In this document: piece by piece, positions 1 through 64,000 of the stretch
How the letters are laid out: every line of letters starts with the position of its first letter
Numbering within the stretch: the stretch's first letter is position 1
NCBI RefSeq assembly: GCF_041647995.1
Contig: NZ_JARRIB010000005.1
Span: forward strand, 124,001-188,000
Source of the DNA: Pyrococcus kukulkanii
Lineage (GTDB): Archaea; Methanobacteriota_B; Thermococci; Thermococcales; Thermococcaceae
Length of the DNA: 64,000 bases
Reading direction: 5' to 3'
Notes under the pieces: model-generated
The model's database searches: none
What the model saw: only the letters and a program-made list of their open reading frames with translations
Told to the model about the DNA's origin: nothing
Translations under genes and position numbers: made by a program

Positions 1-1
1 T

Positions 2-811
2 GCAACAAAGCCCAAATGGAGAAAAGAGTTGGCAGAGATTCTTAAAAGGATAGAAGGGGTTAAAGTATCGGGGCTTGAGATAAAGCTGAGCAGAGAATCA
101 TCCCTTACTGACGTACTTCTAGGCCTTAATGAAATAGGGGCAGTAATTGCAATAGATGAAGCCCAATACTTAAGGTTTTATGGAGCAAGAGGCGGTAAAG
201 AGTTTCTAGCGTTAGTTGCATACGCCTACGACAACCTTGAGAACCTCTCCTTCATATTCTCAGGCTCGGAAGTAGGCCTGCTTCACGACTTCCTGAGAAT
301 AGACGACTATACCTCTCCACTTTACGGAAGGGCTTACGAAGAGGTCACAGTTGAGCCTTTCTCGAGGGATCTGTCCAAGGAGTTCTTGAAGAGTGGATTT
401 GAGGAAGCAGAAGTGAGGATTAGTGAAGGGGAAATAGAAAAGGCAGTTGAATTCCTTGATGGAATCCCCGGCTGGCTCGTTGAATTCGGCTATAGCTACA
501 TTCACACTAAAAACTTCAAGGAGGCTATGGAGAAAGTGCTAAGAAAAGCCGAGGCAATGATCCTGGGGGAGATAAAAGAGCTAGAAAAGAAAAGCCCAAG
601 ATACTCCTTAATCCTTAAGGCAATATCCCTAGGCCTAGACAGGTGGGAACTAATAAAGGAATACATCGAGGTTAGGGCTGGAGAAGTTCCAAACTCACGA
701 CTTGCCAGCCTTCTTAGGAATCTCGAGAAGATGGGATGGGTAAAAAAGGAAGAAGGAAGATACAGGATAATTGATCCAGTTGTGAGGGAGGTTATTTCCA
801 AAGCTCTATAG
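2..811 (+). CDS. Archaeal ATPase (ATPase_2/STAND-like), 5' end outside window
   Basis: The reading frame is open from base 2 and no good start or binding site is visible, so the gene begins before the window; the first in-window TTG at 29 is unlikely to be the true start. The visible part starts after the Walker A loop. It shows a Walker B-like AIDEAQYL, a sensor-like FIFSGSEVGLL, and a C-terminal winged-helix region with RLASLLRNLEKMGWV. This order fits the archaeal ATPase family (Pfam ATPase_2), large in Thermococcales and of mostly unknown role. I cannot judge whether the P-loop is intact. Nothing downstream on the same strand suggests an operon. Confidence 0.8.
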   Translation, partial: ATKPKWRKELAEILKRIEGVKVSGLEIKLSRESSLTDVLLGLNEIGAVIAIDEAQYLRFYGARGGKEFLALVAYAYDNLENLSFIFSGSEVGLLHDFLRIDDYTSPLYGRAYEEVTVEPFSRDLSKEFLKSGFEEAEVRISEGEIEKAVEFLDGIPGWLVEFGYSYIHTKNFKEAMEKVLRKAEAMILGEIKELEKKSPRYSLILKAISLGLDRWELIKEYIEVRAGEVPNSRLASLLRNLEKMGWVKKEEGRYRIIDPVVREVISKAL

Positions 812-929
812 TTAGGGTTCCTCGCTGCAGCCCGTTCACCAGCACTTCGCCGTACTACCCTTGACGGAAATCCAAGCCCATCTAATGACCAAACTAAATA
901 TAATATAGAGACTAAGGTAGTACCCATTC

Positions 930-1106
930 TCATCTCCAGCCCTTAAGCCTCTCATGCCATCTTAAGGCTAGAAACAGGATTATGAAGAATACCACGATGT
1001 AGTAGGCTAGAAAGTAGGGAAGGTAGCCTAAGACGCTTAAGGTGTACACAACGGTAAGGATCAAAACCAAAACGAGGAGCAGTCTGTAAACCTTCTTTCT
1101 CTCCAT
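930..1106 (-). CDS. Small two-helix membrane protein, 58 aa
   Basis: This short frame begins with ATG at 1106 one base after the stop of the AEC permease, with a strong GGAGGTG binding site lying inside the end of that gene, and stops with TGA at 930. The product starts MERKK, has two hydrophobic helices separated by a short GYLPY turn, and ends with a basic RWHERLKGWR tail, so it is most likely an inner-membrane protein with cytoplasmic ends. Translational coupling implies co-expression with the permease. I do not recognise the family. Confidence rests on the binding site, the tight spacing and the clean membrane-protein composition. Confidence 0.65.
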   Translation of the reverse strand: MERKKVYRLLLVLVLILTVVYTLSVLGYLPYFLAYYIVVFFIILFLALRWHERLKGWR

Positions 1107-1107
1107 C

Positions 1108-1986
1108 TCACCACCTCCAAGCCAATATGGAGAAGAAAGCCATAACTATTAGCGTCCACACGAAGGTCACGCTTATAGCCTCTTCAGCCTTGAGCTCGTA
1201 TTGGGCTAAGATCGCGTTAGCCGCTATAGCCGGAGGCATCGAAGATTCAACCAATATCGCATAGAATATCTCCCTGGGGTAACCATGCAGGGTTGCGTAG
1301 ACGAATACAAAGGGGATCAAGCTCCTAAAAGTTGCAACCTCTATTAACTTCCTCACAGAGAACTTACCCAGGGATATCCTAGAGCCAAAGTACACGAGGA
1401 GGAGAGGGATGTTAGTCCATCCAATGGTCTTTATTGGATTAATAAACCAGTCCGGCAACCTTATTCCGGCTATTACCAAAGTTAGAGCCAATAAGTTAGC
1501 GACCGTTGGGGGAAACCTCAAGGTTTTCTTGAAGCTCTTCCTTATTGAGGCGCCACCGGTAGAGTAATGTGCCGCTACAAAAGTGACTATGGGGAGGATT
1601 ATCAGGGAGTTCGTTGTGGAGTATAGGATTGCAGGGGTTATATCGTCCAAGAAAAGGCTCGCTATTGGGAACCCCAATGCGGCAGTATTTGGATAGGAGG
1701 AGAGGACTATTAAGGCACCTCTCCATTTTTCATCCTTGACGAATAATTTCGAATAAAGAAAAGATGTTGAGAGGCTTATCCCTATAATCAAGAAAACGTA
1801 AAGGAAAACTATCTTTATCTTTAGCAGGTAAGAGAGATCCTTACTAGCGACGTTTCCAAAGACGAATAAAGCGAAGAAAACTTCGTTTATAAGTCTCCTC
1901 AGAATATAGAAGAACCTCTCACTCTTTATCGCTCGCTTAAGTAAATAGCCCAAGAAGATTAAGGAGAGCATCTCTGGAATGTTCAT
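1108..1986 (-). CDS. AEC-family (auxin efflux carrier-like) permease
   Basis: A 292-residue, very hydrophobic protein with about ten membrane helices in the two-block arrangement of the AEC family (Mem_trans). Conserved-looking features are the N-terminal IPEMLSLIFLGYLLKR helix, the SSYPNTAALGFPI segment in the middle helix and ESSMPPAIAANAI near the C-terminus. Prokaryotic family members export or import malate and other carboxylates; the substrate here cannot be read from sequence. ATG at 1986 is the first start after the upstream AT-rich region. The small membrane protein at 930-1106 follows immediately and is probably co-translated. Confidence 0.85.
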   Translation of the reverse strand: MNIPEMLSLIFLGYLLKRAIKSERFFYILRRLINEVFFALFVFGNVASKDLSYLLKIKIVFLYVFLIIGISLSTSFLYSKLFVKDEKWRGALIVLSSYPNTAALGFPIASLFLDDITPAILYSTTNSLIILPIVTFVAAHYSTGGASIRKSFKKTLRFPPTVANLLALTLVIAGIRLPDWFINPIKTIGWTNIPLLLVYFGSRISLGKFSVRKLIEVATFRSLIPFVFVYATLHGYPREIFYAILVESSMPPAIAANAILAQYELKAEEAISVTFVWTLIVMAFFSILAWRW

Positions 1987-2190
1987 GTTAGTTCATCAAG
2001 TTCGTGTTTTAAATATTTTTATACTTGAAAGGCATAACAACTCAAAATACGCAACTCAGGGCAAAAACTTTAAAACTAATTGGACTCCGAAGAACCGGTG
2101 ATATTAAAACTCCTCAGGAACTTCAGCCCTTAAAACATACCTCAACCTTTGAGAACTCCCCTAACAAAAATATCGAGAAGAAATAAGGAG
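1987..2190. other. Intergenic region between permease and nrdJ
   Basis: About 200 AT-rich bases with no convincing coding frame. It must contain the promoter of the leftward permease; a TATA-like TTTAAA/AAATATTT stretch lies near 2010-2020. Nothing else can be supported. Confidence 0.4.
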
Positions 2191-6867
<4,677 letters not shown>

Positions 6868-9105
6868 CTATTGAGTTTCCCTTGCTATGTCATCTATTCT
6901 AAATATCCCCCTATCAAAAACATTCTTCCCAAAGTAGACATATCGTACCACAACGCTATTATTGAGATCTTGAGGCATGAAAAAGCTGTCCTTATTCTTA
7001 ACGTTAAATGTTCCTTTATAGACTAAAGTCCCGTTGTCAAGATAACCATATAGCCCCAGCTTGACTCCCTTCGGATCAAGGAATCTAAGTACAATGCGTC
7101 CATTAGAGCCTTCAACGACAACGTTTGGATGGATGAACTTAAATATCTTCACCATACCACCGTCAGAATAAACCAACTTATACCCAGGATAAGAGTTAGT
7201 CGCCATCATCTTAACCATAGGAGTGTTAAAAGTCTTTGAATCAGCTAACACAGCGTAACCATAGTTAAAGTTCACGTAAGCGTACAAGTCAGCATTAGAA
7301 TTGTATTCAATCCTATAAATTCTGTCCCCCATTTCAACGTACGCTTCCCTTGGCCGCCCCACTATTCCATTTGCAGTAATACGAACATCCCAACCATTAC
7401 GAGATGGCACTGCGACAATGGTTATGTCCCCTCTTGTAAAAGTATACTTCTCAGATCTATACAGGAGAAGAAGCCTGTAACCTGTTACATTTGCAGTTTT
7501 AACCACGGCTTGGAACTTATATAAGATATTGTACGATACTATCACGTAATCCACACCAATATTCATTAGGCTCTTATTATTGACTAACCCCAAGTAGTAC
7601 CTCGCAACAAACCTGCTTGGGCTTCCCTGGGCTACGGGGGCCCTTGTAGAGTAATAGGTTACCCAATGGCCATAATCCCACCACACTAGAACTATGTCGT
7701 TTACATTAGAATTCTCTCCCAGCCACGAAAGAGCATCTTCCCAATATTTATTCATTTCCGGCTTGAGGTTAAGCGTTTCATACATTCCATGCACTGAAGA
7801 AATTAAAATTACAGTCGCTAATGTTATGATGGCAATTTTCCTTTTACTTTTACTTAACTTAAGAGAAGAGAGACCAAGGGCAGCCATTAAGGATATTGCA
7901 ACTGAGGCTAGGAAAAGAAATCTCGTCCAAATAATAGCCATGGGAACTAGTACTAATACCGTTCCCAATGTCAACAGGGTAAATACGTTTAGTCTCCTAA
8001 ACCTAAGCGGATATAGGAAAGCCAACGCAAACTGAGGACCATATGCTATCCAGAAGTCTCTTAATGTAGTCCTCTGGGTCTCGGAAATTGGAGAGGTTAA
8101 AAATATTTTGTTTAAAAGGGTTGAAAATATTGAGTAGTACTTAGAATATAGTATTAAACCACCAACCACGACTAAAACCGTTAGCGTTATTGCCCTCGTC
8201 TTTACGTCTTTGAGGAATCTTGAGGCAAGAAGTACGATTACAGCCAGAAGGAGTACCAAGAGGACAATTTTGAAGAGATAATAAAGGAATATGTCATGCA
8301 AGAATCCAAATTCCAGCCCAAACTTCTTTGATAGGTAATTTCCCGTTCCCTTATTTTCCCCAAGCATTCCGAAGCCAACTTTCTCACCCAGAACACTTGC
8401 CAAGATTATAGAGGGTAAGATGAGGCTTATCGAAATAAAAGCATGGGGCAACATATCATCTTTTGATAACAAAAACGAACCAATTAATAGGAATACTGCA
8501 TTCGCAAGTACTAAAATGAAAATCGGATAATACGCCTGCCAAAAAACTGAGGCCAAGGCGGGAGATATAAAAATTAAGGAATAAGCGATAATCCTTTCCC
8601 ATGTGTTTCTAGATGATATTAAAAGGGAAAAACCGAAAAACGTAACTGAGTACCAGAACAACATATAGTTGTCGCCTCTATAGTAATTGGCCATAGATCG
8701 CATAATGTGTCCGAAGTTAAAAGCAAAGAGAAGTGAAAACAGTGCTGCCGTCTTATACCCATAAACCCTACTTAGGGCGTACGTAAAGAATACAATCGTT
8801 AGAACTCCAAATATTACAGGGGTTACTTTAAAAGCAAAATCAATGGAGCCTGGAAGTATTTTAGAAAGGTAGGCTGGAGTTGCCCAGAGGCCAAGAGGGT
8901 GAAAGAGCTTTACCTTCATCCCCCATGGGCCAAGGGCATAGGGGAAAAAGTTCACCCACTGGCCTTTCTCCATGCAATACAGGATGTACTTTAAGTGGAA
9001 ATAAGGATCGTAACCGTACATATATTTCATCCTTAAAGGAACCAGTCTAACTACTAAAGCTAAAACTATACCTAGGATTGTCATATATCTATACTTGACC
9101 CTCAT
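6868..9105 (-). CDS. aglB: Oligosaccharyltransferase, STT3/AglB family (short form)
   Basis: A 745-residue membrane enzyme that transfers lipid-linked glycans to Asn in secreted proteins. The N-terminal half has about a dozen membrane helices; GYDPYFHLKY near residue 33 holds the first acidic metal-binding site, and VWWDYGHWVTYYSTRAP near residue 474 is the hallmark WWDYG acceptor-binding motif, followed by a soluble C-terminal domain. Pyrococci carry long and short AglB paralogues; this length fits the short one. ATG at 9105 is preferred because GGGTGATACC precedes it and the upstream gene stops four bases before; an upstream in-frame ATG at 9129 lies inside that gene. It ends a leftward operon of membrane proteins. 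Confidence 0.93.
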   Translation of the reverse strand: MRVKYRYMTILGIVLALVVRLVPLRMKYMYGYDPYFHLKYILYCMEKGQWVNFFPYALGPWGMKVKLFHPLGLWATPAYLSKILPGSIDFAFKVTPVIFGVLTIVFFTYALSRVYGYKTAALFSLLFAFNFGHIMRSMANYYRGDNYMLFWYSVTFFGFSLLISSRNTWERIIAYSLIFISPALASVFWQAYYPIFILVLANAVFLLIGSFLLSKDDMLPHAFISISLILPSIILASVLGEKVGFGMLGENKGTGNYLSKKFGLEFGFLHDIFLYYLFKIVLLVLLLAVIVLLASRFLKDVKTRAITLTVLVVVGGLILYSKYYSIFSTLLNKIFLTSPISETQRTTLRDFWIAYGPQFALAFLYPLRFRRLNVFTLLTLGTVLVLVPMAIIWTRFLFLASVAISLMAALGLSSLKLSKSKRKIAIITLATVILISSVHGMYETLNLKPEMNKYWEDALSWLGENSNVNDIVLVWWDYGHWVTYYSTRAPVAQGSPSRFVARYYLGLVNNKSLMNIGVDYVIVSYNILYKFQAVVKTANVTGYRLLLLYRSEKYTFTRGDITIVAVPSRNGWDVRITANGIVGRPREAYVEMGDRIYRIEYNSNADLYAYVNFNYGYAVLADSKTFNTPMVKMMATNSYPGYKLVYSDGGMVKIFKFIHPNVVVEGSNGRIVLRFLDPKGVKLGLYGYLDNGTLVYKGTFNVKNKDSFFMPQDLNNSVVVRYVYFGKNVFDRGIFRIDDIARETQ

Positions 9106-9109
9106 GGTA

Positions 9110-9352
9110 TCACCCGCTAAGCACTTCATATACTTTCTTTAGGACAATCACGACAAATGTTGCAAGGAGAACTTCCACTATTGGAGTGATATTATCCTTT
9201 TGTTTTTTTGACATGTATTCCCCACCAACAGTTATTGCTACCAGAATTCCTATCAAGGACAGTGTTAGAAAAACATCCACCTTAGACGTCAAGAGGGCAG
9301 ATAGAACGATCCAAACTGAAATAAAAGATAGAATGTAGTCACTCACATCCAT
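9110..9352 (-). CDS. Small membrane protein, 80 aa, unknown
   Basis: An 80-residue protein with three predicted helices (SFISVWIVLSALL, VFLTLSLIGILVAITVG and EVLLATFVVIVLKKV) and a short charged loop SKKQKDN. It overlaps the upstream gene by about ten bases and stops four bases before the aglB start, so the three genes are one transcription and translation unit. I do not recognise a family. Its placement suggests a membrane partner of AglB or of the protein encoded at 9343-10092, which is inference only. Confidence 0.75.
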   Translation of the reverse strand: MDVSDYILSFISVWIVLSALLTSKVDVFLTLSLIGILVAITVGGEYMSKKQKDNITPIVEVLLATFVVIVLKKVYEVLSG

Positions 9353-10092
9353 TCGCTAATCCCTCCAAGTTTTTTCACGGTAATTCTAACTCTCTCACCA
9401 ACAATCTCAAACCTCTCACTTTCAAGTAGTTGCCCACTGCCCTTTGCCAACCCCAAGAGAACTGAAGAGCATATTGGACATGCAACTTGATTACAGTTCT
9501 TAACTTGCCTCTTGCAAAATTCCATATTTCTAGGCTTCACATAGACGTAAAATGTATCACCGGCATCTTCTATATGGATACTTTCAGCAAGTTCTAGGAA
9601 TCTAAGAACCGCAGTGCTAACACTTTCAACTTCTGAAACACTAGTTATTTCCCCCTCTAAGTGCTCCTCAAATTTTTCAACAATTTTACCCCCAGGAGGC
9701 TTTATTAATAAGCCCATCTCACGTTCACTACTTACTTCAGTTAAGAACACAGAATCCTCACTTAACTTACCTAGGTCTATTCTATAATCTTGAACTAAGG
9801 GAATAAAGATGCCACCTTCCGGTAAATTTTCATAAGGCGGTATGTAAACAGCATTTCCCTCTAATCCAAGATCGTTAATCATTTTTTTCAAGCTTTCCTG
9901 AACCGAAGTAACAACGAGATCTAAAGTATCCCTTCGAACGTACTCCTCAGATTTAAAGGCTAGAACAACGGCGCCAATTATCAAAGCAGCTAGTCCAATG
10001 TTAAGGGTGTCTGTGCCCATAATCACTGAAATTATAGTCACAAATATTCCAATTCCAATGATCGCCAACCCAGAGATTAAAACCCTCTTCAT
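9343..10092 (-). CDS. Membrane-anchored protein with cytoplasmic-looking domain and Cys cluster, unknown
   Basis: A 249-residue protein from ATG at 10092 (MKRVLISGLAIIGIGIF). Two membrane helices occupy the first 50 residues, followed by about 200 soluble residues. Near the C-terminus is a cluster FCKRQVKNCNQVACPICS with four Cys residues, which might bind a metal or be lipid-modified or redox active. A GTG at 10110 would add six residues but leaves only 27 bases to the divergent gene. It is the first gene of the leftward operon ending with aglB and faces the MoxR operon across a shared promoter. No family recognised. Confidence 0.75.
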   Translation of the reverse strand: MKRVLISGLAIIGIGIFVTIISVIMGTDTLNIGLAALIIGAVVLAFKSEEYVRRDTLDLVVTSVQESLKKMINDLGLEGNAVYIPPYENLPEGGIFIPLVQDYRIDLGKLSEDSVFLTEVSSEREMGLLIKPPGGKIVEKFEEHLEGEITSVSEVESVSTAVLRFLELAESIHIEDAGDTFYVYVKPRNMEFCKRQVKNCNQVACPICSSVLLGLAKGSGQLLESERFEIVGERVRITVKKLGGISEWM

Positions 10093-10152
10093 CGTCAGAC
10101 CCAAGATCACTAACCCCCAAATATTTAAAAGGGTTATATGTTAGTGAGAGCG
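10093..10152. promoter_or_regulatory. Shared divergent promoter of the AglB-linked and MoxR operons
   Basis: Only 60 bases separate the preferred starts at 10092 and 10153. They contain one A/T box reading AATATTTAAAAGG in one direction and CCTTTTAAATATT in the other, which could serve as TATA box for both. Counting about 25 bases puts transcription starts very near both start codons, implying leaderless or nearly leaderless messages. One box serving both operons would make their expression mutually exclusive or tightly balanced. Confidence 0.5.
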
Positions 10153-11880
10153 ATGAGGAAAGTCCTTACTTCACTGGCAATAGTCTTACTCCTTATAACC
10201 CCAACACTAGCTCAAATTAGACAGGTAAAATTTGAAAGTGCCCTTAGAGATGATTCCGCGTTGTATGAGTTTTTCTCGACAATCTTAGATATCTCAGCCT
10301 CAGCTCTTAAAGATTTAAATCAGACCCAATATAGTAAACTTCAACTGATAATTAATTGGACAAAAGAAGAGGAGGAATTCTATAGAGCGAGAGGGGTTAA
10401 CATAACATTAACTATGTACCTACCTCCCTTCGTACAGCTCTCAAAGGAGGTAGGGAATATAATCAAAGGTATTAATGATTTTAAAAAATTCTATAACCTT
10501 GGAATGTATACCAAAGCTAAGCTATCCCTGGAATTTGCATTTAATAACCTGAGAGACGCTAATGAGACCATTAAGAGCATCAAGAATATGAAATTTATAG
10601 TAAACAACAATACTAAAGCTTTAGATACCTCAAAAGTCGAAGATGCCCTTGACGATATTGAGAGGCTACTTAGATATTACCTAAAAATAGTATCAAGTAA
10701 AATAACAAGAGATAACACAACACTTGCCGTGTACGTTTCTAAGAAAAATCCCTACATATTTGAAAACGTGACTATATATGGATACTCCATCTTCCCAGAA
10801 GTGACTCTTCACATTGGGAATTACTCCGTCCAGGTGCCTGGAAACTTCTCTATAACTTATAAATTTACTAAAATTGGTTCTTATAGGGTCTATTTAACTG
10901 CAAAAGGCAAAAAGTCAAACACTGTATTAATCAATGTATCTAAGATACCATGTTCAATCATCGTGAATTCCCCCTCAGGTTATCCGAATTCAACGATAGT
11001 ACTCAATGGAGTACTAAGAGATGCTCTTGGATTTCCTATTCCCAACGCGATAATATATGCAAACAATATCCAAATTAAAACGAATGAAAAAGGAGAATTC
11101 TCCATACACTACACTTTTCAGAACCCCGGAACCTACCCAGTAACCATTTTTTATCCAGGAGATAATGTCCATGAAAAATGCTCCAGGAGTACAAAAGTTA
11201 ATGTACTCAAAATGCCTGTTCAAATAAGGATAGAAGGGCCCAGTAAAGCTAGAGTCGGGGAGCTAATAGAGATAACAGGAAATACTAGCGTTCCAGGAAT
11301 TAACATTTCAATACTCGTCGATGGGAAAGAAGTCAAGAAATTTACAGCTCTGCATAAGTTTAAGATGACACTTCGGCTATCCTCCCCAGGAAAGCATGAG
11401 ATAGTGGCAAAGTTCCCCGGAAATTTCCTGTACGCCCCCGCCGAAAGTAATGTTTTAACTGTTAGCGTCTATGTGGTAAAATATGAGGAAATAGCAGGTA
11501 TGGCAATAATAACTCTTCTTGGCCTTTTACTTTATTTGAGGCCTCAAAAAGGTAAAAAGAAAATGGGAATAGTGATTAAGGAGCATGAGATACCTGAAAT
11601 AGCAAAGAAAAAAGAAAATGAAGAAAGAAAGAGCCTCAGAGAGTGGTACAGGAAAACCTACCTTAAGCTTATAGAAAGGTACAAACTAAAAAGAAGCACT
11701 ACTCCAAGAGAGCTGTTAGCTAAAATTGATGATGAAGTTAGAAGAGAGTTCAAAGATGCCACCGAAGTCCACGAAAAAACAGTTTACGGCATGAAGATCC
11801 CCACAAGTATCGAGATTACAAGATTCTTCAGGTCAATAGCTAGAACAATATTGACAATTATAATAGGTGAAAAACTATGA
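10153..11880 (+). CDS. Secreted Ig-like protein with C-terminal membrane helix and DUF4129-like tail
   Basis: About 575 residues from ATG at 10153 (MRKVLTSLAIVLLLITPTLA, a clear signal peptide); an ATG at 10138 gives a longer, less likely form. The outer part has an alpha-helical region to about residue 190, then Ig-like beta repeats with SPSGYPNSTIVLNG, DALGFPIPNA and GPSKARVGELIEITGN. A membrane helix near residue 460 (IAGMAIITLLGLLLYL) is followed by a basic cytoplasmic tail LREWYRKTYLKLIERY with TPRELL, which resembles the DUF4129 domain common in MoxR operons. It overlaps the next gene by four bases. Many N-glycosylation sequons (NIT, NDT, NTS, NFS) suit an AglB substrate. Confidence 0.75.
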   Translation: MRKVLTSLAIVLLLITPTLAQIRQVKFESALRDDSALYEFFSTILDISASALKDLNQTQYSKLQLIINWTKEEEEFYRARGVNITLTMYLPPFVQLSKEVGNIIKGINDFKKFYNLGMYTKAKLSLEFAFNNLRDANETIKSIKNMKFIVNNNTKALDTSKVEDALDDIERLLRYYLKIVSSKITRDNTTLAVYVSKKNPYIFENVTIYGYSIFPEVTLHIGNYSVQVPGNFSITYKFTKIGSYRVYLTAKGKKSNTVLINVSKIPCSIIVNSPSGYPNSTIVLNGVLRDALGFPIPNAIIYANNIQIKTNEKGEFSIHYTFQNPGTYPVTIFYPGDNVHEKCSRSTKVNVLKMPVQIRIEGPSKARVGELIEITGNTSVPGINISILVDGKEVKKFTALHKFKMTLRLSSPGKHEIVAKFPGNFLYAPAESNVLTVSVYVVKYEEIAGMAIITLLGLLLYLRPQKGKKKMGIVIKEHEIPEIAKKKENEERKSLREWYRKTYLKLIERYKLKRSTTPRELLAKIDDEVRREFKDATEVHEKTVYGMKIPTSIEITRFFRSIARTILTIIIGEKL

Positions 11881-12905
11881 AGAGAGCATTTTACTTCACC
11901 CTACTCGCAATTGGGATAGCGATGTTAATAATGCCAGTATCAATCCCCATATTTCTTACAAATGCAGAATTCAGCATATTTAACACTGGGTGGAATGGAT
12001 GCTCCGAATTTGCAAAACTCCTGTATAAAAAAGGAGATGTTATTCCCGTTTTTTCTCCATTTAACTCCTATAAGCTTGAAGACAAGAAAGGAACACTAAT
12101 TATAATAGGCCCTGATATGAGTTATTCTCAGTTGGAAATTGTAGAAATTCAGAAGTTCCTAAAGAATGGTGGAACCCTTATATTAATTGATGACTTTGGG
12201 ACAGGTAACCAGATATTGAAAGGGCTTAATCTCTCTATAAGATTCTCACCAAAAACACCAAAAGAGGTGTTTTATATTAAAAGTTCTTACTTTCCTGTGA
12301 TAGTGAAAATCAAAGATCCAAACATAAGTGCCAACGTAAGTAAAGTTGTACTAAATATGCCCTCCGTGATTATTGGAACTAATGGATCCATGTTTACAAG
12401 CAGAATAACACTTCTTGGGAGGAACTTTAGAGAATACCCAATAATGACAGAGTTTAAATATGAAAAAGGTAGAATAATCTTATTCTCAGATCCCAGTGCC
12501 TTTATAAACGATATGATAAAATTTAATGCAAAATTCATAAATGTTTTCATATCCTTGTATGTAAAGTATCCCGTATATATAGACGAGGCTCACCATTCAA
12601 ACATGAATTTCTATCAAGCGGGAACCTTAGTAATCAGGAGATCCCTAGATAGGAAAAAAGCCTTCTACGTTACAGCCCTTGTTGGAGTCCTTGTTTTATC
12701 TATAGAAAGTGGACTTGCCCTTAGGACACTTGAGGAAATCCTTAAAGCCGCGCTAAAAATCTTAGAAAGACTGTTTAAAGAGGAAGAGAAAAGCATTCAG
12801 GATGTTATAAAGAAGCTTGAAGGAGAAGGATATGATGGTAGAGTGCTAAATAGGATAATGAGTGAAATTAGTAGGTGGTCAAAATGGACGGAAGAAAACT
12901 CCTAA
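11877..12905 (+). CDS. DUF4350-like membrane protein of the MoxR cluster
   Basis: A 342-residue protein with an N-terminal signal anchor (FTLLAIGIAMLIMPVSI), an outward domain and a C-terminal helix (FYVTALVGVLVLSIESGLAL) before a cytoplasmic tail rich in charged helices. The segment TLIIIGPDMSYSQLEIVEIQKFLKNGGTLILIDDFG is typical of DUF4350, a GATase-like fold found in MoxR/DUF58 clusters in bacteria and archaea, thought to bind a partner or ligand without known enzymatic activity. Start ATG overlaps the previous stop in ATGA, and the end overlaps the moxR start by 22 bases, so the operon is tightly coupled. Confidence 0.85.
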   Translation: MKRAFYFTLLAIGIAMLIMPVSIPIFLTNAEFSIFNTGWNGCSEFAKLLYKKGDVIPVFSPFNSYKLEDKKGTLIIIGPDMSYSQLEIVEIQKFLKNGGTLILIDDFGTGNQILKGLNLSIRFSPKTPKEVFYIKSSYFPVIVKIKDPNISANVSKVVLNMPSVIIGTNGSMFTSRITLLGRNFREYPIMTEFKYEKGRIILFSDPSAFINDMIKFNAKFINVFISLYVKYPVYIDEAHHSNMNFYQAGTLVIRRSLDRKKAFYVTALVGVLVLSIESGLALRTLEEILKAALKILERLFKEEEKSIQDVIKKLEGEGYDGRVLNRIMSEISRWSKWTEENS

Positions 12906-13813
12906 GCATCCTCAAAAAGGAAATACACAAGGCAGTTGTAGGAAAAGATGACGTTATAGAGCTACTAACAATAGCATTACTAGCGGAGGGGCACGTAATA
13001 ATCGAAGGAATTCCCGGAGTCGCAAAAACTACAATAGCCAAGAGCTTTGCTCAGGCCCTTGGCCTAAAATTTTCAAGGATCCAGTTAACACCAGATCTGT
13101 TACCCGCTGATATATTAGGAACGGTGTACTATGATCAAATCGACGGGCTTTGGAAAATAAAGAAAGGCCCAATCTTTGCGAATATCGTGTTAGCAGATGA
13201 AATAAATAGAGCTCAACCAAAAACACAGTCTGCACTTTTAGAGGCAATGCAAGAGAGACAAGTTACAATTGAAGGAAAAACGTACAAGCTTGACAGACCT
13301 TTCTTGGTTATAGCAACAAAAAATCCACTAGAATTTGAGGGAGTGTATAATTTACCCGAGGCTCAGATTGATAGGTTTATGATGGAGATCAAGGTGGGAT
13401 ATCCAGATAAAGAGGAAGAACTTGAAATGCTTAGAAGGAAGGACAGAGGAGAATTCAGTGAAGTCAAGACAGTGTTTACAAAGGCTCAAATAATAACTGC
13501 TATAGAAGAGACTAAAAATGTAAAAGTTAGTGATGACGTGCTGAGATACCTCTATGAGATAGTTACAAGAACGAGAACAGATGAAAGACTCTTAATTGGA
13601 GCATCTCCCAGAGCATCGGAGCATCTCCTCTACGCATCTAAGGCAAAAGCATTTCTTGAGGGAAGAGACTACGTTATTCCAGATGACGTGAAGAGCTTGG
13701 CAATTCCCGTTCTCGCACATAGATTAATGGTTAAAGCAGAATATGAAGTAGAAGGTGTGAAGGGAGAAACTATTGTGAGGGAAATATTAGAAAAGGTAGA
13801 GGTGCCCATATGA
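12884..13813 (+). CDS. MoxR-family AAA+ ATPase
   Basis: A 309-residue chaperone-type ATPase. Walker A is GIPGVAKTT near residues 42-50, Walker B is NIVLADEINRAQPKTQSALLEAMQE, sensor 1 lies in FLVIATKNPLEFEGVYNLPEAQIDRF and sensor 2 in GASPRASEHLL. MoxR proteins remodel or activate partner proteins, often with vWA-domain proteins; here the DUF58 protein encoded next contains such a fold. ATG at 12884 follows GGTGGT at the right distance, so the upstream GTG at 12875 is rejected. The stop overlaps the DUF58 start in ATGA. Confidence 0.93.
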   Translation: MDGRKLLSILKKEIHKAVVGKDDVIELLTIALLAEGHVIIEGIPGVAKTTIAKSFAQALGLKFSRIQLTPDLLPADILGTVYYDQIDGLWKIKKGPIFANIVLADEINRAQPKTQSALLEAMQERQVTIEGKTYKLDRPFLVIATKNPLEFEGVYNLPEAQIDRFMMEIKVGYPDKEEELEMLRRKDRGEFSEVKTVFTKAQIITAIEETKNVKVSDDVLRYLYEIVTRTRTDERLLIGASPRASEHLLYASKAKAFLEGRDYVIPDDVKSLAIPVLAHRLMVKAEYEVEGVKGETIVREILEKVEVPI

Positions 13814-15057
13814 AGAGAGAGCTTTATATCTGGACGCTTATATTCCTGGGAATCTTTCACTCTTACCTTGTGGGGGATATACCGCCAGCAATTTTCGCAT
13901 TTACATTATTTTTATATATGTATTATTCAAAGCTAACATTCAATCCGAATATTGAAGTCAGGATTTGTAATAACTCAGTATCCATAGAGGAGGGTAAAGA
14001 TATCGAAATTCCTGTTTTCTTCAGGGGGAAAGGAATAGTAAATGCAGAATTTGAGGGGGAGTCTGTAGTTAGCGAAAAAATACGAGTAAGAGTAAAAGGA
14101 CAGAAGGATGTAAAAATTAAAATTAGACCAAAAAGAAAGGGAATATACGAGCTCCATCTTAAAGTAAAGGTAGAGGATTTCTTGGGTTTACAAGTTCAAG
14201 AAAAGATATTTTCAGGAGTTAGAGTTGAAGTCGTTCCTTCAGTAGACTCAATAAGAGAAGCTGCAAAAGAAGAGTATAGACTTAGATTAAAGGAAAGGTA
14301 CAAGAAAGGAGTTATAGGAACCGAGAGCCTTGAGTTTTACGGCCTCAGGGAGTATATTCCTGGGGATGATATCAAGAAGATTGACTGGAAGGCCTCAGCT
14401 AGACTAAAGAAGCTCATAATAAGGGAATTTTTGAAAGAAAAGGAGAGTGAGGTCTACATAATTTTAGACCAAAGTAGAGAAATGAGAAAAGGAAAAATTG
14501 ACTATGCATCAGCCCTAGCATTATACATAGCAACAATGTTAATTCGGAACGGATATTATGTTGGCCTTATAAAATACTGGGAAGGAGGATATAAGAGGAT
14601 CCCCCCAGGAAGGGGGGAAGGTCATCTTAACAAGATAAGAATGGAAATAAAATACAAGAGGGAAAGAGGCATTCTTAGCTTAAGGGCAGAGATAAAAAAG
14701 GTAAGCACAAAAGCTCTAAATTTCCTTAGGAAATCCTTCAGAAAAAGAAAAGGAATATGGGAGGCCCTCCTTGAAATAAAAACTCCTTCATATATAATTA
14801 TAATTTCTGACCTAACAAGTCAAACATCACGACTTTATGCCTTATTATCAATAATTAGGAAGAAGCACAGAATAATAATCTTATCCCCAAATCCTGTTTT
14901 ATTTTATCAAGGAGAGCTCAATGAGGAGACACTAAGAAAGCTTTACAGGAGAATGAAAGAGAGAGAAAACTTAATTAAAAAATTTAACGCCCTTGTCCCA
15001 ACGATAGACCTAGGGCCAAGTGACTATGGAAAAGAAGTCCTTAGGGTGATAAAATGA
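13810..15057 (+). CDS. DUF58 protein (vWA-like) of the MoxR cluster
   Basis: A 415-residue protein with two N-terminal helices (IWTLIFLGIFHSYLVG and IFAFTLFLYMYY), a beta-rich domain, and the DUF58 signature YGLREYIPGDDIKKIDWKASARLKKLIIREF, followed by a vWA-like EVYIILDQSREMRKGKIDYA. In the family this domain is the probable client or partner of MoxR. The MIDAS-like DQSRE keeps Asp and Ser positions but is not the full DxSxS. Overlaps on both sides are ATGA type, fixing the operon order Ig-like protein, DUF4350, MoxR, DUF58, membrane protein. Confidence 0.92.
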   Translation: MKRELYIWTLIFLGIFHSYLVGDIPPAIFAFTLFLYMYYSKLTFNPNIEVRICNNSVSIEEGKDIEIPVFFRGKGIVNAEFEGESVVSEKIRVRVKGQKDVKIKIRPKRKGIYELHLKVKVEDFLGLQVQEKIFSGVRVEVVPSVDSIREAAKEEYRLRLKERYKKGVIGTESLEFYGLREYIPGDDIKKIDWKASARLKKLIIREFLKEKESEVYIILDQSREMRKGKIDYASALALYIATMLIRNGYYVGLIKYWEGGYKRIPPGRGEGHLNKIRMEIKYKRERGILSLRAEIKKVSTKALNFLRKSFRKRKGIWEALLEIKTPSYIIIISDLTSQTSRLYALLSIIRKKHRIIILSPNPVLFYQGELNEETLRKLYRRMKERENLIKKFNALVPTIDLGPSDYGKEVLRVIK

Positions 15058-15551
15058 TAGGTCTCGCAGCCTTATTAGTAGCAGGTCTGATGTTAAAAAA
15101 TCCCGCTCCTTTACTTCTAATCCCTAGCTATCTCGTTAAAAATAAGGATATAAAATTACTCATATATGTAGTATACTCCATAGTTGCGATGGGAACAATA
15201 AGCACAGAGATCCTCGAAGGTATTTTTATGTTTGTTATACCTTCAATTTTTGCTTTATACGAAATACTAACAGAGTACAGACCATCTCACAAGGACATAA
15301 TTATTATAGCCCTACTAATTGCGGGAATTATTTATAGGCCACTTTATTATTCAGGGATATTAGTGGGAATGGGGGTTCATGCAAAAGGGGGAGAAAGAAA
15401 AGCCCTTGCCAAGATAGGGCTGATGTCCCTTGCTGTGGGCACGATGCTGGGAATATCTGTTATGCTAGGAGCAGACCTTAAGGATACTGCCCCGATAGTC
15501 ATTAGTTTAGGGATACTCATCGCAAGCTCAAGATTTTTAACTCTTGAGTAA
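15054..15551 (+). CDS. Polytopic membrane protein ending the MoxR operon
   Basis: A 165-residue protein made almost entirely of hydrophobic helices, about five or six (AALLVAGLMLKNPAPLLLIPSYLV, IYVVYSIVAMGTI, FMFVIPSIFALYEI, IIIIALLIAGIIY, IGLMSLAVGTMLGISVML, IVISLGILIASS). It starts in an ATGA overlap with the DUF58 gene and its end overlaps the convergent pckG by 15 bases. I cannot assign a family; in other MoxR clusters a small membrane protein of this sort is often present. Role unknown. Confidence 0.8.
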   Translation: MIGLAALLVAGLMLKNPAPLLLIPSYLVKNKDIKLLIYVVYSIVAMGTISTEILEGIFMFVIPSIFALYEILTEYRPSHKDIIIIALLIAGIIYRPLYYSGILVGMGVHAKGGERKALAKIGLMSLAVGTMLGISVMLGADLKDTAPIVISLGILIASSRFLTLE

Positions 15552-17411
15552 TATGAAAGGACTTATATAATCCCCGTATTTCTCCCTTGCTTTCAGCAAT
15601 CTTTCCTTTTCCTTTTCAAGCTCCTTAAAGAGCTCCTCCGGGATATTGTCTAAAGGTTCGTAGATCTTCCATATCCTCTCTATCTTGGCGAGCAACTCGG
15701 GAACCCTTATCTTAAACTGCTTCTCATAATCTTCTTTACTGTACTCCTTGTTTAATACCTGCTTAAAGAGAACCTTAAGGTCATCGTACTTTGGAATGTA
15801 TCCTATTGGAGTTTCAATAGCCTCTACGTCACCGTGAACTCTGAGCTCCATCCACTTGAGCCATACCGCCTTATCAAGCTTCTCGTTTAGCCATTGACCG
15901 TTCTCTCTGAGGAAGTAGTTTACTGCAAATATCTTTGGAGTCTTCTTTAGCTTCCTCCCAAACTCTAGGTAGTTCCTGATGTAATCACCTATGTGCACAC
16001 TCAAAAAGTCAAGGATTGACATTGGGTTAAAGGCTCTGACTCCTTCTTTGCCCAGGGTTGCTGCTGTGGTTTCGCTCTCAAGTGAGGCTCCCATCGTTAT
16101 TACACCGTGTTGCCAGTTAAACGCCTCCCTAACCGGAGGCCACGTATCTGGATCTCTTCCACCAAATATCATTCCGCCAACCTCAACCCCACATGGGTTT
16201 TCCAAAGCCTCTCTGTCAAGGTTTGGAAAGGCCTCAAGCCTAACCGTAAACCTAGCGTTCTTGTGACTTGGAGGTATCTCCTTGCCCTCCTTATCCTTCT
16301 TCCCACGCCACCACTTTCCGCTGTGGTTCTCTCCCTCATCAGGAATTGGAATTCCCATTCCATTCCAGTAAGGCCTGCCGTCCTTGACAAGGACATTAGA
16401 GAATATAATCTCGACTGGAGAATGAAGGACTTTCCATATAATTGGGTCATCCTTTTCGTTTACTCCCTCAATTATTCCGAAGACACCAATTTCAACGTTT
16501 ACTGCCCTAGCCCTCCCATCTAGATTCTTTATGAAAACGAGGTCATCACCAACTATGTTCTCCCATGGTATCATTGCCGTTGATGTTTTTCCACACATGC
16601 TTGGGTAAGCTCCTGTAAAGTAGGTTTTCCTTCCATTCGGTCCATTAACTCTCATCAGGAACATGTGCTCACTTAGCCAGCCTTCTCTAACGGCCCTTTG
16701 AATTGTAAGTCTGAATGCCAATTTCTTCAACCCTATAGTGTTTCCACCATACTGAGTGTTCGCTGAGTAAACGGTTTCATCTACCAAGTCAATGTATATC
16801 CTTCTTTTGTCAAGGTTCTTGCTCGTCTTCCTCTCATCGAGCTCTCCAGCAGAATGAACGAACTTGAGGAAGTTTCTTGTTGGCCCCATCCTTACAAACT
16901 CCTCATAACCCTTCCTGTACAATAGGAATTCAGAGTGTGCGACGTAAGCCGAATCGGTTAACTGAACTGCAGGAATCGTAAAGACAGAATTCTTTGGGCC
17001 GAGTACAAAAAAGCATATAAAGAGTTCTTTGCCCCTCATTATCCCTTTCATTATTTCCCTGATTTCCCTAAGGCCTTCCTCCCTGTCCATAGTGTTAAGG
17101 AACGGCAATGTTACTCCTTTGGGAACCAAGAGCTTAGTATTTGCCTTATCCCTCGCCTGGTCGTAGTAGTTGTCGTAATGGACGGTGTGCCTAGGCATTT
17201 CAAGCATCTTTTCCTCTCCATAATAGAGGGCCTTCCAACGGACGTACTCTTCATCTTCAGGTGAATCGGTGCAAACAAATATCTTGCTCGGTTGGAGCCA
17301 TTCAATCCACTCCGCCAAGAATTCGTGGAGATAAGGGTTATCTATTCTTTCAATTTTTTCGAACTGCTCTTTCTCAAGGAAGTTTTTAAGCTTCTTGAGA
17401 GCGTTCTCCAT
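15537..17411 (-). CDS. pckG: GTP-dependent phosphoenolpyruvate carboxykinase
   Basis: A 624-residue enzyme interconverting oxaloacetate plus GTP with PEP, CO2 and GDP. Family marks are GAYPSMCGKTSTAMIPW (P-loop with the reactive Cys), VGDDLVFIK with metal ligands, EAFNWQHGVI and the long N-terminal PEPCK domain. ATG at 17411 follows GGGTGAG; the GTG at 17420 belongs to that binding site. In Thermococcales the enzyme links glycolytic and organic-acid metabolism. It lies alone, convergent with the MoxR operon. Confidence 0.96.
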   Translation of the reverse strand: MENALKKLKNFLEKEQFEKIERIDNPYLHEFLAEWIEWLQPSKIFVCTDSPEDEEYVRWKALYYGEEKMLEMPRHTVHYDNYYDQARDKANTKLLVPKGVTLPFLNTMDREEGLREIREIMKGIMRGKELFICFFVLGPKNSVFTIPAVQLTDSAYVAHSEFLLYRKGYEEFVRMGPTRNFLKFVHSAGELDERKTSKNLDKRRIYIDLVDETVYSANTQYGGNTIGLKKLAFRLTIQRAVREGWLSEHMFLMRVNGPNGRKTYFTGAYPSMCGKTSTAMIPWENIVGDDLVFIKNLDGRARAVNVEIGVFGIIEGVNEKDDPIIWKVLHSPVEIIFSNVLVKDGRPYWNGMGIPIPDEGENHSGKWWRGKKDKEGKEIPPSHKNARFTVRLEAFPNLDREALENPCGVEVGGMIFGGRDPDTWPPVREAFNWQHGVITMGASLESETTAATLGKEGVRAFNPMSILDFLSVHIGDYIRNYLEFGRKLKKTPKIFAVNYFLRENGQWLNEKLDKAVWLKWMELRVHGDVEAIETPIGYIPKYDDLKVLFKQVLNKEYSKEDYEKQFKIRVPELLAKIERIWKIYEPLDNIPEELFKELEKEKERLLKAREKYGDYISPFILLKS

Positions 17412-17592
17412 TTTTCTCACCCTTGTTTAAACGTGTGCATTTTGACATTATTAAATTTATTGGCTTAAAATACATATTTTTTGAATCCATTTTGTCAGTT
17501 TATCAACTAGGCAAGTGTAAAAGAATTGATGGAACAATTCTGACCCAAAAGGTTTAAATCTGTTTATCAAAACTACCACCGGGTGTGGAGAT

Positions 17593-18117
17593 TTGGTAAC
17601 GAAAGAAGGAGTGGAGAAAGTCGTCGAAGAGATTATAGGAAAGAATGAGATAATTGAAAACTTAGAAGTTGAGAATGAAACCGTTAAAATAACTTTTAAG
17701 GAGAAGATTGATGATGCAACGCTTTTGAAAGTTTACAACAGAATAAAGGAGCTCGAGGGGGTTAAGCAAGTCGAGATTGGGTTTGTGAGAGAGAAAAAGA
17801 GTGAAGAGGATGTTAAATTAACCGAAGAGATGATTCTAGAGAAGCTTAAGGAAGTCATTGATCCCGAGATTGGGATTGATGTTGTCAATTTAGGCCTGAT
17901 ATACGAGGTAAGGGTAAATCCTAATAACACAGTATACATAAAAATGACAATGACCACCCCAGGATGCCCCCTAACCCTGTGGATCCTAAGGGCCGTTGAA
18001 GAGAAAGTCCTGGAGATCCCTGGGGTTAAAGATGTTGAGGTTGAGCTTACTTTCGATCCACCATGGACACCAGATAGGATGAGCGATGAGGCTAAGAGAA
18101 GGCTTGGCATGATTTAA
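17593..18117 (+). CDS. DUF59/MIP18-family protein (Fe-S assembly type)
   Basis: A 174-residue protein. The first 75 residues are a charged alpha-beta domain that itself looks like a degenerate copy of this fold; the rest is DUF59 with EKLKEVIDPEIGIDVVNLGLIYEV and MTMTTPGCPLT with its conserved Cys. Family members such as SufT or PaaD-like proteins help mature iron-sulfur proteins, and the C-terminal PPWTPDRMSDEAKRRLGM is typical. The start is TTG at 17593, supported by GGGTGTGGAG upstream and by the absence of a nearby ATG. It is monocistronic. Confidence 0.85.
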   Translation: MVTKEGVEKVVEEIIGKNEIIENLEVENETVKITFKEKIDDATLLKVYNRIKELEGVKQVEIGFVREKKSEEDVKLTEEMILEKLKEVIDPEIGIDVVNLGLIYEVRVNPNNTVYIKMTMTTPGCPLTLWILRAVEEKVLEIPGVKDVEVELTFDPPWTPDRMSDEAKRRLGMI

Positions 18118-18146
18118 GTTTATTCCTTTTTGAGAATCCCCCAAGT

Positions 18147-18186
18147 CCTTAGGGTAAGAATATAAGCCTTAGGGTAAGAATATAAG
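18147..18186. repeat. Perfect tandem repeat, 20 bases x 2, with A-rich shorter tail
   Basis: The 20-base unit CCTTAGGGTAAGAATATAAG occurs twice in a row at 18147-18166 and 18167-18186 and is followed to about 18208 by looser AAGAATA(T/C)AAG copies. It lies just after the DUF59 gene. The size is not that of a CRISPR repeat and there are no spacers; polymerase slippage is the simple explanation. Confidence 0.85.
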
Positions 18187-18208
18187 AATACAAGAATATA
18201 AGAATAAA

Positions 18209-18232
18209 GCGGGCTCCTCATGAGCTTCCCGC
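18209..18232 (+). other. GC-rich hairpin downstream of the DUF59 gene
   Basis: GCGGGCTC, loop CTCAT, then GAGC..CCCGC form a strong hairpin between the tandem repeats and the structured RNA candidate. It may protect or end the DUF59 transcript or be the 5' part of the RNA. No U-tract follows. Confidence 0.45.
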
Positions 18233-18274
18233 GGAGAGGCAGAAACCTTTATTAGTCTCATTGTGTGTGGTTGT

Positions 18275-18420
18275 GGATGGAGCTCGGGTTTCCGTCAACG
18301 GTAGTGCGATGAAGCCTCCGGCGACGGGGGTGGAGTTTCTGCCGTGAGGGGGCCCGGGCATCGCCGTGATGACCCGCCCTGTATCACAACGATACAGGAC
18401 GGGAGAACGGCAGGCAATGA
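18275..18420 (+). ncRNA. Candidate structured ncRNA with kink-turn-like hairpin
   Basis: In an AT-rich genome this block is strikingly GC-rich. A TATA-like CCTTTATTA at about 18247-18255 precedes it by some 25 bases. A helix GCTCGGG (18282-18288) with CCCGGGC (18353-18359) encloses the first part. The second hairpin has GCCG/CGGC (18363-66/18408-11), then TGATGA facing AGAA, which could form the GA pairs of a kink-turn, then CCCG/CGGG and CCTGTATC/GATACAGG. That suggests an L7Ae-binding RNA, possibly of H/ACA type, although I see no clean ACA tail. An alternative 9-base pairing GGCAGAAAC (18238-46) with GTTTCTGCC (18335-43) would be mutually exclusive with the first helix. No protein frame is plausible. 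Confidence 0.6.
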
Positions 18421-18425
18421 TAGTC

Positions 18426-20030
18426 TTAGTACGCCTCGGCTAAGATCGGCTTGTAGCTCCATCTGTGCTCTTCAACCTCTATCCTTATATCTAGGGGCTC
18501 GAGCTTCTTGACTTCAAATCCCCTCTTCCTGCCCCACTTCTCTATCTGCCTAATAACTACCTTAACTCCCACCATTGCCAGTGGATAAAATGGAACTAGG
18601 AATAGGTTATCCTTCATGACCTTGGGTAGGCCTTTCAGAACCTCCCTCGCCATGTGCTTCCATGCGTAATAAAGGTGAAGGAACTGGCCGTAGGTTATCA
18701 TATCATCTACTCTGTAAAATTCTTCACCCTTCAGAACGCCCATAGGAACGAAGGCTAAAGGCGTGACAGTAAAGTGGGCCCTGTTTCCGAGTTTCTCTTC
18801 CAACTCCTTCTCCATTGTAATTATCAGTTGAGCAGTCATAATCTCAGCGTCATCATTGTCCCCAGGAAGCCCCAGAATTGTAGTGTAAGCCGGGAACCAG
18901 TAGTTCTTGTTGAAAACGTAGGTTCCATTAAGCAGAACCCACGGCCACTCCTCGGGTGAGAAGGGCTTCATCTTGTTGTTCATAAGCTTTCCAATAATCT
19001 CTGGATCGGCCGTTTCCATTCCAACCTGTATACCTACCCAATGAGTGTCATTGGCCTCAACTATCCTTGAGATTTCTTCTATCATTCCTGGAACCGCTAA
19101 GGCTCCAGCTACCGTTCCGTGGGTTGGGTTGACGTGCTTGGTATATTTCCTAGCCATTTCAAACAGCTCGATTACTGCTTCGGCGTTTGGGTAGAAGTTT
19201 TTCCTATCCTCGACCTTATACAAAAATATATCCTCACTGTGTAGCCATGCATGGTCAATTCCCGCATTTATGTTCAGCTTTATCTCCTCCTCTATCTTTT
19301 CCAGCGGAATGAAACGTGCAACCCTAAGGTTTGGTTCACAGAACCTGCATCCCCTTCCGCATCCCCTCATTACCTCAACTAATCCCTTATAAGAAGGGCC
19401 AACTATAGTTGGTATCTCCTCAACCTTAGGCCATCCCCTAATGAATATCGTTTCATCAGCGGAACCCTCGATTATCGCCTGAATTATGTCACATATTACG
19501 TGCTCTGCCTCGCCAATGACCACGTGGTCTACTCTTAGTCTCTCCCTCTCATCCCTTCTAGTTTCAAGTTGCCATGATCCTGGCCCCCCAACAACCAACT
19601 TGAACTTGAGGTTCTTCTTATCCCTGAGCGAATTTATTCTGGTCACGAGCTCTTTGAACTTGACACTTGTGTAGCTCCTCCACTGTCCTCCATTTGTGAA
19701 CATCATTGTTACTGGGCCCAGGCCAAGGGGATCCATCTCATAAAGAGCTACCATCTCAGTGTTTTCGTCAATGAACTGCTCTATCTTCCTAGGGTGAGCC
19801 ACTACAACCTCATCCCTTGAAAAACACCTCAGCAGAGCGGCCTCAATTTTCCTGAGTCCGTAGGGAGCTTGGGTTAGTACTCCATTGTTATCTGGCAACT
19901 GGCTGTCCAGTAACCTGAACACCCACTTCGGTAGCTTATCATAGGGTGCACACCCTAGAAAGTCCAAGAGTGGAACGTCGTGATACGTGCTCGTTAATGT
20001 TTCATCCGTGCTGAGGACTATCTTTGCCAT
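18426..20030 (-). CDS. Radical SAM protein, B12-binding-like N-terminal domain
   Basis: A 534-residue protein. The radical SAM cluster motif is CGRGCRFC around residue 225, within VEVMRGCGRGCRFCEPNLRVAR. The part before it has a Rossmann-like segment FKLVVGGPGSWQ and DHVVIGEAEHVI, as in B12-binding radical SAM enzymes, though no DxHxxG cobalamin motif is seen. The following TIM-barrel part includes GMETADPEIIGKLMNNK. The substrate is unknown. ATG at 20030 follows GGGGTGGTTGA. It stands alone, leftward, with its 3' end next to the RNA candidate. Confidence 0.88.
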   Translation of the reverse strand: MAKIVLSTDETLTSTYHDVPLLDFLGCAPYDKLPKWVFRLLDSQLPDNNGVLTQAPYGLRKIEAALLRCFSRDEVVVAHPRKIEQFIDENTEMVALYEMDPLGLGPVTMMFTNGGQWRSYTSVKFKELVTRINSLRDKKNLKFKLVVGGPGSWQLETRRDERERLRVDHVVIGEAEHVICDIIQAIIEGSADETIFIRGWPKVEEIPTIVGPSYKGLVEVMRGCGRGCRFCEPNLRVARFIPLEKIEEEIKLNINAGIDHAWLHSEDIFLYKVEDRKNFYPNAEAVIELFEMARKYTKHVNPTHGTVAGALAVPGMIEEISRIVEANDTHWVGIQVGMETADPEIIGKLMNNKMKPFSPEEWPWVLLNGTYVFNKNYWFPAYTTILGLPGDNDDAEIMTAQLIITMEKELEEKLGNRAHFTVTPLAFVPMGVLKGEEFYRVDDMITYGQFLHLYYAWKHMAREVLKGLPKVMKDNLFLVPFYPLAMVGVKVVIRQIEKWGRKRGFEVKKLEPLDIRIEVEEHRWSYKPILAEAY

Positions 20031-20170
20031 TCAACCACCCCCACCTATGAAAGAAGAACTTCACAGTTAAGAAGATTACGCAGTTAAAATAGTAATAACG
20101 GCAAAATTTTAGTTAATTTATTGAAATAATTCAAGAAAAGACTTAAACGATCAAAAATTATTGCGCGGTG

Positions 20171-20791
20171 ATGAGGAAGAAAGAACTAGCCATTATTTTA
20201 TCAAAGCTGAAGGGCTTTCAAAATCCAAAGCCCTGGCTGGAGCAGTACAGAACTCCAGGAAATGCGGCATCAGAACTCCTCTGGCTTGCATATTCCCTGG
20301 GAGATATTGAAGGCAAGGTTGTTGCTGACTTAGGAGCCGGAACTGGAGTTTTGACTGTTGGCGCTTTATTGCTCGGTGCCAAGAAGGTTTATGCAGTTGA
20401 AGTTGATCCTGAGGCGGTTGAGGTGCTTAAGGAGAACGTTAAAGGTTTTGATAACGTTAAGGTGATCGTTGGGGACGTTAACGAGTTCAGCGAAAAGGTC
20501 GATACCGTAGTTATGAATCCCCCCTTTGGAAGCCAGCGGAAGCATGCTGACAAGCCTTTCCTATTGAAGGCATTTGAAGTATCTAACGTGGTGTACTCAA
20601 TCCACCTAGCAAAGCCCGAGGTTAGGAAGTTTATAGAGAGATTCTCCCAGGAAAATAATTTTGTAATGAGTCATAGGATAACAACTGAAATCGAGATCCC
20701 TGCACAGTTCTTCTTCCACAGAAAAAGGCTTGAAAGGATCAAGGTCGATATCTACAGGTTCATACGAGCTTCGCAGGAACGTAGTTTTTAG
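20171..20791 (+). CDS. METTL5-like RNA (adenine-N6) methyltransferase
   Basis: A 206-residue class I SAM methyltransferase: [16 protein letters not shown] is motif [15 protein letters not shown] motif II and [19 protein letters not shown] the NPPF motif IV typical of N6-adenine methylation. Overall it resembles archaeal homologues of METTL5, which methylates an adenine of small-subunit rRNA in eukaryotes. Start is GTGATG at 20168-20173; I take the ATG, and no separate binding site is clear. The end overlaps the convergent vapC by 32 bases. Confidence 0.85.
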
Positions 20792-21149
20792 CTGCATTGT
20801 ACTGCTTCTCATCTGCCGTAACTAACCTTGCCTCCAAGGACTCAGCTAGGGCTATGTAAAAGGCATCATACACTGCTATTCCTTCCTCAAGCGCTATCTC
20901 TAGCCCCCTTTCGAAGAAATCATCAACCTTGGCGACTATGATTGAATTCCTGACCAGCTTAAGAACTTCCAGTCTCTCGGTGATGCTCTCCCTTGGGATT
21001 CTGTTTAGCCTAACGGCCTTCCATATAGCGTTTATGCACTCAACGAAAGCATAATCTAGAGTTACCGTATTTGGAGTGAGTTCTATTTGCTCCCACCCTT
21101 CCTCTTTTAAGATGAGTTTGACCAGGATAGAGGCATCAATTACTATCAC
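20760..21149 (-). CDS. vapC: PIN-domain toxin (VapC)
   Basis: A 129-residue PIN ribonuclease with the acidic catalytic set visible as D5 (VIDASILVK), E37 (FVECIN), D95 (YDAFYIALA) and D113 (TADEK). VapC proteins cut tRNA or mRNA when not bound by their antitoxin. The gene starts within the antitoxin gene (14-base overlap), as usual for the pair, and ends overlapping the METTL5-like gene. The nuclease appears intact. Confidence 0.92.
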
Positions 21150-21360
21150 GATCCTCCCTCACTGCCCTTGCTGAAAATCCTCTCTCGACTGATCCTGGAG
21201 TATTCTTTAGGAGTTCTAGAGCTTTCTCAAGGGTTCTCTTCCTTTCCTCGTACTCTATCCTCTCTTTTATGAACTTCCTGATCTCCTCGCTCCAGTTTAT
21301 GTCGAACTCCTTCATCTTCTCCTTCAGCTCATCCGGAATCCTTATGCTCAATACTGCCAT
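21136..21360 (-). CDS. vapB: VapB-type antitoxin
   Basis: A 74-residue protein: a ribbon-helix-helix DNA-binding N-terminus (MAVLSIRIPDELKEKMKEF) with WSEEIRKFIKERIEYEERKRTLEKALELL, and a flexible C-terminal toxin-binding tail [21 protein letters not shown] at 21360 follows GGTGAT. The pair probably autoregulates from the short region 21361-21401, where TATA-like TATATAAAC elements lie on the opposite reading. It is directly after polB. Confidence 0.9.
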   Translation of the reverse strand: MAVLSIRIPDELKEKMKEFDINWSEEIRKFIKERIEYEERKRTLEKALELLKNTPGSVERGFSARAVREDRDSN

Positions 21361-21401
21361 TTCATCACCCACTTAATACTCGCATTACGAGTATATAAAC
21401 A

Positions 21402-23729
21402 TTACTTCTTCTTGACGTTAAGCCATGTCGTAAGACCTGTCTGTTTGGTCTTCTGCCACCTGAGATCTTCTTTCCTGTACCCAAAGGCCTCTAATATTCT
21501 AAGAACGGCAGGTAAAACTTGGTTTTCTATGTAATACTCAGCGTCATACTTATGCTTCCTGGGATCGAACTCCTCTGCAAGGATAGCCCTCTTGCTTATT
21601 GGCCCGTCTCCCCTTAGAACTATGTATCCTATAACCATGCCGGGCCTCACCTTTACTCCTCTAGCGGCTAACCTTTTTGCCACGGCAACGTGCGGGCCTA
21701 TAGCCTTGTATTCATGGAGGGGCCTCGTGATCTGCTCGTAAATGACTAGCTTTTCTGGAGGTGTCTCGTACTTGCTCAGCTTTTCAGTTACCTCCTTAAC
21801 TATCCTTACGGCCTCCTCAACGTTACCGTGCTTTAGGATAGCCTCGAGAACTTTTGCTTGGGTTTCTTTGGCTATTTCGCTCCAGTCCCTCCTGACTATT
21901 TCAAGCCCCCTAGTGATTATCTTCCCTTCCTCATCTATCAACGCATACTTCTTTTTCGTCACGAAGAATCCTCTGACGTAGAAGCCCTCGTACTCAAGCT
22001 CCAACAGCCCTGGGAGCTTGGCGTTTATATAATCTACGAACTCTAGGGCTTTCTTCTTTATCTCCTCGGGTTTTGCCCCAGGAATTGTGGCGTAGAGCCC
22101 ATCTGTGTCTATGTATAGGACTTTGAACCCGAACTTTTCCTCCAGCTCCTTCCTTACGAACTCTATATACTCCCTTCCCCAGGCCGTAACGCTCTCTGCG
22201 CACTCCTTACAGTACCAACGGGCTTTTGCGTACCCATAATATCCGTAATATGAATTTGCCAGGATTTTGATTGCCCGTTGCCTGTAATCAAGCATCTTCT
22301 TCTCGATTGGGTCTTTAGAAGCTTTCATCTTCCTTTTTATTTCTTGCCTCTCATCCAACAACCTCTTGAGCAGGCTGGGGATAAATCCCGGGAAGTCCTT
22401 GCAGAACTTGTGCTTGACCTCTGGAGCTACATCATATTCCCTGCACCCTTCCCTGTTCAGCGTATCCGGTGAGACGTTATGGGTGATTATTATCGAGGGG
22501 TACAGGCTCCTGAAATCTAGGGATACTAACCCTTCCCAGAGTCCCTTCTCCGGCTCCTTAACGTATCCCCCAGCGTAGCTCTCCCTTAGCCTCCTCTCGT
22601 ACTCCCTCTCATCCGGCTTGTTTGGGGCCAACTCATTCCTCTCGTAGGCCTTCCTGAGGAGGTACCACTCCACCAAGTTGCCGGTTGAAGACCTAGAAAC
22701 ATCCCACAGGGGCTGGCCGACTAACCTTGAAAGCTGAGCCTCCATTGGGAAGAACTCCCTACCGAGCTCGTACGTTACCTTTGCATCCTCCATTGAGTAT
22801 TTTGCAACTCTCTCCAGTCCCTTTCCAGTCTCCCAAGCCTCCGCTATCTCATGAGCGTAAACTTTCTCCTTTGGCTTTCCGAATATTGCCTCATAAACTG
22901 CCTCGAGGGTGTACGTTGGCAGGTTTATCGTTCTCCTGATCACGTGGTAGAGGTCGAAGTGTATCCTTCCCTTTATCTCCACCGCTGTCATGTCCCCAAG
23001 CCTCTGCATCTTTGGCTCACTGCCGTCCCTCCCCAGGGGTAGCTTTATCCCGAGCTTTTCGGCCCTCTTGACTAGGTAGGGGAGGTCGAAAGAATCGCCG
23101 TTATAGGTTATTATAACATCGGGATCCTTCTCCCTTATCACCTTGAGGAACCGCTTTATCATCTCCCTCTCGCTGGAAACTACCTCGACGTACGGGAGAT
23201 CGATCTTTTTCCACGTTATGACTTTGGCTTCTTCCTTATCAGCATAGCTTATCATTATAATGGGCCCCTTCGCGAACTCCTCCCCCTCGTGATAGAGGGT
23301 TTCTATGTCAAATGCGAGCAACTTGAGCTCTTCATCGCCTTCCATTGGAATTAGTCCCTTGTCTATTAGGTACCTCTTCGCGAACGGAATGTCGTACTCA
23401 AAGATGTCAACAACTGCGGGATGCTCCCTTATCTTATCCCTTATTGCGGGAACATCCTGGGGGTGTTCAAAGTACAGCTTCCATACTTCAATTGGCCTCC
23501 CCAGGAACTTCTTCCTTACCTTTTCGGCATCTATAATTCTCACTATCTTCCCATGCCTCTCGGCGGTTATCTTCTTCACATCATCGATTTGGGAGTCATC
23601 CCTAAGGAGGGCGTAGATGTAGGGCCTAAAGTTCCTGTCATATTCAACCTTAAACTCGCCGTTCTCTTTCTTGAAAATTCTTATAATCGGTTTTCCATCC
23701 TCGGTGATATAGTCAGCGTCAAGTATCAT
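21402..23729 (-). CDS. polB: Family-B replicative/repair DNA polymerase, no intein
   Basis: A 775-residue proofreading polymerase. Exonuclease motif I is [10 protein letters not shown] (D141, E143), motif [10 protein letters not shown], motif [16 protein letters not shown]; polymerase motif A is [14 protein letters not shown], motif [16 protein letters not shown], motif C YIDTDGLY. These match archaeal PolBI. From memory it is almost the same as the Deep Vent polymerase of Pyrococcus sp. GB-D, with differences such as KEEAKV and EVKHKFC, and unlike that gene and several Thermococcales homologues it is uninterrupted. ATG at 23729 is followed by the canonical [17 protein letters not shown]. Confidence 0.98.
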
Positions 23730-23823
23730 ACCTAATCCCTCAATAACTTACGCTAAATTCACGTATTTAAGCCTTTAAGAACGCTTAAAAATTGATTAGG
23801 TGATGTTATGGGGGAGGTGTGAG

Positions 23824-24636
23824 ATGATAGAGATAACCTTTCTTGGCGGCGGTGGCGGAAGATTCGTCACGATAACACAGGCAAGGGCTACCGGGGGTTT
23901 CTTTATAAGGGCGAGTAAGAATATTTACGTTGATCCTGGGCCTGGAGCGTTAGTTAGGATGTGGAGGTACAAGATAGATCCCAGGAAGATCGACGTTCTC
24001 TTCATCTCCCACAGGCACACCGATCACTGCAACGATGCTGAGGTTTTAGTTGAGGGAATGACTTATGGAGTTACCAAGAAGAGGGGGATTTTAATTGGCT
24101 CAAGAAGCGTTGTTCATGGGGATGAGAACCACACTCCCGCATTAAGCAAGTATCACCTCGACGCCCTCGAGGAGGTTCACACCCCAAATCCTGGGGACAG
24201 GTTCAAGATAGGGCAGGAGGAAATGATAATTACCCCCTCCATACATAGCGATCCGACGACGATAGGATTTCGCTTGAAGACGGCTTACGGGGATATATCT
24301 TACATTCCAGACACCCAGTACTTCGACGAGCTCGTCGAGTGGCACGAAGGGGCCAGGGTTTTAATAGCCTCAGTTACGAGGCCCAGGGACATGAGAATCC
24401 CCTATCACCTATGCACTGAGGATATAATTTACATGCTGAAGGCCATGAAGGAAAAACCTGAAGTATTGATAATGACTCACGCAGGGATGAAAATGCACTT
24501 CGCGGGCCCCTATAAGGAGGCCGAGTTCATTCAGAACATCACGGGGATTAAAACGTACGTTGCCAAGGAGGGCTTCAGGGTCACGATTAGGAAGGAAATC
24601 AGCGTGAAAACATTAAGACCTGCAAGGTTCGTTTAA
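23824..24636 (+). CDS. MBL-fold metallohydrolase
   Basis: A 270-residue metallo-beta-lactamase-fold protein. The metal site is visible as ISHRHTDHCNDAE (HxHxDH), ITPSIHSDPTTIGF, YIPDTQYFDE and MTHAGMKMHF. A glycine-rich FLGGGGGRFVTITQARATGGF opens the protein. ATG at 23824 has a strong GGAGGTGTGAG in front; the ATG at 23800 is out. Such archaeal proteins may be RNA or phosphoester hydrolases; the substrate is unknown. It is divergent from polB and overlaps the next, convergent gene by four bases. Confidence 0.88.
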   Translation: MIEITFLGGGGGRFVTITQARATGGFFIRASKNIYVDPGPGALVRMWRYKIDPRKIDVLFISHRHTDHCNDAEVLVEGMTYGVTKKRGILIGSRSVVHGDENHTPALSKYHLDALEEVHTPNPGDRFKIGQEEMIITPSIHSDPTTIGFRLKTAYGDISYIPDTQYFDELVEWHEGARVLIASVTRPRDMRIPYHLCTEDIIYMLKAMKEKPEVLIMTHAGMKMHFAGPYKEAEFIQNITGIKTYVAKEGFRVTIRKEISVKTLRPARFV

Positions 24637-25373
24637 GCCCTAAGAACGTCCATTATAAGTTCTTTTGCCATTTCCTCAGTCAAAACACCTGCTCTCAACT
24701 CCCTCAGTATTCTCTGGATTGCAAACCTCTTCATTATCGGAGCCCTCTTCACGGCTTCCCTCCATAGGGGGCAACCAAACTTGAGCTCGTACTCCTTCCA
24801 ACCAAGGATCTCCAAGAGTTGTGCCTTGTTTAGTGCCAAAAAAGCCGGCAGATTAAGCACGATCATGCCATCTTTTTTATAGATGGAGCCGCTACCAACG
24901 CTCAGCATGTCTCCACTTGCGACAACTTTTATGCCCAGCTCTCTAGCTTTCCGTTCAACAGCGCTCATGACCATTGAGTGACATCTGCCGCAGATTGGAG
25001 CCCTCTTCTCCATGAGCCTTCTCATTTCTTCCATGTATCCTGGGACTTCCACTAGAACTGCTCCCTGGGATCTCACCCTTCCAAGGGTTTTCTCTCCCAT
25101 CTGGGGTAGCCTTGCTGTAATTGGAATCACCTTAAATCCAGCCCAGCTAAGTACCTTAACGGTTGCTGAGCTGTCACTTCCTCCAGAGTAGGCAACGGCA
25201 ATCCTAAATTTCAAAGGTTCCCGCGAGAAGTCTTTTCCATAAAGCCTGGACTCGGCAAGGTGCTTTAGCCGGAGATAGGCTTCCTGGGGTAACTCATCTT
25301 TCACCCTCTCAAGAGCCCTCAAGCTTGATTCAAGCCTGAACTTCTCGATGAAGGTTTCTGCCTTTGGAAGCAT
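24633..25373 (-). CDS. PP-loop superfamily ATPase (tRNA-modification type)
   Basis: A 246-residue N-type ATP pyrophosphatase with the PP-loop FRIAVAYSGGSDSSATVKVL and a Cys pair ICGRCHSMV plus FGCPLWREA, which could hold a cluster or activated sulfur as in the TtuA/TtcA-like sulfur carriers. ATG at 25373 is chosen because a TTTTTTAAACC box about 25 bases upstream predicts a leaderless message there; the longer frame starting at 25442 would overlap enolase and has an unlikely N-terminus. It follows eno on the same strand. Confidence 0.8.
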   Translation of the reverse strand: MLPKAETFIEKFRLESSLRALERVKDELPQEAYLRLKHLAESRLYGKDFSREPLKFRIAVAYSGGSDSSATVKVLSWAGFKVIPITARLPQMGEKTLGRVRSQGAVLVEVPGYMEEMRRLMEKRAPICGRCHSMVMSAVERKARELGIKVVASGDMLSVGSGSIYKKDGMIVLNLPAFLALNKAQLLEILGWKEYELKFGCPLWREAVKRAPIMKRFAIQRILRELRAGVLTEEMAKELIMDVLRA

Positions 25374-25407
25374 GGAAGTTGAAAAGAAAAGAGGGTTTAA
25401 AAAACAT

Positions 25408-26700
25408 TCAGAAGAAAACCTTTCTGAACTTCTTCCCGGCATAGATTGCGACTCCCTCGAGCTCCTCTTCGATTCTTATGAGCTGATTGTACTTCGCGTT
25501 CCTATCACTCCTTGCAGGAGCTCCGGTCTTGATCTGACCCGCGTTTAGGGCAACTGCGAGATCAGCTATCGTTGAATCCTCAGTCTCTCCAGATCTGTGA
25601 GAAACTACAACCCCGTAGCCTGCCCTGAATGCAGTGTAGGCTGCATCAATGGCCTCGCTTAGGGTTCCTATCTGGTTAACCTTCAGCAGAAGTGCGTTAG
25701 CTGCACCCATCTGGATTCCCTTGACGAGCCTCTTTGGATTTGTAACGAAGAGATCGTCACCTACTATCTGCACCTTCTTTCCGAGCTCCTTGGTTATCAT
25801 GACGAAACCTTCCCAGTCCTCCTCGTGGAATGGATCTTCAATTGAGACTATCGGATATGTTGAAGTCAGCTCCTTGTAGAGTTCGAGGAGCTCTTCCCTC
25901 GTGTACTCCTTACCCCCAACAACGTACTTGCCAATCTCGGCGTTAAAGAACTCGCTTGATGCCGCATCTAGGGCCAAGGCTATTTCATCCCCAGGCTTGT
26001 ATCCTGCCTCCTCAATGGCCTCTACGAGAACGTCCAAGGGCTCGGTCACTTCCTTCATCGGGGGGGCAAATCCTCCCTCGTCACCAACGTTAACTGCGTT
26101 CTTGCCGTACTTCTCCATGATTACCTTCTTGAGGACGTGGTAAGTCTCGGATACCCACCTTATTGCCTCCCTGAATGAATCAGCGCCAATGGGCATTATC
26201 ATAAACTCTTGGAAGTCGAGCTCGTTTCCAGCGTGAACTCCACCATTTATGACGTTACTTAGTGGAACCGGTAAAACGTAGGCGTTTGCGCCGCCTATGT
26301 ACCTGTACAGCGGAAGGTCTAGGGAGTCAGCTGCGGCCTTTGCCACCGCCAAAGAAACCGCGAGGATTGCGTTCGCTCCAAGGTTGCTCTTGTTCTCGGT
26401 TCCATCGAGCTCTAGGAGGAGGGTGTCAATTTCCCTCTGCCACCTCACATCCATTCCAATAAGCTCAGGGGCAATGATCTTGTTCACGTTCTCCACTGCC
26501 CTCCTAACACCCTTTCCATGATATCTCTTTCCACCATCCCTTAGCTCAATGGCCTCGTGGGTTCCAGTTGACGCTCCGCTTGGCACCGCAGCTCTTCCCA
26601 TGCCGACGTTAGTGTAAACATCAACTTCAACGGTTGGGTTTCCCCTGCTGTCAAGTATTTCCCTTGCTACAACTGCGGTAATCTCGTAAGGATTCTCCAT
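25408..26700 (-). CDS. eno: Enolase
   Basis: A 430-residue glycolytic enzyme converting 2-phosphoglycerate to PEP. Typical segments are [27 protein letters not shown], the signature [18 protein letters not shown], metal ligands in [21 protein letters not shown] and VGDDLFVTN, and [14 protein letters not shown] at 26700 follows GGTGATTGCC; a GTG at 26709 belongs to the binding region. The PP-loop gene follows. Confidence 0.98.
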
Positions 26701-26739
26701 GGCAATCACCAGAGGTGATATTCCGTTAAGCCTTAAAAA

Positions 26740-27297
26740 TCATGTCTTTGGTTTGATGCCGAGCTTCATCAGTTCAACAACTACTTTAATTGGCAAACCG
26801 ACAACATTATAGTAGTCCCCTTTGATCCGCTCAACGAATACCGAGGCATAGCCCTGAATCCCATAAGCCCCAGCCTTGTCCCTCCATTCGCCCGTTTTGA
26901 TGTACCACTCGATGAGTTCCTCGTCTAACTCCCTGAACTTCACTTCCGTGACTTCATAACTCTCTATGCTCTTTCCTCTGTGAATTATGCAATAGCCCGT
27001 GATAACTTTGTGCACCCTTCCACTTAGCATTCTAAGCATTTTTCGAGCTTCACTTTCATCTCTGGGCTTTCCCAGGATATTATTTTCAAAAACTACTACT
27101 GTGTCAGCGGCAACTATTGTCCCGTTAGGGTACTTTAGGGATACAGAGAGCGCCTTCCTTCTAGCTATCTCAACCACTCTTTTCTCTGGTGTTTTGATGT
27201 GACTTTCTTCATTCACATTACTTGGAACAACCTTTATGTCGAAGAACTTCTCAAGGATTTCCCTCCTCCTTGGACTTGCAGAGGCTAAGATTATCAT
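26740..27297 (-). CDS. maf: Maf-like nucleotide pyrophosphatase
   Basis: A 185-residue house-cleaning NTP pyrophosphatase acting on non-canonical or modified nucleotides. Motifs: ILASASPRRREIL, EESHIKTPEKRVVEIARRKA, VAADTVVVFENNILGKPRDESEA, KAGAYGIQGYASVFVERIKGDYYNVVGLP. The annotated frame can be extended to 27507 but the added residues are antisense to rpl44e and not protein-like; ATG at 27297 begins the family's N-terminus. A TTTAAAAAC box centred 25 bases upstream suggests a leaderless transcript. Confidence 0.93.
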   Translation of the reverse strand: MIILASASPRRREILEKFFDIKVVPSNVNEESHIKTPEKRVVEIARRKALSVSLKYPNGTIVAADTVVVFENNILGKPRDESEARKMLRMLSGRVHKVITGYCIIHRGKSIESYEVTEVKFRELDEELIEWYIKTGEWRDKAGAYGIQGYASVFVERIKGDYYNVVGLPIKVVVELMKLGIKPKT

Positions 27298-27358
27298 CAC
27301 GAGAAATTTGGTAAAGGTTTTTAAACTCACACTCTTCACCCATGATTGCATGATCACT
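27298..27358. promoter_or_regulatory. Divergent promoter maf / rpl44e
   Basis: GTTTTTAAAC at about 27317-27326 is nearly palindromic and can serve as TATA box in both directions. Leftward it predicts a start at the maf ATG; rightward a start near 27350, giving rpl44e a structured leader. Confidence 0.5.
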
Positions 27359-27419
27359 GGGCATGGCTCGGGGGTGTCCGAGAAAGGAGCCCACCGGGCC
27401 CCGTGAGGAGGTGGAGGAG
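27359..27419 (+). promoter_or_regulatory. GC-rich structured leader of rpl44e
   Basis: GGGC (27359-62) pairs with GCCC (27389-92) around an inner hairpin CTCGG (27367-71), loop GGGTGT, CCGAG (27378-82). Then comes GGGCCCCGTGAGGAGGTGGAGGAG, with the binding site, and the ATG at 27420. Most genes here have almost no leader, so about 70 structured bases are unusual and suggest autogenous control by L44e or another protein. Confidence 0.45.
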
Positions 27420-27704
27420 ATGAAGTATCCAAAGCAAATAAGAACCTACTGCCCGTTTTGTAAGAGGCACACCATTCACAAGGTCGAGAAGGTAAAGAAG
27501 AGGCCAAGGAGCGAGCTTAGTGCTGGCCAGAGGAGGTTCAGGAGAATCCTTAAGGGCTACGGAGGATTCCCAAGACCAAAACCAGAGGGAAGAGAGAAGC
27601 CAGTGAAGAAGCTTGATTTAAGGTTCAGGTGCACTGTCTGCGGAAAGGCCCATACGAGAGGTAAGGGCTTCAGGGTAAAGAGGTTCGAGCTCGTGGAGGT
27701 GTGA
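27420..27704 (+). CDS. rpl44e: Ribosomal protein L44e (eL42)
   Basis: A 94-residue zinc-ribbon protein of the large subunit E-site: [37 protein letters not shown] and [23 protein letters not shown] carry the two CxxC pairs. ATG at 27420 follows GGAGGTGGAGGAG. An upstream ATG at 27363 would add residues unlike any L44e. rps27e follows after four bases, the usual archaeal pair. Confidence 0.96.
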
Positions 27705-27708
27705 TGCC

Positions 27709-27906
27709 ATGGCGTTGCCCAAGAACATTATTCCAATGCCAAGGTCAAGATTCCTCAGGGTTAAGTGCATTGACTGCGGCAATGAGCAGATAGTCTTCAG
27801 CCACCCCGCAACTAGGGTTAGGTGCTTGGTCTGTGGAGCAACCCTCGTTGAGCCAACGGGCGGAAAGGGAATAGTAAAGGCTAAGATCCTTGAAGTTCTA
27901 GAGTGA
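27709..27906 (+). CDS. rps27e: Ribosomal protein S27e
   Basis: A 65-residue small-subunit zinc protein with [37 protein letters not shown], two CxxC pairs. It is translationally coupled to rpl44e (GGAGGTGTGATGCC before the ATG). Its end overlaps the convergent QueD-like gene by 26 bases. Confidence 0.96.
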
Positions 27907-28342
27907 TCTCGGCGTAGCTCCTCGGATCTTCCCACACTTTTACCTTAATTTCCCTAATGTTTTTACCGGCTTTTTCTAAAATTTTCTCGGCGAACCACTC
28001 TGCTAGGTACTCTGCGGTGACATTTGACTTGTCAATAACAACGACTTCACTCTTTGGTAGTTCAAGCTTTTTACCGTTTTTTTCGATAATAATGGTCTCC
28101 CCGTTTTCTTTAATCCACTTTTCGCTAACTATCAGCCTATGATCTAGCAATTTGGCTAATTCTGAGAGGTGATTGAAGTCAAATATCATCCCATTCTCGT
28201 TGACCTCACCCTCGATCTCCACCTCGACCTTGTACGTGTGCCCATGGATCCGAAGGCATTTACTTTCGTAAGGCAGAACAAGGAAATGGCTACTGTCGAA
28301 GTCTTTGCTCCAATAAATTTTCCTAATTACCCTCATCTTCAT
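27881..28342 (-). CDS. 6-pyruvoyl-tetrahydropterin synthase / QueD family enzyme
   Basis: A 153-residue T-fold enzyme. Zinc ligands are His residues in SSHFLV and [16 protein letters not shown]; other family marks are [35 protein letters not shown] and [14 protein letters not shown]. In archaea these serve archaeosine/queuosine precursor (QueD) or pterin synthesis; the active-site Cys region KCLRIHGH would fit QueD-like or PTPS-III types and I cannot decide. ATG at 28342 lies about 25 bases from a TTTAAACTTTATA box, suggesting a leaderless message. Confidence 0.85.
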
Positions 28343-28403
28343 CAAACTATAATTAGTATAAAGTTTAAAAGAGGGTTTCCCTACTCATCAGCGGGTGTGA
28401 GGG

Positions 28404-29624
28404 ATGATCCTCCAAGTTGCTCTCGATTTAACCGACATAGAGCAGGCCATTTCTATCGCAGAAAAAGCTGCTCGTGGCGGTGCTCACTGGCTCGAGGTTG
28501 GAACTCCCCTTATAAAGAAGGAGGGAATGAGGGCCGTTGAGCTCTTGAAGAGAAGGTTCCCAGACAGGAAGATTGTTGCGGACTTAAAAACAATGGACAC
28601 CGGCGCACTTGAGGTTGAAATGGCCGCAAGACATGGGGCAGATGTTGTTTCAATACTTGGAGTTGCCGATGATAAGACTATAAAGGATGCCCTTGCGGTT
28701 GCGAGGAAGTACGGGGTAAAGGTCATGGTTGACCTTATAGGAGTCAAGGATAAGGTTAAGAGGGCCAAGGAACTTGAAAAGATGGGAGTTCACTATATCC
28801 TAGTTCACACTGGAATAGACGAGCAGGCCCAGGGTAAATCACCGCTTGAAGATCTAGAGAAGGTCGTAAAAGCCGTTAAAGTTCCAGTTGCGGTTGCAGG
28901 CGGATTAAATTTAGAGACAATTCCAAAGGTTATTGAGCTTGGAGCGACAATAATCATCGTGGGAAGCGCGATAACCAAGGCCAAGGATCCTGAAGAAGTC
29001 ACAAGGAGAATAATCGACTTATTCTGGGATGAGTACATGAAGACGATAAGGAAAGCCATGAAGGACATAACCGAGCACGTTGAAGAGGTCGCCGATAAGC
29101 TGAAACTTGAGGAGGTAAGAGGGCTAGTAGACGCTATGATCGGGGCAAACAAGATATTCATCTATGGGGCTGGGAGGAGCGGCCTAGTTGGTAAGGCATT
29201 TGCCATGAGGCTGATGCACCTTGACTTTAACGTTTACGTTGTTGGTGAAACTATAACCCCAGCCTTTGAGCCTGGAGACCTTTTGATAGCAATCAGCGGT
29301 TCCGGTGAGACCAAGACCATAGTGGATGCAGCTGAAATAGCAAAGCAACAGGGAGGGAAGGTTGTTGCGATAACTTCCTATAAGGACTCAACACTAGGCA
29401 AACTCGCTGATGTCGTTGTTGAAATTCCTGGGAGGACGAAGACTGATTTACCGACAGACTACATAGCAAGGCAGATGCTTACCCAGTACAAGTGGACCGC
29501 CCCAATGGGAACGCTATTTGAGGACTCAACGATGATATTCCTCGATGGTATCATCGCTCTATTGATGGCAACCTTCCAGAAGACTGAGAAGGAGATGAGG
29601 AAGAAGCACGCAACTCTCGAGTAA
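28404..29624 (+). CDS. hps-phi: Bifunctional 3-hexulose-6-phosphate synthase / 6-phospho-3-hexuloisomerase
   Basis: A 406-residue fusion. Residues 1 to about 210 are the HPS TIM barrel related to orotidine decarboxylase (VADLKTMDTGALEVEMAARHGADVVSILG); the rest is the SIS-fold PHI isomerase (IFIYGAGRSGLVGKAFAMRL, AISGSGETKTIVDAAE, PIGT-like MGTLFEDST). In Thermococcales, which lack the oxidative pentose phosphate pathway, the reversed reactions make ribulose 5-phosphate for nucleotides and release formaldehyde. The fusion is typical of Pyrococcus. Binding site GGTGTGAGGG precedes ATG 28404. Confidence 0.97.
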   Translation: MILQVALDLTDIEQAISIAEKAARGGAHWLEVGTPLIKKEGMRAVELLKRRFPDRKIVADLKTMDTGALEVEMAARHGADVVSILGVADDKTIKDALAVARKYGVKVMVDLIGVKDKVKRAKELEKMGVHYILVHTGIDEQAQGKSPLEDLEKVVKAVKVPVAVAGGLNLETIPKVIELGATIIIVGSAITKAKDPEEVTRRIIDLFWDEYMKTIRKAMKDITEHVEEVADKLKLEEVRGLVDAMIGANKIFIYGAGRSGLVGKAFAMRLMHLDFNVYVVGETITPAFEPGDLLIAISGSGETKTIVDAAEIAKQQGGKVVAITSYKDSTLGKLADVVVEIPGRTKTDLPTDYIARQMLTQYKWTAPMGTLFEDSTMIFLDGIIALLMATFQKTEKEMRKKHATLE

Positions 29625-29655
29625 TTTTCCTTCTTTTTACTTTGGAGGAGGGAGG

Positions 29656-30399
29656 ATGAAACCCGTATTTATTGGTATTGGGAATAATGGAATGAAGGTA
29701 GTTTGGGGAATAAAGTACGGAAATGCAAGGAAGCTGTTCCTCGATCCAACTTCGTACCTATTCCACAAGCAGATATTCTTAAAAAAGCTCGAGGAAATAA
29801 TGTGGAGGATAGAAAAGGGAACTCACGTATGGGTGATCTTTGACAATAAGCCCATTAATATGGAGATATTAACGCATATCCTTGATAATTCCCCCTCTGA
29901 TTTATTCAAGCTTGCATACGTTCTATCCCCTGGGAAAGAGCTAGTTTTTGAGAATAAGCCATGGTGGGCTAGAAATTTTGAGACAGTGTTCTACGATTCT
30001 TTCTGGGAATTTTTAAGGGAAAGAGAAGAGAAACCAATCTGGCAGGCTTACTTTGAGGCTTCCACTTCAATAGGTCAGATGTTTACAAAGCTGTATGAGT
30101 ACCTCAACAACCAAATGCTGGTTAACGTTGACTTAGCTGACTTCATGCAGATAGTTAAAGGGTGCAATATCGGGATATTGAGGCTGTTAACCTCCGTAGA
30201 CTTTAACTGGCACTGGGGGATCTGGGAGAGGGGATTAATCAACATCCTCGCAAGTGAAGAGACATCCCTTGAAGACGTAACAAAGGTTCTTCAGAAGTTC
30301 CAGGATATTTTGAGGGAGAAAGATATAATATGGGGAGTTAAAATGGATAGAACCATAAGGGGAATGGAAGTACTGGCGCTTTTGGTGAGAAAATGGTGA
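29656..30399 (+). CDS. Conserved-looking protein of unknown function, 247 aa
   Basis: Soluble 247-residue protein starting MKPVFIGIGNNGMKVVWGIKYG, where the glycine-rich IGIGNNG could bind a nucleotide phosphate in a Rossmann or tubulin/FtsZ-like first strand, though no full GTP signature is present. Trp-rich stretches (KPWWARNF, FNWHWGIWERG) stand out. A strong GGAGGAGGGAGG precedes the ATG. The stop overlaps the HAD gene start in ATGGTGA, so it opens a four-gene operon. No function can be assigned. Confidence 0.75.
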   Translation: MKPVFIGIGNNGMKVVWGIKYGNARKLFLDPTSYLFHKQIFLKKLEEIMWRIEKGTHVWVIFDNKPINMEILTHILDNSPSDLFKLAYVLSPGKELVFENKPWWARNFETVFYDSFWEFLREREEKPIWQAYFEASTSIGQMFTKLYEYLNNQMLVNVDLADFMQIVKGCNIGILRLLTSVDFNWHWGIWERGLINILASEETSLEDVTKVLQKFQDILREKDIIWGVKMDRTIRGMEVLALLVRKW

Positions 30400-31052
30400 A
30401 GGCCGTGTTTTTTGATATCGATGGAACCTTGCTAACGGAGTGGCCCCTAATAATGACGATACTCCCCAGGGTATACTGGGAGATAAGCAGAAAGCTCGGA
30501 ATTCCAGTCTACAAAGCGAGAGAGATCTTTCTCAGGGAGATAGAGGTGAGGAAGGGAACGTACGACTGGCACGACTGGAATTTCTTCTTCCGTAAATTTG
30601 ACATCCCATACAGGTTTGAAGATCTTATTGAGGAGTATCCCCACAAGGTAGAGTTATACCCTGGGGTCAAAGAGTTACTTGAGGACTTGGCAGAGAAGTA
30701 CATTCTTGGGGTGATAACCAGCGGGCCGAGATACCAGAGGAAAAAGTTGGAAGTTACCGGGATACTTGACTACTTCGATGTAGTCGTTACGAGGGACGAT
30801 GCAAATGCCATAAAGCCTAACCCTAGGATATTCATAATGGCCCTCGAAAGGGCAGGAGTAAGACCAGGAGATGCAGTCATGGTTGGTGACAACTTGGAGC
30901 AGGACATACTAGGGGCCAGAGCCGTAGGCATGAAGGGGGTATGGATAAATCAAAGGGGTGAGAATGGTTTTAATGTTCCCCACGTTGAGATAAGATCAAT
31001 AAGTGAACTGAAGAGAGCTCTGGAGGTGCTTGAAAATGAAGAAGATATTTGA
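30393..31052 (+). CDS. HAD-superfamily phosphatase
   Basis: A 219-residue HAD hydrolase: motif I VFFDIDGTLL, motif II LGVITSG, motif III lysine in DANAIKPNPRIF, motif IV MVGDNLEQDILGARAVGMKGVWIN. A helical cap sits between motif I and II. It acts on an unknown phosphorylated metabolite. The start overlaps the upstream stop, and the end overlaps the next small gene by 17 bases. Confidence 0.9.
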   Translation: MVKAVFFDIDGTLLTEWPLIMTILPRVYWEISRKLGIPVYKAREIFLREIEVRKGTYDWHDWNFFFRKFDIPYRFEDLIEEYPHKVELYPGVKELLEDLAEKYILGVITSGPRYQRKKLEVTGILDYFDVVVTRDDANAIKPNPRIFIMALERAGVRPGDAVMVGDNLEQDILGARAVGMKGVWINQRGENGFNVPHVEIRSISELKRALEVLENEEDI

Positions 31053-31221
31053 AAGGGAAGGGGTATTTGTCGAATATAAGGAAAGGAGGGTAGAAACAGC
31101 TAGGAATGACGTGCTCGTGCACAGAGAGGAAAACCCCACAAGGCTATGGTGGGAGCTGAAGGAGGCGATTAAGGGGAAGAGGGTTAAAATAGTTGTTTAC
31201 GAGGTCGAGGAAAGTGATTGA
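31036..31221 (+). CDS. Small charged protein, 61 aa, unknown
   Basis: A 61-residue protein (MKKIFEREGVFVEYKERRVETARN to VKIVVYEVEESD) rich in Glu, Lys and Arg, probably a small beta-rich domain. ATG at 31036 follows GGAGGTG inside the HAD gene, and the stop overlaps the next gene start by eight bases. Real by context; no family recognised. Confidence 0.65.
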   Translation: MKKIFEREGVFVEYKERRVETARNDVLVHREENPTRLWWELKEAIKGKRVKIVVYEVEESD

Positions 31222-31987
31222 TCATCTAATAGCCACAGACATAGGGGGCAGAGGAGTTCAGGAGCTGTACTTCAGGTACAAGGCCCTTAGGCCGAAGTAC
31301 ATGGACAACGCAACCGATATACTACTCTCCTCAAAGGACGTGCTGATAGTTGCCGATTTTCCAATCCCTCCCTCAATGATTCCCGAGACGGATGGCCCCC
31401 CTGGGGCTCTTGCCTTAGCTTTGGCACTAAATGAAGTGGGCAAGAAGGCAACGATACTCACGGAAGATACAATTGCAGATGCACTGAAAGAGTTCTACTC
31501 AGACGTTACCACTGAAATTCCAAGGAAGGAATTTTCTTGTCTAGTTAGCGTTGAAACTCCAGGAAGGGCGCGTGATGGCAAGTACTACTCCTTTTCCGGG
31601 ATGGAGATTAAGGTCAGGCCGTACGATGAGCTCTTCATTGGAGCTACAGTCCCAACGATAGGAATTGGAGATGGAGGCAATGAGATCGGTATGGGCAACT
31701 TAAACCTCGAAGGGAAGTACTACTCAACGGTCAAGACTACCGAACTAATAGTTGCAGGCGTCTCTAACTGGGGGGCTTACGGCCTAGTTGCCAATCTGTC
31801 GATAAGGGAGGGTGTCAATCTCCTTAAGGATTATGACGAAGTTGAAGTCGTTAAGGCCCTTGTCAACGCTGGAGCCATAGACGGGATAAGCAAGAAGAGG
31901 GAAGTCAGCGTAGATGGTCTCCCTATGGGCATACATTCAAAAATTCTTGATCTCCTGAGGGGGATCGTCGAATTCAAAATTCACTAA
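31214..31987 (+). CDS. D-glutamate cyclase-like (DUF4392) protein
   Basis: About 257 residues from GTG at 31214 (VIDHLIATDIGGRG), with GAGG upstream. Segments LIVADFPIPPSMIPETDGPPGALALALALNEVGKKATIL, IGIGDGGNEIGMGNL and GVSNWGAYGLVANLS match the DUF4392/D-glutamate cyclase C-terminal family, which in mammals degrades D-glutamate. The archaeal substrate is unknown. The longer TTG start at 31193 is less likely. Ends in a 14-base convergent overlap with the HD gene. Confidence 0.8.
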   Translation: MIDHLIATDIGGRGVQELYFRYKALRPKYMDNATDILLSSKDVLIVADFPIPPSMIPETDGPPGALALALALNEVGKKATILTEDTIADALKEFYSDVTTEIPRKEFSCLVSVETPGRARDGKYYSFSGMEIKVRPYDELFIGATVPTIGIGDGGNEIGMGNLNLEGKYYSTVKTTELIVAGVSNWGAYGLVANLSIREGVNLLKDYDEVEVVKALVNAGAIDGISKKREVSVDGLPMGIHSKILDLLRGIVEFKIH

Positions 31988-32579
31988 GCTCTTTTTCTAA
32001 TTGCTTAAGGAACATCTCGACAAACTTGTGCCTCTCCTGAGCTATCCTCTTTCCAGTGTCCGTGTACATCAAGTCCTTAAGCTTAAGGATTTTCTCTTTG
32101 AAGTGCTTTATTGAATCCTCTATACTCCTCCCATGTTCCCCTGAGTACATGAAAACCCTAGCGACACCGACAGCTCCCAGGGCGTCAATCTTGTCGGCGT
32201 CACTAAGGATCTTTGCCTCTAACGTCTTGGGTCTAATTTTATTTGAAAAGCGGTGAGCCTCTATCGCGTGGACAACTTCCCTAACCTTCGGATGTCCCTT
32301 AAGAACTTCGCCAGCAATCTTTGCGCTCTCCTTTGCATGGTCTTCAATAGCTCCTTTATCTTCCAGTGGCCTAGCGACATCATGTAATAAGCTAGCCAGT
32401 GCTAAGACTTCTAAATCCGCTCCCTCCTGACTTCCAATGTACAGAGAGAGCTTTAGAACCCTTAAAGTGTGTGAAAGCCCATGGCTTCCTTCTCCAAGCA
32501 TTTCCTTGGCAAACTTCCATGCCCTAATTACTGAGGGAGGTATTTCATCAAAGTACTTTTCCAAGATATCTTCAAGCAT
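31974..32579 (-). CDS. HD-domain phosphohydrolase
   Basis: A 201-residue HD hydrolase: SHTLRVLKLSLYIG, LASLLHDVARPLEDKGAIEDHAKESA (the HD metal pair), VHAIEAHRFSN and AKILSDADKIDALGAVGVARVFMYSG. Related proteins are YedJ-like nucleotidases or pyrophosphatases. ATG at 32579 follows GGTGGT. Confidence 0.88.
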   Translation of the reverse strand: MLEDILEKYFDEIPPSVIRAWKFAKEMLGEGSHGLSHTLRVLKLSLYIGSQEGADLEVLALASLLHDVARPLEDKGAIEDHAKESAKIAGEVLKGHPKVREVVHAIEAHRFSNKIRPKTLEAKILSDADKIDALGAVGVARVFMYSGEHGRSIEDSIKHFKEKILKLKDLMYTDTGKRIAQERHKFVEMFLKQLEKELSEF

Positions 32580-32624
32580 TTTGACCACCATACCTTTTTA
32601 AAATCCCGGGATTACACCCTTTCG

Positions 32625-33101
32625 ATGAGCGAAATCAAGATAGAGAGGCTAAAGTCACTCGACGAGAAAACACTAAATGAATTAATAAGAGTTTATATGG
32701 AAGGGTACAAGGGGCTTGAGGAGTACGGTGGTGAGGGTGAAGATTACGCCAGGAATTACATCTTATGGTGCTGGAAAAGGGCCCCTGATGGCTTCTTTGT
32801 CGCCAAAATTGGAGATAAGATAGTCGGATTTATTGTTTGCGACAAGGATTGGTTTAGCAAGTACGAAGGAAAAATCGTAGGAGCAATTCATGAGTTCGTC
32901 GTTGATAAATCCTACCAGGGCAAGGGAATTGGGAAAAGGCTGTTGATTACCTGTTTGGATTTCTTAAGGAAGTTTAATGACACAATAGAGCTTTGGGTTG
33001 GTGAGAAGAATTATGGAGCAATGAAGCTTTACGAGAAGTTCGGATTTAAGAAGGTTGGGAGAAGTGGGATTTGGATTAGGATGCTCAAGCAAAATTTATA
33101 A
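32625..33101 (+). CDS. GNAT-family N-acetyltransferase
   Basis: A 158-residue acetyltransferase with the acetyl-CoA motif VVDKSYQGKGIGKRLLITCLDFL followed by LWVGEKNYGAMKLYEKFGFKKVGR. Substrate unknown; RimI-like. Its stop codon lies within the TATA box of the downstream tRNA gene. Confidence 0.85.
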   Translation: MSEIKIERLKSLDEKTLNELIRVYMEGYKGLEEYGGEGEDYARNYILWCWKRAPDGFFVAKIGDKIVGFIVCDKDWFSKYEGKIVGAIHEFVVDKSYQGKGIGKRLLITCLDFLRKFNDTIELWVGEKNYGAMKLYEKFGFKKVGRSGIWIRMLKQNL

Positions 33102-33129
33102 ACTGAGTCCATAACTTAACTCCGAGTGT
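33090..33129 (+). promoter_or_regulatory. Promoter of tRNA-Arg
   Basis: TTTATAAA at 33095-33102 overlaps the GNAT stop codon and lies about 30 bases before the mature tRNA 5' end, the expected archaeal spacing. Confidence 0.65.
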
Positions 33130-33206
<77 letters not shown>

Positions 33207-33304
33207 ATTCTATAACATGCGCCTCACCTTCTTCGTGGGCCGGAAGCCTTTAAGGGGAGGAAAGCCCGCTACGTAAGGTTTTTTATGCATTTTCACCTAG
33301 TAGT

Positions 33305-33400
33305 GAGGGCACTCTGGCCGTGCCCGATGACGCCAGCCTGCCCGATGAATCACGGGCGACCGTGCGGAGCTACGGGAACCCCCACAAAGGGGAGGAGGTC
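33305..33400 (+). ncRNA. Candidate structured ncRNA next to tRNA-Arg
   Basis: GC-rich block starting about 25 bases after TTTTTTATG (33279-33287). GGGCAC (33307-12) pairs with GTGCCC (33320-25); CACGG-GCGA-CCGTG (33351-64) is a GNRA-capped hairpin; CCCC-ACAAA-GGGG (33380-92) is a third. CCCGATGA occurs twice (33323-30 and 33341-48), giving GA-rich loops that L7Ae could bind as kink-loops; alternative pairings CTGGC/GCCAG and GCCCG/CGGGC would display each GATGA in a loop. This fits archaeal H/ACA-like or other stable small RNAs; the class is not proved. Confidence 0.6.
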
Positions 33401-33560
33401 AGTTACTCATTACTCCCTTAAGGGCTCATTAACTAAAGCTGAGATGCCATAACCCTTAAAGTTAGAACCCAAAAATCACTAACCACTTCATTTCAAAGTA
33501 TGGCATGGATTTTTAAGCCCTAAAAGAGTGTCGCTTTCCTGCTAAAAGGCTTGTTTTAGA

Positions 33561-33600
33561 ATCCCTGCATCCCCGCCGTGAACGGCGAGGCTTTCAAAAG
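33561..33600. mobile_element. IS200/IS605-like terminal hairpin remnant
   Basis: CCCCGCCGTGAACGGCGAGG contains the stem CGCCG (33574-78), loop TGAA, CGGCG (33583-87), followed by CTTTCAAAAG. From memory this resembles the right-end hairpin of IS605-family elements scattered in Thermococcales genomes. No transposase or TnpB frame is nearby, so it would be a solo end or chance hairpin. Confidence 0.4.
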
Positions 33601-33784
33601 AAAAAGTAAGCTTTTAGCCTGAAAATGAAAATTTGATCCAAATAGATAAAAATTTAGTAGTCTGAATGTCAGAACGATTAGAAGTCTATCTGAATAATTT
33701 CCCAAAATATCAGATGCTGAGGAGAAAAAGTTTTAACGGCTCATGTAAACATAAATCAGAACGTTAAAATTGGAGGGAGCCAAG

Positions 33785-34363
33785 ATGAGCAAGAGAGTGA
33801 AAGTCATCACAGACCCAGAAGTCATTAAGGTCACGCTCGAAGACACCAGGAGAAAGATACTTCAACTACTTAGGAATAAAGAGATGACAATCTCTCAACT
33901 CAGCGAAATTCTTGGAAAAACACCCCAAACTATATATCATCATATCGAGAAGTTGAAGGAAGCTGGGCTTGTTGAAGTGAAGAGAACAGAAATGAAAGGA
34001 AACTTGGTTGAGAAATACTATGGGAGAACTGCAGACGTGTTCTATATAAATCTCTACTTGGGTGATGAGGAACTCCGGTATTTTGCAAGATCAAGGCTGA
34101 AGACAAAGCTCGATATTTTTAAAAGACTTGGATACAAATTTAACGACGAAGAACTTCTTGATATAATGGACAAGATGCTCATGAAAGAGCACGAAGTCAA
34201 AGTCAAAATCTCTAAAGAGATGGAGCAGAAAGAAGAGGAACTTAGAGACTTCTCGAATGAGGACATAATACATGCGGTTGAATGGCTTGCAATGGCCGAG
34301 TTAGGTAGGGATGAGGAATATATAGAATTACTTAAAAGACTAAGTCGTATCTTAAAAAGGTGA
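33785..34363 (+). CDS. ArsR-type winged-helix regulator (PH1932-like)
   Basis: A 192-residue regulator. The N-terminal winged helix is LEDTRRKILQLLRNKEMTISQLSEILGKTPQTIYHHIEKLKEAGLVEVKRTEMKGNLVEKYYGRTADVF, followed by a long helical dimerisation part. It closely resembles what I remember of P. horikoshii PH1932, whose structure is known. ATG at 33785 follows GGAGGGAG; the TTG at 33770 is rejected. It begins a three-gene set with the DUF211 gene and a second regulator. Confidence 0.9.
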   Translation: MSKRVKVITDPEVIKVTLEDTRRKILQLLRNKEMTISQLSEILGKTPQTIYHHIEKLKEAGLVEVKRTEMKGNLVEKYYGRTADVFYINLYLGDEELRYFARSRLKTKLDIFKRLGYKFNDEELLDIMDKMLMKEHEVKVKISKEMEQKEEELRDFSNEDIIHAVEWLAMAELGRDEEYIELLKRLSRILKR

Positions 34364-34372
34364 GAGAGGGGA

Positions 34373-34678
34373 ATGGCGAAAGGTATAAGATTACTTGTCT
34401 TGGATGTTCTCAAACCCCATCAACCCCTCGTCACAGAATTGGCACTAGGACTAAGTGAGCTAGAAGGGGTCGAAGGAGTTAACATTACACTTGTAGAAAT
34501 TGACAAAGAGACTGAAAACGTTAAGATAACAATAGTTGGAGACAACCTTAATTATGACGAGATCGTTAGAACGATAGAGGAATTTGGGGGAGTAGTTCAT
34601 AGCATCGACATGGTTGCTGCCGGTAAGAGGATAGTTGAGGAAGGTGAGACTCCTCAAGACAAGTTGGAGGAGTACTAA
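34373..34678 (+). CDS. DUF211 protein
   Basis: A 101-residue ferredoxin-fold protein: RLLVLDVLKPHQPLVTELALGLSELEGVEGVNITLVEIDKETENVKITIVG and YDEIVRTIEEFGGVVHSIDMVAAG are characteristic of DUF211, an archaeal family of small oligomeric proteins of unknown role. The TAA stop shares one base with the next ATG, so the gene is coupled to the second regulator. Confidence 0.92.
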   Translation: MAKGIRLLVLDVLKPHQPLVTELALGLSELEGVEGVNITLVEIDKETENVKITIVGDNLNYDEIVRTIEEFGGVVHSIDMVAAGKRIVEEGETPQDKLEEY

Positions 34679-35235
34679 TGTGTAGGAAAGACGTGATGAT
34701 AATTTCAGATCCAAAACAATTGAAGGCTCTTTCAGATCAAACAAGAATGAAAATCCTTGGCCTTCTTCGGAATCATCCTATGACGATATCTGAAATTGCC
34801 CAGGCTCTTGGTAAGGATAGATCAACGATATATCGACACATAAAAGCCCTTGAAGAAGCTGGCCTCGTTGAAGAGGTGGAAAAATTAGGAAACGAAACAG
34901 TTTATGGAAGGGTAGCCTTGCTTTTTCTAGTTAGAGTAGGGCCTAGTAAGGATGTTGAAGAGTTCAGAAGGACTTATTTGATTAGAGAAACGGCAAAACT
35001 TATCAGTGTTCTTGAAAGAGTAGGGATTAAGATTAAAGACAAAGAAAAGTTTTCGAGTATCCTCAAAAATGTGTTTAACGCTATAGAAATTGACTCACAG
35101 CCCCTAATAGAGAAGATAGCCAAGGTTGATCTGGATGAAATAACCCTAATCCATTTTTTAAATTTCCTAACTTTCCTATATTCTCATAAGTACGTGGAGG
35201 AGTCAAGGGAATTACTTAAATTATTGGATATTTAA
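34678..35235 (+). CDS. ArsR-type winged-helix regulator
   Basis: A 185-residue regulator. DPKQLKALSDQTRMKILGLLRNHPMTISEIAQALGKDRSTIYRHIKALEEAGLVEEVEKLGNETVYGRVA is the winged helix; the rest is helical. It is a paralogue of the upstream 33785 regulator. MCRKDVMIIS carries a second possible start, ATG at 34693, but the one-base TAATG overlap supports 34678. Confidence 0.88.
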   Translation: MCRKDVMIISDPKQLKALSDQTRMKILGLLRNHPMTISEIAQALGKDRSTIYRHIKALEEAGLVEEVEKLGNETVYGRVALLFLVRVGPSKDVEEFRRTYLIRETAKLISVLERVGIKIKDKEKFSSILKNVFNAIEIDSQPLIEKIAKVDLDEITLIHFLNFLTFLYSHKYVEESRELLKLLDI

Positions 35236-35291
35236 TCCAAGTTGGAAAGTTTTATATATGTAAAGCATCTCCCCTTCGTTAGGTGATTGAT

Positions 35292-36689
35292 ATGGCAAGA
35301 AAGCTCGATTTCCTATTTTACCCTAAGAGCGTTGCAGTTATAGGAGCTTCACACGTTCCAGGGAAGATAGGAAATGCAATAATGAGATCAATAGTCGCCA
35401 ACTTTAACGGAAAAGTCTACGCGGTGAACATCAAAGGTGGCGAAATTGAAATCAATGGAAAGAAATTCAAAGTATATAAGAGCATAAAAGATGTTCCCGA
35501 CGAAGTTGATGTTGCAGTAATAGCGGTTCCAGCAAAGTTCGTTCCTGATGTAATTGATGAGTGTGGAGAAAAGGGAGTCAAGGGTGCCGTGGTCATTTCC
35601 GCAGGATTTAAGGAAGCAGGAAGAGTAGATCTAGAAGAAGACCTTATAAAGAGAGCAAGAAAGTGGGGAATAAGGATCGTTGGTCCCAATTGCCTTGGAG
35701 TCACTAATTTAGAGAATGGCTTCGACTGTAACTTTAATCCCCCTGAAAGGCAGGCAAGACCAAAATTTGGACCAATAGCTTTCATGAGCCAAAGCGGAGC
35801 ATTTGGGGCTGCAATATTGGACTGGGCTGCTAGGCACGAGGTTGGAATGAGCAAGTTCATTAGCTTAGGAAATATGGCCGATTTGGATGAAAGTGACTTC
35901 ATGCTTTACCTGAAAGACGATCCAAAGACTAAGGTTATAACAGCCTACATAGAAGGAGTTAAAGATGGAAAGAAGTTTTTTAATGCAGCAAGGGAAACAA
36001 CCAGAGTTAAACCTGTGATAATCCTTAAGGCTGGAAGAACAGAGGCAGGAGCAAAGGCCGCTGCATCTCATACGGGCTCTCTCGCTGGAAGTTATAAAAT
36101 ATATGAAGCAGCATTTGAACAGAGCGGAGTCCTCTCAGCAAAGAGTATGAGACAGCTCTTTAACTACGCTAAAGCCCTGGCAATGCAGAAACCTGCCCAG
36201 GGAGACAGAGTCGCCATAGTGACTAATGGCGGTGGAGCTGGAGTCATTATGAGTGATGGACTCCTTGAGGCTGGTCTAAAGCTGGCCGAGCTTAGCGAAG
36301 AAACAAGAGAGAAATTTAAGAAAGCCATTGAAGAAGGAAAGTTGCCAGAACATATGAGCTACAAGAACCCAATTGACGTGATAGGGGATGCTCCATCTAG
36401 TAGATACGAGCTTGCAATAAGATATGCCCTAGAAGATCCAAACGTTGATGTTCTCGTAGTCATAGCACTGTTCCAGAGTCCAGCTCTAGATGAAGGGATA
36501 GTTGAGGTAATGGAGAAAGTGCAGAAGTACAATAAACCAATTGTATTCGTTGCTCCGGGTGGAGAATTTTCAGAGAAAATGGCAAGAAGAATAGAAGAAA
36601 AAGGAGTTCCAGTATTCGAAACCGTTGAAGATGGCGTTGATGCTGTGTATGCTCTTGTAAAGTATGGACTGTATCTAAAAGATCTCTAA
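35292..36689 (+). CDS. acdA: ADP-forming acyl-CoA synthetase, alpha subunit
   Basis: A 465-residue alpha subunit of the archaeal NDP-forming acetyl/acyl-CoA synthetase, which makes ATP from acyl-CoA at the end of fermentation. The CoA-binding Rossmann domain begins SVAVIGASHVPGKIGNAIMRSI; ISAGFKEAG and GPNCLGVTN follow; the phosphorylated catalytic His is H260 in AASHTGSLAGSY, and ITNGGGAGV is near the C-terminal domain. ATG at 35292 follows GGTGATTGAT. The beta subunit is not adjacent, as usual in Pyrococcus. It differs clearly from the main AcdA I, so substrate may be a branched or aryl acid. Confidence 0.92.
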   Translation: MARKLDFLFYPKSVAVIGASHVPGKIGNAIMRSIVANFNGKVYAVNIKGGEIEINGKKFKVYKSIKDVPDEVDVAVIAVPAKFVPDVIDECGEKGVKGAVVISAGFKEAGRVDLEEDLIKRARKWGIRIVGPNCLGVTNLENGFDCNFNPPERQARPKFGPIAFMSQSGAFGAAILDWAARHEVGMSKFISLGNMADLDESDFMLYLKDDPKTKVITAYIEGVKDGKKFFNAARETTRVKPVIILKAGRTEAGAKAAASHTGSLAGSYKIYEAAFEQSGVLSAKSMRQLFNYAKALAMQKPAQGDRVAIVTNGGGAGVIMSDGLLEAGLKLAELSEETREKFKKAIEEGKLPEHMSYKNPIDVIGDAPSSRYELAIRYALEDPNVDVLVVIALFQSPALDEGIVEVMEKVQKYNKPIVFVAPGGEFSEKMARRIEEKGVPVFETVEDGVDAVYALVKYGLYLKDL

Positions 36690-37756
36690 ATCTTCTTGAA
36701 TTCCCTTTCTATTATTTTTAGTTGGTTCTCCTGCAGAACTTTAGGATTCAAAACAAGAAGAATGCTTCCATTATTTCCTATTGCAATGTCCTTTACGGTG
36801 TACAGGAACTTTGCGGTAGCTTTAAAGCCATTTTCCAAAATTAGGAACTCTACGGCATCTATGTACAATAAATTATATCCAACCTTGAATGCCCTTGCTA
36901 TAAGATCCGTCAGTATATCTATCTTGGTTGGGGATATTGCATAGGTGTTCTCCTTTACCTTTCCTTCTTTAACTTTTGTTATCCAATAAATGAGGGTATT
37001 TCCATTATTTTTTGCCGGATACCTCCTTGTTATCATGACAGTGTTCATCTTAGATGCTATCTCCAAGGCCTTCCTTTCATCTTCAGTCCAATATGCTCCG
37101 GGTTCTAGGGTTTTGACTGTTCTCCTCTCCGGAACTTTTGGGGAGAATATTATCATCTTCAAAGCTCCAATAGCTGCCATAACCCTAAATATCGCAGCGC
37201 TAAAGAATGCCAGTGGATAAAACCATTCTATCCCCCTTGTAAATGGATATGTGAGGTTTAATGCACCCACTCCACATAAACCCAGAGGAAAAAGAATCTG
37301 GAGACTCTTCTTTTCAATAACGTACTCACAGAGAACAAAAGATAGGTATAGCAGGGATCCTCCTAGTATCCATGAGGGACACAGAGAAGCAAGTGTAAAG
37401 TTCCCATGGAATACTCCAATGGCCATAGCAAAGATCCATATGTATGATATTATGAGGGTCATCCCTACTATGAGGATATGTTTTGGTTTTATACTCCCAT
37501 GCTTTAGTGTAAAGGCCGCTCCAAGTGTCAATATCCCAATATAGAAATTGGGAATCTTGCTAACTATCGGGTAGATATTAGGGTTAATCGTTATTCCAAG
37601 AGGTCTTAGAATATAATTTTCAATATCCATAATAGATATGAAAAACGATATTGATAGGATCACCCACCCTTTCTCCCGGGTCTTTGTAGCTTTATAGACT
37701 GCAACTATGAAAAGTATTAGCCTTGAGAAGAAGTTTAGGTAAGGAATAAAATTCAT
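36686..37756 (-). CDS. Membrane protein with C-terminal DUF835
   Basis: 356 residues. The first 200 contain about seven membrane helices (FFSRLILFIVAVY, GWVILSISFFISI, HILIVGMTLIISYIWIFAMAIG and others). The cytoplasmic C-terminus, from YPAKNNGNTLIYWITKVKEG to LLYIDAVEFLILENGFKATAKFLYTVKDIAIGNNGSILLVLNP, matches DUF835, a Thermococcales-expanded domain related to RecA/KaiC-like folds without nucleotide loop. Probable sensor or signalling protein. The start overlaps the previous stop in ATGA. Confidence 0.85.
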   Translation of the reverse strand: MNFIPYLNFFSRLILFIVAVYKATKTREKGWVILSISFFISIMDIENYILRPLGITINPNIYPIVSKIPNFYIGILTLGAAFTLKHGSIKPKHILIVGMTLIISYIWIFAMAIGVFHGNFTLASLCPSWILGGSLLYLSFVLCEYVIEKKSLQILFPLGLCGVGALNLTYPFTRGIEWFYPLAFFSAAIFRVMAAIGALKMIIFSPKVPERRTVKTLEPGAYWTEDERKALEIASKMNTVMITRRYPAKNNGNTLIYWITKVKEGKVKENTYAISPTKIDILTDLIARAFKVGYNLLYIDAVEFLILENGFKATAKFLYTVKDIAIGNNGSILLVLNPKVLQENQLKIIEREFKKI

Positions 37757-39015
37757 CTTTCTATCACCGTTTTTTCCTGTTTAACAACAACAAGGACATT
37801 TGAAGGAACGTTCTTATCAACTATAACCCCAGGACCAATAAATGTGTTGCTTCCAATTTTCCTTCCTGGGTAAATGCTAACGTTTATCCCCACCTTGACG
37901 TTATGCCCGATAATTGCCCCAAGTTTCCTTCTACCAGAATCTTCAAGTTTTCCTTTAATTTCAACTTTTATCGTTTTGTTATCATGTCTAAGGTTAGCCG
38001 TTATCGTTCCTGCCCCTAAATTAGTGTTTTCCCCAATTATTGAGTCTCCAACATAGTTTAAGTGGGGAGCGTTAGAGTTGTCCATTATTATAGAGTTCTT
38101 TACTTCTACTGCATTACCTATATGGCAGTTATCCCCTATGCTGGTGTAAGGTCTTATAAAGCAATTTGGTCCGATCCTTGAATTCCTTCCTATTTTCACA
38201 GGCCCGATTATATAGCTTCCAGACCTAACAATAGTTCCTTCACCAATTTCAACGGGGGGAACTATTACAGCTCCCTCCTCAACTTGTCCTTTAATATTAT
38301 GTTTTAGCTTGGTCTTTAGGATATATTCGTTGACTTCAAGTAGATTCCAAGGTCTTCCTATATCGTTCCAATATCCCTTGTACTCATAATATGCAACCTT
38401 CTTTCCTGAATTTAGCATTAGATTTAGTGTATCCGTTATTTCGTACTCACCTCTTTCACTGACTTCCGTCTTTTCTATAAACTCAAAAACATCATCCTTA
38501 AATAAGTAAATTCCAAGGTTAGCAAATCCACTTACTTTGCCCGGTTTTTCTTTTATTCTTGTTACAAAAGACTCCCCAACTTCAACTAGGCCAAATTGAC
38601 TTAAGTCATCAAAAGCTTTCACGACTAATGCTGCATCTGCATTCTTCTTCCTGAATACATGCAGTAAACCCCTTACGGCATCCTCCTCAAAATATATGTC
38701 TCCATTCACAGCAAAGAAAGCCTCGCCATCCTCAATATACTCTCTAGCAGAATATATAGCCCTTGCCGTTCCTTCTCCCTCAACTTGGTCAACGTACGTT
38801 ATTGGCTTTCCATGAAACTCATCTCCCAGCACCTCAATAATTTTTTCTTTCATATAGCGAACTATGATTATAAACTCATCGACGAAAGGATCAAGGCTTT
38901 CAATTACATACTCTATAATCGGCTTATTTGCAACCTTAAGAACAACCTTCGGTCTATCATCAGTTAGCGGCCTTAGTCTTTCCCCTTTCCCTGCTGCCAA
39001 GATAATGGCCTTCAT
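37753..39015 (-). CDS. Bifunctional sugar-1-phosphate nucleotidylyltransferase / acetyltransferase (GlmU-like)
   Basis: A 420-residue enzyme. N-terminal nucleotidyltransferase: MKAIILAAGKGERLRPLTDDRPKVVLKVANKPIIEYVIESL, with AVNGDIYFEEDA and GYWNDIGRPWNLL. The C-terminal half is a left-handed beta helix of hexapeptide repeats (IGEGTIVRSGSYIIGPVKIGRNSRIGPNCFI, GAGTITANLRHDNKTI). It probably makes UDP-GlcNAc or a related activated sugar. ATG at 39015 follows GGTGAAG; the ATG at 39027 lies at the binding site. Coupled to the DUF835 gene. Confidence 0.92.
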   Translation of the reverse strand: MKAIILAAGKGERLRPLTDDRPKVVLKVANKPIIEYVIESLDPFVDEFIIIVRYMKEKIIEVLGDEFHGKPITYVDQVEGEGTARAIYSAREYIEDGEAFFAVNGDIYFEEDAVRGLLHVFRKKNADAALVVKAFDDLSQFGLVEVGESFVTRIKEKPGKVSGFANLGIYLFKDDVFEFIEKTEVSERGEYEITDTLNLMLNSGKKVAYYEYKGYWNDIGRPWNLLEVNEYILKTKLKHNIKGQVEEGAVIVPPVEIGEGTIVRSGSYIIGPVKIGRNSRIGPNCFIRPYTSIGDNCHIGNAVEVKNSIIMDNSNAPHLNYVGDSIIGENTNLGAGTITANLRHDNKTIKVEIKGKLEDSGRRKLGAIIGHNVKVGINVSIYPGRKIGSNTFIGPGVIVDKNVPSNVLVVVKQEKTVIER

Positions 39016-39056
39016 TAACTTCACCATTATAAATTAGATTACAAGAAATACAAAAA

Positions 39057-39893
39057 TCATACGTTGAGTATTTCAGGCACTATGCTTATTTTCGAGACAG
39101 GAGTTGGTATAGTGTTCGTTACAGCAAGCTCATCAACTGCCTTACTGACCCTCTCAATGGCACCCTCTGCGAACACTCCATGGGTAGCGGCAACAAATAT
39201 CTTCTTCGCTCCAAGCTTCCTCAGAAGGTTTGCAGCCTTTATCATTGTTCCTCCTGTGCTTATTATGTCATCAACTATAAGCACGTTCTTTCCCTTAACG
39301 TTAACATCCACAGGTGTCATTTGAACTTCAGTTGGAGAAATCCTCTTCTTTTCAAAGTGGCCATATTCTAGGCCTAAGATGTCAGCTACACTTCTAGCTC
39401 TCTCCAAGGCACCCCTGTCTGGAGCCATGACAATTCCATCCCCAAGCTTGTCCTTAAAGTATTCAGCTATCACCCTTGCAGGAGAAACGTTGTGAGCTTT
39501 CCCTGGGAAGAACTCGAGGGTTTTAGGATTGTGAATGTCAAAAACGTAAAGCTCTTCGTAGTAAAGCCCGAGCATCTTCATAACTGCCCTAACGCTTATC
39601 GGCTCCCCCTCCTTAGTAACTCTGTCCTGTCTTGAGTAGGCTAAGTAAGGAACTATGAGCTTCAGTCTCTTAAATCCCCTCTCCTTTAAGGCATCTCCCA
39701 AAAGAAGTGCCTCAATCAGATGCTCATCCTGGGGATAGTACGCTGACTGAACTACTATAGCCTCTTCCCCTTCTCCAAGAATCCTCACGTACTTTTCGCC
39801 ATCTGGAAACTTCTTTATCTCAACCTCAACTACTTCCGCTTTCTTCGAGAGCTCCTCCCTTAAATGGAAAGCTCCACTTCCAACTACAAACAT
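39057..39893 (-). CDS. prs: Ribose-phosphate pyrophosphokinase (PRPP synthase)
   Basis: A 278-residue enzyme making PRPP for nucleotide, His and Trp synthesis. [22 protein letters not shown] holds the metal and catalytic Arg region, [15 protein letters not shown] the flexible part, [18 protein letters not shown] the PRPP loop. It is shorter than bacterial enzymes, as usual for archaeal class. The ASCH gene precedes it by four bases. Confidence 0.96.
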
Positions 39894-39897
39894 TCGA

Positions 39898-40248
39898 TCA
39901 CCTCCAGTTCTTTAAATTAACCCAAATTTGAGCACCATTGGGAATCTCAACTTCACGGGGAGGGTCGAACTTTACTGGATTTGCAAAGACCCATGCATAA
40001 AGTTTTTTCCCATTCGAGTACCTTTTTAAAAAGTCGTAGCTTGCGAGATGTTTACTTTCATGATCGGCAAGTTCCTCGGGGGTAAATGGGCCAAGAACCT
40101 CGACAAGCTCAACGGTGCCAAGGGCCTTTTTCTCGGAGATTATGACTATTCTTCCCCTGATTCTTGTAGGGGTTTTCCTAATCTCCCACACCTTTTTACC
40201 TTCCACTATCCACTTTGCGTAGGGTTGTCTCACTATTAGCCCTTTCAT
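39898..40248 (-). CDS. ASCH-domain protein
   Basis: A 116-residue protein: [55 protein letters not shown] is the ASCH beta-barrel with the GKKVWEIR motif; related proteins bind RNA or act as small nucleases or deaminases. ATG at 40248 follows GGGAGGAAT; the ATG at 40278 gives an unnatural extension. Closely followed by prs. Confidence 0.88.
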
Positions 40249-40320
40249 ATTCCTCCCAGAGAAGAGAGGAGATGCCATCTATATAAATTCAACTATTATA
40301 TAAGGAGAAAAGAAGAAGGA

Positions 40321-40581
40321 TCACTTTATCTGCTCTAAAGCTCCAAGGACTTCCCAGATTATTGTCCTTGTGTGGAGAGGCATGTTTGGATCTTCACTAA
40401 TCTCCTCAAGTATTGCTATTGCATCGGCCGCCCTAACTGCGGGCTCCTTCTCTTTATTCATGAGAGCTTCAATAGCCTGCTCAGCAGCTCTTCTAATGTT
40501 CCTTGGAACAACCGTATCTTGAACAACCTGCTCCCTGAGAACTTGAATGATCTGATTGATCCTCTCCTCGACGTCTGTCAT
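40321..40581 (-). CDS. UPF0147 family protein
   Basis: An 86-residue all-helical protein (NQIIQVLREQVVQDTVVPRNIRRAAEQAIEALMNKEKEPAVRAADAIAILEEISEDPNMPLHTRTIIWEVLGALE) matching the archaeal UPF0147 family; function unknown, conserved and usually highly expressed. ATG at 40581 follows GGGGGTGATATCA. Confidence 0.93.
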   Translation of the reverse strand: MTDVEERINQIIQVLREQVVQDTVVPRNIRRAAEQAIEALMNKEKEPAVRAADAIAILEEISEDPNMPLHTRTIIWEVLGALEQIK

Positions 40582-40658
40582 TGATATCACCCCCAGTCAT
40601 TTACTCAAGGTAACTAAACCCCCAATGTTGACTATTTGGGATATGCTAAAAAGTTTTT

Positions 40659-41816
40659 CTACTTTCTGAGTGGTTCTGGAATTGCCTTGTTCCATTGCTC
40701 TTGGGCCAACTTGCCCGTATATTTAAACTTTTCAACTAGCTTTTCCGCCTTTTTCCTTTTTTTCTGGTGCTCCTTTAGGAACTCTTGGACTTTCTGAATT
40801 AAATATCTCTTGCACTCTCCGCAGGTTAACTCTCCGTTTTTACATGCATGATAGCGCTCCATGAGCTTCTTGTCATCCTCCTCAAAAAATATCTCAAGCC
40901 ACTTAAACACCACACACTTTTCAGGATTGCCCCCTTTCTCCCTCTGCTCCTTAAGTGTTGGCTGACCTCCCGTCAATGCAAACTTCCAAATCTTCTTTCC
41001 TGCTTCCTCAGGGTCATCTGTAAGATATATTGCGGTTTCGGGTTTAGATGCGCTCATCTTTCCCTTAAGCCCAGTCAAGGGCGGGAAAAACTTTGAATGC
41101 AAGGCTGCGGTCTTGTAATAGCCGAGGCTCTCGGCAAAGTCCCTTTGAAGCCTCCAGTATGGATCTTGATCTATTGCCGCTGGAATAAGGCACCTCCTCT
41201 TCTCGAAGAAAGTGGGTGCCGCCTGTATTGCCGGGAAGAATATCATTCCTATCTTGCTCTGCTCCGTAAATCCAAACACTGCCCTTGCCATTGAGAAGTT
41301 TATCTTTTTAGCTATTGGAATTGCCATCTCGTATATCTTCGTAAATTCACTGTTCTGGAAGATGAAGGTTCTGTCCGGATCAAAGCCTACCGCGATGATG
41401 TCGAGTATGTTCTCATATGCCCATCTCTTCGTGTCCTCAAAGGTGAGTTTCTCCTTGAACAGGAACTTCTCATCGTCCGTTATCTGGATGTATAAGTTGA
41501 CGTCAAACTTCTCTTGCAACCACTTGGTGGCGAAGAAGGGTATTATATGGCCTATATGCATGGGGCCGCTTGGACCTCTACCAGTATATAGAAAGAAACC
41601 TTTTCCACTTTCGTAGTCATCTAAGACTTTATCATAATCTCTGTGTGAGAAGAAGAATCTTCTCCTGAAGAATATTGGCAGGTCGCTCTTTGTTAGCCTT
41701 GCAGTTCTCTCAAGGAGATCGTCGGTTAGTGGACTCGTTCCAAACTGTTCAATCAACTTATCGTAGTCTACAATCCCTTCTACGTCCCAGGGTGTAACTT
41801 TAAACTCCTCTGGCAT
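40659..41816 (-). CDS. trpS: Tryptophanyl-tRNA synthetase
   Basis: A 385-residue class Ic synthetase of the archaeal/eukaryotic type. HIGH signature GPMHIGHIIPF, KMSKS-like KGKMSASKPETA, and the anticodon-side ECKRYLIQKVQEFLKEHQKKR. N-terminal MPEEFKVTPWDVEGIVDYDKLIEQFG matches the family. ATG at 41816 follows GGAGGTGGT. Confidence 0.97.
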   Translation of the reverse strand: MPEEFKVTPWDVEGIVDYDKLIEQFGTSPLTDDLLERTARLTKSDLPIFFRRRFFFSHRDYDKVLDDYESGKGFFLYTGRGPSGPMHIGHIIPFFATKWLQEKFDVNLYIQITDDEKFLFKEKLTFEDTKRWAYENILDIIAVGFDPDRTFIFQNSEFTKIYEMAIPIAKKINFSMARAVFGFTEQSKIGMIFFPAIQAAPTFFEKRRCLIPAAIDQDPYWRLQRDFAESLGYYKTAALHSKFFPPLTGLKGKMSASKPETAIYLTDDPEEAGKKIWKFALTGGQPTLKEQREKGGNPEKCVVFKWLEIFFEEDDKKLMERYHACKNGELTCGECKRYLIQKVQEFLKEHQKKRKKAEKLVEKFKYTGKLAQEQWNKAIPEPLRK

Positions 41817-41990
41817 TAGAACCACCTCCCAAATTCGTAGCTAAACAAGAAGAGAACAGTTTGTTGAATTCAGATGAACCAAAAGCCACCACCAAGCATG
41901 GGGGTTAAAAGGAGAATACTCAATTTAAAGTTTTTGGATTGCGATAGGTATTTAACGTCCTAAACTAAATAATATTGGAGGTGGTTCTGC

Positions 41991-42299
41991 ATGAATTCTG
42001 AAGTAGTTAAGGAGTTCTTGGAAGACATTGGGGCAGATTACATCGAACTCGAGGGGGAAATACACCTCGAGCCTAGAGTGTTTTATGAGGTTTGGAAGTA
42101 CGTGGGAGAGCCAGAATTAAAAACGTACGTAATAGAGGATGAAATAGTCGAGCCCGGTGAATATGAGCCACCAGAGATGAAGTATACCGAAGCAAAGAAA
42201 ATAAAGATTAAGAAGGTCTACTTCGAGACACTTGATGGTGTAAAAGTTGTAACTAATTATTCTGAATTCCAGAAGATACTTAAGGAAATGAAGGCCTAA
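41991..42299 (+). CDS. Small acidic protein, 102 aa, unknown
   Basis: A 102-residue soluble protein starting MNSEVVKEFLEDIGADYIELEG and ending EFQKILKEMKA, rich in Glu and aromatic residues, with a beta-rich middle (YVIEDEIVEPGEYEPPEM). GGAGGTGGTTCTGC precedes the ATG. Looks like a Thermococcales-specific family; I do not recognise it. It overlaps the convergent regulator end by four bases. Confidence 0.75.
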   Translation: MNSEVVKEFLEDIGADYIELEGEIHLEPRVFYEVWKYVGEPELKTYVIEDEIVEPGEYEPPEMKYTEAKKIKIKKVYFETLDGVKVVTNYSEFQKILKEMKA

Positions 42300-43219
42300 A
42301 ATTCCAGAATTGATCTGTATCCCTTACCATCTTTTCTTACCATTCTTGAAAATCTTGTCTTTAGGTGCTCATTGTTTAAGTCTCTAAACATGTCCAGATA
42401 CCCTATTGCCAGTTTCTCTACATATGGACTAAATTCCAGAATTTTGCTACCCATATCATCCTTAGATGAGAAGAACCACTCCAGATAGTACCCCTTCGGT
42501 CTTAAAACCCCTACCTTTATCTCAATGTCTCTAAATCTGCCCAGGAACTCATTGATATCTACATTGGTAGTAATTCCTATAAAGGATCTATCGTATACAG
42601 GCTCAAGATGTTCCGCATAGGCATAGAATCCTACTATGATTCCATCTTTGATTAACTTATTGAGCATGAATTTTATTGTCGGCCTTTTCCTCCCTATTAA
42701 TGCTTCAAGCTCTTTCATCGGTGTTCTCGCATCCACCTTTAAGATATCCATGAGAATAGCATACTCATATGAATAACTCCATTTCCCGAATTTTACTTTT
42801 TCCTCCCTTTCTCTTGACCATACTTCATAGAATTCGAAATCGTTGGAATACTTAGATAGCATCTCCGGTATGTACTTTTCCTGCTCTACTGGAATATGCA
42901 GTATCGCCTGTATCCCATTTTTAAATCCAAATATTGGAGTTATATGCGCAACAAATGGATTCTTCAGTAGCTCAAGAGCTTTACTTGAAAGTTCAACTTT
43001 TGGCACAGAGAGAAAAGCTACGTAACTCTTAAGGCCAAGCTTTATGATGTCATATACTGCACTGACAAACACATATTTCCCATAGTACTTGTCATATGTT
43101 CTCTTTAAACGATGATATTCTATGCCCTCCCTTTCTGAGATTTTTCTAAGGCTTTCCCTGGGATATTTATTAAGGATATCTAGTAGCCACTCAAGCTCAG
43201 TTTGATCAATGGAGGCCAT
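42296..43219 (-). CDS. Lrp-like two-domain winged-helix regulator
   Basis: A 307-residue protein. Two winged-helix segments are visible: TELEWLLDILNKYPRESLRKISEREGIEYHRLKRTYDKYYG near the start and AILMDILKVDARTPMKELEALIGRKRPTIKFMLNKLIKDGIIVGFYAYAE near the middle, each followed by alpha-beta sensing-like parts. It therefore looks like a tandem Lrp/AsnC-type regulator. ATG at 43219 is preferred, with TTTAAGTAAT about 25 bases upstream; the longer start at 43258 overlaps that box. Confidence 0.75.
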   Translation of the reverse strand: MASIDQTELEWLLDILNKYPRESLRKISEREGIEYHRLKRTYDKYYGKYVFVSAVYDIIKLGLKSYVAFLSVPKVELSSKALELLKNPFVAHITPIFGFKNGIQAILHIPVEQEKYIPEMLSKYSNDFEFYEVWSREREEKVKFGKWSYSYEYAILMDILKVDARTPMKELEALIGRKRPTIKFMLNKLIKDGIIVGFYAYAEHLEPVYDRSFIGITTNVDINEFLGRFRDIEIKVGVLRPKGYYLEWFFSSKDDMGSKILEFSPYVEKLAIGYLDMFRDLNNEHLKTRFSRMVRKDGKGYRSILEF

Positions 43220-43368
43220 ATGACATCGGTAGAATTTATTACTTAAACCTAAAAACAATTATGGTTTCAGTAAGAGAAGCAAGGAACAAATATCTATTTT
43301 TTTAAATAGTAGTTTGAAAACAGAATAGTTTTTTAGCTGGATGTAGAAAATTTAGGTGGGGATGCTCA

Positions 43369-43857
43369 ATGGTGAGGATTGAAGTCATTGATATAGAGAA
43401 GCCAGAAGGCGTGGAGGTGATTATAGGTCAAGGTAACTTCTCGATATTCACAGTAGATGACTTGGCTAGAGACCTTTTAACTACAGTTCCTGGGATAAAG
43501 TTTGGTATTGCAATGAATGAAGCTAAGCCCCAGCTTACAAGGTACACTGGAAACGATCCAGAACTCGAAAAGCTAGCAGCAAAGAATGCCATGAAGATAG
43601 GGGCAGGCCATGTCTTCGTAATACTTATGAAGAATGCTTACCCAATAAATGTCCTTAACACTATAAAGAACCATCCAGCAGTTGCAATGGTCTATGGGGC
43701 TAGTGAAAATCCATTCCAGGTAATAGTGGCCGAGACCGAGCTAGGAAGAGCTGTAATTGGAGTTGTTGATGGAAAAGCAGCTAATAAGATAGAAACAGAA
43801 GAACAGAAGAAAGAAAGAAGAGAGCTCGTTGAGAAAATCGGATATAAAATAGACTGA
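43369..43857 (+). CDS. Adenosine-specific kinase
   Basis: A 162-residue protein of the Adenosine_kin family: FSIFTVDDLARDLLTTVPGIKFGIAMNEAKPQLTRYTGNDPELEKLAAKNAMKIGAGHVFVILMKNAYPINVLN. The family binds and may phosphorylate adenosine; evidence is structural. It lies ten bases before the XTP pyrophosphatase, suggesting purine salvage and clean-up together. Confidence 0.92.
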   Translation: MVRIEVIDIEKPEGVEVIIGQGNFSIFTVDDLARDLLTTVPGIKFGIAMNEAKPQLTRYTGNDPELEKLAAKNAMKIGAGHVFVILMKNAYPINVLNTIKNHPAVAMVYGASENPFQVIVAETELGRAVIGVVDGKAANKIETEEQKKERRELVEKIGYKID

Positions 43858-43866
43858 GGGCCCCCT

Positions 43867-44424
43867 ATGAAAATATTTTTTGTAACATCAAACAGAGGAA
43901 AGGTCAAAGAGGCCAAGGCCTTCTTAGAACCTTTAGGTATAAAGGTCAAGCAATTGAAGATCACTTATCCCGAAATTCAAGCGGACTCTCTTGAAGAGGT
44001 CGTGAAATTTGGCATAGAATGGCTAAAAGATAGAGTTCCAAAATATTTCTTTATAGAGGATTCAGGGCTATTCATAGAAGCACTGAACGGCTTCCCTGGA
44101 GTATACTCGGCCTATACCTATAAGACAATAGGATTAGAGGGGATACTTAAGCTTATGGAAAATGCCAAAAATAGAAGAGCATATTTTAAGAGTGTTATTG
44201 GCTATTACGATGGAGATATCCACATGTTCACTGGTGTTGTCCATGGGGTAATATCAGAAGAGAAAAAAGGGACTCACGGATTTGGGTACGACCCAATATT
44301 TACTCCTGATGGCTATAATAAAACCTTTGCCGAAATGACAACGGATGAGAAAAATGCTATCTCCCATAGGGGAAAAGCTTTAAAGGAATTTCATAGATGG
44401 CTAAAAGAAAACCTTAAATACTGA
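43867..44424 (+). CDS. rdgB: XTP/dITP pyrophosphatase (Ham1/RdgB)
   Basis: A 185-residue enzyme removing XTP and [87 protein letters not shown] are the family motifs. It follows the adenosine-specific kinase in an operon. Confidence 0.97.
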
Positions 44425-44456
44425 ACATACGTCAATAAGGTGGAAAGGTGATGATA

Positions 44457-44909
44457 ATGGCTGAAATCTTAGACAAAATAGATAAGAGGCTACTTGAAGA
44501 GCTTAAAAATAACTCGCGAGAAAATATTGCAACGTTAAGTAAAAAGTTGGGGATACCAAGAACAACCGTCCATTATAGAATAAAAAGACTCGTTGAAGAA
44601 GGGGTAATAGACAAGTTCACAATAAAGCCAAATTATAAGAAATTAAATTTAGGAACTACTGCATTCATCTTAATTAGATATGACCCCGACTCGGGTCTAA
44701 CCCAGAGAGAAGTCGCTGAACAAATAGCCAAGATCCCTGGTGTTTATGAAGTGCATATAATAGCAGGGGAATGGGATCTTCTCCTGAAGGTTAGGGCATC
44801 TAACGCTGAGGAAATTGGTAAGATAGTCATTGATAAGCTCAGGGAGATAAAAGGGGTAGGACAGACTGTAACAATGGTATCATTTGTTACCGTTAAAGAG
44901 GAAATTTAG
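44457..44909 (+). CDS. Lrp/AsnC-family transcription regulator
   Basis: A 150-residue regulator: helix-turn-helix LLEELKNNSRENIATLSKKLGIPRTTVHYRIKRLVEEGVIDKFTI and an RAM domain AFILIRYDPDSGLTQREVAEQIAKIPGVYEVHIIAGEWDLLLKVRASNAEEIG. ATG at 44457 follows GGTGATGATA. The stop codon directly touches the C/D sRNA, so a read-through transcript could be processed to release it. Confidence 0.92.
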   Translation: MAEILDKIDKRLLEELKNNSRENIATLSKKLGIPRTTVHYRIKRLVEEGVIDKFTIKPNYKKLNLGTTAFILIRYDPDSGLTQREVAEQIAKIPGVYEVHIIAGEWDLLLKVRASNAEEIGKIVIDKLREIKGVGQTVTMVSFVTVKEEI

Positions 44910-44963
44910 GCGATGATCGTCGTTCTCCTTGCTGAGCGGTGATGACGCGAGGTTAGGTGAGCC
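44909..44963 (+). ncRNA. Box C/D sRNA
   Basis: Architecture is complete: terminal stem GGC/GCC (44909-11/44961-63), C box ATGATCG (44913-19), 12-base guide (44920-31), D' box CTGA (44932-35), three-base spacer, C' box GTGATGA (44939-45), 11-base guide (44946-56), D box GTGA (44957-60). C and D are off consensus but compensate: position 6 of C is C where G is usual, and position 1 of D is G where C is usual, keeping the base pair. It would direct 2'-O-methylation at a G (D' guide) and a C (D guide) of its targets. Confidence 0.78.
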
Positions 44964-45001
44964 TTTTAAATCCCCTTTTCTATTCCACCTTGGGGGTTGA
45001 G

Positions 45002-46192
45002 ATGGCAAAGGTTGTAGTTGATGCTCAAGCAGCGAGGGCCATAGGGAAAGGTGCGATGATAGTTTTTAAGAAGGGAGTCGTGAGAGTTGAGGGCGAGATA
45101 AAGCCTGGGGATATAGTTGAGGTTTACACGAGGGGCGGGAAGTTCCTGGGAAAAGGCTTCGCTAATCCTCACTCCAACATAATGGTGAGGATAGTTACGA
45201 AGGAAAAGGATGTAGAGATAAACAAAGATCTCTTTAGAGAGAGAATAAGGAAGGCAAACGAGTACAGGAAGAAGGTTCTCAGGTACACCAACGTCTACAG
45301 GATGGTTTATGGAGAGGCTGACTATCTGCCCGGACTAATAGTTGACAGGTTCAATGACATAGCTTCCCTTCAAATATCAAGCGCTGGAATGGAGAGGTTC
45401 AAGCTCGACGTTGCCGAAGCTATAATGGAAGTCGAGCCCGAAATAGAAACCGTGTTCGAGAAGAACACAGGGAGGAGCAGGAGAAGGGAGGGCCTGCCAG
45501 AGATCGAGAGGGTTCTCCTGGGGAAGGAGAAGTACAGGACCATAATAGAGGAGGGCAGGGCAAAGTTCATAGTTGATATGCGCGGTCAGAAAACTGGATT
45601 TTTCCTCGACCAGAGGGAAAACAGGTTAGCGTTAGAAAAGTGGGTGAGGCCTGGGGACAGGGTTCTCGACGTTTTCACGTACACTGGGGGGTTCGCAATT
45701 CACGCCGCTATAGCTGGAGCGGAGGAAGTTATAGCTATAGACAAGTCACCAAGGGCTATAGAAACCGCTAAGGAAAATGCAAAGCTGAATGGAGTTGAAG
45801 ACAGGGTAAAGTTCATCGTTGGAAGTGCCTTTGAGGAAATGGAGAAGCTCCAGAAGAGAGGAGAAAAGTTTGACATAGTGATCCTCGATCCTCCTGCCTT
45901 CGTTCAGCACGAGAAAGATTTGAAGGCAGGGCTAAGGGCGTACTTCAACGTAAACTTCGCTGGGCTGAACCTCGTTAAGGACGGAGGAATTCTAGTAACG
46001 TGTTCATGCTCCCAACACGTTGATTTACAGATGTTTAAGGATATGATAATTGCTGCGGGTGCAAAGGCTGGGAAGTTCCTCAAGATGCTTGAGCCTTACA
46101 GAACTCAAGCTCCAGATCATCCAATCTTAATGGCCTCCAAAGATACTGAGTACCTTAAGTGCCTATTCCTTTATGTTGAAAATATGCGCTAG
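45002..46192 (+). CDS. Class I rRNA methyltransferase, RlmI/PH1915-like
   Basis: A 396-residue protein. The N-terminal PUA domain covers VVVDAQAARAIGKGAMIVFKKGVVRVEGEIKPGDIVEVYTRGGKFLGKGFANP; the Rossmann methyltransferase has RVLDVFTYTGGFAIHAAIAGAEEVIAIDKS, VILDPPAFVQHEKDL and LVTCSCSQHVD with a catalytic-type Cys. It matches the m5C methyltransferase group of RlmI and P. horikoshii PH1915. ATG at 45002 follows GGGGGTTGAG and gives the usual length; the start at 44957 would lie within the sRNA. Confidence 0.92.
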   Translation: MAKVVVDAQAARAIGKGAMIVFKKGVVRVEGEIKPGDIVEVYTRGGKFLGKGFANPHSNIMVRIVTKEKDVEINKDLFRERIRKANEYRKKVLRYTNVYRMVYGEADYLPGLIVDRFNDIASLQISSAGMERFKLDVAEAIMEVEPEIETVFEKNTGRSRRREGLPEIERVLLGKEKYRTIIEEGRAKFIVDMRGQKTGFFLDQRENRLALEKWVRPGDRVLDVFTYTGGFAIHAAIAGAEEVIAIDKSPRAIETAKENAKLNGVEDRVKFIVGSAFEEMEKLQKRGEKFDIVILDPPAFVQHEKDLKAGLRAYFNVNFAGLNLVKDGGILVTCSCSQHVDLQMFKDMIIAAGAKAGKFLKMLEPYRTQAPDHPILMASKDTEYLKCLFLYVENMR

Positions 46193-46638
46193 CGGACTAT
46201 CATAACGGGGATTCTTATCTGACCAACGACATCTTCGAGCAGTGAACCTATCCTTGTCTTTCCACTCTTCCCATGTGCTCCCATCACGACCATATCATAG
46301 TTTCCTGAGTTAGCTTCTTCCAGAACTTTATCTTTTGCCCGGCCCTCCACTATCTTAAAGGAACAGTTTATGCCTTCCCTCTGCCCAACTTCAAGGAGTG
46401 TCGTTATTACCTCTTTAACGCTCTTCTTCATATCCCTCCATATGGTTTCCTCAAACTCTTTTATATTCTCCAAACTCTCACTTCTCATGCTTAGGTGAAA
46501 TGCCAGGGCCTTTGCCTCTTTCCTATCTAAGACAGAAAATAATGTCACCTTGGCGTTTTTTCTTTTAGCTACTGAATAGGCATATAATGCCGCTTTCTGG
46601 CTCCACTTACTCCCATCAATAAGGACTAAAATCCTCAT
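46189..46638 (-). CDS. Universal stress protein (UspA)
   Basis: A 149-residue Usp-fold protein: MRILVLIDGSKWSQKAALYAYSVAKRKNAKVTLFSV, DMVVMGAHGKSGKTRIGSLLEDVVGQIRIPVMIVR. The ATP motif is GAHG followed by seven rather than nine residues before GS, so it may bind ATP imperfectly. ATG at 46638 follows GGGTGATGAT. It is the third gene of the usp-permease-usp set. Confidence 0.9.
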   Translation of the reverse strand: MRILVLIDGSKWSQKAALYAYSVAKRKNAKVTLFSVLDRKEAKALAFHLSMRSESLENIKEFEETIWRDMKKSVKEVITTLLEVGQREGINCSFKIVEGRAKDKVLEEANSGNYDMVVMGAHGKSGKTRIGSLLEDVVGQIRIPVMIVR

Positions 46639-46642
46639 ATCA

Positions 46643-47902
46643 TCACCCATACCTTGCTATAAGGATGAGAGATCCGACTCCCACTGTTATTGTCATTATT
46701 ACCATACCAACCTTAAGGAAGTCCTTAAATGTTATCTTTATACCTTCCCTGTACGCTATACCCAGGACAACTACGTTTGCACTAGCACCTATTGCAGTTC
46801 CATTTCCCCCAAGACATGCCCCTAAGCTTAAGGCCCACCATAAGGGATAAATGTTTAGCATAGATCCCATACTTTTTATTATTGGTATCATAGTTGCCGT
46901 AAAGGGAATGTTGTCAATTATTGCACTTAAGAACGCCGAAAGCCATGAAATTAATAATATTGCTTCAATCTCAGAGTGTATCTGCCCAGCTATCCACTTT
47001 CCTATCTGAGCAATAAAACCAGTTTCCTCAAGGGAACCAACTATTATGAACAGACCAGCGAAGAAGAAGAGAGTTGGCCACTCAATTTTTTCTAATGCCT
47101 TTTCTGGAGCTTCCTTACTCCATAAGAGGAGCAGAGATGCACCAGAAAGTGCAATTACAGCAGGCTCAACTCCTACAATATCATGGAGGAAGAATAACAA
47201 CATAACTAAGCAAATTACCACCACTGACTTTTTAAAGAGTCTTTTATCCCTTATTGCATCCTCTTCACGGAGGTCTGAAATCACAAGAGAGACTTCAGAT
47301 TTCTTGAGCTCCTTCCTGTAAAGGAGGTATATCAGGACAACCATCAAAGCAAGATCCACCGTAGCTATGGGAGTCATATTCTTTATGAACTCGTTAAAGC
47401 TGAGCTTTGCGGCCGATCCTATCATTATGTTTGGTGGATCCCCAATTAAGGTCGCCGCTCCACCTATGTTTGAAGCGAAGATCTCGGCAAGTAAATAGGG
47501 GACGGGATTCACCCTCATCTGTCTAGTTATATACAGGAGCATTGGAGTGAGGAGAAGAACGGTTGTAACGTTATCAAGGAAAGCACTTACAAGGGCCGTA
47601 ACCACGGAGAAAAGAAGGAGGACTTTCATTGGGTCCCCCTTCGATAGTTTGGCGGTTTTTATTGCTATATATTCAAAAAGACCGCTCTCTCTACTAATGT
47701 TAACTATAATCATCATCCCTGCAAGCAAGAGGATAGTGTTCAAATCGAGATAGTTAGGAACTTTCTCCCAGGGGACTATTCTCGCAAGGAGGACTATTGA
47801 AGCTCCAAACATTGCAGCGACTGTTCTATGAATTCTCTCACTAATTATTGCAATGTAAACAGCTATAAATATCCCAAGGGCAATTATTTCTTGTGTAGTC
47901 AT
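46643..47902 (-). CDS. ArsB/NhaD-type ion transporter permease
   Basis: A 419-residue protein with about eleven helices. ALVSAFLDNVTTVLLLTPMLLYITRQM, GGAATLIGDPPNIMIGSAA and SAFLSAIIDNIPFTATMIPIIKSM, with LGGNGTAIGASANVV, are characteristic of the ArsB/NhaD/CitM superfamily (arsenite or Na+/H+ antiport, or dicarboxylates). Substrate unresolved. GGAGGTTAAATCC precedes ATG 47902. It sits between two Usp genes and 13 bases after the first. Confidence 0.92.
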   Translation of the reverse strand: MTTQEIIALGIFIAVYIAIISERIHRTVAAMFGASIVLLARIVPWEKVPNYLDLNTILLLAGMMIIVNISRESGLFEYIAIKTAKLSKGDPMKVLLLFSVVTALVSAFLDNVTTVLLLTPMLLYITRQMRVNPVPYLLAEIFASNIGGAATLIGDPPNIMIGSAAKLSFNEFIKNMTPIATVDLALMVVLIYLLYRKELKKSEVSLVISDLREEDAIRDKRLFKKSVVVICLVMLLFFLHDIVGVEPAVIALSGASLLLLWSKEAPEKALEKIEWPTLFFFAGLFIIVGSLEETGFIAQIGKWIAGQIHSEIEAILLISWLSAFLSAIIDNIPFTATMIPIIKSMGSMLNIYPLWWALSLGACLGGNGTAIGASANVVVLGIAYREGIKITFKDFLKVGMVIMTITVGVGSLILIARYG

Positions 47903-47914
47903 GGATTTAACCTC

Positions 47915-48463
47915 CTAATATAGTAGTACAGGGATTTTAACATTCTGAAGGATTCTAAGAACGATTGGACTCACAGGATGAGTTTTTGTGGTTTCCGCAC
48001 CGTACTGCCTTGATATTATAATAATATCAAATTGATCTGCGATTTTCTCGATGATTTCAGCTTTATTACCTGTTTTAAGTTTTGATTGGATGCTAAAACT
48101 TCCATCAACTTCTAATATCAGCTTTTTTATGTTTTTCAAAACTTTATGACCTTGCTCAAGCTCCCTTTTTCTAAAAAGCTCAGCTTCACGCTCCCCAATT
48201 GTTTCCCTTATTAATCTGCACACCTCTCGGTCAATTACGTAGAGGATTAATATTTCAGCCCCGGGGTAAGAAGACAAGTACTCCAAAATGGCCTTATTTA
48301 GGTGTTCAGAGTATCTATCAAGGGCAATCAAAATTCTCTCAATTTTAGGTATTACAAATTCCTCCTCCGTAAGAAGGAATTCCCTATATGCCCTAACTAT
48401 CTCCTCATATCTTGGAGCAATACCCTTAAACCTCCTAAGAATTAGATTGGAGAAAAGCCCCAA
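47915..48463 (-). CDS. Universal stress protein, degenerate ATP site
   Basis: A 182-residue Usp-fold protein with a 40-residue N-terminal extension (MGLFSNLILRRFKGIAPRYEEIVRAYREFL) before IERILIALDRYSEHLNKAILEYL. The C-terminal IIIISRQYGAETTKTHPVSPIVLRILQNVKIPVLLY lacks the glycine ATP motif, so it probably does not bind ATP. The start is TTG at 48463 with GAAGGTGACC upstream, only 12 bases after rps27ae. Confidence 0.82.
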   Translation of the reverse strand: MGLFSNLILRRFKGIAPRYEEIVRAYREFLLTEEEFVIPKIERILIALDRYSEHLNKAILEYLSSYPGAEILILYVIDREVCRLIRETIGEREAELFRKRELEQGHKVLKNIKKLILEVDGSFSIQSKLKTGNKAEIIEKIADQFDIIIISRQYGAETTKTHPVSPIVLRILQNVKIPVLLY

Positions 48464-48475
48464 TAGAGGTCACCT

Positions 48476-48628
48476 TCACTTCTTCCACTCAGTATAGCCA
48501 CACTTGCCACAGGCCCACCTGTCACCGTGATCAGCCATGAAGACCCCAGGGCCGCACCTAGGGCAGAACTTGTTCTTCCTTATGACTTTTCCGTCCTTAA
48601 CTATGTAGAGCTTCCACTTCTGTCCCAT
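48476..48628 (-). CDS. rps27ae: Ribosomal protein S27ae (eS31)
   Basis: A 50-residue zinc-ribbon protein missing from standard ORF lengths: [50 protein letters not shown], with two CxxC pairs. ATG at 48628 follows GGGTGAG inside the end of rps24e; the stop is TGA at 48476. The rps24e-rps27ae order is conserved in archaea. Confidence 0.97.
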
Positions 48629-48629
48629 T

Positions 48630-48929
48630 TCACTCACCCTCCTTCTTCTCTATTATTCCGTCCCTCACAAGGATGTACTCGGGCTCTATATAAAACATCC
48701 TCTCCTTGTCGTAATAATACTTTGCATAACCCTTTGACTTGTAGCTTCCAAAGTAGCTCCTTATGTACTGAATGACGGTCGTTTCGGGGTTCAAATCAAG
48801 CATCGCTACAAGCTTGCCCTTAACATCCTTTCTGCTCGGCGTGGGTTCTCCTGGGTGGTAAATCTCGAAGTATATCTCTTTCCTTCCGATAAGCTTGTTC
48901 TCCTTAACCTCAGTTATTCTAATCTCCAT
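48630..48929 (-). CDS. rps24e: Ribosomal protein S24e
   Basis: A 99-residue small-subunit protein: [78 protein letters not shown] is typical. Start overlaps the dephospho-CoA kinase gene by 11 bases, and rps27ae starts one base after its stop. Confidence 0.97.
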
Positions 48930-49446
48930 TCCTCACCACCTCCATCCTTCTCATTATCTCCGCGCACCTGCGTTTGCATTCACGTGTTACCTTTATAAGC
49001 ACTATGCCTTGTTTGGGTTGACCATATATTATTGTCGACCCATATGGAGCGTACAAAACTGCGGGAATTGTGGCGAGATCCTCCTCGCCGTTGACTATTA
49101 TATGCACACTTTTTCCCCTACTAATTAACTCATACGCTTTTTTAATAACTCGTAAGAGGGGTAACGTAATACTTCCGGGCGGATTTTTAACGGTTAAAAT
49201 AATTGCATCGGAATTTATTTCAGGGTGATACTCTCTTCTCTCAGTTTTGTGGTCGTATATAGCTAAGTTGGGCGAGAGACCGACTTTTAGGGTATTCTCA
49301 GTAACGACATCTCCAACAGTAATTAGAGGGTTTGAAACTAGCCTTCTAACTTCTAAATATGGTCTTGGAATTTCGCCTTCTATTAACTTACCCATTGGTC
49401 TTTTTAATTCGTACCTTAAGCTCTCAGGAAGCCTAAAAACTATCAT
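48919..49446 (-). CDS. GTP-dependent dephospho-CoA kinase (DUF359)
   Basis: A 175-residue enzyme of the DUF359 family, shown in Thermococcus kodakarensis to phosphorylate dephospho-CoA with GTP in the last step of CoA synthesis. Segments [51 protein letters not shown] and [36 protein letters not shown] with acidic metal residues match. ATG overlaps the spt4 stop in TGATG. Confidence 0.93.
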
Positions 49447-49631
49447 CAGCGCACCCTTATTGCATATTTTCCTGGAACCTTTGCACCTAACCTCTTTGCT
49501 ATCTCACTGTTCTCCACATCTACTATTATTACCAAATCAAACCATTCTTCACTTAAATCCCTACTACCACAAACTGGGCATCTATCTTCGGTTGTTATAT
49601 AGTGACAATTCCTGCAAGCTTTCTCGCTCAC
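49446..49631 (-). CDS. spt4: Transcription elongation factor Spt4 (RpoE'')
   Basis: A 61-residue zinc protein: ACRNCHYITTEDRCPVCGSRDLSEEWFDLVIIVDVENSEIAKRLGAKVPGKYAIRVR, with two CxxC pairs and the Spt5-binding part. Start GTG overlaps the rpo7 stop in GTGA. It acts with Spt5 on RNA polymerase. Confidence 0.97.
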   Translation of the reverse strand: MSEKACRNCHYITTEDRCPVCGSRDLSEEWFDLVIIVDVENSEIAKRLGAKVPGKYAIRVR

Positions 49632-50194
49632 TTTTTACCCTCCTTCTCCTTTCTCTTTTCCTTTTCTATCCACTCGAACTTCCCCAGTCCTGGCTGTCTC
49701 ATTGTTAGTCCTATTCTGTTTTCTCTAATTATCCTGCTCTTTGGACTGACCGCGATTATCCTCGCTCTAACAGCATCCCCAAGCTTGAGAAGGTACTTCT
49801 TCTCTTTTCCTACGAACTGTTTGTTCCTCTCGTCGTAAACCACGTAATCATCCATTAACTGGCTTATGTGGACTAAGCCGTCCATTGGGCCTATTCTAAT
49901 AAATGCCCCAAATGGAACAACATCCACAACGGTCCCTTCAACGACCTCGTGAAGTTTTGGCTCCCAGACGAGGACGTCAAAAACAACCTCATGGTACGTT
50001 GCTCCATCCCCAGGAACTATTATCCCATCTCCCACTTCTTTCACTTCCACTATTGAAAGTATGACCCCTTCATCTCTGTCGTACTTGCCTTCGTATGTAT
50101 CCCTCAGAACTATCATTGCCGCCTCCTTTGGATCCATTGTAAACATCCTAGGAGGGATTCTCACGACATCCTTGACCGTAACTATTTTGTACAT
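49628..50194 (-). CDS. rpo7: RNA polymerase subunit Rpo7 (RpoE')
   Basis: A 188-residue stalk subunit: MYKIVTVKDVVRIPPRMF, then an S1-type OB domain VVEGTVVDVVPFGAFIRIGPMDGLVHISQLMDDYV, and IGLTMRQPGLGKFEWI. ATG at 50194 follows GGAGGAATACGAT; the start at 50209 is within that leader. Coupled to spt4. Confidence 0.97.
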   Translation of the reverse strand: MYKIVTVKDVVRIPPRMFTMDPKEAAMIVLRDTYEGKYDRDEGVILSIVEVKEVGDGIIVPGDGATYHEVVFDVLVWEPKLHEVVEGTVVDVVPFGAFIRIGPMDGLVHISQLMDDYVVYDERNKQFVGKEKKYLLKLGDAVRARIIAVSPKSRIIRENRIGLTMRQPGLGKFEWIEKEKRKEKEGKK

Positions 50195-50231
50195 ATCGTA
50201 TTCCTCCAAGAAAGTTTAATAAAAGGGGAAA

Positions 50232-50768
50232 TTACTCCTTCTTTCCGAATTTCTCCTTGTACATTTCAATTGCCCTTAGAATTTCTTTCTTTGCGGCCTC
50301 TGCCCCTTCCCATCCCTCAACGATGATCTCCTTGCCCTGGAGCTCCTTGTACCTCTTGAAGAAGTGTGCTATCTCGTCCAAGAATGCCTTCGGAACGTCA
50401 TCAATGTCCTTCCAGTCCTTGAAATATGGATCCTCAACTGGAACTGCGAGAACCTTGTAGTCTTTGTCCCCACTGTCTATCATCTTGAACAACCCAATGG
50501 GTCTTGCCTCTATGATCGTTAGTGGGTAGGTTGGCTCCCTCATTATGACCATTATGTCAAACGGATCATCATCTTCATACCAAGTCCTTGGAATTATCCC
50601 ATAGTCCACCGGGTAGAAGAATGGACTGTAGAGCACTCTGTCGAGCTTTAAAAGTCCTGTCTTCTTATCAAGCTCGTACTTGTTTCTGCTTCCCTTTGGT
50701 ATCTCTATTAGAGCATATACAACTTCTGGAACATCTGGCCCAGGCTCGAGGTCATGAAATGGGTTCAT
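50232..50768 (-). CDS. ppa: Inorganic pyrophosphatase
   Basis: A 178-residue soluble family I pyrophosphatase: [53 protein letters not shown] contains the active-site Lys, Tyr and Asp cluster, with [19 protein letters not shown]. It starts the leftward supercluster before rpo7. Confidence 0.97.
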
Positions 50769-50834
50769 TCACACTCCCCCCTCTTCGGATTTTCTTCGGG
50801 AGAAATCTCGTGGGTTAGTGGCTGACAAATACTT

Positions 50835-51680
50835 TTAAACTTTTAGCTCCTCCCACTTCTTCTTCATTAAAATTGCATCACCCTCGATGTTCGGACTTTC
50901 ACTAATTACTACCCCCCTAACGTTGAACTCCTTCAGAATCCTTAGAAGATCCTCCCATCTTAGATCACTTTCCCGCAGGTTGAGGTGCCTCTTCTCCCCT
51001 TTCTCCCCGTATTCGATTCCACTTATGTGAATGTGCATATTCCTTAAGGCTTCCTTTCCGAGCTCGTTCTCTATTAGGGTTAACATCTCCCTCCACTCTT
51101 CCTCAGAGTTGCACCCTCCCCTGTTTCTAGCGTGGGCATGGGCAAAATCTATCGCGGGCAGAACCATATCAACTTCCTGACTCAGTTTTATTAGCTCTTT
51201 AAGATTTCCAAATTGTGTGGGCTTACCCGTTAGCTCCGGCCTTATCCAAACCTTTATTCCCCTTGATTTTAGCTCCTCAACTATATCTTCCAGCGCGGAT
51301 TTTATGTTGTTATAGACCTGCTCTGGAGGTTGCTTTAAATAATAACCCGCGTGGAAAACTAAGCTCCATCCCCCAGCCTCATAAAGCCTCTCGGCGCTCT
51401 GAATTATTCTCCTTTTGCTCGCCTCGACTTTCTCTTTCTCCCTAGCGTTGAGGTTTATGTAATAGGGAGCGTGGGCAGTTAAAACAATGTCATTCTTTTT
51501 AGCAATGTACCTAATCTTCTTCGCAAGTTCGGGCTTTATGTTGATTCCTCTCACGAATTCAAGCTCCATGGCATCCAACCCCAACTGCCTAACCTGCTCA
51601 ATTCCAGCGATCGTTGAGGGTTTTGGAGTTGACAATGGTATTCCAGCGGTTCCGAATCTCAACCTGTCGATTTTGAACAT
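50835..51680 (-). CDS. nfo: Endonuclease IV-like AP endonuclease
   Basis: A 281-residue TIM barrel: RFGTAGIPLSTPKPSTIAGIEQVRQLGLDAMELEFVRG, LTAHAPYYINLNAREKEKVEASKRRIIQSAERLYEAGG, SLVFHAGYYLK, RPELTGKPTQFGN, AIDFAHAHARNRG and NMHIHISGIEYGEKGEKRHLNL carry the His, Glu and Asp ligands of three zinc ions. It cleaves DNA at abasic sites in base excision repair. Confidence 0.92.
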   Translation of the reverse strand: MFKIDRLRFGTAGIPLSTPKPSTIAGIEQVRQLGLDAMELEFVRGINIKPELAKKIRYIAKKNDIVLTAHAPYYINLNAREKEKVEASKRRIIQSAERLYEAGGWSLVFHAGYYLKQPPEQVYNNIKSALEDIVEELKSRGIKVWIRPELTGKPTQFGNLKELIKLSQEVDMVLPAIDFAHAHARNRGGCNSEEEWREMLTLIENELGKEALRNMHIHISGIEYGEKGEKRHLNLRESDLRWEDLLRILKEFNVRGVVISESPNIEGDAILMKKKWEELKV

Positions 51681-51774
51681 TACACATCCCCTAAAAGTTA
51701 GGTTCGTCTAAAATTTAAAGATTTAGAGCACAATTTTTAAATCAATTAGGTGGTAAATAACCTGGGGAGGGCAA

Positions 51775-52077
51775 ATGGCAGTAATCATAGAATTCTCGCT
51801 AATTCCCCTCGGTGAGGTTAGTGTTAGCAAGTATATAGCCCAAGCTATTAAGTTACTTGATAAGAAAGGGGTAAAATATCAACTAACTCCAATGGGGACA
51901 ATAATTGAGGTTGACGACTTCAAAGATGGGCTGGAAGTTGTTAGAGAAGCACATGAGCTCATGTTCAAGCTCGGCATTAAAAGGGTAGTCACTTACATCA
52001 AGATAGACGACAGGAGGGATAAGGATAGGCATATGGAGGATAAAGTCAAATCGGTTATGGAGAAGGTGAGGGAATGA
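51775..52077 (+). CDS. Thiamine-binding-like protein (MTH1187/YkoF family, UPF0045)
   Basis: A 100-residue ferredoxin-fold protein: IIEFSLIPLGEVSVSKYIAQAIKLLDKKGVKYQLTPMGTIIEVDDFKDGLEVVREAHELMFKLGIKRVVTYIKIDDRRDKDRHMEDKVKSV. Family structures bind thiamine or similar ligands. The stop overlaps the DUF373 start in ATGA. Confidence 0.92.
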   Translation: MAVIIEFSLIPLGEVSVSKYIAQAIKLLDKKGVKYQLTPMGTIIEVDDFKDGLEVVREAHELMFKLGIKRVVTYIKIDDRRDKDRHMEDKVKSVMEKVRE

Positions 52078-53183
52078 AGGTCTTAGTTCTGGCTATTGAC
52101 AGAGATAATGATTTCGGTGTGAAAGCTGGTGTTAAGGGCCCAGTTATTGGGAGAGATAAATGTTTGGATGCAGCAATAAAGCTTAGCCTGGCTGATCCTG
52201 AAGATAGTGATGCAAACACTTTATTTGCTGCGATAAAACTCTATGATGAGCTTAAAGAAAGCAAGGAATTTAAAGATGTAGAAGTGGCTTTAATTACCGG
52301 TCACCATAACGTGGGTGTCAGGAGTGATATAGAGCTAAGTCGACAACTAGATGAAGTTCTCAAGATATTTCCAGCTGACGGCGTCATTCCTGTAACTGAT
52401 GGCGCTGAAGACGAACAAATATTTCCTCTCATAACATCAAAAGTTCCAATAGTGAGTACAAGGAGAGTCGTTGTCAAGCAAAGTCCAGGAATAGAGACTA
52501 CCTGGTACATTATAGTCAGGTATCTAAAAGAGATTATGAACGATCCGGAAGCGTCAAAAGTTGTCTTGGGAATCCCGGGACTTATAGTTCTTCTCTACGG
52601 CATAGCTAAGCTAATATCCCTGAAGTACCCACCGAGCGCCCAAATAGTTTCCTCAGCGGTTACTGGCGTTGTGATGCTTATTGTAGGAGGATACTTCTTC
52701 ATAAAGGGCATGAAAATAAGGCCATTAGAATTGATAAGCAGAGGATTTATAACATTCATTGGAGTTATTACAGGTTTAATAGTAATACTTGGGGGAGCCA
52801 TAAACGTCTACCTTACACTTGAAACTATATCAACGAAAATGATAGGGGGGATACCAAGCAGTGATTTGATAGCTCTACTTATTTACCTTAACGCCGTCAA
52901 TCCATACTTTATCCTTGGCTTTGGAATAATACTTGCCGGAAAAACAATCCAAGGATATTTACGGAAAAATCCCCACATATGGTACTATACTTCCGGCATA
53001 TTAATGCTCCCTGCGTTTTGGAAAGTCATCGACTTAATAACAAAATACTCAAATCCTTTAATAAAGAGGAATCCAGGGGATATAGTACTTGGCATAGTTT
53101 TAATTTTATTAAACATTGGAATAAGCATTTTGGCAGGCATAAAATTAAGAGAAAAAGTCAAGAGCTGGACTTTTTCATCCTGA
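52074..53183 (+). CDS. DUF373 membrane protein
   Basis: 369 residues. The N-terminal 150 form a soluble Rossmann-like part (LVLAIDRDNDFGVKAGVKGPVIGRDKCLDAAIKLSLADPEDSDANTLFAAIKLYDEL, VALITGHHNVGVRSDIELSRQLDEVL, PVTDGAEDEQIFPLITSKVPIVSTRRVVVKQS), the rest six or seven helices. This is the archaeal DUF373 family, function unknown. Coupled to the upstream thiamine-binding-like gene; 3' end overlaps the convergent surface protein by 26 bases. Confidence 0.92.
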   Translation: MKVLVLAIDRDNDFGVKAGVKGPVIGRDKCLDAAIKLSLADPEDSDANTLFAAIKLYDELKESKEFKDVEVALITGHHNVGVRSDIELSRQLDEVLKIFPADGVIPVTDGAEDEQIFPLITSKVPIVSTRRVVVKQSPGIETTWYIIVRYLKEIMNDPEASKVVLGIPGLIVLLYGIAKLISLKYPPSAQIVSSAVTGVVMLIVGGYFFIKGMKIRPLELISRGFITFIGVITGLIVILGGAINVYLTLETISTKMIGGIPSSDLIALLIYLNAVNPYFILGFGIILAGKTIQGYLRKNPHIWYYTSGILMLPAFWKVIDLITKYSNPLIKRNPGDIVLGIVLILLNIGISILAGIKLREKVKSWTFSS

Positions 53184-55860
53184 GATACGTTAATAAGGTA
53201 ACAAGAATTGCCAGTACCCCAGCCCCAATTGCAAGTTTCTTTAATCCCTCTTTCCCTTCAACGTTCTCTTTCACTGGAATCTTTAGTGTATGTTCAAATA
53301 TGTAGACATTATCATCTCCCTTATCCCTGTCGCCCACGGCTCTTATTCTAATGAGTACGTTGTATACCTTTGGTATAGCATCTTTATCTACGGTTAGTGT
53401 AATTACACCCTCGCCAGTTTGATTCGGTTCAAGGGTGCCCACATAGTCCGTCCTCTTAACTAGGGTAAATGGCTGAGACGGTTTAACAAACCCCTCAATA
53501 ACAACACTTTCTGCTTTCTCTCCCCCAATGTTCTTTACAGTGACGTAGATATTCACGTCCTTTCCCTGAACTGGCTCAGGCTTAAATTCAACCCTCTCTA
53601 CCACTATATTCGGCTTCTCCTCAATAATAATAGGGATAGAGAGGTTCAGTTCTTTAAACTCCCCACTAGGATCTTTATACACTACAACGACTGGTATTTG
53701 ATACGTCCCAGGTTTTGCATCCTTATCAATATCCACTTTAAAAGATGCTTTCGCAGAGTCACCTTGCTTAAGGGTGCCAACGTTTATAATCTGGTCACTG
53801 GTTTTGCTCAACTTGAAAGGATACGATGGCATAGGCTTAACCAACACGTACCTAGCTTCCCCACTTCCAATGTTTTCTACAGTGAATGCCACCTCAACAT
53901 CTGAATTTCCAGGTAATACTCTTGATGGAGACGTAGAAACCCCACTAATTACGATCATTTCAGCGCCAGTAACATCTATACCAATTATTCGTTCATCAGA
54001 GAATTCCATATCATCGGGAGAAGACAGGTAAGCTAAAGATACCTTGAGAGGATAAACATTATTCTCTAATCTGTCATTAGCCTTGAGCACGAAACTCAGT
54101 TGAATTGTCTGATTTGGAAGAATAATTCCGTCATATTTGACGTTGTCTTCTCCGACGGGTAAGAATGCTGGCATTCTTTCAATGGCAATTTCCCCTATTA
54201 ATTGGTTTATTGCTGACTGTAAATTCTCCAAGATCTGTTGGCTCTGAGATATGGGAAGTGAGGATAGCTGAGATAAATCAATTTTCTGAATTTCCCTCCT
54301 AATTAAAACTTCTACAGGTATTATTTTAACTCTTAATCCCTTAGCATAACCTTCTCCTACGTTCTTTAGCGTTAACGTAACTCTAAAGGTCATTCCCGGC
54401 TCCACTTTTTTTGGCTCTATCGTGACATTCTCAATCTCTATAAAAGCAGCCCTACGCCTTATAACCGTAGTAGAGAACGTAAATTCTTGAGTTATCTGCT
54501 CATTAGTATTTCCGGAGTAATATGTAACCCTTAATTTGAAAATGTAAGTACCTGTTTTCACTGATTCATCAACGTGTAATTTGAACTCCTTAACAATAGT
54601 CTCGCCACTTTCAACGAATTTAGCGTAAAATGAATTTGATGATACTGGAGCAAATGGCCTTCCCTTTATATCTTCAAGGATTAGGGTGCCCAAAACATCT
54701 TTCGCAGTATCAGAACCTGAGTTTTTGAGCACAACTTTTACTGTGAAGTCTTCCCCAGGATAAACTACCTTGGGGATTGATTGATTCTCAACGATAAACG
54801 TTGCCTCGTAATCCCTTGCTATCGTAACTGCCGTGGAATCATAGAGCACCCTCTGTTCCAAGTTCTCCCCTGTTGTATAGGAGAAGTAAACTACGGTTAA
54901 GTACAGGGGATAGTCTCCAGGCCTAGCGTTCTCGTTCGCCTTGTAGCTAAATGTTATCACCTTATCCTCCCCAGGTTCAATGTAGTCAATAAATTTCATC
55001 GTAGTTCCCAATGGATATAGGCTACCCTGAGCCACTCCAGTCTGAGCAAGTGTTTGAGGTAGCACTGAAACAGCACTTTCCTCCCTGCTAGTGACCTCTG
55101 GGATTAGGGGAGTTGGAGATAGCATCACGGTCACGAATCTTACTCGTCTGGATCCTATATTCTTTAGGTGAACGTTCACATAGAATATTTCACCTGGACG
55201 TACCGTTCCTTTAACTTCTATTTTTGAAAGGAGTAAACCCTGAACCATAGAGACTCTCCATTTTATCGGGCCACTTATGCTAATTTTGGCCCCATTCGGG
55301 TAAACGAAGAGGGGAGTGATGTAGAGAGTTTCGCCATGATACTCAATCTTTACTGTCTCATTTACACCCACAGGCCTAGCGTTTGGTACTAATATTGGCT
55401 TAGCTATGTCATTTAGCGAGATCCCTAGCTCTGGATGCTCTTCAATAGTTTTAACTATAGCGTTCCAAACTTCCATTTGGGATGCAGAGGACAACCATCT
55501 CAAAAACTTGACATATTCGATTGGGTTATCTGGATCATAACCCAAGGTCTCCGCCATGGCTCTTAGGAAAGTTTGATTTGCAAGGAGTTGCTGAACTTTT
55601 CCAGGATCTGGCACGTATATCTTCGTTAAATTTGGACCAATCGGGTTCATGTCTTCATCGAGGACTATAAACAAAACTTTCCACTCTCTGTCATTGATAT
55701 CGTATACAACGTCCTTCACAATAACCGTGAGTGGACCAACCAAGAGATAGTCTCCTTTATCCACGTACCCCTCGAACAGTAGCTCAGGACCTTGAGCCCA
55801 ACCCGGGGTAATTAGCATGGCTATTATCATCAAAATAGCAATTAGCTTACCCTCTTTCAT
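53158..55860 (-). CDS. Large surface protein with NEW3/CARDB-type repeats
   Basis: 900 residues. Signal peptide LIAILMIIAMLITPGWA, then four or five Ig-like repeats with phrases such as VKGTVRPGEIFYVNVHLKNIGSRRVRFV, SIPKVVYPGEDFTVKVVLKNSGSDTAKDV, TIEPKKVEPGMTFRVTLTLKNVGEGYAKGL and VEFKPEPVQGKDVNIYVTVKNIGGEKAES (CARDB/NEW3 fold), and a C-terminal anchor GLKKLAIGAGVLAILVTLLTYL. It is coupled in ATGA to the RND exporter and is probably its periplasm-side partner or substrate receptor. Confidence 0.88.
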   Translation of the reverse strand: MKEGKLIAILMIIAMLITPGWAQGPELLFEGYVDKGDYLLVGPLTVIVKDVVYDINDREWKVLFIVLDEDMNPIGPNLTKIYVPDPGKVQQLLANQTFLRAMAETLGYDPDNPIEYVKFLRWLSSASQMEVWNAIVKTIEEHPELGISLNDIAKPILVPNARPVGVNETVKIEYHGETLYITPLFVYPNGAKISISGPIKWRVSMVQGLLLSKIEVKGTVRPGEIFYVNVHLKNIGSRRVRFVTVMLSPTPLIPEVTSREESAVSVLPQTLAQTGVAQGSLYPLGTTMKFIDYIEPGEDKVITFSYKANENARPGDYPLYLTVVYFSYTTGENLEQRVLYDSTAVTIARDYEATFIVENQSIPKVVYPGEDFTVKVVLKNSGSDTAKDVLGTLILEDIKGRPFAPVSSNSFYAKFVESGETIVKEFKLHVDESVKTGTYIFKLRVTYYSGNTNEQITQEFTFSTTVIRRRAAFIEIENVTIEPKKVEPGMTFRVTLTLKNVGEGYAKGLRVKIIPVEVLIRREIQKIDLSQLSSLPISQSQQILENLQSAINQLIGEIAIERMPAFLPVGEDNVKYDGIILPNQTIQLSFVLKANDRLENNVYPLKVSLAYLSSPDDMEFSDERIIGIDVTGAEMIVISGVSTSPSRVLPGNSDVEVAFTVENIGSGEARYVLVKPMPSYPFKLSKTSDQIINVGTLKQGDSAKASFKVDIDKDAKPGTYQIPVVVVYKDPSGEFKELNLSIPIIIEEKPNIVVERVEFKPEPVQGKDVNIYVTVKNIGGEKAESVVIEGFVKPSQPFTLVKRTDYVGTLEPNQTGEGVITLTVDKDAIPKVYNVLIRIRAVGDRDKGDDNVYIFEHTLKIPVKENVEGKEGLKKLAIGAGVLAILVTLLTYLRMKKSSS

Positions 55861-58094
55861 CTTTCATCCCTCCCTAGTTTTCTACCAAATTCAAGTTGCA
55901 ATATAGCTGGAGTTACGAGATAAGCGGAAAACATTGAAGCGAATATTCCAACCGCAAGAACTTTACCAAAGTCATGAATCGCAGTAAGTTGGGCAGTTAA
56001 CAAAGCGAGGAATCCACCCGCGGTTGTCAACGCACCCACCAAAATGCCAGGACCAACGCTCTCCATCGCAGTTATTATCGGCGTTTTATTACCCTCCCTT
56101 AACTCTTCTAAGAATCTGTGAGTTATGTGCATCCCATAATCAACCCCAAGCCCCACTATCATAGATACAACACCAGCTAAGGTTTGAGAGAACGGGATTC
56201 CTGCTAGTCCCATGTATCCTATCGTCCATAAAGCTCCAAGGAACATTGGCATTATCATGGCTACTGCAACTGTGGGCCTTCTAAAGATGAGAAATACAAC
56301 GAGAACAACTATAATGGTTCCTATTGTCGATATCCTTCCGATCTCCTTGTCCACAAGATCACCAAGAACGTAATTCAAATACGCACTCCCGGCAAGTTCA
56401 ACCCTGGTGCTTGGTGGGAAGTTAGCCTGCTTTATTTGTTCCTCAAAATATTCCATTATTCTGTTAAACTTCCTCTGCGTTACACCCATGAAGTTACCTT
56501 TAAATTTCACAATCGTCATCGAGTAATCCGAAGAAACTAGGGAAGAATCTTTCAATGCCTCGCTTATCTTCTCTTTGTCCTGGGGTATGTAGCCATACTT
56601 TTGCAACACCTCATCGGCTATGCTTTCCGCAGAGAAGACATTATTCGTATGGGAGTCCGCCTTAACTTCTCGTTCGAATCGCAATATTGCCCTGACGAGG
56701 GTAGGATCCCTTACATCCTCAGCCCTTATTAAAATGTTGACTTCGTCTTGACCCCCAAATTCCGATCTTATGTCTGCAAGAGCCTTTATCTCGGGAAGAT
56801 CCATTGGAATCATTTTTTCGAGCCTGACCTCTGTTGTGACTTTTGTTAGCCCATAAAATGAGACTCCAGAAATTATTAAGGCTACCAGTAAAGCACCCCA
56901 GGGAAACCTCTTAATGCACCCTCCCCACTTGCTAAAGATGAAGGCTATTTTTCCTTCTCCTCCACCTATGGATATTATCTCCTCCTTCTTCAGAACCACC
57001 CTCCTGAAGTCCTCCTCAAGTATCGCAAGAGCTGGTGTTACTATGACGGCATTTAAAGCGGTAAGGCCAAGACCCATAACTAGGGTTATGCTGAGCCTCT
57101 TGAGTGATGGAAGCGTTGAAATTGATAATGCAAGAAATCCAGCTATGGTCGTGAGGGCCGCACCCAACAAGGCCTTTCCGGTCTCAGCTATAGCCTCCTC
57201 CGCAGCTATTTCTGGAGGTTCTCCCTTGGCCCTCTCCTCATAGTATCTGTTCGTGATGTGAACACCGTAATCAATACCCATACCTATTATCATAGCACCG
57301 ACTGTGCTAGTGGCGATATCCAGAGGAATCCCCAAGAGACCCATGAAGCCCAAAGTCATTACAACACCAAATATTAAAGGAATCAGTGGGACAAGCATTC
57401 TAATTGGGGATTTATAGAAGTACAACAAAATTAGTACTACTATTATTCCAGCAACGGCCATCGTCCTATTCATGTCATTTTGAAGCATTTCAAGAACTTT
57501 GTACGTTATCCCGAGATCCCCAGTGAGAACCACATCTACTCCATGGGGAAAGTTTGACCTCTTTACATATCCCTCCATGTCGTTGTAGACTCTGACGAGG
57601 GCTTTCTGGTTTCTCTCCCTGTTTATGTTAACTATGATAATTGTTGAGGAGTAATCTCCACTCACTAGCCCTTTTCTAGCATTTTCAGGAAGAACATTGA
57701 GAACAAAGTTTACCTCCTCCCTGTTCTTTGGGAGCCTTCCCAGGATTTGAACGCAGAGGTCAGCGATGCTGAAAGTATCAGTAACGTACTCCCTCTGCTT
57801 CAGCTCCTGTTCCAAATTGTACATTGCCTCTATTAACTTAGGATCCCTTATGTCCGAAACTTCTTCAGTGGACTTTATCTTTACGTATATAAGAGCAGAA
57901 TCCCCAGTTCCAAACTCATTCTGCAAGATGAAATAGCTTTTCACGGCCTCCAAATCTTCAGGAAGTTGCTTAGAAAGATCACTCTCAAACCTAAGCTGAG
58001 TTAAGCCATAAGCCGATAGAATTAGAAGGAATAATGTTATTATCGCGAGCGAGTGCCTGTACGCAACTATCACCCTCGCGATCTTCCTCAGCAT
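55857..58094 (-). CDS. RND/MMPL-family exporter
   Basis: A 745-residue protein with twelve helices in two halves, each half with a large outer loop and a sterol-sensing-like helix bundle: DIATSTVGAMIIGMGIDYGVHITNRYYEERA and AGVVSMIVGLGVDYGMHITHRFLEELR hold the proton-relay Asp residues. Members (HAE3/MMPL) export lipids or hydrophobic compounds. ATG at 58094 follows GGTGGTTAAC. Divergent from the GbsR/MarR-like regulator. Confidence 0.93.
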   Translation of the reverse strand: MLRKIARVIVAYRHSLAIITLFLLILSAYGLTQLRFESDLSKQLPEDLEAVKSYFILQNEFGTGDSALIYVKIKSTEEVSDIRDPKLIEAMYNLEQELKQREYVTDTFSIADLCVQILGRLPKNREEVNFVLNVLPENARKGLVSGDYSSTIIIVNINRERNQKALVRVYNDMEGYVKRSNFPHGVDVVLTGDLGITYKVLEMLQNDMNRTMAVAGIIVVLILLYFYKSPIRMLVPLIPLIFGVVMTLGFMGLLGIPLDIATSTVGAMIIGMGIDYGVHITNRYYEERAKGEPPEIAAEEAIAETGKALLGAALTTIAGFLALSISTLPSLKRLSITLVMGLGLTALNAVIVTPALAILEEDFRRVVLKKEEIISIGGGEGKIAFIFSKWGGCIKRFPWGALLVALIISGVSFYGLTKVTTEVRLEKMIPMDLPEIKALADIRSEFGGQDEVNILIRAEDVRDPTLVRAILRFEREVKADSHTNNVFSAESIADEVLQKYGYIPQDKEKISEALKDSSLVSSDYSMTIVKFKGNFMGVTQRKFNRIMEYFEEQIKQANFPPSTRVELAGSAYLNYVLGDLVDKEIGRISTIGTIIVVLVVFLIFRRPTVAVAMIMPMFLGALWTIGYMGLAGIPFSQTLAGVVSMIVGLGVDYGMHITHRFLEELREGNKTPIITAMESVGPGILVGALTTAGGFLALLTAQLTAIHDFGKVLAVGIFASMFSAYLVTPAILQLEFGRKLGRDER

Positions 58095-58169
58095 GTTAAC
58101 CACCAAACTTTTGGAAATTTTCGAAAGTTTTATAATTTCAGAAATTTAAAAGTGTTATGGTGGTCACTT
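58095..58169. promoter_or_regulatory. Divergent promoter with palindromic operator candidate
   Basis: A 24-base imperfect palindrome (58106-58129), AACTTTTGGAAA / TTTTCGAAAGTT, is symmetric at 20 of 24 positions. It overlaps the AT-rich promoter region: TTATAAAAC reads leftward to the exporter, TTTATAAT and TTTAAAAG read rightward to the regulator. It is well placed for the regulator to control itself and the exporter. Confidence 0.6.
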
Positions 58170-58682
58170 GTGGGTATTGAGGAGGCCAAGAAGATAATTA
58201 TGGAAACGTTCGCTAACACCGCGAGGAGGCTTGGGCAGAGCGAGCTCATTGGGTACATTTATGGAGCCCTCTTCTTATCCGATAAGCCTCTCAGCTTGAG
58301 TGAGATAGCCGAGATGACCGGATACTCACTATCGCACGTGAGCTCAGCTATGAAGGTTCTCGAGGGAGTTGGTCTAGTTCAGAGAATAAAAAAGCCCGGA
58401 GACAGAAAGGCGTACTTTATTACAACCAAAAACTTTGGAGAGTGGAGAAGCTCTGCATTCTACGAGAACATTTTACGAGATATAGAAGAAACACGCAAAA
58501 ACCTCCTGAGGGCTCTAAGTGAAATAACTGAGGAAACCCAGGAAGCCCAAAGGATAAAAGAAAAAATAAAGAAGGCCATAAGGAGGAACGAGACAACAAA
58601 AAAATTGCTACTCATAGTTATGAAATTTAAATCCGAGGAAGAGATACTTGAAACCCTTGAAAGATGTCTAAAGGAGAAATAA
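58170..58682 (+). CDS. GbsR/MarR-family winged-helix regulator
   Basis: A 170-residue protein from GTG at 58170 preceded by GGTGGT at correct spacing. IEEAKKIIMETFANTARRLGQSELIGYIYGALFLSDKPLSLSEIAEMTGYSLSHVSSAMKVLEGVGLVQRIKKPGDRKAYFIT is the GbsR-type winged helix, with a helical dimerisation C-terminus. The longer frame from 58053 would run through the exporter and its promoter and is rejected. Probable regulator of the divergent exporter operon. Confidence 0.85.
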   Translation: MGIEEAKKIIMETFANTARRLGQSELIGYIYGALFLSDKPLSLSEIAEMTGYSLSHVSSAMKVLEGVGLVQRIKKPGDRKAYFITTKNFGEWRSSAFYENILRDIEETRKNLLRALSEITEETQEAQRIKEKIKKAIRRNETTKKLLLIVMKFKSEEEILETLERCLKEK

Positions 58683-58846
58683 AGCCTTTCTTTATCGCGC
58701 TCAGCTCTAGCTTCCCCAGGGTCTTAGAGGACCTGCTAACGGGTCATACAAAAGGGACATTTGCTCTTAGTTTAACTTATATTAACCTTTTCATTTTATC
58801 AAAAGCATGGCCAGAGCCCTTCTATACTCCCTTACGGTTCTCTGCT

Positions 58847-59194
58847 TTAAAATCTCCTTGCATCATTTTGTAACGCGTCTCTGTACCCTCTCGCTTGGAT
58901 TAAGTAGCTGAGCTTTCCTTTGAAGTAACTGTTGTACAGAAACTCCCCTCTCTTTTCTTTAGTAAATTCATAATTAAGGCCATTAACAAACCCCATAGAC
59001 AAGCTCCATGAACAGGCTCTCTAAGGGAACTATAAAGGCATAGAAGGTTAGCTTCCTTTGTTAAGGGTTATGACTGGGATTTTTAACTCTTTAAACAGCC
59101 CAACTAAGTACCTAAAACAAATCTTTATGTCCATGAAAACCTTAACCAAGTCCAAATAAACCCATGAAGGCTCTTTCCCCCCTATTAAACGAAG
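58847..59194 (-). pseudogene. Decayed protein gene with internal stops
   Basis: One leftward frame of 116 codons keeps protein-like composition across three stop codons. Before the stops it reads LRLIGGKEPSWVYLDLVKVF... to ELKIPVITLNKGS; after them MGFVNGLNYEFTKEKRGEFL, YNSYFKGKLSYLIQARGYRD and ALQNDARRF. The stops fall together within some 20 codons. I cannot name the ancestor; it resembles a small soluble Thermococcales protein. Confidence 0.45.
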
Positions 59195-59273
59195 TTAATC
59201 ATGTTCGGCTAATTTCCAATGATCTTGATTACCTTTTCACTGTTTCAAATACCTCCAAATGGAAAGAAAAATA

Positions 59274-59330
59274 AGGTCAGCCAGGAATCCGGTCATCACC
59301 CTTCAGCATCGGATGGCGCTCATCACACTG
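59274..59330 (-). ncRNA. Box C/D sRNA downstream of hisS
   Basis: Read leftward: C box GTGATGA (59320-26), 13-base guide GCGCCATCCGATG, D' box CTGA (59303-06), three-base spacer, C' box GTGATGA (59293-99), 12-base guide CCGGATTCCTGG (59281-92), D box CTGA (59277-80). All four boxes match consensus and the spacing is the archaeal norm. It lies about ten bases after the hisS stop on the same strand, so it may be processed from the hisS transcript. Both guides predict methylation of a G five bases from the box. Confidence 0.88.
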
Positions 59331-59340
59331 GGTAAGTTAG

Positions 59341-60636
59341 TCAGACCTTTAAAAACCTTTTAACCTCCTTGGCAACTTCTTCAACTTTTACCTCCCTCTG
59401 CTCTCCACTTTCCATATCTCTAATCGTTATAACCCCCCTTTCCAAGTCCTTCCTTCCAACGATTATTGTTATCTTAGCTTTAATCCTGTTTGCGTAGTCG
59501 AGGGCCTTCCTCAGCTTCCTCCCCATGAGTTCTACTTCAACCTTAACACCTTCTCTTCTAAGCCTTGAAGCTATCGAAATTGCCTCTCTCTTTGTGTCTC
59601 CTACTGAAACGACATACACGTCCGGTGAGAGATCTATTTCGGGAATTACCCCCTTCCATTCTAAGATCGGAATAAGCCTCTCAACACCTATCGCAAAGCC
59701 AGTCGCCGGGGTAGGCCTCCCACCGAACACCTCGATTAAGTTGTCGTACCTTCCTCCCCCACCAATAGATCCTATTCCAAGCTCATTGGGTGCAATAGCC
59801 TCAAAGACGACACTCGTGTAGTAATCAAATCCTCTTGCAATCCCAAGATCTATCACAACCCAGGATGAAACCCCATAAGCATTTAGGATATCAACAAGCT
59901 CGTACAATTTTTTTATCTCATCCTGGGCCTTTTCGCTCTTAAACAACTCCTCGGCCTTCGGTAAAACTTCATCTGGTCTGCCCCTTATCTCCACAAGCGA
60001 GAGAACTTTCTCAACTTCAGCATCGTCAAGCCCAAACTTCTTGAGCTCATCTATGAACTCTTCCTGGGTGAGCTTGTCCTTCTTATCTATTATCCTCATT
60101 AGGCCTATGTCATCCTTAACCCCGAGCATCTTTGCGAACTCGTCAAGCAAAACTCTATCTCCAATGTTCACTGTAAAGTCTTTCAAACCAACGGAGAGGT
60201 AGCTCTCGACGAAGAGAGAAATCACCTCGGCATCTGCCTCAACCCTATCGCTCCCTATAAGCTCAACCCCAGCTTGCCAAAACTCCCTGTAGCGACCGCT
60301 CTGAGGCTCTTCATATCGGAACATGTTGGCTATATAGTACCACTTTATGGGCTTTGGAGCATTCTGAAATTGGTTGACGTAAAGTCTAGCAACGCTTGAT
60401 GTCATGTCCGGCCTTAGAGAGACATTCCTCCCTCCCTTATCCTTGAACGCATACAGCTGCTTCACTACCTCTTCCCCACTCCTGAGTTCAAACAATTTAG
60501 TGTACTCCATTACTGGAGTTAGAACCTCCTTAAAGTTATATCTCTCGAAAACTTCCCTTATTCTTTCGAACACCCATCTTCTCTTCGCCATCTCTTCCGG
60601 AAGAAAATCCCTCGTTCCCTTTACCCTCTCTATCAT
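59341..60636 (-). CDS. hisS: Histidyl-tRNA synthetase
   Basis: A 431-residue class II synthetase. Motif 1 region GTRDFLPEEMAKRRWVFERIREVFERYNFKEVLTPVME, motif 2 FRYEEPQSGRYREFWQAGVE, His-binding ARGFDYYTSVVFE, motif 3 ATGFAIGVERLI, and a C-terminal anticodon domain VYVVSVGDTKREAISIASRLRREGVKVEVEL. ATG at 60636 starts MIERVKGTRDF as expected. Confidence 0.97.
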   Translation of the reverse strand: MIERVKGTRDFLPEEMAKRRWVFERIREVFERYNFKEVLTPVMEYTKLFELRSGEEVVKQLYAFKDKGGRNVSLRPDMTSSVARLYVNQFQNAPKPIKWYYIANMFRYEEPQSGRYREFWQAGVELIGSDRVEADAEVISLFVESYLSVGLKDFTVNIGDRVLLDEFAKMLGVKDDIGLMRIIDKKDKLTQEEFIDELKKFGLDDAEVEKVLSLVEIRGRPDEVLPKAEELFKSEKAQDEIKKLYELVDILNAYGVSSWVVIDLGIARGFDYYTSVVFEAIAPNELGIGSIGGGGRYDNLIEVFGGRPTPATGFAIGVERLIPILEWKGVIPEIDLSPDVYVVSVGDTKREAISIASRLRREGVKVEVELMGRKLRKALDYANRIKAKITIIVGRKDLERGVITIRDMESGEQREVKVEEVAKEVKRFLKV

Positions 60637-60747
60637 CTTTATCTCCCTCTGCCTCTATCCAAACCCAAAATAAAAACCTTCTGAAATCTGAAATTTTGTC
60701 GAAAACTTTTATATGCATAAAATGTAAAATATCAGCTGGTGATCCTC

Positions 60748-61935
60748 ATGGGCAAGCTCGACTGGATTAGGGAAGAACTTGAGGAACTAAAGAAGAAGGG
60801 CCTTTATGTAACCATTAGAGTCCTTCAAAGCGCCCAAGGTCCGTGGATCGTTGTGAACGGGAAGAGAGTTTTGAACATGTGTTCAAACAACTACCTCGGC
60901 TTAGCAGCACATCCAAAGATTAAGGAGGCCGCAATAAGGGCCATTCTCGACTATGGTGTTGGAGCAGGTGCGGTAAGAACGATAGCCGGAACCATGGAGC
61001 TCCACGTTGAGCTTGAAGAAAAGCTGGCAAAATTCAAGAAGAGGGAAGCTGCGATCCTCTTCCAGAGCGGTTACAATGCAAACCTTGGAGCAATTAGCGC
61101 CCTCCTCAAGAAGGGAGAGGATGGAGTCTTTATCAGTGAAGAGCTAAACCACGCTAGCATTATCGACGGAATGAGGCTGAGCGGTGCTCCTAAGGTTATT
61201 TACAAGCACCTTGACATGGAAGATTTGAAGAAGAAGCTTGAGGAGAACAAGGACAAAAAGAAGAAGATAATTGTCACGGACGGAGTGTTCTCAATGGACG
61301 GTGACCTCGCTCCACTCCCGGAGATAGTTGAATTGGCCGAGCAGTACGACGCTATAGTGTACGTTGATGACGCTCACGGTGAAGGAGTTTTAGGAGACCA
61401 CGGAAGGGGTATAGTGGACCACTTCAACCTTCATGATAGGGTAGACTTCGAGATGGGTACGCTGAGCAAGGCCTTTGGAGTTATCGGTGGCTACGTTGCG
61501 GGGCCCGAGGAGGCGATTGAGTACCTAAAGCAGAGGGCAAGGCCATTCCTGTTCTCAAGCGCTATGAACCCACCAGACGTTGCAGCTGCAATTGCAGCCG
61601 TTGAGATTCTCCAAAAGAGCGATGAGCTCGTCAAGAAGCTCTGGGACAACACGCACTACCTCCAGAAGGGACTTAGGGATCTCGGCTATGACTTGGGTAA
61701 CACCAAGCACCCAATAACCCCAGTAATGCTGTACGATGAGAAGCTAGCCCAGGAATTCTCAAGGAGGCTGTTCGAAGAGTACAACATCTTCGCCCAGGCC
61801 ATAGTCTATCCAACCGTCCCACTTGGAACCGCAAGGATAAGGCTAGAGCCATCAGCGGCCCACTCAAAGGAGGATCTGAAGCTTGTAATTGACGCCTTTG
61901 AGGACTTAGGAAAGAAGACCGGCTTCTTGAAGTGA
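60748..61935 (+). CDS. Alpha-oxoamine synthase (glycine C-acetyltransferase/KBL type)
   Basis: A 395-residue PLP enzyme: [89 protein letters not shown] with the PLP Lys, and [22 protein letters not shown]. It is most like 2-amino-3-ketobutyrate CoA ligase, acting after threonine dehydrogenase to give glycine and acetyl-CoA; 8-amino-7-oxononanoate synthase is the alternative. ATG 60748 follows GGTGATCCTC. Confidence 0.9.
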
Positions 61936-61937
61936 CA

Positions 61938-61957
61938 CCTTCTTTTTTCTCTTATTG
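61938..61957 (+). terminator. T-rich terminator after the oxoamine synthase gene
   Basis: CCTTCTTTTTTCTCTTATTG directly after the stop is an oligo-T tract of the type that ends archaeal transcription, in the 28-base gap to the convergent endA. Confidence 0.5.
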
Positions 61958-61963
61958 TTAAAA

Positions 61964-62476
61964 TTAAAACTTTGTCCATTCAACTTTGTAATAAACAACG
62001 TCATTATCCTCATCGACAATGGCCATTATCATGCTTTTTCTTACTCCGTGAGCCACCCTAGCCCTTGCCGTGATGTCATTAGGAGAAAGCTTTTGATTCT
62101 CCCTTACAACCCATATCAACCAGTCGGAATGTTCTGCATTCTTCCTGTAAACCCTGAAGTGGGAGCCAAACTTCAACGCTGACTTAACTATGTACCCCCT
62201 GTCCCTAAGGTCCTTGTAGACAAGGTACTTAATGTCAAAATCTTCATCTTTTCTCCTTCCAAGCTCAACTAGATCTTGGAAGTTCAATTCTTTATTTCCG
62301 TCGAGAACTTTTATCCAACCTCTCTCCGTTAGGTAGGCTGCCTCAATTAAGGAGAGAAAAAGCCTATTCCCCTTTAGCTCTCCATACCCCCTGTTATGAT
62401 GTAGCTGATTGATGGCCTTTTCCCTCTCGCTGTAGACTCTGTCCCCGCTTAAGAAGAACTCTATGACCTTTTTCAT
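61964..62476 (-). CDS. endA: tRNA-splicing endonuclease
   Basis: A 170-residue homodimer-type subunit that excises tRNA and rRNA introns. Catalytic triad is visible: Tyr in SHFRVYRKNAEH, His in EHSDWLIWVV and Lys in AHGVRKSMIMAI. ATG at 62476 overlaps the rimI stop in ATGA; the start at 62497 would lie deeper in rimI. Confidence 0.96.
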   Translation of the reverse strand: MKKVIEFFLSGDRVYSEREKAINQLHHNRGYGELKGNRLFLSLIEAAYLTERGWIKVLDGNKELNFQDLVELGRRKDEDFDIKYLVYKDLRDRGYIVKSALKFGSHFRVYRKNAEHSDWLIWVVRENQKLSPNDITARARVAHGVRKSMIMAIVDEDNDVVYYKVEWTKF

Positions 62477-62991
62477 GCCATTCTCACCCTTTCCCAATCT
62501 TCCGGCCTTAGGATCATGTAATAGGCATCCTCGCCGTCCGAATAATAGCTTATAATCCTCTTAACTATCTTAAAGCCAAGCTTTCTGTAGAGGTTTATCG
62601 CCCTCTCATTGCTAACCCTAACCTCGAGCCCAATCCACCTTGCCCCCCTTTTAAAGAGCCTGTCGATAACGGCTACCATCAAAGCCTTCCCAATCCCGTT
62701 TCCCCTATAATCAGGATGAACGGCTATGCTCATTATGTGCCCTTCCATGTCGGGCTTGAGGTACTCCATTACGTAACCAATGACCTTGGCATTGTATTCG
62801 GCAACTAAGAAAGTTTCAGGATTTGCCTCCATGAAAGTGAGGAACAATCCTCTAGGGTATTTTTCCCTAAACGACAGCCGCTCAATTTCCATTATATAAG
62901 GAATATCGAATAACCTAGCTTTTCTAATAGTCACAAGGGATATGGGGATTTTTCTTCTCATGCTCTCTTCCGGTCTGGCTACGTCTTCCAT
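62473..62991 (-). CDS. rimI: N-terminal acetyltransferase, RimI/Ard1 type
   Basis: A 172-residue GNAT: FDIPYIMEIERLSFREKYPRGLF, GYVMEYLKPDMEGHIMSIAVHPDYRGNGIGKALMVAVIDRLFKRGARWIGLEVRVSNERAINLYRKLGF. This is the archaeal Naa10/RimI-like enzyme acetylating protein N-termini. Coupled to endA. Confidence 0.93.
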   Translation of the reverse strand: MEDVARPEESMRRKIPISLVTIRKARLFDIPYIMEIERLSFREKYPRGLFLTFMEANPETFLVAEYNAKVIGYVMEYLKPDMEGHIMSIAVHPDYRGNGIGKALMVAVIDRLFKRGARWIGLEVRVSNERAINLYRKLGFKIVKRIISYYSDGEDAYYMILRPEDWERVRMA

Positions 62992-63049
62992 GTTTGAAGC
63001 TTATATGTTAAAGTTTTTAAACATCTTCATCCGTTTAGGATGTCTTAAA

Positions 63050-63568
63050 CTAAACTTGGTGATTTACTGCCCTTACGAGCTTTAACGCTCCAAGGAGATG
63101 TATGGTGCCAAAAGCTAAAACTCCCAAGATTTGGATACGCGAACCTATGAATGCCAGTAACATCCCACCCCAGAATAATAGAACGTAAGTCATTACATTC
63201 TCTCTCCACTTGGCCGTAAGCTGTACAATCAGATATAATGCTAAGTTCACTAGGACTATTTTAGATGAAAATGTTAAGTGCATTAGTGCTCCAAGAGTTA
63301 ATCCATTGACCAAGTGAATAGGTCTAAAGTTCTCGGTAAGTAATATAAATCCAAAGATCATAAGCCAACCAAATAGGCTACTTTTTGTTTCTTTCATTGT
63401 CGTAGTCCAGAATAGGAGAAAATAGGGCAAACTGAGGTATGTATTTAATAAAGAGTTAAGCTTTTTCTCCTCAAGGATACTAAATGTAGCAAAGTACACT
63501 AGCACGAAAACTAATAGTAACATTGGAATAAGAAGTAAAAGGAAGACGGGAAGTTCTTCAAGGTTCAT
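63050..63568 (-). CDS. Polytopic membrane protein, unknown
   Basis: 172 residues with five or six helices (LPVFLLLLIPMLLLVFVLVYFATF, LFGWLMIFGFILLTENF, GLTLGALMHLTF, VLVNLALYLIV, YVLLFWGGMLLAFIG, LGVLAFGTIHLLGALKLV). GGAGGTAATAGACT before the ATG at 63568 lies on the stop of the small upstream gene, so they are coupled. Family unknown. Confidence 0.75.
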   Translation of the reverse strand: MNLEELPVFLLLLIPMLLLVFVLVYFATFSILEEKKLNSLLNTYLSLPYFLLFWTTTMKETKSSLFGWLMIFGFILLTENFRPIHLVNGLTLGALMHLTFSSKIVLVNLALYLIVQLTAKWRENVMTYVLLFWGGMLLAFIGSRIQILGVLAFGTIHLLGALKLVRAVNHQV

Positions 63569-63574
63569 AGTCTA

Positions 63575-63751
63575 TTACCTCCTTCTTTCTTCCCTTTCTA
63601 GAGCAATGAAATCCTCCGCGGGATATAGCAATGCCCAGAGGTACATGAAGAGTATGGTTACTATGAATAATATGAGCAAGAGTGCGAGGATAGCTAGACC
63701 CGACAATCCCTCGAAATCTATAAGGAGATAGAAGGAGGACGGAAATGGCAT
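63575..63751 (-). CDS. Small membrane protein, 58 aa
   Basis: In a different frame from the longer open frame at 63558-63803. From ATG at 63751 it reads MPFPSSFYLLIDFEGLSGLA, then one long hydrophobic segment ILALLLILFIVTILFMYLW, and ends AEDFIALEREERRR before TAA, a good single-helix protein. It ends six bases before the next gene, whose binding site overlaps its stop. The start is uncertain: the frame is open upstream to a TGA near 63801 but has no better codon. Confidence 0.55.
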   Translation of the reverse strand: MPFPSSFYLLIDFEGLSGLAILALLLILFIVTILFMYLWALLYPAEDFIALEREERRR

Positions 63752-63803
63752 AAGTCTGCAGAATACAACGAAAGGAGAATTCGTAGCACCGACGAATTTT
63801 CAT

Positions 63804-64000
63804 GATAACTCCCCCATGCCGTCCTTGGGACTATTTGTCGTAATTAAGTAGCTTACTATATTGATGACTTTAGATTTTATATATATTTTGGGGTTGAAGT
63901 TATCTACTGATAATAGAAATATTAATATTGCGATCTCCTGGGTTACTTGGAATCTCCAACCAATAAGCCAATTTCATAAAGCCAAAATAAAGATTAATGG
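63804..64000. promoter_or_regulatory. AT-rich upstream region with strong TATA box
   Basis: AAAATATATATAAAATC (reading leftward, about 63876-63892) is a strong TATA candidate for the small membrane operon, giving a transcript start near 63855 and a leader of about 100 bases. No coding frame is visible to the window end. Confidence 0.45.

Follow-up and report, generated by a model that had tools for sequence, protein, structure and literature searches.

Our understanding of how archaeal cells assemble and maintain their glycoprotein surface is limited, and a pair of divergent gene arms at positions 9110-15551 of the window, a 64,000-nucleotide stretch of the Pyrococcus kukulkanii genome, raises the question of whether they encode a single membrane machine acting on that surface and, if so, which of the neighbouring genes belong to it. 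The right arm comprises five overlapping genes on the forward strand, with coordinates and Pfam matches that agree with the original prediction: a surface protein with Ig-like domains and a DUF4129-like tail, here Ig/DUF4129 (10153-11880, with an ATG at 10153 in a longer frame that opens at 10138), a DUF4350 protein (11877-12905; PF14258, E = 5.7e-24), a MoxR AAA+ ATPase (12884-13813, with an alternative GTG start at 12875; AAA_3/MoxR, PF07726, E = 8.9e-63), a DUF58 protein (13810-15057; PF01882, E = 7.8e-23; VWA_2, E = 0.0013), and, as the last gene, the fast-evolving membrane protein M165 with about six transmembrane (TM) segments (15054-15551). Overlaps between adjoining frames of this arm measure 4-22 bases. 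The left arm, likewise as predicted, starts 60 bases away on the reverse strand with a single A/T box between, and encodes two small membrane proteins, M249 (249 aa; 9343-10092, likely ATG at 10092, frame opening with a GTG at 10110) and M80 (about 80 aa; 9110-9352), the latter overlapping the end of M249 and carrying three predicted TM segments. M80 is followed on the same strand by AglB-S, a short oligosaccharyltransferase (6868-9129), for which an in-frame ATG at 9105 would abolish the overlap with M80. M249, M80 and M165 were without meaningful Pfam family matches. A reading of the locus as anti-phage defence was dropped, PADLOC having returned only weak AAA+ cross-matches.

To learn whether the two arms travel together, as the original prediction held for the operons of this locus, we compared their distribution across 94 Thermococcaceae genomes. 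DUF4350 was found in 71 of these and M249 in the identical 71, with both missing from the same 23, a match that, the genomes being related, does not amount to 94 independent events; several of the 23 assemblies without the genes are, in addition, incomplete. M80 occurred in 72, differing from this set by the addition of G017 and G052 and the loss of G064; the G017 locus is a deletion scar in which M80 is intact and only the last 28-37 residues of M249 are left, with no further locus match in the stretch examined. Gene order was equally constant, as M80, M249, Ig/DUF4129, DUF4350, MoxR and DUF58 kept the same divergent arrangement in 20/20 neighbourhoods examined across a range of system-bearing Thermococcaceae genomes. 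A search within the class for M249 homologues outside Thermococcaceae yielded two, both from one other family (f4): in one (L103), M249, an M80-like frame and DUF1616 lie on one strand and the Ig protein and the start of DUF4350 on the other, the same divergent layout, and in the second (L102) M249 stands alone. Mean column identity was 73% in the M80 orthologue alignment, and MoxR orthologues shared 61-96% identity. Because DUF4350 and M249 occur in the same 71 genomes, we conclude that the divergent arms, M249/M80 and the right arm, are one conserved unit; this part of the expected co-occurrence stood, while AglB-S, as described below, separates freely.

The candidate promoter region shared by the arms (10093-10152) contains one TTTAAAAG core centred near 10127. 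The gap between the M249 and Ig start codons, 60 bases in the window, ranged from 48 to 71 bases in 19 other genomes, after exclusion of L044, in which both starts looked misplaced. A core of the TTTAAAA/CTTAAAA type or a close variant was present in 20/20 of these intergenic regions, singly in all except L047, which has two, and mostly lay 25-37 bases from the M249 start and 25-34 bases from the Ig start. This spacing from both starts fits a single TATA-like box serving both directions, and one such box, with short leaders, probably drives both arms. Dyad symmetry of the box scored 5.0, barely higher than the 4.6 of shuffles, so we retain the proposal of a single box but not that of a symmetrical one.

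We next considered the surface protein itself. Its architecture consists of a signal peptide, a helical bundle (residues 35-184), three Ig-like domains (190-440), a TM segment (444-462) and a cytoplasmic DUF4129 tail (about 495-571), and the AlphaFold model shows the same helical bundle, three Ig-like domains in a run, TM and helical DUF4129 tail. Foldseek returned only Ig-domain matches and Pfam assigned Big_3_5 (E = 3.7e-11); DUF4129 reached E = 0.068 in the window protein and E ≤ 0.01 in 10 of 20 orthologues, with a best value of 6.8e-7. The window protein holds 13 N-X-S/T sites where about 4.7 are expected, bearing out the earlier remark that such sites are numerous. Across all orthologues in which a TM was detected, the ectodomains together contain 251 sequons against 75 expected from composition (z = 21), and enrichment was seen in each of 21 Ig proteins (z = 2.8-8.1). 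The Ig ectodomain shows strong selection for N-glycosylation sequons, and judging from these sites the protein looks heavily N-glycosylated. Relative to composition, no sequon excess was found in orthologues of MoxR, DUF58 or M249. The DUF4350 ectodomain was likewise not enriched (36 vs 39), so missing sequons do not prove that a protein lies on the cytoplasmic side.

A counterpart to this surface protein has been seen in haloarchaea, where loci contain DUF4350, MoxR, DUF58, DUF1616 and Ig/DUF4129. A profile of three haloarchaeal Ig/DUF4129 proteins matched the window Ig family with a probability of 97.7 (E = 1.9e-12). Glycoproteomics of Haloferax volcanii identified AglB-dependent N-glycosites on HVO_2173, a DUF1616 protein with four, and on the secreted HVO_2172 with three (PMC8241124). 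In a Haloferax genome encoding the exact HVO_2173 glycopeptide, an Ig/DUF4129 gene adjoins the DUF1616 gene, and DUF58, MoxR and DUF4350 come next. From the exact glycopeptide match and the gene adjacency, rather than from a locus tag, we infer that HVO_2172 is the probable cognate Ig/DUF4129 protein.

The remaining members of the unit were characterized by domain content and topology. The DUF4350 protein comprises an N-terminal TM, an extracytoplasmic flavodoxin/GIFT-like domain, a second TM near residues 264-282 and a cytoplasmic tail of about 60 aa, and all DUF4350 orthologues have two TMs; no solved DUF4350 homologue was found, the best plausible match being the GIFT domain of IFT52 (E = 0.013). 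In MoxR, for which the closest solved structure is 2r44, the Walker A (GIPGVAKTT) and Walker B (VLADE) motifs are intact, and both are mostly invariant in 21 orthologues. The DUF58 protein consists of a hydrophobic N-terminal hairpin, an Ig-like stretch and a vWA-like domain, with 0-1 TM called by hydropathy at a strict cut-off. Its MIDAS (DxSxS-T-D) is degenerate, reading LDQSREM in the window and lacking the first Asp in a second Thermococcaceae group. Because of the N-terminal hydrophobic hairpin, and because the presumed partner is a cytoplasmic ATPase, the vWA-like domain is predicted to face the cytoplasm. For M249, the AF2 model (mean pLDDT 84.6) has a pair of TM helices at the N terminus, then a linking helix and, at the C terminus, a soluble domain of helices and strands. 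Foldseek matches of this model to TRAPP, YslB and H-NOX were weak (E of about 0.005-0.05) and ranked behind designed proteins, a PDB sequence search gave no match, and profile comparison with V4R was not significant (probability 1.2). We therefore did not retain the assignment of M249 as a V4R/TRAPP-like (Bet3-like) domain, which is a weak fold hint with a negative profile test.

We then asked whether the oligosaccharyltransferase gene belongs to the unit, as the original prediction had it. AglB-S matches its family weakly (archaeo_STT3, TIGR04154, E = 1.5e-12, below the curated cut-off; STT3 core, E = 1.9e-4), and its translation contains the WWDYG motif. Were AglB-S the dedicated oligosaccharyltransferase of the complex, coupling glycan attachment with remodelling, its position directly after M80 in the window would be accounted for, as would its clustering: among genomes that carry AglB-S and the locus on a single large contig, it lies within 33 kb of the locus in 24 of 29, compared with 1.3 expected under random placement, although these genomes are related and some genome lengths were rounded. 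However, AglB-S directly follows M80 only in the window genome and its closest relative (G007), and elsewhere it mostly lies 4-33 kb away on either side of the locus. Each also occurs without the other, as the system is present without AglB-S in G012, G019, G024, G072, G075 and G079, and AglB-S without the system in, for example, G005, G017, G020, G023 and G032. Moreover, the same sequon enrichment is found in two Ig proteins (L040 and L045) from genomes that lack AglB-S, and the normal neighbouring gene is instead DUF1616, which comes after M80 or nearby in many other Thermococcaceae genomes. Where DUF1616 and DUF4350 share a contig, as in 64 genomes, the two are no more than 17.2 kb apart in 63, the exception being G007 (262 kb), and in the window genome DUF1616 is on a different contig from the locus; we regard it as usually present, a common but not invariant component. 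By presence and absence, position and sequon tests we rejected AglB-S as a component despite its clustering nearby, and a dedicated role for it is highly improbable, the least probable of the readings that we weighed. Some genes flanking the locus encode glycosyltransferases, polysaccharide flippases and nucleotidyltransferases, and several haloarchaeal loci are also found among glycosyltransferases and epimerases. The system therefore tends to be located within islands of surface-glycan genes, whether or not AglB-S is among them. The N-glycosylation of its surface parts is probably made by the general AglB.

Three further explanations assign the conserved genes a different task. For the same gene families, Makarova, Galperin and Koonin (2015) proposed a protein secretion system, in which the membrane and Ig proteins would form a conduit or export apparatus powered by MoxR; the relation of DUF4350 by HHpred to GldG of the gliding/type IX machinery speaks for this (PMC5898192), yet there is no obvious channel in the unit, whose membrane proteins, bar M165 and the linked DUF1616 protein, are single-pass or small, and the characterized MoxR of NorQD is a remodeller rather than a translocase (PMC9976466, PMC13036017), leaving secretion rather unlikely. 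Since MoxR/vWA pairs of other systems have enzymes that they mature or modulate (PMC9976466, PMC10585395), MoxR and DUF58 might instead act on an unlinked membrane enzyme as a maturation chaperone like NorQD or RavA-ViaA, with the surface proteins as accessories. This we hold to be improbable, as the unit includes no conserved enzyme gene, whereas the genes for Ig/DUF4129 and DUF4350 accompany MoxR/DUF58 in both Thermococcaceae and haloarchaea. Slightly more improbable still is a surface-sensing or signalling device, in which the glycosylated ectodomain and DUF4350 would sense the surface and MoxR/DUF58 would relay the signal or reset it; single-pass receptors whose cytoplasmic tails are conserved would suit such a role and vWA/MoxR pairs have been implicated in the regulation of archaeal pili (PMC4858521), but the unit contains no kinase, regulator or DNA-binding partner.

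The reading that we favor, to which we give about an even chance, is that the locus is the form taken in Thermococcaceae by a membrane system that is widespread among archaea and serves the ATP-driven remodelling of an N-glycosylated Ig/DUF4129-DUF4350 surface complex by MoxR/DUF58. Its core would comprise DUF4350, MoxR, DUF58 and the N-glycosylated Ig/DUF4129 protein, usually with DUF1616 and, in Thermococcaceae, with M249 and M80 as well. In such a system, the Ig protein and DUF4350, each TM-anchored and each with a cytoplasmic tail, would form the surface complex, while DUF58 would be a membrane protein whose vWA-like domain lies in the cytoplasm, where it could dock the MoxR ring. ATP hydrolysis would then act through the cytoplasmic tails to alter the surface complex in its conformation or its state of assembly, with M249 and M80 as further membrane subunits and both arms driven from the one shared TATA-like box. 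N-glycosylation would be a modification of the surface parts, with AglB-S only a neighbour here, and the outcome of remodelling would be surface assembly or maintenance. By analogy with NorQD, such tail-directed remodelling of the glycosylated complex by MoxR via DUF58 appears the most likely mode of action. Of the glycosylated surface machine first proposed, what is likely, given the co-occurrence, the sequons and the probable Haloferax cognate, is a single machine that includes a glycosylated surface part; membership of AglB-S is not supported. We consider unlikely, as a whole, a fuller version in which an ATP-driven machine assembles, resets or quality-checks the N-glycosylated surface complex across the membrane, with DUF58 as adaptor and the tails of DUF4129 and DUF4350 as its handles, while M249 would be a new V4R/TRAPP-like subunit anchored in the membrane and the two arms would be co-expressed from one bidirectional TATA box. 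If true, an ATP-driven machine for the archaeal glycoprotein surface would, to our knowledge, be new. The predicted system occurs widely among archaea, and our comparison opens it to testing by sorting its members (M249, M80, Ig/DUF4129, DUF4350, MoxR, DUF58 and usually DUF1616) from the neighbouring AglB-S.

Among known systems, the locus most resembles the arCOG01314-associated complex, which was predicted in 2015 to act in secretion or membrane remodelling, with TON_1832 and PAB1295 named as Thermococcales representatives (PMC5898192). The cores match in DUF4350, MoxR, an Ig+vWA protein (DUF58), an Ig-like surface protein, a DUF1616-type protein and small membrane proteins. Of these features, the window contains a DUF4350 protein with two TMs, a MoxR/GvpN-type AAA+ ATPase in the operon, an Ig+vWA protein and an Ig-like surface protein; DUF1616 (COG4743), listed in that paper as one of several features, is not in the neighbourhood in the window genome. 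The window lineage thus differs in that DUF1616 is gone and AglB-S stands beside M80, and the vWA protein, which the earlier work called likely secreted (PMC5898192), is argued here to have its vWA-like domain in the cytoplasm. To that prediction we add the co-occurrence of M249, the selection for sequons, the putative shared promoter and the DUF4129 tail. Our literature search found no experimental test of the predicted complex, no papers on MoxR with DUF4129, and no interaction, localization or phenotype data for any component of the window locus.

More distant comparisons are with bacterial operons and with NorQD. Thermomicrobium roseum has a MoxR-DUF58-DUF4129 operon like the right-arm families and Cetobacterium a Bat-type MoxR-DUF58-vWA-BatD operon, but such bacterial MoxR-DUF58-DUF4129/Bat operons have no DUF4350, Ig/DUF4129 fusion or M249/M80 annotated and belong to bacterial envelopes. 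In NorQD, an ATP-driven remodeller, a vWA protein couples the MoxR ring to its client (PMC9976466, PMC13036017); it shares with the window locus a MoxR ring and a vWA partner and serves as a works-like model only, as its client is an enzyme with metal insertion and, unlike here, no glycosylated surface proteins are involved. The haloarchaeal loci, including the probable HVO_2172-2173 region, are like the window locus in the five shared families and the Ig/DUF4129 profile match, although gene order and strands differ and sequence similarity is low, and through them the predicted system is linked to reported N-glycoproteins of the genetically tractable Haloferax volcanii.

A deletion scar in one Thermococcaceae genome, G017 (locus L104, 8120-8460, corresponding to G017:C1 near 708119-708460), retains the whole of M80, the ~80-aa protein of the left arm with three predicted TM segments, together with just the final 28-37 residues of the membrane protein M249, and the remainder of the divergent locus has been lost. 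The short oligosaccharyltransferase gene, AglB-S, lies ~16 kb from this scar in G017. The M249, DUF58 or Ig gene seems to be frameshifted or split in loci L034, L035 and L043 and in genomes G022 and G076, apparent disruptions that reflect either decay or sequencing error.

The system also has a second group within the Thermococcaceae (loci L041, L042, L044, L045, L050 and L051), in which M249 is without the Cys cluster and the DUF58 protein has lost the first Asp of its degenerate MIDAS motif.

Elsewhere in the window, a 1493-aa ribonucleotide reductase frame (2191-6672, minus strand) carries two apparent inteins, at residues ~363-760 and ~901-1052; its match in L040 is without the first and that in L036 is without either. 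An overlapping two-gene pair on the minus strand (53158-58106) encodes products of 900 aa, with a start resembling a signal peptide, and 749 aa, with a hydrophobic N-terminus.

In the Haloferax genome, a second gene of DUF1616, a family usually included in the system, lies with a convergent subtilase gene at L194 1738-5010, separated from the first DUF1616 gene by ~12 kb; the subtilase bears a dockerin-like domain.
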